Both the position numbers and the translations under genes were made by a program. Below are positions 1-41,648 of a DNA stretch of 41,648 nucleotides, piece by piece. Origin of the DNA: a bacterium (lineage in GTDB: Bacteria; SZUA-79; Acidulodesulfobacterales; Acidulodesulfobacteraceae); assembly GCA_021795355.1 (NCBI GenBank), contig JAJYPL010000011.1, positions 1 through 41,648 on the forward strand, in the 5' to 3' direction. Every line of letters starts with the position of its first letter. Position 1 is the first letter of the stretch. The notes beneath the pieces were generated by a model. The model did no database searches, was not told the DNA's origin, and worked only from the letters and a program-made list of their open reading frames with translations.

Positions 1-259
1 TAAGAGCTTTAGCATTAACCAAACAATCCGCGATTTTGCGTCTGGCGGAAGCTATGATATTGCCGAACGTCTGTCGGGATATATTCATCTTTTCCGCCGC
101 TTCTTCATGATACAGCCCGTTTAAATCGGCAAGCCTTACGGCTTCGAATTCATCGACCGTCAAAATGACTTTTTCTAATAATTTTGCCGGAATTCCGTTC
201 GGTTTGAAAAATTTTATTTCCGGCTCTTTTTCAACTTTTCTGCACTTATAAGGTCTCAT
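1..259 (-). CDS. DUF134 family predicted DNA-binding protein (partial)
   Basis: The gene is cut by the left window edge; 86 codons are visible, starting at the ATG at 259. The N-terminus reads MRPYKCRKVEKEPEIKFF, followed by LTVDEFEAVRLADLNGLYHEEAAEKMNISRQTFGNIIASA and then ARRKIADCLVNAKAL. This is the conserved layout of the DUF134 (COG1342) family: a short Arg/Lys-rich start, the 'LTVDExEAxRLxDLxGLxxEEAAxxMxxSRxTF' core that forms a sigma-70 region 4-like helix-turn-helix, and the 'ARxKIAxxLVxGKAL' segment. The family is thought to act as small transcription regulators, often near iron-molybdenum-cofactor-type proteins; the target here is unknown. A perfect 20-bp palindrome lies 22 bp upstream of the start and may be its own operator. 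Confidence 0.88.
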   Translation of the reverse strand, partial: MRPYKCRKVEKEPEIKFFKPNGIPAKLLEKVILTVDEFEAVRLADLNGLYHEEAAEKMNISRQTFGNIIASARRKIADCLVNAKAL

Positions 260-281
260 ATTTATGCAATTTTTGGTTTTA

Positions 282-301
282 TTATTAGCATATGCTAATA
301 A
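282..301. promoter_or_regulatory. Perfect 20-bp palindrome, candidate operator
   Basis: TTATTAGCAT followed directly by its exact reverse complement ATGCTAATAA. It lies in the divergent region between the DUF134 regulator (start 259, minus) and the phospholipase-D-type gene (plus). Size, symmetry and position fit a dimeric repressor site; autoregulation by the DUF134 protein is inference. Confidence 0.5.
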
Positions 302-327
302 CTATATATTAAAATAAATATATATGA

Positions 328-389
328 ATGTCAATATATTTTTTATATATGTCAATAACTTTTAAAATGTCTATAGATTTTTTATATAT
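328..389. repeat. AT-rich direct repeats upstream of the PLD-type gene
   Basis: A 23-nt unit at 328-350 recurs at 367-389 with two mismatches (core ATGTCWATAKATTTTTTATA). A third shorter copy, ATGTCAATA, begins at 349. Starts are spaced 21 and 18 bp apart, close to two helical turns. This could be a regulatory iteron array or simple AT-rich duplication. Confidence 0.45.
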
Positions 390-472
390 ATCTGTTGCAT
401 ACGAATTTTGTCTATAATATAATAAATTTTAACAAATTTATAATAGCCGTATTAATTAAATTGAGGCCTTTT

Positions 473-1048
473 ATGAAATCGCTTGCATCGGCAGCATTAA
501 TTTTTATTTTTTTGGGTTGTATTGCGGCGCCTTTATCTGCTAACGCCGAAACGGCAACCTTTTTTTCGCCGCGATATAATCTTCAAAACATCGATATACA
601 TTGGTTAAATAAATCTTTGATTGCCAAAAGATTATATATCGCGATGTTTTCTTTTACCGATTATAAAATTGCAAAAGATTTAATATATCTTGCTCACAGA
701 GGAGTCAAGATTTATATTTACAGAGACGACTTGCAGATGAAAGACAAAACCGACAGGACGTATATGTTTAAAAACGTAAAAAATATTTTTATAAAAGCAA
801 AAAGAGACAGAGGATTTTGGAATATTATGCATGAAAAAATCTTTATCATACCCGGCGCCGTATTTAGGGAAGGTTCGGCTAATTGGTCGCCTTCCGCCGA
901 GGGCGCATCCTGCTATGGCGGAAATTGCGGGCCGGCTGAAAATCAAGACAACAATGCTACATATATTACGAATAAAAACGAAATAAGAACTGCTTTGCAT
1001 AATTTTTATCGTATGTGGAATAGAAAGTCGAATATCGACATAAATTAA
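473..1048 (+). CDS. Secreted phospholipase D/Nuc-type HKD protein
   Basis: 191 residues from the ATG at 473, chosen because GAGG lies 7 nt upstream and the reading then begins with a clean signal peptide (MKSLASAALIFIFLGCIAAPLSANA, likely cut before Glu). Upstream in-frame starts add a non-signal extension. The body holds one HKD-like motif, HEKIFIIPG...GSANWSPSAE...QDNNA, the pattern of single-domain Nuc-type phospholipase D family nucleases (H-x-K catalytic pair, GSxNW/F, then E/N-N-A). Such proteins dimerise to build one active site and are usually periplasmic nucleases or phosphodiesterases. The Asp of HxKx4D is Pro here. A short Gly/Cys segment (CYGGNCGP) sits between the two halves of the motif. 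Nuclease rather than lipase activity is inferred from size. Confidence 0.75.
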   Translation: MKSLASAALIFIFLGCIAAPLSANAETATFFSPRYNLQNIDIHWLNKSLIAKRLYIAMFSFTDYKIAKDLIYLAHRGVKIYIYRDDLQMKDKTDRTYMFKNVKNIFIKAKRDRGFWNIMHEKIFIIPGAVFREGSANWSPSAEGASCYGGNCGPAENQDNNATYITNKNEIRTALHNFYRMWNRKSNIDIN

Positions 1049-1114
1049 AAATAAAATTTAATATTTTTTAAATTAATCCATTAATTATAATATATATATT
1101 TAGGAGCGAGTGCA

Positions 1115-2059
1115 ATGATAGTAGTTACCGGCGGTGCGGGATTTATAGGGTCAAACATTATAGAAGGACTCAATAAAAGAGGCGAGTCTAATATATTGGT
1201 CGTAGATAATTTAACTAACGGAAGAAAAATGTATAATCTTCACGATCTTGATATTTTAGACTATATGGACAGGGAAGATTTTATAGAACGAATTAAATCA
1301 AATTACGATTTCGGAAAAATATCCGCCGTTTTTCACGAAGGTGCTTGCTCTTCGACTACCGAATGGGACGGTAAATTTATAATGAGAAATAATTTCGAGT
1401 ATTCAAAAGAGCTCTTAAAATGGTGTCAGGAAAACGGAGCCCAATATATTTATGCCTCTTCGGCTTCGGTTTACGGACTCGGCAAAAAAGGGTTTACCGA
1501 AAAAAGAGAATGCGAACTTCCGATAAATATGTACGCTTATTCAAAGTTTCAGTTCGACCGGTACGTAACGAGCGTAATTAAAAATGCAAAGTATCAGATA
1601 GCGGGGTTTAGATATTTTAACGTTTACGGTCCGCGTGAATCTCATAAAGGCACCATGTCGAGCGTTGCTTATCACTTTAACAACCAGATAATTTCAACCG
1701 GAAAAGCAAAGCTTTTTGAAGGGACAGACGGTTACGGCAACGGAGAGCAGAGGCGCGATTTTGTTTACGTGGAAGACTGCGCAAAGATTAACTTGTGGTT
1801 TATGGATAATCCGTCAAAATCCGGAATATTTAACATTGGTACGGGTAAGGCGAGGTCTTTTAACGACGTAGCAAACGCCGTAATAAAATATCACGAAAAA
1901 GGTACAGTTGAGTATGTTAATTTTCCGGAGCATCTTAAAGGCGCTTACCAAAGCTTTACCGAAGCGGATATAGCGGCATTAAGAAACATCGGATACAAAG
2001 AAAACTTCACGTCGGTAGAAGAAGGCGTGAAAAAATATTTGGATTGGCTTAACAGATAG
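1115..2059 (+). CDS. hldD: ADP-L-glycero-D-manno-heptose 6-epimerase
   Basis: 314 residues, the usual length of HldD (RfaD). It epimerises ADP-D-glycero-D-manno-heptose at C6 to give the L-glycero donor for the inner core of LPS. Visible: the N-terminal Rossmann motif GGAGFIG (residues 6-12), [14 protein letters not shown], the SDR catalytic YAYSK (Y140-K144), [10 protein letters not shown], and the family-specific stretch [18 protein letters not shown] lies about 8 nt before the ATG. It is a single gene, convergent with nfo; no other LPS genes are in the window. Its presence implies a Gram-negative envelope with heptose-containing LPS. Confidence 0.95.
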
Positions 2060-2077
2060 CAGATAATTAATTTGTTG

Positions 2078-2104
2078 CGGGGACAGAATTTAATTCTGTC
2101 CCCG
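2078..2104. repeat. 27-bp palindrome, copy 1 (REP-like)
   Basis: Arm CGGGGACAGAATT (2078-2090), one central T, then its exact reverse complement (2092-2104). It sits between the convergent ends of hldD and nfo. The same 27 bp recur at 21384-21410 with one mismatch, so this is a dispersed repeat rather than a private terminator. There is no T-run on either side. Confidence 0.8.
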
Positions 2105-2106
2105 TG

Positions 2107-2949
2107 CTAGGAAAGGCTTTTTAAAATATCTAAATCCGCCTTATGCTCTTTGTCGCCGCCCGGCGTTTCTATTATAAGCGGAATATTATCGAGCCTTTTA
2201 TCCTTTAAAATAAGTTTGAAAGCATCTAACCCTATATATCCTTTTCCAATAGGCGCATGGCGGTCGATTTTTGATCCGAAAGGTTTCAAAGAATCGTTAA
2301 GGTGAAAGGCGCATAATTTATTAAAACCTATAATTTTATCGAAGTTTTCCATGAAATTATTATAAAAAACCTGAGTTCTTATGTCGTATCCGGCGGCAAA
2401 AATGTGGCATGTATCAATGCACACGCCGAATCTTTCGGGATTATCCAAAAGATTAATAATTTCGGCGATGTGTTCCAGTTTATAACCTATCTGGTTTCCC
2501 TGTCCGGCTGTAGTTTCTATAACTAAAATTACGTTTTTAAAATCTTTAGTTTTCCGAAGAATTATATTCAAATTTTTTGCAATTTTATTAATAGTTTCTG
2601 CTTCGGTTAAATTTTTATTAGAGCCCGGATGGAATATTAAATATTTAATGCCGAGTATGCCGCATCTCTTAATTTCGTTTATAAAAGCGTTCAACGACTT
2701 TTCCTTTATATCTTCGTCCGAACTTCCAAGATTTACAAGATATGAAAGGTGCGACAAAACTATTAATTTTTGAGCGGCGGTACATTTTTTAAAAGCGTTT
2801 ATTTCATTTAAATCCAATTCTTTAGCCTGCCACCTTAACTGGCTTTTAGTAAATATCTGTATAGCGGTTGAACCTGTATTTTCTGCGGAATTACAGGCAT
2901 TTTTAAGTCCTCCGGCAACGGAAACGTGAGCGCCTAAAACCATATGCAT
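2107..2949 (-). CDS. nfo: Endonuclease IV (AP endonuclease)
   Basis: 280 residues from the ATG at 2949 (MHMVLGAHVSVAGG). AAAGGA lies 12 nt upstream; an in-frame TTG further up overlaps that site and is unlikely to be the start. The enzyme cuts the phosphodiester 5' of abasic sites in base excision repair, in the cytoplasm, using a tri-zinc centre in a TIM barrel. The family's metal-binding blocks are all present: GAHVS, IFHPGS, VIETTAGQGNQIG, CIDTCHIFAAGYDIRT, HLNDSLKPFGSKIDRHAPIGKG and IIETPGGD. Length is normal. It is convergent with hldD and divergent from bfr. Confidence 0.95.
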   Translation of the reverse strand: MHMVLGAHVSVAGGLKNACNSAENTGSTAIQIFTKSQLRWQAKELDLNEINAFKKCTAAQKLIVLSHLSYLVNLGSSDEDIKEKSLNAFINEIKRCGILGIKYLIFHPGSNKNLTEAETINKIAKNLNIILRKTKDFKNVILVIETTAGQGNQIGYKLEHIAEIINLLDNPERFGVCIDTCHIFAAGYDIRTQVFYNNFMENFDKIIGFNKLCAFHLNDSLKPFGSKIDRHAPIGKGYIGLDAFKLILKDKRLDNIPLIIETPGGDKEHKADLDILKSLS

Positions 2950-3010
2950 AAATATATATAATCCTTTTTGCAATTAAATTGAAACTTAATTATCTATTAT
3001 ATTATATCGC

Positions 3011-3038
3011 GGGACGGATTATTTTTGTATGATATAAT
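3011..3038 (+). promoter_or_regulatory. Candidate bfr promoter (extended -10)
   Basis: TGATATAAT at 3030-3038 is an extended -10 (TG-N-TATAAT). The -35 region near 3011 (GGGACG) is poor. Transcription would begin near 3045, about 50 nt before the bfr start. Confidence 0.4.
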
Positions 3039-3093
3039 TAATATACACACCGGCAAATAAATAAAATATTTAAAAACTCAGGAGGCAAAGTTT

Positions 3094-3561
3094 ATGAAAG
3101 GAAACGAAGAAATCATCAAAAGGCTTAATTTAAGGCTGTCCGAGGAATTAACCGCAATAAACCAGTATATGGTTCATGCAGAAATGCTGGACAACTGGGG
3201 CTATGAAGAACTGCATAAGGAAGTCGAAAAAAGGGCTATAGACGAAATGAAACATGCCGAAAAATTAATAGGCAGGATACTATTCCTCGAAGGAATACCG
3301 ATAGTTTCGAATTATAATAAACTGCGTATAGGATCTAACGTCGAATTAATGCATAAAAACGATAGGGAAGCCGAAGAGGATGCGATAAAAGCGTATAACG
3401 AAGATATAAAATTTGCTGCGGAAATAAAAGACAACGGCACAAAAGATTTATTGCAATCCATTTTAGACGACGAAGAAAAACATATAGACAGGCTTGAGGA
3501 GTACCTTGACCAGATAGAGCAGATGGGGCTTGCAGTTTATCTTTCTACATATAGAAAATAA
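3094..3561 (+). CDS. bfr: Bacterioferritin
   Basis: 155 residues, the standard bacterioferritin length. It forms a 24-subunit cage that oxidises Fe2+ and stores the ferric mineral. All ferroxidase ligands fall at the canonical numbers: E18, E51, H54, E94, E127 and H130. Met52, the axial haem ligand at subunit dimers, is also present, which separates it from non-haem ferritins. AGGAGG precedes the ATG at 8-9 nt. It stands alone with an extended -10 promoter; no bacterioferritin-associated ferredoxin is adjacent. The next gene, an aldo/keto reductase, follows after 29 nt and may be co-transcribed. Confidence 0.96.
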   Translation: MKGNEEIIKRLNLRLSEELTAINQYMVHAEMLDNWGYEELHKEVEKRAIDEMKHAEKLIGRILFLEGIPIVSNYNKLRIGSNVELMHKNDREAEEDAIKAYNEDIKFAAEIKDNGTKDLLQSILDDEEKHIDRLEEYLDQIEQMGLAVYLSTYRK

Positions 3562-3590
3562 GAAATATTTTAAAGAATGGGGGTTTTTGT

Positions 3591-4640
3591 ATGCAGTATG
3601 TTAATTTAGGAAATACAGGACTGAAAGTATCGAGGCTTTGTTTGGGCGCGATGACTTTCGGGTTTAAGTTCAGGAATATAGGCGCGGTAGGACAGGAAGA
3701 CGCTAATGCAATGGTTAAAAAAGCCTATGAATCGGGAATAAATTTTTTCGATACCGCTGATATGTATTCGTTTGGAGAGTCTGAAGAGATACTCGGCAAT
3801 GCATTAAAAACCTTAAACGTTCCAAGGGAAAAATTCGTCATAGCGACGAAAGTCCGCTCGCCCCTTAGCGAAGCCGCGATGAACGGGACGGGAGACGTCA
3901 ATAACGTCGGGCTTTCCAGAAAGCACATTATAGAGGCTTGCAATAACAGCTTAAAAAGATTGAAAATGGATTATATAGACCTTTATCAGGTTCACGGCTT
4001 GGATTTGTCCTGCGGATTGGAAGAAACTCTTGAAGCGCTGAACGACTTGGTAAGACAGGGCAAAGTTTTATATCTGGGCGTTTCAAACTGGACGGCGCGG
4101 CATATAATGAAAGCGCTATACTTGGCTAAAGCTAAAAATTACAGCAGATTTGTTTCACTTCAGGCTTATTATTCGCTCGTCGGACGCGATTTAGAACATG
4201 AGCTTCTACCTTTGTGCAGCGAAGAAGGCCTCGGCGTCCTTCCATGGTCGCCGTTATCCGGCGGATTTTTGACCGGAAAATACACAAGGCAAAACCAAAA
4301 GCCGTCAGGCGCAAGAAGAAGTGAATTTAATTTTCCGCCGGTAGATGAAAGGGGATACGATGCAATAGACGTATTGACGGATTTATCAAAAAGTAAAAAC
4401 GTTACGATTGCTCAATTATCCCTTGCCTGGCTTTTGGCTCAAAAAGGCGTTACTTCGGTTATTGTAGGCGCAAACAAGATTTCTCAGCTCGAAGACAACT
4501 TAGGTTCCGTAAATATTAACTTAACCGAAGATGAAATTTCCAAACTGTCGAACGTTACTATGCCGAAAAAATTATATCCTCAATGGATGGTCGAATGGCA
4601 GAATAACAGAAAATCGTTAAATCCGGAGGAATTAAAATAA
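3591..4640 (+). CDS. Aldo/keto reductase
   Basis: 349 residues. NAD(P)H-dependent oxidoreductase of the aldo/keto reductase superfamily, likely TIM barrel, cytoplasmic. It starts MQYVNLGNTGLKVSRLCLGAMTFG, typical of the YajO/potassium-channel-beta-like branch. The catalytic tetrad is complete: D54, Y59, K87 and H135 (NFFDTADMYSFGESEE, VIATKV, DLYQVHG). The C-terminal cofactor segment ARRSEF plus VIVGANKISQLEDNL matches the family's phosphate-binding end. The natural substrate cannot be read from sequence. GGGGG precedes the start. The gene ends right at an ~88-bp inverted-repeat element. Confidence 0.93.
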   Translation: MQYVNLGNTGLKVSRLCLGAMTFGFKFRNIGAVGQEDANAMVKKAYESGINFFDTADMYSFGESEEILGNALKTLNVPREKFVIATKVRSPLSEAAMNGTGDVNNVGLSRKHIIEACNNSLKRLKMDYIDLYQVHGLDLSCGLEETLEALNDLVRQGKVLYLGVSNWTARHIMKALYLAKAKNYSRFVSLQAYYSLVGRDLEHELLPLCSEEGLGVLPWSPLSGGFLTGKYTRQNQKPSGARRSEFNFPPVDERGYDAIDVLTDLSKSKNVTIAQLSLAWLLAQKGVTSVIVGANKISQLEDNLGSVNINLTEDEISKLSNVTMPKKLYPQWMVEWQNNRKSLNPEELK

Positions 4641-4642
4641 GG

Positions 4643-4730
4643 GAAAAAGGTGCCAGATTAATTTTACGCAATGTCTTTTCTTGTTAATCGACCTCTACGT
4701 ATGCGTAAAATAAAATCAGACACCTTTTTC
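4643..4730. repeat. 88-bp inverted-repeat element, copy 1 (REP/RAYT-like, MITE-like)
   Basis: Left arm 4643-4670 (GAAAAAGGTGCCAGATT..TTTTACGCA) and right arm 4702-4730 are near-perfect reverse complements around a 31-nt centre. A related element lies at 6324-6412 in the opposite orientation: the arm that reads GATTAATTTT is on the left here and on the right there. The centres also share GGTC-N-ATTAACA when one is inverted. No transposase lies within the element, so it would be non-autonomous. Assignment to a REP-associated Y1 transposase (RAYT) is inference. Confidence 0.75.
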
Positions 4731-4776
4731 TTGCGGTTAGCCCCCCTCCTTTTTAAAATATATTTTTCTGCGTGTT

Positions 4777-4798
4777 CTGAAAAAACATGTTTTTTCAG
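4777..4798. repeat. Perfect 22-bp palindrome downstream of doxX
   Basis: CTGAAAAAACA (4777-4787) followed by TGTTTTTTCAG (4788-4798), flanked by TTCTG and CAGAA that extend the symmetry. For transcripts arriving from doxX (minus strand) it can form a hairpin with U-rich and A-rich arms and could end transcription. Just after it, GCAGAANAATATGGNATGC occurs twice (from about 4799 and 4825). The rest of 4731-4888 holds no gene I can support. Confidence 0.5.
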
Positions 4799-4888
4799 CA
4801 GAAGAATATGGCATGCCTTTTCCTGCAGAAAAATATGGGATGCGGCCAAAGGCTGCGGGGCGGTTTGCACGCAGACCTATATATTAAT

Positions 4889-5302
4889 TTACTGCAAAAT
4901 AAAAGGAGCTTCCTTCGTAACTAATTTAGTAAGCGAAAAATCGCCGGGGCCCATAATAAATATACTTAAAGCTATTGCGAATTCAGTTAATGCATATTCG
5001 TAGCCGCCATTCAAAATATTGAATCCGTGAGGCAGGTGCAGTAAAAATATAGCACCCAACATTACAAGCATAATATTTATCGCGCCGATTCTTGTTAAAA
5101 CTCCGCTAATCATTGCAAGACTGCCGGTGGTTTCTGCAATTCCTACCAGAATAGCAATTATTATCGGAAAATGCATGTATCCGGCAAATCCTTGAACTCC
5201 GGGTCCGTCAAACCAGTCGAAAAGTATTCCCGTTCCATGATAGAAAAAGCTAAGGAATAACACAAATCTTAAAAAGAATAATGTAACAGATTCTTTTTTC
5301 AT
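4889..5302 (-). CDS. DoxX family membrane protein
   Basis: 137 residues from the ATG at 5302, chosen over an in-frame TTG six bases upstream because GGAGGG sits at proper spacing before the ATG. Four hydrophobic segments are visible (about 8-25, 45-65, 70-92 and 103-120). The DoxX signature is present: RFVLFLSFFYHGTGILFDWF near the start, then GIAETTGSLAMISGVLTRIGA and LLHLPHGFNILNGGYEYALTEFAIAL. DoxX proteins are small inner-membrane proteins, some linked to thiosulfate:quinone oxidoreductase, others to redox stress with HxlR-type regulators. The divergent hxlR neighbour favours the second role. Exact activity unknown. Confidence 0.88.
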   Translation of the reverse strand: MKKESVTLFFLRFVLFLSFFYHGTGILFDWFDGPGVQGFAGYMHFPIIIAILVGIAETTGSLAMISGVLTRIGAINIMLVMLGAIFLLHLPHGFNILNGGYEYALTEFAIALSIFIMGPGDFSLTKLVTKEAPFILQ

Positions 5303-5370
5303 AATCAATTCCCTCCGTTTAAAAATTTAAAAGTTAGTTTAGTTATTTAATGTAAATATGTTATGAAATA

Positions 5371-5399
5371 ATGATATTCTATTAAATGTAAATCGTCAA
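5371..5399 (-). promoter_or_regulatory. doxX promoter
   Basis: On the minus strand TTGACG (5399-5394), 17-nt spacer, TATCAT (5376-5371). The -35 is part of a 16-bp block (5395-5410) that is repeated in front of the CDGSH gene. The expected start is about 60 nt upstream of doxX. Confidence 0.6.
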
Positions 5400-5410
5400 T
5401 CAGGGATTTT
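5395..5410 (-). promoter_or_regulatory. Duplicated 16-bp promoter block, copy 1
   Basis: Minus strand AAAATCCCTGATTGAC. The identical 16 bp, in the same position relative to a -35 box, occur at 5858-5873 on the plus strand. In both places TTAAGTAT starts 30-31 bp further upstream. It includes part of the -35 and probably marks a shared regulator site. Confidence 0.7.
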
Positions 5411-5417
5411 TTTATTA

Positions 5418-5441
5418 TTAAGTATAAAAAAAGATACTTAA
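5418..5441. promoter_or_regulatory. Candidate HxlR operator (inverted repeat)
   Basis: TTAAGTAT, 8-nt A-rich spacer, ATACTTAA. It lies between the divergent doxX and hxlR promoters and touches the hxlR -35 (TTGACA at 5442). Position and a GTAT/ATAC-type inverted repeat suit a MarR/HxlR-family winged-helix dimer; binding is inference. Confidence 0.6.
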
Positions 5442-5470
5442 TTGACATTTTATATTAGAAAATGATATTA
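5442..5470 (+). promoter_or_regulatory. hxlR promoter, near-leaderless
   Basis: TTGACA (5442-5447), 16-17 nt, GATATTA (5464-5470). The predicted start falls only a few bases before the hxlR ATG at 5481, and no Shine-Dalgarno sequence precedes it, so the message may be leaderless. Confidence 0.5.
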
Positions 5471-5480
5471 TTTTATTATT

Positions 5481-5831
5481 ATGGAAAACGAATCTAATAA
5501 GAATTATTGTCCCGCGCACGAAGCTTTTAAAGTGCTTGCAAACAAGTGGTCTTTGATGATAATCAAAGAACTTTCAAGCGAAAAAATGAGATTTAACGCA
5601 ATTAAAAAAAAGATAGATGGAATTTCCTCGCGCGAACTTTCAAAAAGACTCGAAGTTTTAGAGCAAATAGGCGCCATAAACAGAAAAATCATTTCTATTA
5701 AACCTATAATGGTGGAATACAGCCTTACCGAAGCAGGCAAAGAACTTACCGATGCTATTGAAATACTGCACGACTGGACGATTAAAAATAAAAAAAATAT
5801 AAAACACATCGAAAAATTAGTCCGCGCTTAA
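5481..5831 (+). CDS. HxlR family transcriptional regulator
   Basis: 116 residues; a winged helix-turn-helix of the HxlR (DUF24, MarR-like) family. Visible features: the near-N-terminal Cys in NYCPAHEAFKVLANKWSLMII (C10), the core KWSLMIIKELSSEKMRFNAIKKKIDGISSRELSKRLEVLEQIGAI, and the wing with VEYSLTEAGKEL. The conserved Cys is the redox- or electrophile-sensing residue in studied members (YodB, HypR). It is divergent from doxX with an inverted-repeat operator between them, and the CDGSH gene follows with its own promoter carrying the same upstream block. Likely an autoregulated local repressor or activator of a small redox-stress set. Confidence 0.92.
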   Translation: MENESNKNYCPAHEAFKVLANKWSLMIIKELSSEKMRFNAIKKKIDGISSRELSKRLEVLEQIGAINRKIISIKPIMVEYSLTEAGKELTDAIEILHDWTIKNKKNIKHIEKLVRA

Positions 5832-5857
5832 GTATATAAAAAGAACCAAGTATTTTT

Positions 5858-5873
5858 AAAATCCCTGATTGAC
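5858..5873 (+). promoter_or_regulatory. Duplicated 16-bp promoter block, copy 2
   Basis: AAAATCCCTGATTGAC, identical to the minus strand of 5395-5410. TTAAGTAT lies at 5828-5835, overlapping the hxlR stop codon, 30 bp before the block (31 bp at copy 1). Here the second half site is AAGTAT (5848-5853) in direct rather than inverted orientation. Confidence 0.7.
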
Positions 5874-5898
5874 AATATATACGTAAAAACATTATATT
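5869..5898 (+). promoter_or_regulatory. Promoter of the CDGSH gene
   Basis: TTGACA (5869-5874), 18-nt spacer, TATATT (5893-5898). Consensus-like -35 with an acceptable -10. The leader is about 45 nt and ends in AAGGAGG. Confidence 0.65.
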
Positions 5899-5952
5899 AT
5901 TACTAATGCTAAAATATTTATAAAAATTAACTTAATTAAGGAGGTATTTATT

Positions 5953-6147
5953 ATGCCCAGATTAGTCAAACACGAAAAGAAACTGCCTGCTCCAATCGAA
6001 GAAAAGGACGCAAAATTTCCTATTTATGTATGCGCATGCGGTTTATCGAAGAATTTTCCGTTTTGCGACGGTTCGCACGACCATACGAAGGACGAATCCG
6101 ATAACGGAGTTTATGTTTACGAAGGAGATAAAAGAGTTAAACTGTAA
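5953..6147 (+). CDS. CDGSH iron-sulfur domain protein
   Basis: 64 residues with one complete CDGSH motif: C27-A-C29-G-L-S-K-N-F-P-F-C38-D-G-S-H42. Three Cys and one His bind a redox-active, labile [2Fe-2S] cluster, as in mitoNEET-type proteins. Bacterial single-domain versions are soluble and proposed to take part in redox or Fe-S handling. AAGGAGG precedes the start by 8 nt. It has its own promoter, whose upstream block is copied from that of doxX, so both probably answer the same signal, with HxlR between them. Partner and substrate unknown. Confidence 0.93.
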   Translation: MPRLVKHEKKLPAPIEEKDAKFPIYVCACGLSKNFPFCDGSHDHTKDESDNGVYVYEGDKRVKL

Positions 6148-6178
6148 TTAGTAATTAGAAACTAATAAAAACCACCCC

Positions 6179-6218
6179 GGCAGGCTTTGCCTGCCACCCC
6201 TCCTTTTTAAAGGAGGGG
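6179..6218. repeat. Paired hairpins after the CDGSH gene
   Basis: GGCAGGC-TTT-GCCTGCC (6179-6195) followed at once by CCCCTCCTTT-TT-AAAGGAGGGG (6197-6218). A related CCCCCCTCCTTTTTAAAA string occurs at 4741-4758, so part of this may be a dispersed repeat. It could act as a terminator, but no clear U-run follows. Confidence 0.55.
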
Positions 6219-6323
6219 AGTTCTATATAGTTACTTAGGCATATGATAATATTTATGCTGCCATCATCCCCCCTAAACCAAAAATTGCGATAGAATGTCT
6301 AAATTTTGCTGAAACGTTAAAAA

Positions 6324-6412
6324 GGAAAAGGCGTCAGATTTTATTTTCCGCATACTGTAAGGTCAATTAACACATAAAGTTTATTGCGGAAAATTAATCT
6401 GACGCCTTTTCC
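6324..6412. repeat. ~88-bp inverted-repeat element, copy 2
   Basis: Arms 6324-6352 and 6385-6412 are near-perfect reverse complements (GGAAAAGGCGTCAGATT..TTTTCCGCA). Compared with 4643-4730 the element is inverted. Several stem positions differ in pairs: TTTACGCA/TGCGTAAA there becomes TTTCCGCA/TGCGGAAA here, so pairing is kept. The centre shares GGTC-N-ATTAACA with the reverse complement of copy 1. Confidence 0.75.
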
Positions 6413-6499
6413 TGATTGAATATCTTCTTTCATATATGTTATTCTATACGCAATGAAATTAAACGATTAAATAACTATAAATCAATAAAGTCAATAAAA

Positions 6500-7984
6500 A
6501 TGAAAGAAAATTTAAAAGCAGACGGAGTAAAGGTTCGTTTTGCGCCGAGTCCTACGGGAAATTTGCATATAGGAGGGGTGAGGACCGCCTTTTTTAATTA
6601 TATTTTTGCCCTAAAATACGGCGGCGAATTTATCTTAAGAATAGACGACACGGACAGAGCAAGAAGCAAAAAAGAGTATGAAGCAGAAATTATTAAAGAT
6701 TTGAATTGGTTTGGAATAAAATACGGCGGGTTTTACAGGCAGTCCGAAAGAACGGCGGTTTACGAAAAATATCTTGGCGTTCTTAAAGAAAAAGACCTTA
6801 TATATGAATGTTTTTGCACCGAAGAAGAAATTTTAATATCCAAAGAAATTGCCGTTAAGTCTAAAAAGCCGTATATTTATAACGGCAGATGCGCCAATCT
6901 TACAAGCTCCGAAAAAGAAAAATTAAGCAGTCAATTTAAAGAACGCGGCATGTATCCGTCAATCCGCTTAAATATAGCAAAAGTTTTAAAAGCTATGGGA
7001 AATTTTAAAGCCGTAGAATTTGAAGACGCCGTTCACGGACTGCTTTCGTTTAATCCGAAACTTATAGGAGATTTTATTTTAAAAACCGAGCATAACAGGT
7101 TTACGTATAACTTTGCATCGATAATAGACGACCATGATATCGGAATAACCCACGTAATAAGGGGCGAAGACCATATAAGCAATACACCTAAGCAGATTTT
7201 AATTCTTAATGCCTTAGATAAAACCCCTCCGGTTTTTGCGCATATTTCCCTTTTGTACGGAAAAGACGGAAAAATAATGTCAAAAAGGGATGACGCCGCC
7301 AACATCGAATATTATAAGAAAGAAGGTTATCTTCCGAATGCCATATTAAATTATCTTGCAATAACGGGGAATACGTTTACCGTCCATGAATTTGAAAACG
7401 GCAAAGAAAAAATATCGGAAAAAGAAATATTTTCCGATATTTTAGAAATGGCGGAGCTTTTTGAAATAAAAAAAGCAAGGGGTTCCAGTGCAATTTTCAG
7501 CGAAGAAAAATTAAGGCATATAAACGAAAAATTGCTGCAGGAAATGGATGCGGAAAAATTAATAAAAATTTTAACGGAAAAATTTCAGTCTGAAGAAGTT
7601 CTTGAAAAACTTAGAGATGCTTATGGCGAAAAATATGTTGAAATAATAGATTTTTTAAAAAATGAGTTTAAGACCGTCAAAGAAATTTTAGCGGAAATTA
7701 AAATATTTTTTGAAGATTTTAAAACCGAAAAGGCGGAAATTAAATATGATATTAAATTAAAGGAAACGCTTTTAAATAATCTTCAAAAAATAGAATCCGA
7801 TAAATTCGACGAAAATGCAATAAAAAATGCCGTTAAAGAATCTGCTTCCGAAAGCGGCAAAACTTCAAAAGACTGCTATGAAATGTTAAGGCTTTGCATA
7901 ACCGGAAGGTATGACGGACCGTCTATTCTTAAAATTATAAAATTAATGGGCAGGGAAAGAACGCTTAAAAGGCTTTCGTGTTGA
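6500..7984 (+). CDS. gltX: Glutamyl-tRNA synthetase
   Basis: 494 residues from the ATG at 6500. An upstream in-frame TTG at 6416 would add 28 residues that are not family-like and overlap the presumed promoter, while the conserved VKVRFAPSPTG begins ten codons after 6500. Class I synthetase that charges tRNA-Glu (and tRNA-Gln if the enzyme is non-discriminating). HIGH-type HIGG at residues 23-26; KMSKS-type KIMSKR at 258-263; IDDTDRARS and GEDHISNTPKQ are present; the alpha-helical anticodon-binding half completes a normal length. No clear Shine-Dalgarno. It lies 87 bp after an inverted-repeat element. No GatCAB genes or GlnRS are in view, so the route to Gln-tRNA is not decided here. Confidence 0.95.
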   Translation: MKENLKADGVKVRFAPSPTGNLHIGGVRTAFFNYIFALKYGGEFILRIDDTDRARSKKEYEAEIIKDLNWFGIKYGGFYRQSERTAVYEKYLGVLKEKDLIYECFCTEEEILISKEIAVKSKKPYIYNGRCANLTSSEKEKLSSQFKERGMYPSIRLNIAKVLKAMGNFKAVEFEDAVHGLLSFNPKLIGDFILKTEHNRFTYNFASIIDDHDIGITHVIRGEDHISNTPKQILILNALDKTPPVFAHISLLYGKDGKIMSKRDDAANIEYYKKEGYLPNAILNYLAITGNTFTVHEFENGKEKISEKEIFSDILEMAELFEIKKARGSSAIFSEEKLRHINEKLLQEMDAEKLIKILTEKFQSEEVLEKLRDAYGEKYVEIIDFLKNEFKTVKEILAEIKIFFEDFKTEKAEIKYDIKLKETLLNNLQKIESDKFDENAIKNAVKESASESGKTSKDCYEMLRLCITGRYDGPSILKIIKLMGRERTLKRLSC

Positions 7985-8047
7985 TTTTTCTTTAAAATTT
8001 GCTATATTAATTACTTTCATATTGCTTTTGCGAATAGGAGGCGGTAA

Positions 8048-8758
8048 TTGGATCCGTTAAAAAGATTTCACAATGAAGGCTGGCATACGCCGGAAGGCAG
8101 ATTGATAAGGGAGTTCGTATTCGGAATTAACGACGGGCTAGTTACTACTGTCGGATTTATAGCGGGTGTTACTGGAGCATTGATAAACTTAAAAATTGTT
8201 TTAATGTCCGGCGCCGCGGAAATTGTTGCAGGTACGGTATCGATGTTTTTTGGCGCTTACCTTGCAACAAAATCGCAGAACGAATTTTATCAAAAAGAAA
8301 TTAACAGAGAAATCAGGGAAATTAAAGAGAATCCTGAGCATGAAATTGAAGAAATATATGAAATATATCAGGATAAAGGGTTCACGACGGAAGAAATAGA
8401 GCCTATAGTTCAAAAACTTATGTCGGATAAAAAAATACTCCTTGATTTTATGATTCAGGACGAACTTGGAATAAGCAAAGATTACTATGAAAACCCGATA
8501 AAAATAGCATCTTATACAGGATTATCTTTTTTAGCGGGCGGTATTCCGCCGCTGCTGCCTTTTTTCTTTATAAAACATTCTTTAACGGCAGTTTCGGTTT
8601 CGGTTCTTTTTACCGTTATTATTCTTGCCGTTACCGGACTTGCCAAAGCAAAAGTAACCAAGACCGGCAGATTAAAAAGCGCCGCCGAAATGGTTTTAAT
8701 AGGCGGAGCCGCCGCCGCCGCAGGGTTTATTTGCGGAAGGCTGATAGCATTAATGTGA
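8048..8758 (+). CDS. VIT1/CCC1 family Fe2+/Mn2+ transporter
   Basis: 236 residues starting at TTG 8048; the start is fixed by a perfect AGGAGG at 8036-8041, six bases upstream, with no ATG nearby. Integral membrane protein of the VIT1/CCC1 (DUF125) family, which exports or sequesters Fe2+ or Mn2+. Typical family layout: EFVFGINDGLVTTVGFIAGVTGA (first membrane pair), GAAEIVAGTVSMFFGAYLATKSQNEFY, a charged cytoplasmic helical domain rich in Glu (about 80-145) that binds metal in studied homologues, then three membrane segments ending in AAEMVLIGGAAAAAGFICGRLI. With bacterioferritin nearby it may belong to iron homeostasis. It ends two bases before the extended parS palindrome. Confidence 0.9.
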   Translation: MDPLKRFHNEGWHTPEGRLIREFVFGINDGLVTTVGFIAGVTGALINLKIVLMSGAAEIVAGTVSMFFGAYLATKSQNEFYQKEINREIREIKENPEHEIEEIYEIYQDKGFTTEEIEPIVQKLMSDKKILLDFMIQDELGISKDYYENPIKIASYTGLSFLAGGIPPLLPFFFIKHSLTAVSVSVLFTVIILAVTGLAKAKVTKTGRLKSAAEMVLIGGAAAAAGFICGRLIALM

Positions 8759-8760
8759 AA

Positions 8761-8788
8761 ATATTTTGTTTCACGTGAAACAAAATAT
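8761..8788. promoter_or_regulatory. parS: parS centromere-like site in a 28-bp perfect palindrome
   Basis: The core TGTTTCACGTGAAACA (8767-8782) matches the bacterial parS consensus TGTTNCACGTGAAACA at every position. The symmetry extends to 14 bp per arm (8761-8774 and 8775-8788) with no mismatch. It sits upstream of parA-parB, which encode the proteins acting on it. parS sites load ParB clamps and usually cluster near the chromosome origin, so oriC may be fairly close. No DnaA-box cluster is seen in the window. Confidence 0.93.
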
Positions 8789-8802
8789 GAAACGGGAATA
8801 AA

Positions 8803-8831
8803 TTGGAATTAAATTTAATTAATGATATAAT
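8803..8831 (+). promoter_or_regulatory. parA promoter
   Basis: TTGGAA (8803-8808), 17-nt spacer, TATAAT (8826-8831), 15 bp downstream of the parS palindrome. Leader about 59 nt. ParB spreading from parS could influence it. Confidence 0.6.
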
Positions 8832-8896
8832 TATTTCGTAATTTTTTATGATTACACATATATAATTTATATAATTACTGTTTACTGGTTGATTGT

Positions 8897-9664
8897 ATGT
8901 CAAAAGTAGTCTGTATTTCAAATCAGAAAGGCGGGGTGGGCAAAACTACTACGGCTATTAATATTGCCGCATGTCTGTCGGCATACGAGAAAAAGGTGCT
9001 GCTGATAGATGCTGACCCTCAGGCAAATGCAACAAGCGGATTAAATATTTCCGTCGATAACGGAAAACCCACCGTTTATGAATGCCTTGCAGGCACGGCC
9101 GAAGTCGGCGATGTAATTTATAGGACTCAGATGAAAAATCTTTATTTAATGCCTGCAAATTCCGACCTTGCCGGCATAGAAGTAGAACTCGTAAACGTTC
9201 AGGAAAGAGAGTATTTTTTTAAAAAAAATATTATAGATAAAATAAAAGGCGATTACGATTATATTTTTATCGATACCCCGCCTTCTTTAGGGCTTTTGAC
9301 TATTAATGCCCTGACCGCTTCGGACAGCGTTTTAATTCCTATGCAGTGCGAGTATTATTCTTTAGAAGGGATATCTCGGCTTATGCAGACTATAAAATTA
9401 GTCAATCAAAGATTAAATAAAACTTTATATGTAGAAGGTGTTTTGTTCACCATGTTCGACGGAAGAGCCAACCTTACGAATCAAATAGTAAGCGAAGTTA
9501 AAAAATATTTCGGACAAAAAATTTACGAAAACGTTATACCGAGAAACGTAAAGCTTCCGGAAAGCTCCAGTTTCGGAAAGCCCATAATTCTATACGACAT
9601 AAACTCAAAAGGCGCGGTTTATTATCTCGAACTTACCAAAGAGTTTTTATCTAAAGCGGCATAA
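8897..9664 (+). CDS. parA: Chromosome partitioning ATPase ParA/Soj
   Basis: 255 residues. P-loop ATPase of the MinD/ParA class that binds DNA non-specifically as an ATP dimer and pulls ParB-parS complexes. Deviant Walker A KGGVGKTTT is at residues 11-19, then LLIDADPQANATSGL (Walker A' region), DYIFIDTPPSLG (Walker B), and the C-terminal LPESSSFGKPIILYD typical of chromosomal Soj proteins. No strong Shine-Dalgarno before the ATG. parB follows after 19 nt; together with the upstream parS they make a complete segregation locus. Confidence 0.96.
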   Translation: MSKVVCISNQKGGVGKTTTAINIAACLSAYEKKVLLIDADPQANATSGLNISVDNGKPTVYECLAGTAEVGDVIYRTQMKNLYLMPANSDLAGIEVELVNVQEREYFFKKNIIDKIKGDYDYIFIDTPPSLGLLTINALTASDSVLIPMQCEYYSLEGISRLMQTIKLVNQRLNKTLYVEGVLFTMFDGRANLTNQIVSEVKKYFGQKIYENVIPRNVKLPESSSFGKPIILYDINSKGAVYYLELTKEFLSKAA

Positions 9665-9683
9665 ACTTAAAAAAAGGACTAAT

Positions 9684-10589
9684 ATGGAAGAAAAAGCAAA
9701 ACATATTAAAAAAAATGTGCTGGGCAGGGGGCTTGGAGCGCTGCTTACAGATTTCAATCCAAAAGAAAATATGCCGGGTATAGACGATAAGTTTTCCGTT
9801 TTTGAAATAGAAATAGAAAAAATTAATACCGGCATATATCAGCCGAGGCAGTATTTCGATAAAGATAAACTTGCCGAGTTGAAAAACTCTATTAAAGAAA
9901 ACGGCATAATCCAGCCTTTAATAGTAGCTAAATCTAAAAAAGAAGGGGAATACGATTTAATAGCAGGGGAAAGAAGATACAGAGCCGCTATCGAGCTTAA
10001 GTTTAAAAAAGTTCCCGCGATCATTAAAGACATTTCAGGTGCGGCGGCTCTTGAAATTGCATTAATAGAAAATATACAAAGACAGGATTTAAACGTTATT
10101 GAAGAAGCAAACTGTTATATGCGGCTTATAGAAGAATACAAACTTACGCATGAAGAGCTTGCGGCAAAAGTAGGAAAGGACAGGGCAACTATTACCAATA
10201 TGCTGAGGCTTCTTTCCCTGCCCGACGAAGTCAAAAAAGAGCTTATTTACGGGAAAATAACTCCTTCGCATGCAAGAAATCTTATAGGGTTGTCCGACGA
10301 TGAAGCCGGCATGCTGCTAAATACGATTTCCGGCGAAAAATTAAACGTTAGGGAAACCGAGCGCAAGGTCAGAGAACTTAAATCTAAGATTAAAGAAAAG
10401 AAGCCGAAAAAGGATCTGTCGGTATCTTATCAGATTAAAGGTTATGAAGAAGAACTGCTTGAAAAACTTCAGACCGAAGTTAAAATTAATTATAAAACCA
10501 AAGGAAGCGAACTTAAAGGCAGAATAGAAATAGAATTTTATTCGGGCGAAGAGCTTGAAAGAATTATAGAATTTATAAATAAAAATTGA
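9684..10589 (+). CDS. parB: Chromosome partitioning protein ParB/Spo0J
   Basis: 301 residues. CTP-dependent clamp that loads at parS. Order of parts: an N-terminal ParA-activating peptide region with KNVLGRGLGALL, the CTP-binding nuclease-like fold with IYQPRQYFD and GERRYRAA (G95-R100), ENIQRQDLNVIEEA, a helix-turn-helix centre (LTHEELAAKVGKDRATITNMLRLL) that reads parS, and a C-terminal dimerisation segment (KGRIEIEFYSGEELERIIEFI). AAGGA lies before the ATG. It is followed after 33 nt by the ATP synthase stalk genes, as in Geobacter-type chromosomes. Confidence 0.96.
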   Translation: MEEKAKHIKKNVLGRGLGALLTDFNPKENMPGIDDKFSVFEIEIEKINTGIYQPRQYFDKDKLAELKNSIKENGIIQPLIVAKSKKEGEYDLIAGERRYRAAIELKFKKVPAIIKDISGAAALEIALIENIQRQDLNVIEEANCYMRLIEEYKLTHEELAAKVGKDRATITNMLRLLSLPDEVKKELIYGKITPSHARNLIGLSDDEAGMLLNTISGEKLNVRETERKVRELKSKIKEKKPKKDLSVSYQIKGYEEELLEKLQTEVKINYKTKGSELKGRIEIEFYSGEELERIIEFINKN

Positions 10590-10622
10590 TATAATAAAAA
10601 AAATAAAAAATACAAATATCTT

Positions 10623-11051
10623 ATGCCCGAATTAGTCATTACCTGGCAGGGGCTTTTATTCGAAGCCGTCTTGTTTTTAATTTTTACTTATCTTTTAAAC
10701 CTTTTTTTGTTTAAACCTATAAGAAAAATTCTTAAAGAACGCGAAAGCATTTTATCTTCGCATAAAGGCAATAAAGAAAATTTTGAAGATTTAACGAAGA
10801 AATTATACGAATCTGCCGAGCAGGAAAAAAATAAATTAAAAATAGAAGTAAACGGTATTCGCGAATCTTACAAAAAAGAAGGTTTAGCCGAAGCGCGCAG
10901 AATAATTGCGGAAGCCGGAAAAAAAGCGTCGGAAAATTTAGCAGTAGCGCTTAAAAACTTCGATAAAGAAAAAAACGATTTAACAAAAGATTATATGTTA
11001 AAATCGGAAGAAATCGCGGATTTAATATTTAAAAAAATTATGAATTTATGA
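10623..11051 (+). CDS. atpF': ATP synthase F0 b' subunit
   Basis: 142 residues. One N-terminal membrane helix (about 8-28, LLFEAVLFLIFTYLLNLFLF) followed by FKPIRKILKERESIL and a long charged coiled coil. This is the peripheral-stalk pattern; the second b-type gene right after it makes this the b' (AtpX) copy. Heterodimeric b/b' stalks are known in deltaproteobacteria and phototrophs. The stop overlaps the atpF start by four bases (ATGA), indicating translational coupling. No clear Shine-Dalgarno precedes its own start. Which copy is b and which b' is assigned by order and is not certain. Confidence 0.85.
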   Translation: MPELVITWQGLLFEAVLFLIFTYLLNLFLFKPIRKILKERESILSSHKGNKENFEDLTKKLYESAEQEKNKLKIEVNGIRESYKKEGLAEARRIIAEAGKKASENLAVALKNFDKEKNDLTKDYMLKSEEIADLIFKKIMNL

Positions 11052-11542
11052 ATATGGAAATCTTTTGGCGACTATTCGATACTATTATACTTGCAATAGG
11101 TGTCGCTTATATTTATATTAAATACGGCATAACTTTCTTAGGCGGCAGGCGGCATGACATAGAATCCAATCTTGAAAAAGCAAAGGAATATGAAAACAAG
11201 GCAAAAGAGATATACCAAGAGGCTAAAATCGAACTTGAGAAAGCAAGAAAAGAGATGCGGGAAATTAGGGAAGATGCAATAAAAGAAGCGGCGGCGGAAA
11301 AAAATTTGATTATTAAAAACGCCCAAATGACCGCCGATAAAATCGTCAATGCTTATTTGGAACATGCAAAAGCCGAAATAGACAATCACAGGAAAAAGCT
11401 TTTGGAAGAAATGATTGGTAAGTCGTTTCAAGCCGCAAACGAAAAGATAAAAAAAGAGATAGAATCAGACAGAGATAATAAATTAAACGAAAATTTTCTT
11501 AAAGCACAAGAGGAAGGATTTGCAAGACAGTCAAATAAGTAA
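11048..11542 (+). CDS. atpF: ATP synthase F0 b subunit
   Basis: 164 residues: a short N-terminal membrane segment (LFDTIILAIGVAYIYIKYGITFL), then about 130 residues of Lys/Glu/Ala-rich coiled coil (NLEKAKEYENKAKEIYQEAKIELEKARKEMREIREDA and on). Forms the peripheral stalk with b' and delta. ATG at 11048 overlaps the previous stop; a second in-frame ATG at 11054 is also possible. The 3' end overlaps the atpH start by 23 bases. Confidence 0.88.
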   Translation: MNMEIFWRLFDTIILAIGVAYIYIKYGITFLGGRRHDIESNLEKAKEYENKAKEIYQEAKIELEKARKEMREIREDAIKEAAAEKNLIIKNAQMTADKIVNAYLEHAKAEIDNHRKKLLEEMIGKSFQAANEKIKKEIESDRDNKLNENFLKAQEEGFARQSNK

Positions 11543-12080
11543 GCGCTATGGTTCGGCGTTGTTCGGAGCCGCCGCAAATTTTCGGATAGTCGATGAAATT
11601 TTTAACGACTTCAATAAGTTTATTAATTTCTGTTACGAAAAGCTATGCCTTAAAGAATTTATTTCGCAAACATATATAGATAAGCAGGAAAGGTTTGAAG
11701 TTATAAAATTGCTGGGCAAAGAGCTTTCTTTTAACGAGCATTTTATAAATTTTCTTCATTTGTTAATAGAACAAGAAAGAATAGGGTATCTTCCTAAAAT
11801 TTTCACGGAATATTCAAATCTTCGCGATAACCTCAATAATTTATTGAAAGTAAAAATTATTTCCGCAAAAGAATTAAAACCCGAAGAAAAAGTCAAACTA
11901 ATCGAGATGACGGAAAAAGCCCTGAAAAAAACCGTATCTATTGAGTCCGAAATAGACGAAAATATCTTAGGCGGTTATATTATAAATATAGATAACGTTT
12001 TATACGATTCAAGCATAAAAACCCGTTTAGATAATTTTCATAAATACTTAAAGCAGGGAGCATTTATTAATGGCAATTAA
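11520..12080 (+). CDS. atpH: ATP synthase F1 delta subunit
   Basis: 186 residues starting at TTG 11520. The start is inside the end of atpF; AGAGG at 11509-11513 gives proper spacing and the N-terminus [14 protein letters not shown] matches the family's 'RRYAxALF' start. The C-terminal part [64 protein letters not shown] is the standard OSCP/delta ending. It links F1 to the b/b' stalk. The stop overlaps the atpA start by 11 bases. Confidence 0.93.
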
Positions 12081-13581
12081 GCCTTCGGAAATTACCGATA
12101 TTATAAAAAGCAAGATAGAGTCTTATACTAAAAGCGTCGATATCAGCGAAGTAGGCGTGGTTTTATCCGTCGGAGACGGCGTTGCAAGAATTTACGGCAT
12201 TAAAAATGCGGTTATAGGAGAAATGCTCGAATTTACTCCCGACGTTTACGGATATGTTTTAAATTTGGAAGAAGATAACGCCGGAGTTATAGTTCTCGGC
12301 GAAGAATTTTTGGTAAAAGAAGGAGATACCGTAAAAAGAACCGGAAAAATTGCAGAAGTCCCGGTAGGCAAGGGTGTTATAGGCAGAGTTTTAGACGGGC
12401 TCGGAAGGCCTATAGACGGAAAGAGTCCTGTTGAAGCGGAAAAATATTACAACATAGAAAGAAAAGCCCCTGGAATAGTTCAAAGGCATAAAGTTAACGA
12501 ACCTTTATATACGGGCATAAAAGTTATCGATTCGTTAATACCTATCGGCAAGGGACAGAGGGAGCTTATCATAGGAGACCGGCAGACCGGCAAGACCGCT
12601 ATCGCTATAGATACTATATTAAATCAGAAAGATTCCGGAGTTTACTGTATATACATCGGCATAGGGCAGAAACAGTCCAGTATTTCGTTTATTTACGACC
12701 GCCTTATGAGTTCCGGCGCAATGGAATATACCGCTATAATTGCCGCTAACGCAAGCGACCCTGCGGCAATGCAATATTTTGCCCCTTATACGGGAGCCAC
12801 TATGGGCGAATATTTCAGGGACAACGGTATGCACTGCCTGATAATTTACGACGATTTATCCAAGCACGCGGTAGCATACAGGGAACTTTCCCTGCTATTA
12901 AGAAGGCCGCCGGGAAGGGAGGCGTATCCGGGAGATGTTTTTTATCTGCATTCAAGGCTTCTCGAAAGGGCGGCAAAAATGAATCAAGCTCACGGCGGAG
13001 GATCTCTTACCGCTTTGCCTATAATAGAAACGCAGGCAGGAGACGTGTCGGCGTATATTCCGACCAACGTTATATCTATAACGGACGGGCAGATTTTTTT
13101 AGAAACAGACCTGTTTTACGCGGGAACCAGACCCGCCGTCAATGCCGGACTTTCAGTTTCCAGAGTCGGCGGAGACGCTCAAATTAAAGCTATGAAGCAG
13201 GTTTCCGGAGGCTTAAGGCTTTCGCTGGCCCAATACAGGGAACTTGCGGCGTTTTCGCAGTTCGGAGCGGATCTGGATAAAACCACCCAGGAAATGCTTG
13301 CGCGCGGCAGAATGATGTCCGAGCTTCTTAAACAGCCGCAATACAGCCCTATGCCGGTTGAAAAAGAAGTGATTATACTTTTTGCGGCAAATAGCGGCTA
13401 TCTTCAGGAGTATAAACTTACGTCTATAAAAAAATATGAAGAAGAACTGCTTTACTATATAGAAAATAATTATCCGGAAATCTATTCGGATATAAGAGAA
13501 AAAAAATCTATAGACGATGCGCTTAAAGCAAAGATTATAACGGCGTTGGACAATTTTAAAAAAATATTCGTAGAAGACTGA
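12070..13581 (+). CDS. atpA: ATP synthase F1 alpha subunit
   Basis: 503 residues, the normal length. Non-catalytic nucleotide-binding subunit of the F1 hexamer. P-loop GDRQTGKT at residues 169-176; other conserved stretches are [83 protein letters not shown] and [30 protein letters not shown] lies nine bases before the ATG. Central gene of a tightly packed operon. Confidence 0.98.
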
Positions 13582-13587
13582 TAATTT

Positions 13588-14478
13588 ATGCCTAATTTAA
13601 AATCCATAAAAAGAAAAATCTCCAGTATTAAAAATACAAGGCAGATTACGAAAGCTATGAAAATGGTTGCCGGTTCGAAGTTTAAAAAAAATCAGGCGGC
13701 TATGAACGAATATAAAGCTTATGCCGCGATTTACGACGGCATTATGGATAATATTAAGAATAACAGCGTGCTGCATCTGCATCCTTTTTACGGAAAAATC
13801 GGCGAAAAAGACAAAAAAACCGGCGTAAATACCGGAATAATAATAATTTCAACAGACAGAGGCCTTTGCGGTTCTTTCAATATAAATCTGTTTAAACTTT
13901 TTAACGAAGAAATTAAAAGCAAAGGATTAGATGAAAGCAAAATAAAAATATACGTTCTCGGTAAAAAGGCCTACGATTTTTTTAAAAAAAATAATTACGG
14001 TATATCTTTCGGCATGCTTTATTCGGACGGCGATTCAATATTAAATATTGCAGAGCTTTTATGCGATACCTTTATACAAGATTTTAAAAATAAAAAGATA
14101 GAAGAAGTTTATATAATATCTAACCGCTATATTTCCACCCTTCAGCAGAGGGCATATTCGGAAAAAATTCTGCCGTTCGAAGCCTCCGGCGATAACGTAT
14201 CCGGCAAAAGCGGAGGCTACTTAATAGAAGAAACGGCCGGCTACGAAAACGAAATAATGGATACGATTTTTAATAATTATTTTCGGACTAAAATTTATTA
14301 TAAAATTTTGGAATCTTTTGCCGGCGAGCAGGCTTCGAGAATGAACGCAATGGATAATGCTACCAGAAATGCCGGAAAATTAATAAATAAACTGACGGCA
14401 GCCTATAACAAAGCCAGACAGACGGCGGTTACGCTAGAAATTTTAGATATTATAAACGGGGTTAACGCGGTAAAATAA
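13588..14478 (+). CDS. atpG: ATP synthase F1 gamma subunit
   Basis: 296 residues. Central rotor shaft of F1. The N-terminal helix reads LKSIKRKISSIKNTRQITKAMKMVAGSKF and the C-terminal helix ASRMNAMDNATRNAGKLINKLTAAYNKARQTAVTLEILDIINGVNAV, the two conserved coiled-coil arms; the middle carries IIISTDRGLCGSFNINL. It starts six bases after atpA. Length is normal. Confidence 0.97.
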   Translation: MPNLKSIKRKISSIKNTRQITKAMKMVAGSKFKKNQAAMNEYKAYAAIYDGIMDNIKNNSVLHLHPFYGKIGEKDKKTGVNTGIIIISTDRGLCGSFNINLFKLFNEEIKSKGLDESKIKIYVLGKKAYDFFKKNNYGISFGMLYSDGDSILNIAELLCDTFIQDFKNKKIEEVYIISNRYISTLQQRAYSEKILPFEASGDNVSGKSGGYLIEETAGYENEIMDTIFNNYFRTKIYYKILESFAGEQASRMNAMDNATRNAGKLINKLTAAYNKARQTAVTLEILDIINGVNAVK

Positions 14479-14486
14479 ATTTTTAA

Positions 14487-15920
<1,434 letters not shown>

Positions 15921-15923
15921 ACC

Positions 15924-16166
15924 TTGCTGAAATTAAAAATAGCGGATAAAAAAAAGCTGATTTTTGAAGGCGAAACGGATTTTTGCGAACTTCCTGCAAT
16001 GTCCGGTATAGAGGGAATTATGCCTAAGCACGTTAATTTTATATCTTATTTGGCCGCCGGCTCTATAAAATATAAAATCGGCGGAACTATTAAAGAAATA
16101 GAAGTTTTAAGCAGCGGATTGGCGGAAGTAAGCAATGATAACGTAAATATTTTATTAGATTCTTAA
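15924..16166 (+). CDS. atpC: ATP synthase F1 epsilon subunit, short form
   Basis: 80 residues beginning at TTG 15924, three bases after the atpD stop. Only the N-terminal beta-sandwich domain is present (LKIADKKKLIFEGETDFCELPAMSGIEGIMPKHVNFISYLAAGSIKY...EVLSSGLAEVSNDNVNILLD). The two C-terminal helices that inhibit ATP hydrolysis in about 130-140-residue homologues are absent. I looked for a frameshifted continuation after the stop and saw none, so the short form looks natural; short epsilon subunits of similar size are known in Chlorobi. It contacts gamma and the c-ring. It closes the operon; the a and c subunit genes are not in this window. Confidence 0.92.
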   Translation: MLKLKIADKKKLIFEGETDFCELPAMSGIEGIMPKHVNFISYLAAGSIKYKIGGTIKEIEVLSSGLAEVSNDNVNILLDS

Positions 16167-16236
16167 TTGATATTTTGCTTTAAAAATATTAATATATTAA
16201 TTAAAATTAAAAAATAGTTAATCCGAAAAATAAAAT

Positions 16237-17502
16237 ATGATAGATATCAAGCTTATTAGGGAACAGAAAGAATACGTCAAAAAGGAGATGGAAAAACTTT
16301 TCGTTTCCGTTCCTATAGACGAAATTTTTGAATTGGACGAAGCTAAAAGGAAACTTTTATTCGATTCGGAAAATTTAAGGAACATAAGAAAAACTCTTTC
16401 CAAGGAGATTGCATCGGAAAAAAACGCCGAAACTGTTTCGGCGAAAAAAGAAGAGGTAAAAAGGATAAACGAACTTATTAAAGTTCAGGAAGACGAACTG
16501 GGCGAATTAGAAGAAAGGCTCAATTCGCTTATGCTTAACGTGCCTAATATTCCCGATCCCGAAGTTCCCGTCGGAAAAGACGATTCCGAAAATATTCCTA
16601 TCGCATATTTCAACGAAAAGAAAAAATTTGAATTTGAGCCTAAAACTCATTACGATATCGGCGAAAAAAGAGATTTAATAGACTTTGAAAGGGGAGTCAA
16701 AATTTCCGGCACCCGTTTTTACGTATTAAAAAAGGGCTTTGCAAAACTTCAAAGAGCGCTGATAGGTTTTATGCTCGACACTCACGTAAATTATCACGAA
16801 TACGAAGAAGTTTACCCGCCGTTTATGGTGAACGAAGAATGTCTTACCGGAACAGGACAGCTTCCTAAATTTTCCGAAAATCTTTACAAAGACGACGATT
16901 CGGGAATGTGGTTCGTTCCGACGGCAGAGGTTCCCGTTACCAATATGTACAGAAACGAAATACTGCCGATGAATAAGCTTCCTATAAAACATGCTGCTTA
17001 TACGGCTTGTTTTAGAAAAGAACAGCTTTCCGCAGGCAAGGACACGAAAGGCATAAAGCGCGGCCATCAGTTCGACAAGGTCGAACTTGTAAAGATTGTT
17101 GCGCCGGAAACCGCAAAAGAAGAATTATCAAGTCTGATAGCCGATGCGCAGGACATATTAAACAGATTGGATCTGCCGCACAGATTAATCAGGATATGTA
17201 CCGGAGATTTAAGTTTTACCGCAAGCGAAAAATTCGATATAGAAGTTTACGCGCCTGGAATAAACGAGTGGCTCGAAGTCAGTTCATGTTCTAATTTCGG
17301 CACTTTTCAGGCAAGACGCGCAAATATAAAATTTAAAAGAGACAATAACTCCAAAGCGGAATTCGTTTCAACTTTAAACGGATCCGGACTTGCGCTTCCA
17401 AGGGTAATGATAGCCGTAATAGAAAATTACCAGACTAAAGACGGTTTTATAAAGGTTCCCGGCGCTTTGAAGCCTTATTTTGGAATGGAAGAATTTATTT
17501 AA
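16237..17502 (+). CDS. serS: Seryl-tRNA synthetase
   Basis: 421 residues, usual length. Class II synthetase charging tRNA-Ser. The N-terminal helical arm (about 30-100, charged coiled coil ending NVPNIPDPEVPVG) contacts the long variable arm. The catalytic core has motif 2 (FRKEQLSAGKDTKGIKRGHQFDKVELVKI) and motif 3 (NGSGLALPRVMIAVIENYQ), with TAEVPVTNMYRNEIL and EVSSCSNFGTFQARR. No obvious Shine-Dalgarno before the ATG in an AT-rich leader. The ftsK gene follows at once. Confidence 0.97.
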   Translation: MIDIKLIREQKEYVKKEMEKLFVSVPIDEIFELDEAKRKLLFDSENLRNIRKTLSKEIASEKNAETVSAKKEEVKRINELIKVQEDELGELEERLNSLMLNVPNIPDPEVPVGKDDSENIPIAYFNEKKKFEFEPKTHYDIGEKRDLIDFERGVKISGTRFYVLKKGFAKLQRALIGFMLDTHVNYHEYEEVYPPFMVNEECLTGTGQLPKFSENLYKDDDSGMWFVPTAEVPVTNMYRNEILPMNKLPIKHAAYTACFRKEQLSAGKDTKGIKRGHQFDKVELVKIVAPETAKEELSSLIADAQDILNRLDLPHRLIRICTGDLSFTASEKFDIEVYAPGINEWLEVSSCSNFGTFQARRANIKFKRDNNSKAEFVSTLNGSGLALPRVMIAVIENYQTKDGFIKVPGALKPYFGMEEFI

Positions 17503-17503
17503 T

Positions 17504-19687
17504 ATGCCGAGCCGTAAAAAGACAATATGGGGAATTTTTATTATTTTTTTTTCCGTTTATTCCCTGCTGTCTCTTTATTCGTACGATATAATCGAGCAGA
17601 CATTTAATTCCTATTCAATTTCTACGGTTCACAGAGCAAATTGGGGCGGTTATTTCGGCGGAGTTCTTTCTAATTTTTTGCTTCAATTATTCGGACTTAA
17701 CACTTTCGTAATAATCCTTTTTATTCTATTCGTAGGATTTATTTTGCTGTTGAATAAACCTCTTGCAAAAAGATTTTACGCAGGAATTTTGCTTTTCGTC
17801 TTAGCCTTATCCATTCTGTTGTACCGCTTACTTCCAAAAGTATCGTATCACGGCTTTATGATGTCCGGAGGAGGGCTTATAGGCAGGGGAATTTACGGCT
17901 TTATTTTTAAATTTTTCGGCTTTGCCGGCGCCGTAATAATTATATTGCTGCTTTTTCTTGCTGCATTCTATATTTTTTTTAAGAAAATAGACTTCAAACA
18001 TATCGCAGAATATTATAATAAAATAAATTCTAAGAAAATCAAATTTTCCGATTTTAAATCCTTCCGGTTAAAAACAGCCGCTTTTTTTAATTCCATAAAA
18101 TTAAGGTTTGAAAAAAGAAAGGGGCTTAAAAAAAGACAAAAAAGCTTCGTAATGAATAAAGAATTATTTGGAGGCACAAGGGAAGAACTTATAAGCGATT
18201 TAGAGAAAAAAGAAGAAAAGGCGGAAACGGTTCAGCCCGAACGCATAGAAGAAAAACCTGCAACCTTTGACTTTATAGGCGACAGGGATTCAAAAATACC
18301 GCCTATATCTTTAATGCAGGCGGACGGGACGGCAAAAGATCTGCAGAGGACAGACAAGCAGTCTTTGCTTGTAAACGCAACCCTTATCGAAAAGAAGCTT
18401 ATGGATTTCGGGGTTAAAGGAAAAGTTACCGGCATTAACCCCGGTCCGATTATAACTATGTATGAATTCGAACCCGCAAGCGGCATTAAGGTGGGCAGAA
18501 TTTTGACTCTTTCGGAAGATTTGACTATGGCGCTGAAATCTAAACCTGTGAGGATAACCGGAGTAATAGAAGGGAAATCCGCAGTAGGAATTGAAGTTCC
18601 AAATAATAAAAGGGAAACGGTATTATTTTCCGAAATTATTAATTCCAAAGAATTTGCCGATTCAAAATCTATGCTCACTATAGTACTCGGCAAGGACACA
18701 AGGGGAAACGACGTTTTATTCGACATTGCAAAAGCGCCGCATTTGCTTATAGCCGGAGCGACCGGCGCCGGAAAAAGCGTTTTTATCAATACGCTCGTTA
18801 TGAGCCTTATTTTTAAAGCAACACACGAAGAGCTTAATTTTTTAATGATAGACCCTAAAAGATTAGAACTGGCGCCTTTTGAAAATCTGCCGCATTTAAT
18901 AAGCGACGTAGTCTATGACCCTAAAAAAGCAGGCGTAGCATTAAAGTGGGCTGTTTCGGAAATGGAATCCAGATACAAAAGAATGCAGTCGGAAAAGGTT
19001 AAAAATATAGAACAGTTCAACGAAAAATACAGGAAGCAGGGTTTAAAGCCTCTGCCTTATTTAGTCGTGATAATAGACGAGTTAAGCGATTTAATGCTTA
19101 CCAGTCCAAAAGACGTCGAAACCTCTATAATAAGGCTTTCTCAAATGGCAAGGGCATGCGGGATACATTTGGTGATAGCTACGCAAAGACCTTCCGTAAA
19201 CGTAGTGACGGGCGTTATTAAAGCAAATATGCCTTCCCGCGTATCTTTCTTAGTATCGTCGAAAGTAGATTCAAGGACTATATTGGATTCAAACGGCGCC
19301 GAGGAACTGCTGGGAAACGGAGATATGCTGTTTATGCCTCCCGGGCAAGCTAAACTTATGAGAATTCACGGCTCGTATATATCGGAAGACGAAATTAAAA
19401 AAGCGATAAAATTTATAGAAGAAAAAAACTTTCCCTCGCAGAAAAACGAACTGCTAATAAATGAGTTTGACAATGCCGGTAATTTTGATAGAATAATTAC
19501 GGACGACCCCGACGACGAAATATATAACGAGGTGCTTAGTCTCGTCCAATCCGAAGAAGAAAGAGAAAATATTTCGATTTCTTACGTTCAGAGAAGATTC
19601 AGGATAGGCTTTAACAGAGCGGCCAGAATAATAGAAAAAATGCAGAATGAAGGAATTTTGACTAAAAAAAGGAGACAGGGAAAATGA
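17504..19687 (+). CDS. ftsK: DNA translocase FtsK/SpoIIIE
   Basis: 727 residues from the ATG at 17504 (MPSRKKTIWG); an in-frame TTG within serS is less likely. ATP-driven motor at the septum that moves and sorts the chromosome ends and activates XerCD. N-terminal part with about four membrane segments (roughly residues 8-170), a charged linker, then the motor: Walker A GATGAGKS at 418-425, LIDELSDLM (Walker B), QMARACGIHLVIATQRPSVNVVTGVIKANMPSRVSFLVSSKVDSRTILD. The C-terminal gamma winged helix (ISISYVQRRFRIGFNRAARIIEKMQNEGIL) reads KOPS-type sequences. lolA overlaps its stop by four bases, the ftsK-lolA order also seen in enterobacteria. Confidence 0.96.
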   Translation: MPSRKKTIWGIFIIFFSVYSLLSLYSYDIIEQTFNSYSISTVHRANWGGYFGGVLSNFLLQLFGLNTFVIILFILFVGFILLLNKPLAKRFYAGILLFVLALSILLYRLLPKVSYHGFMMSGGGLIGRGIYGFIFKFFGFAGAVIIILLLFLAAFYIFFKKIDFKHIAEYYNKINSKKIKFSDFKSFRLKTAAFFNSIKLRFEKRKGLKKRQKSFVMNKELFGGTREELISDLEKKEEKAETVQPERIEEKPATFDFIGDRDSKIPPISLMQADGTAKDLQRTDKQSLLVNATLIEKKLMDFGVKGKVTGINPGPIITMYEFEPASGIKVGRILTLSEDLTMALKSKPVRITGVIEGKSAVGIEVPNNKRETVLFSEIINSKEFADSKSMLTIVLGKDTRGNDVLFDIAKAPHLLIAGATGAGKSVFINTLVMSLIFKATHEELNFLMIDPKRLELAPFENLPHLISDVVYDPKKAGVALKWAVSEMESRYKRMQSEKVKNIEQFNEKYRKQGLKPLPYLVVIIDELSDLMLTSPKDVETSIIRLSQMARACGIHLVIATQRPSVNVVTGVIKANMPSRVSFLVSSKVDSRTILDSNGAEELLGNGDMLFMPPGQAKLMRIHGSYISEDEIKKAIKFIEEKNFPSQKNELLINEFDNAGNFDRIITDDPDDEIYNEVLSLVQSEEERENISISYVQRRFRIGFNRAARIIEKMQNEGILTKKRRQGK

Positions 19688-20346
19688 AAGCCAAATTTTT
19701 AAAATTATTTATATTTTTTTTAGTTTTAGAGTCTTTTGTTACGGTATATTTTACAGGTAAATCTTATGCCGAATCTAATAATACCGTCAATAAAATAGAG
19801 GCAAAATATAAAAACGTTTATTCCATAGCGGCATATTTTTATCAAAAGGAAGAAATACCGGGTTATTCCCAAAATATGGCGTTTAAGGGATATTTTTATT
19901 ATAAAAGATATAAAGGAATGGCCTGGATTTATGAATATCCTTTTCATAAAAGGCAGGTTTTGAAAAACGGCAGGCTTTATATCGTCAATAAAAATATGAG
20001 AAAAGTAACGGAAATAAACGTAAGCGGCGATAGAGGAGGATTTCCCCCCAACGTAGTCGAAGTAATCGGAAATCTTACGCATTATTTTAAAGTATTAAAC
20101 GTATTTAAAAAGACGGCTTCAAACGAAACAATACTTATTTTAAAGCCTATAAAAATGCAGAGGGCTAAAAAAATATACGTCGGCTTCGATTCCGGAAATT
20201 TAAAGATAAAATCTTTAAAAATTATTACTTATCAGGGGCAGACGATTATTTTTAAATATAAAAACGTTAAATTTAACGGTCCTATAAAAGATAAAATTTT
20301 CAGCGTTAATTTTCCCTCGTATTATAAAATAATAAAAGCGAATTAG
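19684..20346 (+). CDS. lolA: Outer-membrane lipoprotein carrier protein LolA
   Basis: 220 residues with an N-terminal signal sequence (KFLKLFIFFLVLESFVTVYFTGKSYA, cut before ESN). LolA-type periplasmic carrier that ferries lipoproteins from the LolCDE complex to the outer membrane. The pattern 'NKIEAKYKNVYSIAAYFYQKE...AFKGYFYYKRYKGMAWIYEYPFHKRQVLKNGRLYIVNKNMRKV' is the family's curved beta-sheet start. The C-terminal half is more diverged. The start overlaps the ftsK stop (ATGA). Sequence identity to well-studied LolA looks low, so the family is sure but carrier function is inferred. Confidence 0.85.
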   Translation: MKAKFLKLFIFFLVLESFVTVYFTGKSYAESNNTVNKIEAKYKNVYSIAAYFYQKEEIPGYSQNMAFKGYFYYKRYKGMAWIYEYPFHKRQVLKNGRLYIVNKNMRKVTEINVSGDRGGFPPNVVEVIGNLTHYFKVLNVFKKTASNETILILKPIKMQRAKKIYVGFDSGNLKIKSLKIITYQGQTIIFKYKNVKFNGPIKDKIFSVNFPSYYKIIKAN

Positions 20347-20383
20347 CGTAAATTAATATCATTTAATAATAAAGGAGAATGCC

Positions 20384-20869
20384 GTGCCTTCTTTTGATAT
20401 AGTTTCAAAAGCCGATATGCAGGAAGTCGATAATGCAATTAATCAGGCTATAAAAGAAATAATCGGCAGATACGATTTTAAAGGAACCAAAAGCGAAATT
20501 AAACGCCAGGATAATATTATTACGCTTTTGGGCGACGACGACTACAAGCTGACCGCCGTTATAGATATATTAAAAGGCAAACTTATAAAACGCGGAGTTT
20601 CGGTTAAATTTTTGGATTTTAAGAAAAAAGAGGAAGCGTCGAAAGGAATGATGCGGCAGGAAGTAGAAATTAAAGAAGGAATCGATAAAGAATCTTCAAA
20701 GAAAATTATACAGGAAATAAAAAAAATTGCTCCCAAGGCGGGTGTGGAAAACCTTAAAGACCATCTGCGCGTTAATTCAAAATCTAAGGACGAACTTCAA
20801 AATATTATCGCCCGGTTAAAAGCTTTTCCGTTAGATATAGAATTGCTGTACATTAATTTCAGGGATTAA
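20384..20869 (+). CDS. yajQ: YajQ family nucleotide-binding protein
   Basis: 161 residues, starting at GTG 20384 behind AAAGGAGA (20371-20378); the nearby ATG at 20379 is out of frame. DUF520/YajQ protein with two ferredoxin-like folds. Conserved MPSFDIVSKADMQEVDNAINQA, EIIGRYDFKGTKSEI, SKGMMRQEVEIKEGI and the ending LKAFPLDIELLYINFRD. Members bind RNA/tRNA or cyclic di-GMP (shown in Xanthomonas) and influence gene expression; the ligand here is not known. Monocistronic in appearance. Confidence 0.94.
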   Translation: MPSFDIVSKADMQEVDNAINQAIKEIIGRYDFKGTKSEIKRQDNIITLLGDDDYKLTAVIDILKGKLIKRGVSVKFLDFKKKEEASKGMMRQEVEIKEGIDKESSKKIIQEIKKIAPKAGVENLKDHLRVNSKSKDELQNIIARLKAFPLDIELLYINFRD

Positions 20870-20987
20870 ATTCAATGCTTATTTTTTAAGCAGTATTTTT
20901 TTTATTGCATATTTTTTATACAAAATATATAAATAAATTTATGATTTAAGCGTTAATATATTTTGATTTGCTTATAAGTTTATTCAC

Positions 20988-21001
20988 GGCATATTTTTTG
21001 C
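20988..21001 (+). promoter_or_regulatory. Candidate sigma-54 promoter of glnB
   Basis: GGCATATTTTTTGC has the diagnostic GG-N10-GC spacing, in the context CGGCA..TTGCTT, close to the -24/-12 consensus TGGCAC-N5-TTGCW. Transcription would start near 21013, just before the AGGGAGG ribosome site. Nitrogen genes are frequent sigma-54 targets. No clear NtrC site was recognised. Confidence 0.45.
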
Positions 21002-21012
21002 TTTAAATTTGA

Positions 21013-21363
<351 letters not shown>

Positions 21364-21383
21364 TCGTGTATTCAAATTTGTGA

Positions 21384-21410
21384 CGGGGACAGAATTTAAT
21401 CCTGTCCCCG
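21384..21410. repeat. 27-bp palindrome, copy 2 (REP-like)
   Basis: Identical to 2078-2104 at 26 of 27 positions (T to C in the right arm). CGGGGACAG (21384-21392) pairs with CTGTCCCCG (21402-21410). It lies between glnB and glnA. Confidence 0.8.
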
Positions 21411-21427
21411 TATCTATAAGTTGTGTT

Positions 21428-21450
21428 GGTGCCGGTTGAATTCCGGCACC
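21428..21450. repeat. Hairpin between glnB and glnA
   Basis: GGTGCCGG, 7-nt loop, CCGGCACC. Strong GC stem 17 bp after the 27-bp palindrome, with no U-run. It may weaken read-through from glnB to glnA or be another dispersed repeat. Confidence 0.55.
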
Positions 21451-21503
21451 ATAATATATAATAAATAAATATAACAATTAATTTTAATTTTTTTGGAGGA
21501 GAA

Positions 21504-22916
21504 ATGACCGAAAACGAAGTTTTGCAGTTAATTAAAGAGCAGGAGGTGCAGTTCATAGACGTTAAGTTTTGCGACCTTCTGGGAACATGGCAGCATTTTA
21601 CGGTGCCGGTAAGCGAAGTCTCAAAAGATACTTTTAAAGAAGGTTTGGGTTTTGACGGTTCAAGTATCAGAGGATGGCAGGCGATAGACGCATCCGATAT
21701 GCTTATGATACCCGACCCTTCCACTGCCGTTATAGACAACTTTATAGAGGCAAAAACGCTGTCTTTGATATGCAACATAAAAGATCCGGTTACCGGAAAA
21801 TTTTACGAAAGAGATCCGCGTAATATAGCCCAAAAAGCCGAAGAATACTTAAAATCTACCGGTATTGCGGATACGGCTTATTTCGGACCTGAAGCGGAAT
21901 TTTTTATTTTCGACGACATAAGATACGATCAGACTTCTAATAGCGGATATTACTACATTGACTCAGAAGAAGGAACATGGAATACCGGCAGAGACGAAAT
22001 GCCGAATCTAGGCCATAAACCTAGACATAAAGAAGGTTATTTCCCTGCCTCTCCTATAGACAGCCAAACCGATATAAGAAACGAAATGGCTCTTGAACTT
22101 CAAAACGTAGGAATCAGGGTCGAAGCGGCGCATCATGAGGTTGCAACGGGCGGACAGGCTGAAATAGATATGAGATTTAATTCTTTAACCGCTATGGGCG
22201 ATAATTTCATGTGGTTTAAATATATAATTAAAAACGTCGCAAAAAGATACGACAAGACGGCTACTTTTATGCCTAAACCTCTTTTCGGCGACAACGGATC
22301 GGGTATGCACGTCCACCAGTCGTTATGGAAAAACGGACAGCCCCTCTTCCCCGGAAAAGGATATGCCGGACTTTCCGAAACGGCTCTTTATTATATCGGC
22401 GGAATATTAAAGCACGCAAAGGCGTTATGCGCATTTACAAATCCAACGACAAATTCTTATAAAAGACTAGTACCCGGTTTTGAAGCGCCTGTTAATTTCG
22501 TTTACTCTTCAAGAAACAGAAGCGCCTCTATAAGAATTCCGATGTATTCCAACTCGCCTAAAGCAAAAAGAATAGAATACAGGACTCCGGATCCGACCGC
22601 AAACGGATATATTGCTTTTTCTGCGCTTCTTATGGCAGGATTAGACGGCATTAAAAATAAAATAAAACCGGGCAATCCCGTAGATAAAGATCTGTTCACT
22701 CTTTCCAAAAAAGAGCTTAAAAATATTCCCGTCGCTCCGGGTTCGCTTGAAGATGCGCTTAAAGAACTCGATAAAGACCATAAATTTTTACTTGAAGGCG
22801 GAGTATTTACCGAAGATTTAATTAAGGCATGGATTGAACGCAAGATGGAAAACGACGTAAATCCCGTCCGTATGAGGCCGGTTCCTTACGAATTTGCGCT
22901 GTATTACGATGTTTAA
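21504..22916 (+). CDS. glnA: Glutamine synthetase type I
   Basis: 470 residues, GSI-beta length. Dodecameric enzyme joining ammonia to glutamate. Conserved blocks: [119 protein letters not shown]. The segment aligning to the adenylylation loop (DKNLYDLPPEE in E. coli) reads [11 protein letters not shown], so Tyr397 is Phe (F398 here, codon TTC at 22695). The enzyme should therefore not be adenylylated. GGAGGAG precedes the ATG. A strong terminator follows. Confidence 0.97.
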
Positions 22917-22941
22917 CAGCTAATTATATTTATATTAATTA

Positions 22942-22985
22942 AGAGCGGCGGACATAAACTAATTTTACGTCCGCCGCTCTTTTTA
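22942..22985 (+). terminator. Intrinsic terminator of glnA
   Basis: AGAGCGGCGGAC (22942-22953), 15-nt loop, GTCCGCCGCTCT (22969-22980), then TTTTT. A 12-bp perfect GC-rich stem with a U-run. Confidence 0.9.
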
Positions 22986-23001
22986 TTAATGGTTATAAAT
23001 A

Positions 23002-23028
23002 ATAAGCCCTTAAAATTCAAGGGCTTAT
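23002..23028 (-). terminator. Hairpin downstream of ssb
   Basis: ATAAGCCCTT, 7-nt loop, AAGGGCTTAT. It lies 35 bp after the ssb stop on the minus strand; the following sequence is AT-rich without a clean U-run, so a weak terminator. Confidence 0.5.
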
Positions 23029-23063
23029 CGGTTAAATATTTACATATTGCCAGAAGGTATTTT

Positions 23064-23558
23064 TTAAAAAGGAATATCGTCGTCTTCGTTAGGCTGGTTT
23101 GAAGGCGCCCCGCCGGTATTTGCGGAACCGCCGCCGTATGAATTGCCGCTGTTTTGTCCCGCATAGCCGTAATCGTTTGCCGCCTGACCGTAATCGACAT
23201 CGGCTGATTCGGCGCCGCCTCCGCCGCCTTTCGTACCGAGCATAACGATATTGTTAGCGATTACCTCGCTTATATATCCTTTCGTTCCGTCCTGTTTATC
23301 GTAAGAACGGTTATTAATTCTTCCTTCTACGAAAACCTGTTTTCCCTTGCTAAGATAGTTTGCAAGAGTTTGAGCTATCTTTCCGAATACTACTATATTG
23401 TGCCATGTCGTTTTTTCCGTTTTATTGCCGGATTTATCGTTAAAATACTCCGACGTCGCAATGGAAAACTTTAAAATAGCCAAACCGTCGGGCGTGTACC
23501 TTAATTCAGGGTCTTTTCCAAGATTGCCTATAAGCATTACTTTGTTTAAACTCGCCAT
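23064..23558 (-). CDS. ssb: Single-stranded DNA-binding protein
   Basis: 164 residues from the ATG at 23558, fixed by GGAGGT five bases upstream (MASLNKVMLIGNLGKDPELRYTPDG). OB-fold domain of about 110 residues (FSIATSE..., TTWHNIVVFGKIAQTLANYLSKGKQVFVEGRINNRSYDKQDGTKGY), then a flexible Gly/Asn/Ser-rich linker, and the acidic tip DDDIPF that recruits repair and replication partners. Homotetramer coating ssDNA. It is transcribed away from the pil operon and convergent with glnA. Confidence 0.96.
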   Translation of the reverse strand: MASLNKVMLIGNLGKDPELRYTPDGLAILKFSIATSEYFNDKSGNKTEKTTWHNIVVFGKIAQTLANYLSKGKQVFVEGRINNRSYDKQDGTKGYISEVIANNIVMLGTKGGGGGAESADVDYGQAANDYGYAGQNSGNSYGGGSANTGGAPSNQPNEDDDIPF

Positions 23559-23669
23559 AAAACCTCCAAAATAAAATAATTTAATAAAGTTAATAAATTT
23601 AAATACAATAATACCGATAAAATTTTTAAGCAATAAATTTATGATAAATTAAGTAAAACAATTTGGCAA

Positions 23670-23718
23670 GTTAAATTTATGTTACATTTTTGTTTCGTTT
23701 ATGTTAAATTTATGTTAC
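23670..23718. promoter_or_regulatory. 16-bp direct repeats upstream of the pil operon
   Basis: GTTAAATTTATGTTAC occurs at 23670-23685 and again, without mismatch, at 23703-23718. The 33-bp spacing is about three helical turns. A partial copy, TTTATGTTA, overlaps the second unit. The array ends 47 bp before the pilV -35, the usual place for an activator. Confidence 0.55.
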
Positions 23719-23765
23719 GTTTTGGTTACAATTTTACATTAAGTTATATAATAAATTAATAAATT

Positions 23766-23793
23766 TTGACTTTTTTTTGAACGATGATATAAT
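23766..23793 (+). promoter_or_regulatory. Promoter of the pilV operon
   Basis: TTGACT (23766-23771), 16-nt spacer, TATAAT (23788-23793). Strong sigma-70 match, about 48 bp before pilV. Confidence 0.7.
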
Positions 23794-23841
23794 TATTTAT
23801 ATAAAATAAAAATAGGATTTTTAAAATAAAATTTTATAGCT

Positions 23842-24387
23842 ATGAAAACTTTCGTATCGATAAAAAACAGCAGCGGAGCTTCGCTTCTTGAGGTTATGAT
23901 AGCAATGGTTATACTTACAGTAGGGTTTTTGGGAGTAATGGCTCTTTCTATTGCGCTTACCAACAACAATGCTACCGCAGGCAAGATAAATACCGCTACT
24001 ACTATAGCGCAGGCGGAGGTCAGCCAGTTAAACTGCCTCGGGGTTAGCGGAATTAATAATAATCTGGCAAATTGGGGTATTGCTTCTTTACCCGGGACTT
24101 ATACTTACACTGTTTCTCCAGTGGTATTGAATCCGGATTCCAGAAATTCGGTTACATCCTGTATAAATCCAGCTCTGGCGTCAGGAGGTCCTGCGCCGTA
24201 TTCTCCTGCGCCTACAGGACTTGGCGTTACTCTTCCTTATACCGTTACAATCAATTTAGCATACAATTCAATTTCGCCTTCATTAATAAATGCAAAAGTT
24301 CAGGTAACTTGGTATAATGCTTACAATGTTGGGAATGCCGGGAATAATATAGGCGAACATATGATTACATTATATGATACAATCTGA
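23842..24387 (+). CDS. pilV: Type IV pilus minor pilin PilV
   Basis: 181 residues. Class III-type prepilin: short leader MKTFVSIKNSSG, cleavage after G12, then ASLLEVMIAMVILTVGFLGVMALSIAL with Glu at +5 (E17) and a hydrophobic helix. LLEVMIAMVILTVGLLG-type cores followed by 'NNNATAGKINTATTIAQAE' are characteristic of PilV. The rest is a small globular domain with a single pair of Cys far apart. Minor pilins PilV/W/X with PilY1 form the priming tip of the pilus. It is first in the operon; no FimT/FimU precedes it. Weak ribosome site. Confidence 0.87.
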   Translation: MKTFVSIKNSSGASLLEVMIAMVILTVGFLGVMALSIALTNNNATAGKINTATTIAQAEVSQLNCLGVSGINNNLANWGIASLPGTYTYTVSPVVLNPDSRNSVTSCINPALASGGPAPYSPAPTGLGVTLPYTVTINLAYNSISPSLINAKVQVTWYNAYNVGNAGNNIGEHMITLYDTI

Positions 24388-24396
24388 TAAGTTATT

Positions 24397-25542
24397 ATGA
24401 AAATATTAAACGGTTTAAAAAAATTAAGACATAGCATTAAGTTAAACAGTAAAGGGCTGACCGTAGTCGAGCTCATAATTGCTCTTGCTATTTCTCTTAT
24501 TGTTGTTGCGGCGGCAGGATTTATTTTGCTAACGCAATCCGGCGTTATAAGGCTGAACAGGTCGGTTTCGGCCGAGCAGCAAAGATTAAATACGGCGTTT
24601 AATACCGTCAGATATTCGCTTCGAATGTCAGGATTTGACTACGGACAGAATCTTTTTAATCAATCTACGTCAATTCCGCCCGTACAAATTCCTTCGTCTA
24701 CATCTGTTCCTGCCGGTCCTTACAAGGTAGAAATACAAGAATCTAACGGGAATATACTTTCGGTTAGCCCCACCCCGACTTTTGAAGTCATGACAACTTA
24801 TTATTCGCCTCCTTACTCGCCGTTATCTCCTAATAATCCAAATGCGTGTACCTTAACGGCTGTTAATGCCGGAGGCAATGCACCGGGGGGCGCTGCAGAA
24901 TTTAATGTGCCGCCGCAATGCAATATTAATAACTTTTTTATAGGAGAAAATATACTTGTTTCAACGCCTGCGGGTGCTATAGACGGGGTGTGTATAACAA
25001 ATGTACAGCCGGCGGCCGGTAAGATCCAGACCAACCCCGGAAACGGAGGCGGAGTGTGTTCCGGTAATCCAAACCCTATTCCCCCAAATAATATATCCGG
25101 CGGAACAGTTTTAATGAATTCTTCTACTCAGCAGACAATAGTTCAGGTTTTGTTTTACTGGATACAACCGAAGCCGCCTTACGTATTCAATGCTCCTTAC
25201 CCTCCTTATAGCGAGCCTGGCGCATTATATGAATGCGATATACAACCGCCGTATAATCCAACGAATAATACCCCCCCCCTTCCCCTTGTTTGCGCTCCTA
25301 ATACTATTATTAAACTCGACAATTATATAACCGGATTTAGCGTTGCGTCGTTAAATCAGTTAAATTCGACGACGCAGCAAAGCTATCTTTATCTTTTATC
25401 TATTACGGGGGAATCCGACGTCGCAATATCCGATTCCCCCGCTTACAGCGTGCATACGGCGCCAAATGCAGGCACAGGGACAAACGTTTCAAAAACGCTT
25501 AGTTCTAATGTTTTTTTAAGGAATGTTTATTACGGCAGTTAA
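24397..25542 (+). CDS. pilW: Type IV pilus minor pilin PilW
   Basis: 381 residues. Leader ending K19-G20, then LTVVELIIALAISLIVVAAAGFIL with Glu at +5 (E25), the prepilin peptidase site and helix. The PilW-type follow-on is RLNRSVSAEQQRLNTAFNTVRYSLRMSGFDYGQN. The C-terminal region is Pro/Asn/Gly-rich with several Cys. Odd point: a run of nine C at 25271-25279 (codons for T-P-P-L) in an AT-rich genome, a likely slippage site. It starts ten bases after pilV. Confidence 0.85.
   Translation: MKILNGLKKLRHSIKLNSKGLTVVELIIALAISLIVVAAAGFILLTQSGVIRLNRSVSAEQQRLNTAFNTVRYSLRMSGFDYGQNLFNQSTSIPPVQIPSSTSVPAGPYKVEIQESNGNILSVSPTPTFEVMTTYYSPPYSPLSPNNPNACTLTAVNAGGNAPGGAAEFNVPPQCNINNFFIGENILVSTPAGAIDGVCITNVQPAAGKIQTNPGNGGGVCSGNPNPIPPNNISGGTVLMNSSTQQTIVQVLFYWIQPKPPYVFNAPYPPYSEPGALYECDIQPPYNPTNNTPPLPLVCAPNTIIKLDNYITGFSVASLNQLNSTTQQSYLYLLSITGESDVAISDSPAYSVHTAPNAGTGTNVSKTLSSNVFLRNVYYGS
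25271..25279 (+). repeat. C9 homopolymer inside pilW
   Basis: Nine consecutive C after AATAATA and before TTCCCC. The reading frame is open at length nine; loss or gain of one base would shift pilW about 88 codons before its end. Confidence 0.9.
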
Positions 25543-25566
25543 TTTTTTGATTATTAGGCGGAAGTT

Positions 25567-26253
25567 ATGAAAAATAAAATCGCAAAAAACAAAGTAAATA
25601 GTAATATAATAAGCAACAATAACGGTATTGCTCTTGTTACGGTAATATTGGTTATCGCAATTCTGGGCATATTGGCGGCGGTAGCTATCGAAACTACCGG
25701 CACGGATATTATTAATGCCGGAAACAATATTGTTAATCAATACACGGTTAATGTATCTAATTCCGCTGCGGATATAATATTGTCTCAAATAGGAACTAAT
25801 CAAGGCGTAGATGCGGGAGTAGGCGCAGCAGGTATGCCTTTGCCGGGATATTATTATTATACGGTAGAGAATCAGGCTGCTCTGTGCAGTCCGTCTAAAT
25901 TAGCAAACGGCAACCAGACGAATGTAGAAATAAATAACACATATAATATTTATATGGCTCCCGTTCCTTCAGCATCGAATGGGATAACCTGTCCGCCTTT
26001 ATCATCGAGTAATATAATTCCGGTTACAAATAACAATATTGTAAACCCGGATAATCTTCCTCAAAACAACGCGCAAATCGGTTTTAGTTATTTTGGCAGT
26101 TACGGTAATGCTAAAGGATACGGAAATAATTTTTATTTTTATAAAGGTCAAATAGACGTAATAAGCCAAGATATTATAAACATAAATAAGCCGCCCGTAA
26201 CTGCCCATACGGGCATGACATTTAAATATGGACCTTTAAACGAAGGCGGGTAG
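25567..26253 (+). CDS. pilX: PilX-like minor pilin / pilus assembly protein
   Basis: 228 residues. N-terminus with NNNGIALVTVILVIAILGILAAVAIETTGTDI, the PilX N-terminal pattern: Gly then a hydrophobic helix without Glu at +5 (Thr25 here), ending in a TTxxD/E segment. The remaining part is Asn/Tyr-rich and unlike anything I recognise. Position between pilW and pilY1 supports the name. Weak GGCGGAAG before the ATG. Function inferred from position and N-terminus. Confidence 0.75.
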   Translation: MKNKIAKNKVNSNIISNNNGIALVTVILVIAILGILAAVAIETTGTDIINAGNNIVNQYTVNVSNSAADIILSQIGTNQGVDAGVGAAGMPLPGYYYYTVENQAALCSPSKLANGNQTNVEINNTYNIYMAPVPSASNGITCPPLSSSNIIPVTNNNIVNPDNLPQNNAQIGFSYFGSYGNAKGYGNNFYFYKGQIDVISQDIININKPPVTAHTGMTFKYGPLNEGG

Positions 26254-26335
26254 AATTTATTTATGATTAAAACAAATTGCGGGTATAAATAATAAGGGCG
26301 TATGTATCACATTATATTAAAAGAAGGAGAAAACT

Positions 26336-29300
26336 ATGTTAAAGATATTTAAAAATAATGTAGCGTTATTTTTAAAAGGATTTATTTGCAGATTTTTCAT
26401 ACTTGCAATTTTAGCATCGGTATATATGACAGCTGCGATATCAAATTCGGCTTTCGCACAAGGCACCCTTATTACAAATAACGCGAATATTTTAATTTTT
26501 TTGGATACATCAGGCTCCATGATGTGGAATCAGCAGGTAAATTACGGAACTAACGGTAAATACGATATTCCGGAGAGTTGGGCGGGAAGCGGCCAAAGCC
26601 CTGTATGGGCCCCAGGCTCCAACTCCTATTTTTCAAAGATTTATAATGCAAAACTTGCGATAGGAGGAGTCGTAAGCAATTTTTCCGATATGAATTTTGC
26701 CTTTGCGTCATTTCAACAAAATAGCAACTTCGGACAGACAGATTACTGTGTATATTCAGACGATGCAACATTTACCAATCCATCTAATTTACAGTATTAT
26801 CCTTTAAGCTTAGGAGGGACGGGAACCCCCGATGAATCCGGCGCTTATGATAGTGGTAACAATAATAATTATCCTTTTGTGGAAGTTCGTGGAACTGGTC
26901 AGTATTGCGGCGTTCCAACAGGCAAGTTCCAAAGCGGAGGCGTAACTTACTATTTTGTGTCATATGATTATAGCCAATATCCATATATAACGAACTATTT
27001 GCCTTCTTCTTCAGGAATTTCAAGCCTAAGTCCATGGTATTTATACTTTCCGGTGCAAAGCGGAGGGACGCTGGGGACTGGAACTGCCAGCGTTGACGTT
27101 GCACAGCCTTTTCAAAGCGGGACGATAGTAAATAACGATATTCAGAACCTTTTATGGACAAGCGAGATATACGGAAGCAATAGCTTAAATCCGGCAGGCG
27201 CACCTATTTCCGGGCTTAAAGCAGGCGGAGGCACGCCCATGGCAGATTCTGTTGCGGACATGTATGAGTTTTTTGACAATTCGATAACAAACAGCAGTTC
27301 AAGCAGTTCGTCAAACGAGTGTTTAAGGTATTTTTCGATAATAGTGACGGACGGAGAGGCAAATATGGGATGCGACTGGAATGCGGACGGTATTCCTCCG
27401 AAAATCACATCATGCTCTACTAATAGTAACGGTATTCCTAGTGATCAAACCCCTTTGGAAGTTTATGATATTTACAAACTCGGTTTAAATAACACAAACA
27501 ATGAAAAACCGATTGTAACCTATATGGTCGGTTTTGGCTACAGTCCGACCAATCCTACAAGTTATCTTCAAGAAATGGCAAACGCGGGTGCAGGCATAGA
27601 CCCGAATACCTATTATACATCTGTCGGCGGAACGACGCCGGCGTTAAATTTTCCGGCAACGCAGGGGGCAACGCCTGACACGCTCGATATAGGTTCGAAT
27701 CCTACCACGAACGGCATTATTGTAGGAGATACCGTTTCTGACAACGGCGAAACCAGCGTAACCTGCGAAGCCGGTAATAACTATAGCATGACGTATAACA
27801 GCCCAAACGACTGCGCTACAGTAACAGGCGTTTACGATAATTCAGGAACTTCTACCACCATAACTCTTTCTAACTCTTTAAATACGTTATCTAACGGTAT
27901 AACCGTTTCCGGCACGGTTTATCTTGCTAACAATTATTCGGTTTTAGTGCAGTATCTCACTAATATATTAAAACAAATCCAGTCTCAAACCGAATCTTTT
28001 ACATCTCCGGTAATACATCAGGTTTACGGTTCAAATAACGATGTGTATTACGCTAATTTTACGCCGTCTATGCCTCACCGCTTATGGGGCGAAGGCAATT
28101 TATTCGAATTTGAGATTAATTCAACAGGCGAACTTGTCGGTCCAAACGGCGTTGTCGCCGAAACATGCTCTAATCCAAATGATACCATTGCAACTTGTCC
28201 TACAGGGGATATAGAAGTAAATACCGGAGATTCAATATGGTCGGCGGGAGAGCAATTAACGGGTAATTCAAATAGAAATATTTTAACTTCGGAATTAGAT
28301 TCGAGCGACGGACAGACTTCCCCTCTGGCTTTTAATACGTCAAACGCTTCTGAGCTTGCAACATTAATGGGAACGACTACCGCAAATGCAGATAATAATG
28401 TGATACCGTTTGTTTTAAATCCGGGCGCAAATCTTGGAAGTCCGTATACCGACTGGGAATTAGGAGCTATTTATCATTCCGACCCTGTTTTTATAGGATT
28501 GCCTTCGGTCTTTCCTTATTTTTCTGTTCCGTCGTATCAGGCTTTTGCAAATAGTAACAGCGGACGCACTCCTGTTCTTGTGGTCGGGGCAAACGACGGA
28601 ATGCTGCATGGATTTAATGCAAATAACGGACAGGAAATTTTCGGTTACATTCCTCCAGATTTATTGACGGAACTTCCTCAGTGGTATGCAAATTCTTTAC
28701 CTTCCTCTACGCCTTTTTTTGTAGATTCGACGCCTTCCGTTTCCGACGTATATTTCAATAATCTTTTTGTCGTTAACGGAGCTCTCAGCACTAATAGTGC
28801 AAACAGTTCTAACAGCAAGTTTATTAATGACAGCTGGCATACAATCTTAATAGGCGGAGAAAGAAACGGGGGAACGAGTTATTATGCCTTAGGTCTTACA
28901 AACCCTTCCGGCGGTAATTATCCCGATCCGCTATGGGATTTTTCCGACGCTTACTCTTCCAGTAATACTAGCGGCAATATGGGATATACGTGGTCAAAGC
29001 CTGTAATATCTTATGTGTGTCTGCCTTATTCTACTTCAACGAACGGGATTTGTGCAAATAATCCTTTGAATGACCCAGAATATGCTAAAATATATTCGGG
29101 GTTTGCGGGCGGCGGCTATTATACTTCTACTTCTACTTCGACTTCGACGGGTAATGCTCTTTATGCTCTTTATGCTTCGCCAAATCCGGTGAATACTTCT
29201 ACTACTACGACATCGAATTATACCTATGAGCAGGAGTTATGGAAATTCGACAGTACAGATGACGCCAATATGAAATATTCTATACCTTCCGCAGTTTCGC

Positions 29301-30145
29301 CTATTTTTAGTCCTAACGGCAGGATTGAAGCCTTTTATGTAGGGGATTTAGGCGGACAGATGTGGGCTTTCGATATTCCGGACTATACTATGCCGTATGC
29401 TTCCAGCGGGAAATCAAACTGGAAAGGATGCAGAATTTTTGCTTCCAATTCACCCCTTAATATTTTTTATCCGCCGGCAACCACAAATGATGTTTCTAAT
29501 AATTTTTGGCTTTTTTTCGGAACAGGTAATAGGGCAGATCTAAATAACACTACAAGTGCAAATACGAATGAATTTATAGGCATAGATACCGGCCAAACCA
29601 CTGTAACCCCGGTCGGCACATGTCCGTCGGGCGCTCCTTATTCGGAAACTAATCTTTATAATGCAACTAATACAAGCGAAACCGTGACCGTAACAACCAC
29701 GAATTCAAGCGGAACCACTACTACAACAACAAATTTATCGCAAATTCCCAGCGTAGATTTCGGATGGGTAATAGATTTGCCTCATACAAATGAAAGAGCC
29801 GTATCTTCTCCCGTAGTCTATGATAATATAGTATATTTTACGACATATACTCCGTCCTCTACGTCTTGCGGACAGGGCACTGGTCGTCTTTACGCCGTTT
29901 ATTATACTAACGGGGGAAGCGCAATCGAAAGCAACGGAACTATTTCGGAACCCATAACCGGTTCCGGTTCAACTCCTACTTCATCTACGGAACAATCTAT
30001 CAACCTTGGAGGAGGTGTGCCGTCGGCTCCGGTTCTATCAGGCAATACTCTTATCGTGACAACTTCCGAAGGCAAAGTTATTACGAAGCAGGTTCCGGGT
30101 CCTGTAGCCAACATTACGCCGACATCATGGTTTGGGTTACCGTAA
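26336..30145 (+). CDS. pilY1: Type IV pilus tip adhesin PilY1/PilC
   Basis: 1269 residues. Signal peptide ending SNSAFA before Q. A von Willebrand A domain follows, with MIDAS DTSGS (D57-S61), GGGTPM and VTDGEANMG. The C-terminal PilC-type beta-propeller (about 740-1260) has GANDGMLHGFNANNGQEIFGYIPPDLL, HTILIGGERNGG, YTWSKPVI, FYVGDLGGQMWAFDI and FFGTGNRADL. PilY1 sits at the pilus tip and controls extension, adhesion and surface sensing. Two oddities: about 90 Thr/Asn/Ser-rich residues (441-529) are inserted late in the VWA domain, and the propeller Ca2+ loop (DxDxD before YAGDL in Pseudomonas) is degenerate here (SPNGRIE, 992-998). Ser/Thr runs (STSTSTSTG, TTTTTT) occur late. GAAGGAG precedes the ATG. 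Confidence 0.93.
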   Translation: MLKIFKNNVALFLKGFICRFFILAILASVYMTAAISNSAFAQGTLITNNANILIFLDTSGSMMWNQQVNYGTNGKYDIPESWAGSGQSPVWAPGSNSYFSKIYNAKLAIGGVVSNFSDMNFAFASFQQNSNFGQTDYCVYSDDATFTNPSNLQYYPLSLGGTGTPDESGAYDSGNNNNYPFVEVRGTGQYCGVPTGKFQSGGVTYYFVSYDYSQYPYITNYLPSSSGISSLSPWYLYFPVQSGGTLGTGTASVDVAQPFQSGTIVNNDIQNLLWTSEIYGSNSLNPAGAPISGLKAGGGTPMADSVADMYEFFDNSITNSSSSSSSNECLRYFSIIVTDGEANMGCDWNADGIPPKITSCSTNSNGIPSDQTPLEVYDIYKLGLNNTNNEKPIVTYMVGFGYSPTNPTSYLQEMANAGAGIDPNTYYTSVGGTTPALNFPATQGATPDTLDIGSNPTTNGIIVGDTVSDNGETSVTCEAGNNYSMTYNSPNDCATVTGVYDNSGTSTTITLSNSLNTLSNGITVSGTVYLANNYSVLVQYLTNILKQIQSQTESFTSPVIHQVYGSNNDVYYANFTPSMPHRLWGEGNLFEFEINSTGELVGPNGVVAETCSNPNDTIATCPTGDIEVNTGDSIWSAGEQLTGNSNRNILTSELDSSDGQTSPLAFNTSNASELATLMGTTTANADNNVIPFVLNPGANLGSPYTDWELGAIYHSDPVFIGLPSVFPYFSVPSYQAFANSNSGRTPVLVVGANDGMLHGFNANNGQEIFGYIPPDLLTELPQWYANSLPSSTPFFVDSTPSVSDVYFNNLFVVNGALSTNSANSSNSKFINDSWHTILIGGERNGGTSYYALGLTNPSGGNYPDPLWDFSDAYSSSNTSGNMGYTWSKPVISYVCLPYSTSTNGICANNPLNDPEYAKIYSGFAGGGYYTSTSTSTSTGNALYALYASPNPVNTSTTTTSNYTYEQELWKFDSTDDANMKYSIPSAVSPIFSPNGRIEAFYVGDLGGQMWAFDIPDYTMPYASSGKSNWKGCRIFASNSPLNIFYPPATTNDVSNNFWLFFGTGNRADLNNTTSANTNEFIGIDTGQTTVTPVGTCPSGAPYSETNLYNATNTSETVTVTTTNSSGTTTTTTNLSQIPSVDFGWVIDLPHTNERAVSSPVVYDNIVYFTTYTPSSTSCGQGTGRLYAVYYTNGGSAIESNGTISEPITGSGSTPTSSTEQSINLGGGVPSAPVLSGNTLIVTTSEGKVITKQVPGPVANITPTSWFGLP

Positions 30146-30178
30146 ATATTTGTTTAGAAGAGCGGAATATTAGAACGT

Positions 30179-30198
30179 GTTCCTGCTTTTGCGGGAAC
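30179..30198 (+). terminator. Hairpin after pilY1
   Basis: GTTCCTGC-TTTT-GCGGGAAC, an 8-bp stem with one G-U pair. No U-run follows, so termination is uncertain and the next gene may be in the same transcript. Confidence 0.45.
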
Positions 30199-30244
30199 GG
30201 CGGTTTATAATGTTTATAATTTTAATTAATAATGAAGGAGCAAG

Positions 30245-30652
30245 ATGATGATATTTGCAAAAAAAAGATTTTTAATAAGACTATTTGTTATTGCATTTAT
30301 AACATTAAGTATTCCCGCAACCGTTTTAGGCGCTAACCGGTTGTCAATAAAGTCAAAACCGGTATTGATTTTAGCATCCGGTTCCGTCATAGTTAAACCG
30401 GCTTATGGAACATATTCTTTCGTCGGCACGATTAAAAATATAAGCAGTTCGTCCGTAACCCTGTATAATGGGGCAACCTGCATTATTACGGGTTCAACCG
30501 TATGCAAAGCACCAATGTCAGGCGGAAGCATGATGAATATGCAAACCGTTTCCTGTTCATCCTTTACCAAGGGCGAAACGGTTCAGATTTCCGCCGTCAA
30601 GAATTCAAGCGGGGAGTTTGCCGCAACCGAAATTCAGGAAGCCTTTTTCTAA
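30245..30652 (+). CDS. Small secreted protein, DUF5666-like
   Basis: 135 residues; ATG at 30245 or 30248, both behind AAGGAG. Signal peptide (RFLIRLFVIAFITLSIPATVLGA). The mature part has a beta-rich pattern: GTIKNISSSSVTLYNGATCIITGSTVCK, then FTKGETVQISAVKNSSGEFAATEIQEAFF. The scheme 'G-x-I ... G-T ... F-x-x-G-x-x-V-x-I-x-A ... G-x-x-x-A-x-x-I' resembles the OB-like DUF5666 domain; this is a by-eye match. Three Cys are present in the mature chain. Placed after pilY1 it may be exported with, or modify, the pilus system; that is inference. Confidence 0.6.
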   Translation: MMIFAKKRFLIRLFVIAFITLSIPATVLGANRLSIKSKPVLILASGSVIVKPAYGTYSFVGTIKNISSSSVTLYNGATCIITGSTVCKAPMSGGSMMNMQTVSCSSFTKGETVQISAVKNSSGEFAATEIQEAFF

Positions 30653-30709
30653 ATAATAAGCTTATTTTTATGACAAACGGAGAATGATTTAGTTTTTATA
30701 CGAAAGAGC

Positions 30710-31471
30710 ATGATAACGGATTTTCTTTTAAGTATATATTCTTGGGCAGTTATAGCCGCACTCACGATAATTTTAGGGATATTAGCCGTTATAATCTCAT
30801 TTTTTAGCGAAGATACCTCCCAGAGTATTGCAAAATTATGGGCAAAAACAATATTAAGAGCATGTTTTATAAAAGTAAACATAACCGGAGCGGAAAACAT
30901 ATCGCCGCAAAAGTCTTATATTATTACGCCTAATCACCAGAGCTATTTCGACATATTTGTTCTGCTCGCGTCGCTTGATTTAAACTTTAAATTTATAGCA
31001 AAGGCTTCGCTTTTTAAAATACCTTTCCTCGGCAGGGCTATGAAAAGGCTCGGATATATTCCCATAGACAGGGAAAATTTAAGAAGCGCGCTAAAAAGCG
31101 TTAAAAAATCGACCGAACTGATTAAAAACAAAACATCGATACTGATTTTTCCGGAAGGCACAAGGTCTTTGGACGGAAAACTTTTAAGCTTTAAAAAAGG
31201 CGGGCTTAATATGTTTTTAAAACAGGGCGGCATAACGGTCCTGCCGGTTGCAATTAAAGGGACCGTAAATATTTTAAGAAAAAACAGCCTTGCAGTCCAT
31301 CCCGGACAAAAAGTCGAACTTCATATTTTAAAGCCTGTTGAAGCAGCCGAAAAGAATAAAGGTTTAACGTCCGGCAAAGAAGACGGCATAATCAAAACGA
31401 TAGAAGACGAAATACGAGAGGTCTTGAATAAAAAAGCATCAGATGATAAAATTAACGACATTATAAATTAA
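30710..31471 (+). CDS. plsC: 1-acyl-sn-glycerol-3-phosphate acyltransferase
   Basis: 253 residues. Transfers an acyl chain to lysophosphatidic acid to give phosphatidic acid at the inner membrane. An N-terminal membrane segment (about 5-32) precedes the acyltransferase domain: NHQSYFD with the H76-x4-D81 catalytic pair, FKFIAKASLFKIPFLGRAMKRLGYIPIDR, FPEGTRS (from F147) for glycerophosphate binding, and VLPVAIKGT. GAAAGAG lies before the ATG. rnj begins 31 bases after its stop. Confidence 0.93.
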   Translation: MITDFLLSIYSWAVIAALTIILGILAVIISFFSEDTSQSIAKLWAKTILRACFIKVNITGAENISPQKSYIITPNHQSYFDIFVLLASLDLNFKFIAKASLFKIPFLGRAMKRLGYIPIDRENLRSALKSVKKSTELIKNKTSILIFPEGTRSLDGKLLSFKKGGLNMFLKQGGITVLPVAIKGTVNILRKNSLAVHPGQKVELHILKPVEAAEKNKGLTSGKEDGIIKTIEDEIREVLNKKASDDKINDIIN

Positions 31472-31502
31472 TGAACAAAATAAAATAAAAAGATAAAAAT
31501 AA

Positions 31503-33173
31503 ATGCCTACGTTAAAAGCGATACCTCTCGGCGGGCTCGGCGAAATCGGTCTTAATATGATGGTTTACGAGACCGAAAAAGATATTATTATAGTAGATTC
31601 CGGCATTATGTTTCCTGAAGATTATATGCTGGGAATAGACATGGTTATTCCCGACATAAGATACTTATACGACCCGGAAAAAAAGAAAAAAATTAGGGGA
31701 ATCGTTCTTACCCACGGACACGAAGACCACATAGGCGCTATACCTTATGTGCTGAGAGAGTTCAACATTCCGATATTCGGCACTCCTTTTACCCTTGGAA
31801 TACTTGAAGAAAAGCTTAAAGAGCACGACCTGCCTTTTAAAGTATCTCTCTTTACAGTTAAAACGGGAAACAGCATTTTACTCGGCGATTTTGAAATCGA
31901 ATTTATAAGGGCTGCCCATTCCATAATAGACGGCGCAAGCCTTGCTATTAAAACGCCGGTCGGAACTATAATACATACCGGAGATTTTAAACTCGACCAG
32001 ACGCTCGAAAAAGATGCCGCAACCGATATTAACAGGCTTGCATATTATGGAGACAAGGGCGTTTTAGCATTATTTTCGGATTCTACCAATATAGAGAAAG
32101 AGGGGTTTACCATATCCGAAAACGATATTAAAAAGACTTTCAGAAATATTTTCAGGGATAACGAAACGAGAATAATAATCGCTCTTTTTGCTTCTAATAT
32201 TCATAGGATTTCGGAACTTCTTTCGCTTGCCGTCGAATTTAATAAAAAGGTAATATTCAGCGGAAGAAGCCTAATGACGTACACGAAGGTAGCCAGAAAA
32301 TTGGGTTATTTAAGCATTCCGGAAGAAATTTTAATAGACGAAGAAACTATAAGCTATTATAAACCGGAAGAACTTTTAATACTTACTACCGGTACTCAGG
32401 GCGAAGCGATGTCTGCGCTGTCGAGGATTTCCGTCGACGATCATAAATACGTAAAAATTAAACCTAACGACCTTGTTTTAATGTCTTCCAAGTTTATTCC
32501 CGGAAACGAAAAAGCTATATCCAAAATAATAAACAATCTTTATAAAAGAGGGGCGGAAGTCTATTACGAAAATATATCAGAAATTCATGTATCAGGACAT
32601 GCCAGCAAAGAAGAACTTAAATTTATGATAAATATAGTTAAGCCGAAATATTTCATTCCCGTTCACGGAGAATTGAAACACCTGTATCAGCATAAAAAAC
32701 TTGCAGTAAATTCGGGAATTCCTGCGGCAAACGTTTTTGTCCTCGAAAACGGGAACAGTCTTAAATTTAACGGAGAATCCGAATGCGTCAGGAGCGCAGA
32801 CGTTTACGCCGGCAGAATTTTCGTGGACGGCAAAGGAATAGGCGACGTCGGCGCGCATACTCTTAAAGAGCGGGCGCATCTTTCAGAAAACGGGATGATT
32901 ATAGTCCAGCTTGTGGTAGATTCCAAAACGTCGAATATAATTTCCGGACCCGATATAGTTTCAAAAGGGTTTGTTTTTGAAGACTACTTTAAGGAATTAA
33001 ACGAAATTCTTCATAAATTAGTAATGAACGTTATCGAAGAAAATCAAAAAAAAGAAAAAGAAAATATAGACTGGGTAAAGGTTAAAGACGATATTAGAAG
33101 GGCGTTAAAAAAATATTTAAATAAAAATATCGACAGGCATCCGTTTATCTTCCCGATGATCACCGAGATTTAA
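31503..33173 (+). CDS. rnj: Ribonuclease J
   Basis: 556 residues. Metallo-beta-lactamase plus beta-CASP nuclease with 5'-3' exo- and endonuclease activity on RNA. Starts LKAIPLGGLGEIGLNMMVYE, the classic RNase J N-terminus. Metal-binding THGHEDH has H71, H73, D75 and H76; further metal ligands lie in AAHSI and IHTGDFKLD; beta-CASP blocks include ALFSDSTN, ASNIHRI, TTGTQGE and HVSGHA. The C-terminal domain ends in RHPFIFPMITEI. No clear Shine-Dalgarno. Confidence 0.95.
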   Translation: MPTLKAIPLGGLGEIGLNMMVYETEKDIIIVDSGIMFPEDYMLGIDMVIPDIRYLYDPEKKKKIRGIVLTHGHEDHIGAIPYVLREFNIPIFGTPFTLGILEEKLKEHDLPFKVSLFTVKTGNSILLGDFEIEFIRAAHSIIDGASLAIKTPVGTIIHTGDFKLDQTLEKDAATDINRLAYYGDKGVLALFSDSTNIEKEGFTISENDIKKTFRNIFRDNETRIIIALFASNIHRISELLSLAVEFNKKVIFSGRSLMTYTKVARKLGYLSIPEEILIDEETISYYKPEELLILTTGTQGEAMSALSRISVDDHKYVKIKPNDLVLMSSKFIPGNEKAISKIINNLYKRGAEVYYENISEIHVSGHASKEELKFMINIVKPKYFIPVHGELKHLYQHKKLAVNSGIPAANVFVLENGNSLKFNGESECVRSADVYAGRIFVDGKGIGDVGAHTLKERAHLSENGMIIVQLVVDSKTSNIISGPDIVSKGFVFEDYFKELNEILHKLVMNVIEENQKKEKENIDWVKVKDDIRRALKKYLNKNIDRHPFIFPMITEI

Positions 33174-33230
33174 TTTGAGATTCAATTTATATTGGAATAA
33201 ATATTTCAAATAAATATTTCCGTTTTAATA

Positions 33231-33239
33231 TGGTATAAT
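33231..33239 (+). promoter_or_regulatory. Extended -10 promoter of the mini-gene
   Basis: TGGTATAAT, a perfect extended -10 (TG-N-TATAAT); no good -35. It is 82 bp before the ATG at 33321. The leader between holds a weak AT-rich hairpin (TAATAATTAT / ATAATTATTA near 33252-33275). Confidence 0.55.
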
Positions 33240-33320
33240 CTATTTAAAAGTTAATAATTATTAAAGATAATTATTAAATATTCCGTTTAATAAATAGACA
33301 ACTTACGGAGGTGATAAAAA

Positions 33321-33389
33321 ATGGCATGCGCATCCAAAAAAACCGCTTCTACTTCTAAAAGCAAACCTGCAAAATCAAAAAGCAAATAA
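33321..33389 (+). CDS. 22-residue Lys/Ser-rich mini-protein
   Basis: Reads MACASKKTASTSK followed by SKPAKSKSK. The case for a real gene rests on its setting: an almost full-length Shine-Dalgarno (GGAGGTGAT, 33307-33315) better than that of most genes here, an extended -10 promoter upstream, and a strong terminator shortly after the stop. Seven Lys, many Ser/Thr/Ala and one Pro give a disordered, highly basic peptide resembling histone H1-type or ribosomal protein tails. One Cys at position 3. Nucleic-acid binding is a guess from composition; no family recognised. Confidence 0.65.
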   Translation: MACASKKTASTSKSKPAKSKSK

Positions 33390-33432
33390 GCTAACTTTTG
33401 CGGTTTTTGCTTTTAAGCCGTACGGCGGATAC

Positions 33433-33484
33433 CGGCAATACGTTTTTAATTATATAAAATAAATTAAAACGTATTGCCGTTTTT
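33433..33484 (+). terminator. Strong terminator after the mini-gene
   Basis: Arms 33433-33451 (CGGCAATACGTTTTTAATT) and 33462-33479 pair over 18 bp with one bulged T, followed by TTTTT (33480-33484). Confidence 0.85.
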
Positions 33485-33488
33485 ATTA

Positions 33489-33737
33489 TTAATCGCGGTC
33501 TTCTCCCTTATCTTCGGCTTTGCTGTTTTCTCTGCGCTCTTTTGTTTTTGCGATTCTGTCGTCTATTCTTTTTACGAAACCGTTAAAAACTCCTTCGATA
33601 GCAAATATAAATTCTTTATTGGCATTGCCGAGATGCTCTACGACATCGACCGGAATTCTGTCGTAAATTCCATCGACTATTTTATGCCTGAATTCGGATC
33701 TTTTTTCCCAAAAAGATTTTTCGTCTTTTGAAAGCAT
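33489..33737 (-). CDS. Small charged protein of unknown function
   Basis: 82 residues. The start at 33737 has AAGGAGGT five bases upstream; an overlapping plus-strand reading at 33474-33731 has none and is hydrophobic nonsense. Sequence: KSFWEKRSEFRHKIVDGIYDRIPVDVVEHLGNANKEFIFAIEGVFNGFVKRIDDRI, then a Lys/Glu/Asp-rich tail (KERRENSKAEDKGEDRD). Predicted all-helical, soluble, with an amphipathic central helix; the 'VVEHLGNANKEFIFAIEGVFNGFVKRID' part would suit a small oligomeric or membrane-edge helix. I do not recognise the family. It lies downstream of iclR on the same strand, 74 bp apart. Confidence 0.72.
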   Translation of the reverse strand: MLSKDEKSFWEKRSEFRHKIVDGIYDRIPVDVVEHLGNANKEFIFAIEGVFNGFVKRIDDRIAKTKERRENSKAEDKGEDRD

Positions 33738-33811
33738 TTTAACCTCCTTATTTCGATACGTTTAATTATCCTTATATAAATATTATAAACCTAATCGGAT
33801 TAAAATTCAAA

Positions 33812-34642
33812 TTAAACGTATTTTTTGCCTATTTCGTAGCCTAATTTTTCGGAAATTTTATTGCTTGCTTCGACGGTTAGCGGAATAAACAGATTTTTGA
33901 GTTTTTCCGGCGTAGTTCTTATTACCGGAGCGGAAATAGATATTCCGCCTATTATATGCGTGGTATAATCTCTCAACGGAGCGCCGATGCAGATAATGCC
34001 TTCGTCAAGCTCTTCGTTATCTATGGCGTAACCCTGAGCTTTTACTTTATCTAATTCTTTGAACAGTTTTTCTTTATCGGTAAAAGTATTTTTAGTAAAA
34101 GCTTTAAGTTTTTCGGGTAAAATTTTTTCAATATTTTCTCTCGATTCAAAAGCTATTTGACATTTGCCTATGGCCGAAGCGTAAACCGGAAGCATATTGC
34201 CCACCCTCGATGCGACCCTTAAAACCTGGTCTGCTTCTACTATATCGAGATAAATAAGATTTTTTTCCCTGATTACCCCTACGTAAGCAGATTCTTTTAT
34301 TTTGTCGACTAATTCTTTCAGTACAGGTTTTGCGATACTCAAAAGCCTTAGGTGATTAATGAACGACTGTCCTAACTCTAAACTCTTAAGACCTAAACGG
34401 TAATTTTCCGTGAACGGGTCCTGTTCTATATAGCCCATATATTCTAAAGTAGCAAGGAGCCTGAAAATTTTATTTTTGTGAAGTTTTAGGATTTTACTAA
34501 GTTCGCTTACCCCGAGTTCGGACTTATCTCCTTTAAATGCTTCCAGCAAATCTAAAGAGTTTAAAACCGTTTTAATGAGATAATTTGTTTTATCCTTTTT
34601 TTTACTTGTTTTTTCAGTATCCTTTTTATTTTTATTAAGCAT
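33812..34642 (-). CDS. IclR family transcriptional regulator
   Basis: 276 residues. N-terminal Lys-rich stretch, winged helix-turn-helix (SLDLLEAFKGDKSELGVSELSKILKLHKNKIFRLLATLEYMGYIEQDPFTENYRLG), then the GAF-like effector domain (YVGVIREKNLIYLDIVEADQVLRVASRVGNMLPVYASAIGKCQIA...GYAIDNEELDEGIICIGAPLRDYTTHIIGGISISAPVIR). Members sense small organic acids or aromatics and control catabolic genes; the ligand and targets are not visible. It is divergent from amrS. AAAGGTG precedes the ATG. Confidence 0.93.
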   Translation of the reverse strand: MLNKNKKDTEKTSKKKDKTNYLIKTVLNSLDLLEAFKGDKSELGVSELSKILKLHKNKIFRLLATLEYMGYIEQDPFTENYRLGLKSLELGQSFINHLRLLSIAKPVLKELVDKIKESAYVGVIREKNLIYLDIVEADQVLRVASRVGNMLPVYASAIGKCQIAFESRENIEKILPEKLKAFTKNTFTDKEKLFKELDKVKAQGYAIDNEELDEGIICIGAPLRDYTTHIIGGISISAPVIRTTPEKLKNLFIPLTVEASNKISEKLGYEIGKKYV

Positions 34643-34693
34643 TTTGCACCTTTAATCTTTTTAATAAATTTTATTAAATTAAACTTGAAATTA

Positions 34694-34722
34694 ATTTTAC
34701 ATAAATAAAAAATAAAATGCAA
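34694..34722 (-). promoter_or_regulatory. iclR promoter
   Basis: Minus strand TTGCAT (34722-34717), 17-nt spacer, TAAAAT (34699-34694). About 45 nt of leader to the iclR start. Confidence 0.55.
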
Positions 34723-34854
34723 TTTTAAAATATATATCGAAGAAATAATTTAAAAATTTAATGTATAATTAATATAGGGTAATTAGTTCAGGCCGATATA
34801 AAGTAAAATAACCGGCTGGAATTGAATTAAAAATTAAATGATAATTAATTAAAA

Positions 34855-35907
34855 ATGAATGCTATCAGGCTTTATCGCAAATTAGAATCCGACGATTTTG
34901 TGCAGTGCCTTATATGCGCCCATAAATGCAAAATTAAAAAAGGCATGACGGGCGTTTGCAAGACCATCGCAAATGTGGACGGCATTCTATACAGCATAAA
35001 TTACGGCATCATAGTAGCAAAGAGCGTCGATCCGGTAGAAAAAAAGCCGCTTTTTCATTTTCTTCCGGGTACTGGTTCGTATTCTATCGCTTCCCCCGGA
35101 TGCAATTTCAGGTGCTTGGGCTGTCAGAACGCGGATATATCCCAAACATACAGGGATGAAAATCTTGGGTCTTATCTCGAATATTTTAACGGCATGCAAA
35201 AAACGCCGCCGGAAGACGTCGTAGAAAACGCATTAAAAGCTAACTGCAAATCGATTTCGTACACTTATACGGACCCCGCAGTTTTCTTCGATTACAGTTT
35301 AGACGTTATGGAAATTGCGCATAAAAAAGGATTAAAAAATATTTTCGTTACCAACGGATATTATACGGAAGAATCGATAAACGCTGCAAAAGGGCTTTTA
35401 GATGCCGCAAACGTCGATATTAAATTTTTTAACGATACGAGCTACAGGAGAATATGCGGCGGAAGGCTTGAGCCGGTGCTCGAATCCGTCGAACTGTTTC
35501 ATAAAAACGGCGTGCATTTGGAACTGACCACTCTTTTAATAGACGAATACAATAACAACGACGAAGAAATAAAAAAAATAGCCGATTTTATAGTTTCGGT
35601 AGATAAAAACCTGCCTTGGCATATTTCAAGATTTTTTCCGTTATATAAGATGCAGGACGGACGCGTAACAGAGGAAAAAACGATAATAAATGCTTATAAT
35701 ATCGGCAAGGCTGCCGGACTTAACTATATTTATGCCGGAAATATACGTTTGGACGGTTATGAAGATACGCACTGTCCGTCTTGCGGGAAACTTTTAATAA
35801 AGAGGCGCGGTTACAATATTCTGGAAAATAACGTGATTAAGGCATCGGGCGCGGAAAGCGAAGGAAAATGCAAATTCTGCGGATATAAAATTTACGGAAT
35901 GTTTTAA
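34855..35907 (+). CDS. amrS: AmmeMemoRadiSam-type radical SAM enzyme (AmrS-like)
   Basis: 350 residues. Radical SAM protein with the C83-N-F-R-C87-L-G-C90 cluster motif (CxxxCxxC). Before it is the family N-terminus ARLYRKL-type start with CLICAHKCKIKKGMTGVCKTIANVDG, and KSVDPVEKKPLFHFLPGTGSYSIASPGCNFRC. Later, FVTNGYYTEE, LDAANVDIKFFNDTSYRRICGGRLEPV and the ending YEDTHCPSCGKLLIKRRGY...CKFCGY, with two extra CxxC pairs. This matches the PflA-like AmrS of the AmmeMemoRadiSam trio. The AmmeMemo partner genes are not adjacent here. Substrate unknown; divergent from iclR. Confidence 0.88.
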   Translation: MNAIRLYRKLESDDFVQCLICAHKCKIKKGMTGVCKTIANVDGILYSINYGIIVAKSVDPVEKKPLFHFLPGTGSYSIASPGCNFRCLGCQNADISQTYRDENLGSYLEYFNGMQKTPPEDVVENALKANCKSISYTYTDPAVFFDYSLDVMEIAHKKGLKNIFVTNGYYTEESINAAKGLLDAANVDIKFFNDTSYRRICGGRLEPVLESVELFHKNGVHLELTTLLIDEYNNNDEEIKKIADFIVSVDKNLPWHISRFFPLYKMQDGRVTEEKTIINAYNIGKAAGLNYIYAGNIRLDGYEDTHCPSCGKLLIKRRGYNILENNVIKASGAESEGKCKFCGYKIYGMF

Positions 35908-35936
35908 TATAAAATTAGCATTAATATAAAATTTTC

Positions 35937-35966
35937 TTGAATTCAAGTGCCGCAATATTATATAAT
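35937..35966 (+). promoter_or_regulatory. tRNA-Gln promoter
   Basis: TTGAAT (35937-35942), 18-nt spacer, TATAAT (35961-35966), about 45 bp before the tRNA. Confidence 0.55.
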
Positions 35967-36012
35967 CTATTTTGCAAGTATTATTAAGCTATTCATTCCG
36001 ATAAATTTAAAT

Positions 36013-36086
36013 TGGGGGATCGTCTAGCGGCAGGACCTGGGACTCTGACTCCCATTACGGAGGTTCGAATCCTTCTCCCCCAGCCA
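36013..36086 (+). tRNA. tRNA-Gln (anticodon CUG)
   Basis: 74 nt including the encoded CCA. Acceptor stem TGGGGGA pairs with TCCCCCA (U1-A72 as in many bacterial tRNA-Gln), discriminator G, then CCA. The anticodon arm is TGGGA-CTCTGAC-TCCCA, with anticodon CTG at 36045-36047 and U33 before it. The T arm is GGAGG-TTCGAAT-CCTTC with one G-U pair. D-arm TCTAGCGGCAGGA. Decodes CAG. Confidence 0.95.
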
Positions 36087-36094
36087 TTCAAAAA

Positions 36095-36113
36095 CCTAAG
36101 AGTTTAGGATTTT
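36095..36113 (+). terminator. Terminator after tRNA-Gln
   Basis: CCTAA-GAGT-TTAGG flanked by AAAA before and ATTTT after. A short stem extended by A-U pairs with one bulge. Confidence 0.6.
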
Positions 36114-36169
36114 CAACTATTTTAACTTAAATAAAAAATTAATAAATAAAAATGCCTTATAATAAGCCG

Positions 36170-36556
36170 CTATTTCTTCAGATATTCGATTATTTCTATC
36201 ATAATGCCGTCGGGGTCGTTAAGAAAGGCGATTTTCATGCTTTTATCCATAGAATAGAACGGTTCTCTCGAAAAGATTATGCCTGCTTCTTTTATTTTTT
36301 TGGCGTCTTCGTCTATGTTTTCCGATTGAAATGCAATATGCGCAAAAGAGTTTTCGCAGTCGTTAAGAGGTTTCGGGTTGTCATCCGCTATGAGTTCGAT
36401 TTCAAAGTCCGTGTTCGGGCTTTTGAGAAAAACTAAAGTCGTTTTATGCGCCTCAATGTATCTTTTTTCCCTAACGGCAAATCCGAAAACTTTAACGTAA
36501 AAATCCAGCGATTTATTAAGATCGCGAGTTCTTATCGCGGAATGTATTAATTTCAT
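36170..36556 (-). CDS. Glyoxalase I-like VOC protein
   Basis: 128 residues. Vicinal oxygen chelate fold with two beta-alpha-beta-beta-beta units. Starts MKLIHSAIRTRDLNKSLDFYVKVFGFAVREKR like bacterial GloA. The four metal ligands of glyoxalase I are at H5, E54, H73 and E121 (compare H5, E56, H74, E122 in E. coli GloA). LNDPDGIMIEIIEY closes the domain. It probably converts the methylglyoxal-thiol adduct, though the thiol used is unknown and other VOC activities are possible. Monocistronic. Confidence 0.87.
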   Translation of the reverse strand: MKLIHSAIRTRDLNKSLDFYVKVFGFAVREKRYIEAHKTTLVFLKSPNTDFEIELIADDNPKPLNDCENSFAHIAFQSENIDEDAKKIKEAGIIFSREPFYSMDKSMKIAFLNDPDGIMIEIIEYLKK

Positions 36557-36637
36557 ATTCCTATTATAATTTATATACTTTTTATTTTCAATGCAATTTC
36601 TTGCAATACGGCATTTTTTGCAGCCTTTATAAAAATC

Positions 36638-36666
36638 TTCACAAATAAAACCTTAAGTGCTATAAT
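36638..36666 (+). promoter_or_regulatory. Promoter of the two-repeat secreted protein
   Basis: TTCACA (36638-36643), 17-nt spacer, TATAAT (36661-36666), with TG one base before the -10 (extended -10). Confidence 0.65.
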
Positions 36667-36698
36667 AATTAAAATTAAATTTAAACGGGGGTAAATTT

Positions 36699-37073
36699 AT
36701 GAAAAGTATTAAGTTATTAGCTATTTCGGCATTGCTTTCTATTTTTGCAATATCTTTTTTTTCGGGAATATCATATGCAAGGCATTATTACTGTCCGCTC
36801 GGGTATTCGTTTAATCCAAAACTTCAGCTTTGCGTGGGTAAAGGCAATTTAAAAGGATATGATGCTTTGCCTGCAACTAAAATTAATAAATTTGAAGGTA
36901 AACACCATATATATATTTGTCCGGATAAATATACTTACGATAAAAAATTACAATTATGTAAAGGAGAAGGTTCTTTAAAAGGAAGCACCGCTCAACCGAC
37001 GGTTAAAACTTTGAGAGCCGCCGTAAAAGTTTCGGAAAAATTAAATAAAAAAGCTAAATCTGCTAAACAGTAG
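36699..37073 (+). CDS. Secreted protein with two Cys-pair repeats
   Basis: 124 residues. Signal peptide MKSIKLLAISALLSIFAISF..GISYA, cut before RHYY. The mature part has two copies of an about 31-residue unit: YYCPLGYSFNPKLQLCVGKG-NLKG and YICPDKYTYDKKLQLCKGEG-SLKG, i.e. Y-x-C-P-x-x-Y-x-(Y/F)-(N/D)-x-K-L-Q-L-C-x-G-x-G-x-L-K-G. Each unit has two Cys 13 residues apart, likely one disulfide each. A basic tail follows (Lys/Ala-rich, about 105-124). I do not recognise the family; chitin-binding-like modules share the CPxGYxF start but differ after. Probably periplasmic or extracellular. Own promoter. Confidence 0.8.
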   Translation: MKSIKLLAISALLSIFAISFFSGISYARHYYCPLGYSFNPKLQLCVGKGNLKGYDALPATKINKFEGKHHIYICPDKYTYDKKLQLCKGEGSLKGSTAQPTVKTLRAAVKVSEKLNKKAKSAKQ

Positions 37074-37133
37074 CAAACAGTAGCAAAAAGTAACAAAAAA
37101 AACAAAATAAAAACTCACAAATAATAAATTATT

Positions 37134-38120
37134 ATGAATATTGCCGTAATATTAAGGTCAAGGGAAATGTACGATATTTTAAAGCCTTTCCTTGCCGGCC
37201 ATAATGTGCGGCATCATTCAAATAAAGAAGATTTTTTAAGCTGGATTAAGGAATCGGACGGCGCTAAAGACGCAGAAAATTTAGCATTAATAGTTAATGC
37301 GGGAATTCCTATAGGAGAAGATGTTTTGTCTTTTCCAAACATAAAAGTTATCCAACAGTTCGGCATAGGATACGAAAACGTCGATATAAATTATGCGTCC
37401 AAGAAAGGCGTTTCAGTGTTTAACGTGCCTACTGCCGGTACTTTTAACGCCGTTTCGGTTGCAGAATTATCGCTGTTTTTTATTTTAGCCTTGGCAAGGG
37501 ATTACAACGGATGCGTCGATTCGATAAATCACGCTATTGCAAATCGTCCTATAGGCAGCAGTATTGCTAATAAGAAGTTTGCAATCGTCGGATTGGGCGG
37601 TATAGGGCAGGAATTAATAAAGATTTTAAAACCGTTTAATCCTGAAATTTACGGTTTGAAGCACAGTAAGCCGGATGCCGGTTATGCGGAAAAACTCGGC
37701 ATTAAGTTTGCCGGTACGGTCAACGAAGATTTCAAAAAAATTTTACCGTCGGCGGATTACGTTATACTTGCCGTTCCGCTTGAAAAAAATACGGAAAATT
37801 TAATTAACGGCGAAACCGTAGATTTGATGAAAAAAGGCGCATGCATCATTAACGTAGGAAGAGCAGGATTAATAAACAAAGACTCTTTAATAAAAGGGTT
37901 AAAAAGCGGAAAGATTAAAGGGGCGGGTCTTGACGTATTTTGGGAAGAACCCGTTCATATAAGCGACGAAATTTTTCATTTTAACGTTATCGCCACTCCC
38001 CATATAGGCGGAGCGACTTTTGAATCTATTGAGGATATTTCGCGCATATGCGCCCAAAATATAAACAGGTGGATAGATAACGGAGACTTAACCAACTGCG
38101 TAAATAAAGATTTATTATAA
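37134..38120 (+). CDS. D-isomer-specific 2-hydroxyacid dehydrogenase
   Basis: 328 residues. NAD(P)-dependent reduction of 2-keto acids or the reverse. Rossmann GLGGIG at G153-G158 (preceded by FAIV), then the catalytic triad R243 (NVGRAGLI), E272 (DVFWEEPV) and H290 (TPHIGGAT). N-terminal substrate domain with VIQQFGIGYENVDINYASKKGVSVFNVPTAG. Resembles glyoxylate/hydroxypyruvate reductases and the phosphoglycerate dehydrogenase superfamily; the substrate cannot be fixed. Weak ribosome site in an A-rich leader with short CAGTAGCAAA repeats. Followed by a hairpin element. Confidence 0.9.
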   Translation: MNIAVILRSREMYDILKPFLAGHNVRHHSNKEDFLSWIKESDGAKDAENLALIVNAGIPIGEDVLSFPNIKVIQQFGIGYENVDINYASKKGVSVFNVPTAGTFNAVSVAELSLFFILALARDYNGCVDSINHAIANRPIGSSIANKKFAIVGLGGIGQELIKILKPFNPEIYGLKHSKPDAGYAEKLGIKFAGTVNEDFKKILPSADYVILAVPLEKNTENLINGETVDLMKKGACIINVGRAGLINKDSLIKGLKSGKIKGAGLDVFWEEPVHISDEIFHFNVIATPHIGGATFESIEDISRICAQNINRWIDNGDLTNCVNKDLL

Positions 38121-38137
38121 ATTAATTTTAAAAGAAT

Positions 38138-38213
38138 GAGATTGCTTCGCATCTTTAATTGCATAAAATCCTTCGGCTTTTTTTATACAATTAAAGATAT
38201 GCCCGCAATGACG
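38138..38213. repeat. Imperfect inverted-repeat element
   Basis: GAGATTGCTTC at the left and CCCGCAATGACG at the right enclose arms GCATCTTTAATTGCATAAAA (38149-38168) and a near reverse complement at 38181-38202. The outer GATTGC..GCAATG ends resemble widespread REP/BIME-type repeats. It lies between the dehydrogenase and ileS. Confidence 0.6.
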
Positions 38214-38254
38214 TTATTACTGCCGGCAATAACAAGGCAATAAAGAGGATTATT

Positions 38255-41053
38255 ATGGAATATAAAGACACGCTGAATCTTCCGAAAACCGATTTTCCGA
38301 TGAAGGCTAATTTAAAAGCCGCGGAAGAAAAATTTCTTAAAGAATGGGAGGAAAGCGGGCTTTATAAGAACATAACGGAGAAAACCAAAAGCAGGCATAA
38401 AACTTTTATCCTTCATGACGGACCTCCTTACGCAAACGGGCACATTCATCTTGGAACGGCTTTAAATAAAATATTAAAGGATATTATAGTCAGGTTTAAA
38501 CAGATGTCAGGTTACCATACCCCTTTTATTCCCGGCTGGGACTGTCACGGACTGCCTATAGAGCACAACGTAGATAAAACTTTAAAATCAAAAGACTCGA
38601 TCTCGAAAAGCGAAAAGAGGAAACTTTGCAGAGAGTATGCGGCAAAGTTTGTCGATATTCAGAAGCAGGAATTCAAAAGGCTCGGAAGCATAGGAAGGTA
38701 CGACGACCCTTACCTGACTATGAATTATGCCTATGAAGCGAATACGGTTAGAAAACTTGCCGATTTTATAAAAAACGGCGGGCTTTACAGGGCAAACAAG
38801 CCTATATACTGGTGTTCGTCCTGCAAAACCGCTCTTGCGGAAGCCGAAGTCGAATATGCCGAAAAATCTTCGCCGTCTATTTTCGTAAAGTTCAGGATTA
38901 ATTCCGATATTTCCGAAATACTCGACGATTCTAAAACGGGCGGCAAAGACGTTTTTGCGGTAATATGGACTACCACTCCTTGGACGCTGCCTTCTAATCT
39001 TGCGATATCTTTGCATCCCGATTTTGAATATGTTTTCGTCGATAAAGGCGATGAAATTTTTATTCTTGAAGAAAGCCTTGCCGAAGAATTAATGAAAAAA
39101 TTCGGCTGCGGCGATTTTAAAACTATAGCCAAAACCAACGGTAAAAATTTAGAAAATAAAAAAGCCAGACATCCTTTTATAGACAGGGATTCGCTGCTGA
39201 TACTCGGTACGCACGTTAAGAAAGATGCCGGAACAGGTTTAGTACATACCGCGCCGGGTCACGGAGACGACGACTATGCCGTAGGGCTTAAGTATAACCT
39301 TCCGGCTTATGCCCCTATAAACAACGAAGGCAGGTTTTTAAGCGAAATTGAAACGTTTGCGGGAATGCACGTATTTGAGTCCAACCCGCACGTCATAGAA
39401 AAACTCAAAGAAGTCGGAGCGTTAGTTCTGGAAGAAAAAATAGAACATTCCTATCCTCACTGCTGGAGATGCAAAAAACCGGTAATTTTAAGATCGACAA
39501 AACAGTGGTTTGTTTCTATGGAAATAAATGATTTAAGAAACAAGTCGCTGGAGGAGATAGAAAAAGTAAAGTGGATACCAAAGTGGGGTATAGACAGAAT
39601 TTCGGGCATGCTTGAAACAAGACCCGACTGGTGCGTTTCGAGGCAGAGGTCGTGGGGGGTTCCTATAACGGCATTTTATTGCAAAAATTGCGGAGAAGCA
39701 TATATAGATTACAACCTTACGCTTAAAATAGCCGAAGAATTCGATAAATACGGCGCCGACGTATGGTTTGACAAGCCCGCCGAATATTTTATAAATTTAA
39801 GCGAAAAAGAAGTTAAATGCGAAAAATGCGGTTCAAAAGATTTTGAAAAAGAAGAAGATATATTGGACGTATGGTTTGACAGCGGCGTCAGCTATTACTG
39901 CGTTCTTAAAAACGACGAAGAGATTAAAAACGTCGGATTTCCGGCAGATTTATATCTTGAAGGGTCTGACCAGCACAGGGGATGGTTCCATTCAAGCCTT
40001 TTAATAGGGGTGGGAACCGGCGACGGAGCTCCCTATAAAACGGTTTTGACACACGGTTTCGTCGTTGACAGTTCAGGAAAAAAAATGTCTAAATCCCTTG
40101 GAAACGTAATGAGCCCCGATGAAATAATCAATAAATACGGCGCCGATATTTTAAGATTATGGGCGGCGTCCGAGGATTATAAAAACGATATGAGAATATC
40201 GCAGGAAATAATACTCAGGCTTTCCGAAGGATACAGGAAGATAAGGAATACCATGCGTTTTATGCTCGGTAATTTATACGATTTTCAAGAAACCGAGAAT
40301 TCCGTAAAATACGAAAATTTATCGGAATTGGATAAATACGCTTTGCACAGGATTACCCTTATTTCGCAGGATATTTTCAGGTATTACGAAAATTACGATT
40401 TTCATCTCGTTTATCAGGGTATTTATAAATTTCTTATAGAGTTTTCCTCTTTTTATTTAGATATAGTAAAAGATATGATGTATGTCGAAGGAAAAAACTC
40501 ATTAAAGAGGCGTTCGGTTCAAACCGTATTAAATTATGCTTTAAACGTATTTATTAAATTTCTTGCGCCTATCATACCGTTTACCGCTTCGGAAACGTGG
40601 GGATATTTTAAAAAACCTTTAAAACCGGAAAGTTTATTTTTTGAAAATTTTGACGAACCCGACGAAAATTTACAAAATTTCGATATCGAAGAAAAGTTCG
40701 ATAAATTAATAGAAATCAGAAATATAGTTTTATCCGCTTTAGAAAAGGCAAGGGATAAAAAAGTTATCGGAAGTTCTTTAGAGGCGAAGATTGTTTTGAA
40801 GACAAGCAGTGAAGACTATGATATGCTTAGTAAAATCGGTGCAGAAGAATTGAAAGACCTGTTTATAGTATCGGGAATAGTCCTGCAAAAAAAGGAATCT
40901 ACCGAAGCCGATATAACGGAAGCCGAAGTCGAAAAAGCGGACGGCGCAAAATGCGCAAGGTGCTGGAAGTACGATGCTACGGTCGGAACTTACGACGATT
41001 ATCCTGATATTTGCGGAAGATGCCATAGCGTAGTTTCCGAAATTATGCGTTAA
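38255..41053 (+). CDS. ileS: Isoleucyl-tRNA synthetase
   Basis: 932 residues, usual length of the bacterial type. Class I synthetase with editing. HIGH-type HIHLG at residues 63-67 within GPPYANGHIHLGTALNKILKD; KMSKS at 610-614; CP1 editing domain blocks (TTTPWTLPSNLAI, GTGLVHTAPGHGDDDYAVG); WFDSGVS and DQHRGWFHSSLL. The C-terminal zinc knuckle has C900, C903, C920 and C923. The sequence type suggests the mupirocin-sensitive form. GAGGA precedes the ATG. lspA, often next in proteobacteria, does not follow. Confidence 0.97.
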   Translation: MEYKDTLNLPKTDFPMKANLKAAEEKFLKEWEESGLYKNITEKTKSRHKTFILHDGPPYANGHIHLGTALNKILKDIIVRFKQMSGYHTPFIPGWDCHGLPIEHNVDKTLKSKDSISKSEKRKLCREYAAKFVDIQKQEFKRLGSIGRYDDPYLTMNYAYEANTVRKLADFIKNGGLYRANKPIYWCSSCKTALAEAEVEYAEKSSPSIFVKFRINSDISEILDDSKTGGKDVFAVIWTTTPWTLPSNLAISLHPDFEYVFVDKGDEIFILEESLAEELMKKFGCGDFKTIAKTNGKNLENKKARHPFIDRDSLLILGTHVKKDAGTGLVHTAPGHGDDDYAVGLKYNLPAYAPINNEGRFLSEIETFAGMHVFESNPHVIEKLKEVGALVLEEKIEHSYPHCWRCKKPVILRSTKQWFVSMEINDLRNKSLEEIEKVKWIPKWGIDRISGMLETRPDWCVSRQRSWGVPITAFYCKNCGEAYIDYNLTLKIAEEFDKYGADVWFDKPAEYFINLSEKEVKCEKCGSKDFEKEEDILDVWFDSGVSYYCVLKNDEEIKNVGFPADLYLEGSDQHRGWFHSSLLIGVGTGDGAPYKTVLTHGFVVDSSGKKMSKSLGNVMSPDEIINKYGADILRLWAASEDYKNDMRISQEIILRLSEGYRKIRNTMRFMLGNLYDFQETENSVKYENLSELDKYALHRITLISQDIFRYYENYDFHLVYQGIYKFLIEFSSFYLDIVKDMMYVEGKNSLKRRSVQTVLNYALNVFIKFLAPIIPFTASETWGYFKKPLKPESLFFENFDEPDENLQNFDIEEKFDKLIEIRNIVLSALEKARDKKVIGSSLEAKIVLKTSSEDYDMLSKIGAEELKDLFIVSGIVLQKKESTEADITEAEVEKADGAKCARCWKYDATVGTYDDYPDICGRCHSVVSEIMR

Positions 41054-41219
41054 GCAAAATCATTCTCGATTTATATTTAAAGTCGTTGGAACGTTAGAGG
41101 GGTGCAGTCTTTTCTAATTAATCCCGATTAATAAATAAACTAAGATTTATTATTTTATAAGTCGCAGTTTCGATTAATTTACAATTTCAACTATCGAATA
41201 ATATTATTTAGGGGAAATT

Positions 41220-41648
41220 ATGAGAAAGCAGATAATTGCCGCAAATTTTAAAATGAACAAAACGGACGAAGATATTAAGAAGTATTTTGCCGTTTTTCTC
41301 GACCTCATTAACGGATTGAAAAATAATTCTAATTTAAGCGGTTTGGATTCCGACCTTATATTTGCTCCTCCTTTTACTTCACTTGCCGAAACTTATAAAA
41401 TTATTAAGCCTTGCCGTGATTTTATAAAACTGTCCTCGCAAAACGTTTATTACGAAAAAAGCGGAGCATATACCGGAGAAATTTCCATAGATATGCTGAC
41501 ATCCTGCGGATGCGGATATACTATTATAGGACATAGCGAAAGAAGAAACATATTTAATGAAAGCGATGAATTAATAGGAAAAAAAGTAGAAGCGGTTTAT
41601 AAAGACGGAAGACTGTCGCCTATATTATGCGTAGGGGAAAACTTAGAA
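41220..41648 (+). CDS. tpiA: Triosephosphate isomerase (partial)
   Basis: The first 143 residues are visible; the gene is cut by the right edge. Interconverts dihydroxyacetone phosphate and glyceraldehyde 3-phosphate in glycolysis and gluconeogenesis. N9 and K11 in IIAANFKMN, catalytic His105 in TIIGHSERR, and SSQNVYYEKSGAYTGEISIDML. AGGGG five bases before the ATG at 41220. His is about ten residues later than in short homologues, from a longer early loop. The 166-bp gap to ileS shows no clear promoter. Confidence 0.95.
   Translation, partial: MRKQIIAANFKMNKTDEDIKKYFAVFLDLINGLKNNSNLSGLDSDLIFAPPFTSLAETYKIIKPCRDFIKLSSQNVYYEKSGAYTGEISIDMLTSCGCGYTIIGHSERRNIFNESDELIGKKVEAVYKDGRLSPILCVGENLE

Follow-up and report, generated by a model that had tools for sequence, protein, structure and literature searches.

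Among the HxlR/DUF24 regulators, YodB and CatR of Bacillus subtilis are repressors and HypR is activated, and the operator of Staphylococcus aureus QsrR is palindromic, with GTAT half-sites; CatD, one of the products of catDE, is a DoxX-family protein. In B. subtilis, catDE is repressed by CatR and YodB together with Fur (PMC6212828), and YodB prefers the sequence TACT-N7-AGTA (PMC8063818). An N-terminal cysteine lets HypR, YodB and CatR sense HOCl, quinones and diamide; these regulators also respond to allicin and polysulfanes, with HypR Cys14 and CatR Cys7 being modified in the redox response (PMC6943732). Proteins of the DoxX type are part of systems for oxidative and thiol stress, and in Mycobacterium tuberculosis DoxX, SodA and SseA make up a membrane-bound oxidoreductase complex (PMC7907618). 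The pairing of HxlR with DoxX is already a known theme; in the locus described here, from a member of the Acidulodesulfobacteraceae, the pair is accompanied by the gene for a small CDGSH iron-sulfur protein.

Genes, promoters and surroundings

The window analyzed here is the 41,648-nucleotide stretch of contig JAJYPL010000011.1 (assembly GCA_021795355.1). It encodes a small membrane protein of the DoxX family (doxX, 4889..5302, minus strand; Pfam DoxX, PF07681, 3.2e-14), an HxlR/DUF24-type winged-helix regulator (hxlR, 5481..5831, plus strand; Pfam HxlR, PF01638, 1.4e-22) and a 64-aa CDGSH iron-sulfur protein (5953..6147, plus strand; Pfam zf-CDGSH, 3.7e-11). The start of doxX is placed at the ATG at 5302, TTG 5308 being also possible as an ORF start, and orthologues 78-94% identical are found in 22 of the 30 genomes of the phylum sample, which covers one family and six genera. 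HxlR can be aligned with the structures of YodB, QsrR, HypR and HxlR; its sole cysteine, Cys10, aligns with HypR Cys14, and an N-terminal cysteine occupies this position in all 21 phylum HxlRs. The cluster motif of the CDGSH protein, C-x-C-x2-S-x3-P-x-C-D-G-S-H, is intact in the window (CACGLSKNFPFCDGSH) and in every listed member of its clade. A ring-cleaving dioxygenase partner, as in a catDE-type operon, is absent from among the three genes, which are flanked by an aldo-keto reductase gene and gltX.

All three genes have sigma-70-like promoters: TTGACG-17-TATCAT for doxX (5371..5399, minus strand; 10/12, aligned across 11 species), TTGACA-18-TATTAT for hxlR (5442..5471, plus strand; 11/12) and TTGACA-18-TATATT for the CDGSH gene (5869..5898, plus strand; 11/12). 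The block AAAATCCCTGATTGAC continues directly into the -35 of doxX (5395..5410, minus strand) and of the CDGSH gene (5858..5873, plus strand), with zero mismatches between the copies; here the sequence-only reading, which had reported a mismatch-free duplication, was correct to the base. These are the only two exact copies in the 1,314,167-base assembly, where the next-best match has 2 mismatches and lies within an ORF. That reading's full inverted repeat between the divergent doxX and hxlR promoters was also recovered: TTAAGTAT-N8-ATACTTAA, at 5418..5441 with no strand assigned, a candidate HxlR operator that abuts the hxlR promoter directly and is kept in relatives sharing this intergenic region. 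Upstream of the CDGSH gene there is a single half-site TTAAGTAT (5828..5835, plus strand), overlapping the hxlR stop codon; the right arm has been lost and is replaced by an AGAACCA element (5842..5848, plus strand) largely kept in the window's group. The reported offsets of TTAAGTAT from the block hold as well, at 31 bases upstream on the doxX side (5441 to 5410, minus strand) and 30 on the CDGSH side (5828 to 5858). What is duplicated on the CDGSH promoter is thus the block and not the candidate operator, of which this promoter has the left arm only.

Because the DNA is AT-rich, the window taken alone gives no more than a suggestion. A run of at least 16 bases common to both intergenic regions arose in 9 of 3000 shuffles, an 8+8 inverted repeat turned up in 25% of shuffled versions of this AT-rich stretch, and the window has 36 pairs of repeated 16-mers where shuffled sequence has a few. 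It is conservation in relatives that shows that block and repeat are not products of chance.

The surroundings of the unit have features of their own. A ferritin-like protein is encoded upstream (3094-3561) and a VIT1-family transporter downstream (8048-8758), giving an iron theme around the CDGSH gene, and this order is also kept in relatives. Two long palindromic elements flank the unit, at 4641-4730 (AAAAAGGTGCCAGATT...) and at 6320-6415 (GGAAAAGGCGTCAGATT...GACGCCTTTTCC), the latter with perfect 18-nt arms; both resemble a dispersed repeat or what is left of a mobile element. The sequence CCCCTCCTTTTTAA lies on either side of the three genes (window 4743 and 6197) and is possibly a second repeat family bordering them.

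Conservation and rearrangement in relatives

Nine close relatives with hxlR came out of a scan of species genomes, along with a tenth that has a remnant of it; fuller contigs among them have the gene order ferritin-like, aldo-keto reductase, doxX, hxlR, CDGSH, gltX, VIT1. In the aligned intergenic regions the 5' leaders have diverged, while the repeat and the hxlR -35 beside it are near-invariant and the block is retained on both target promoters, those of doxX and the CDGSH gene. The sequence-only reading had proposed that absence of the block from homologous loci would refute it: the block core, CCTRATTGAC, is present on 28/28 doxX and CDGSH promoters examined in genomes with a close hxlR, at loci of the window type and of sister genera, and since this alignment was anchored on the block itself the telling fact is that no promoter lacks it.

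More distant loci are rearranged. An alternative layout, in which hxlR is divergent from a CDGSH-doxX operon, occurs in sister genera and in one genome of the window's genus (loci in G008, G037 and G033, and two in G038). At loci of this sister type a single repeat is shared; it abuts the hxlR -35 and is about 18 bp away from the operon -35, and the block fills the end of the gap between the repeat and the operon -35. The same layout is found in G016, G031, G035 and G036 with a different HxlR (~35% identical) and a two-domain CDGSH protein; their promoters have no block, and GTAT/ATAC half-sites run into the -35. The single-domain CDGSH proteins fall into two clades with 100/100 support, each tied to hxlR and doxX. 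In G008, whose branch is long, HxlR clusters with those of the sister genera and the CDGSH protein belongs to the window's clade; the DoxX tree, reduced to 7 rows by merging of identical ones, carries no weight here. The same three functions recur in two layouts, with two types of HxlR and with CDGSH proteins of two clades or of two-domain form, which is strong evidence for a functional link. In G040, hxlR and doxX are found with no CDGSH gene between them, suggesting that DoxX is the core target; this gene set speaks against a three-gene unit, as does the lack of hxlR in G006 and G017, which have the CDGSH gene.

Some genomes hold partial or additional copies. G038 has several copies of the unit (L102, L115, L117, L132): two are complete, one is a CDGSH-doxX pair with no adjacent hxlR, in which the block is present and the repeat decayed, and one is an hxlR on its own next to a P-type ATPase-like gene, so that this genome offers a natural example of possible control in trans. 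In another genus, a C-terminal remnant of hxlR lies between sugar-epimerase-like and ion-channel-like genes (G041 C23, locus L191, 302-406) and is a pseudogene relic of the regulator.

Proposed control by HxlR and its alternatives

As judged from sequence, doxX, hxlR and the CDGSH gene are supported as a conserved gene unit with a common promoter signature, and their role as a stress-response unit is believable. The earlier proposal of one candidate redox regulon stands to this extent, and is weakened by the incomplete operator on the CDGSH promoter. On balance, the likelier explanation is an HxlR-controlled three-gene stress unit, with HxlR probably a thiol-released repressor acting on doxX and the CDGSH gene. 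As a homodimer of the HxlR/DUF24 type, carrying a single conserved cysteine near the N-terminus, HxlR would bind TTAAGTAT-N8-ATACTTAA, a site that adjoins the hxlR -35 and lies upstream of the promoters of the targets, and would most likely act as a repressor. Modification of Cys10 by an electrophile, a disulfide or a (poly)sulfide would then release HxlR, and DoxX in the membrane and the soluble [2Fe-2S] CDGSH protein would be switched on, perhaps to act jointly in a membrane-linked redox repair of thiols or quinones; the CCTRATTGAC block would mark the HxlR target promoters. A sulfur-stress signal would suit a lineage of acid mine drainage, which we take to be its habitat, partly from isolate names.

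Whether the block itself belongs to HxlR is a separate matter. In the window's group the CDGSH promoter retains one arm of the inverted repeat, the left, so that control of this promoter by HxlR rests on the block; the block may not be an HxlR site, however, because it is absent from hxlR's own promoter. It could instead set promoter strength or be bound by a different regulator, with HxlR governing only doxX and itself and the CDGSH gene sharing nothing but the block. The missing repeat arm is consistent with such an arrangement, as is the inclusion of the -35 within the block, yet it appears rather unlikely, because the block is specific to this locus and is gone where hxlR is gone, even though the core promoter is kept.

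The latter point comes from genomes lacking hxlR. A CDGSH-gltX pair without hxlR is found in G006 and G017, and doxX without hxlR in G006 and G018; neither block nor repeat was found on these hxlR-less promoters. In all, the block is missing from 8 promoters (both CDGSH and doxX in G006, CDGSH in G017, doxX in G018, and CDGSH in G016, G031, G035 and G036), although the contrast of 28 with 8 represents fewer independent events than it appears to, the species compared being related. From -35 to -10 the CDGSH promoters of G006 and G015 are identical at 25/29 positions, versus 9/29, a chance level, in the 29 bases upstream: G006 has kept the core and not the upstream part, which indicates that block and half-site go with hxlR rather than with the core promoter, through either gain in the window's group or loss in G006. 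Ahead of doxX, G006 does have a block-like sequence with one base missing, AAAATCCTGATTCTGC, which may be a relic.

As to locus specificity, the other copies of CCCTGATTGAC checked in the phylum (including G007) all lie inside ORFs, hence the conclusion that the block is specific to the doxX-hxlR-CDGSH locus; the near-matches to the inverted repeat that were checked in the phylum also lie inside ORFs, with no sign of a larger regulon. The window's assembly, at 66% complete, limits this search, and more complete relatives agree with it. One inverted repeat, AAGTAT...GATACTT, is kept inside a ppx-like gene in several genomes (L148 2519, L157 2669, L158 2021), and is taken as coding constraint. 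The block was also considered as a degenerate HxlR half-site; its 5-6/8 match to the half-site beside the hxlR -35 is unconvincing, a likeness so weak that it neither proves nor excludes contact of HxlR with the block. Our view is that the block extends the -35 and adds a second regulator contact.

Another possibility is that HxlR is an activator: the oxidized protein, sitting at about -65, would bring polymerase to doxX and the CDGSH gene while repressing itself. Activators are known in this family, namely HxlR of B. subtilis and HypR, the latter activated by oxidation. Activation has to be considered because on all promoters the repeat sits upstream of the -35 and not over it: on the targets it ends about 18 bp upstream, a distance typical of activators and constant in relatives, and the same repeat abuts the hxlR -35. 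The target promoters, however, are near-consensus (10-11 of 12) and should need no activation, and the CDGSH promoter of the distant clade has an AAAGT-N4-ACTTT palindrome that extends into its -35, fitting repression; an activating HxlR is accordingly judged unlikely, and because of the near-consensus targets we infer repression and release instead. Finally, a copy of a promoter could arise during gene re-ordering, and the arrangement does vary between genera, but it is very improbable that the block pair was left behind neutrally when the locus was recently duplicated or rearranged and signifies no common control, because in several species the two copies within one genome are unlike and both are still CCTRATTGAC while their flanks diverge, as expected if they are maintained and not freshly copied.

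Comparison with known systems

Within a literature search that left most subscription papers outside, no report was found naming DoxX with HxlR, CDGSH with DoxX, or all three, in line with the remark in the sequence-only reading that it knew of no described DoxX-CDGSH pairing. By tblastn, distant HxlR homologues in other phyla (L018-L037) have no adjoining DoxX or CDGSH gene; none of 30 CDGSH loci sampled in another phylum lies within about 1.5 kb of DoxX or HxlR, and neighbors other than these flank two haloarchaeal CDGSH genes. The CDGSH protein as a member of HxlR-DoxX stress units therefore looks undescribed, and is so far known from this phylum alone.

To our knowledge, the small stand-alone CDGSH proteins of bacteria are mostly without a known partner or inducer. 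The repeated joining of non-orthologous CDGSH and HxlR versions to DoxX points to a concrete partner, DoxX, and a concrete regulator, HxlR, and the conserved unit also points to a class of signal, thiol-reactive or sulfur species. A bolder and more tentative reading, possible though doubtful, is a dedicated membrane-linked DoxX-CDGSH redox pair, switched by a one-cysteine HxlR through a bipartite signal of repeat and -35-fused block: in the repair of thiols, polysulfides or quinones, electrons would move between the soluble [2Fe-2S] protein and DoxX, in one direction or the other. If this is true, bacterial CDGSH proteins would gain a physiological partner and a function that can be induced.

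Each of the described systems shares part of this design. The catDE system likewise has HxlR/DUF24 regulators with an N-terminal sensor cysteine, but carries the ring-cleaving dioxygenase CatE and no CDGSH protein, and belongs to another phylum with another gene order. The half-sites differ in their order, TACT-N7-AGTA for YodB versus AGTAT-N8-ATACT in the window, so the candidate operator in the window is related in kind to that of YodB and not identical to it. QsrR and HypR resemble the window HxlR in fold and, by alignment, in the position of the sensor cysteine; their targets, in contrast, are reductases and dioxygenases, and we know of no DoxX-CDGSH pair associated with either. On two haloarchaeal plasmids (Natrinema, Haladaptatus) an HxlR gene is divergent from an SDR-DoxX-VOC operon, as hxlR is from doxX here, with an SDR oxidoreductase and a VOC protein rather than a CDGSH protein as the partners of DoxX. 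The M. tuberculosis complex differs in its partners, a superoxide dismutase and a sulfurtransferase, with neither CDGSH nor HxlR, but it is like the present proposal in placing DoxX within a membrane-bound thiol redox complex.
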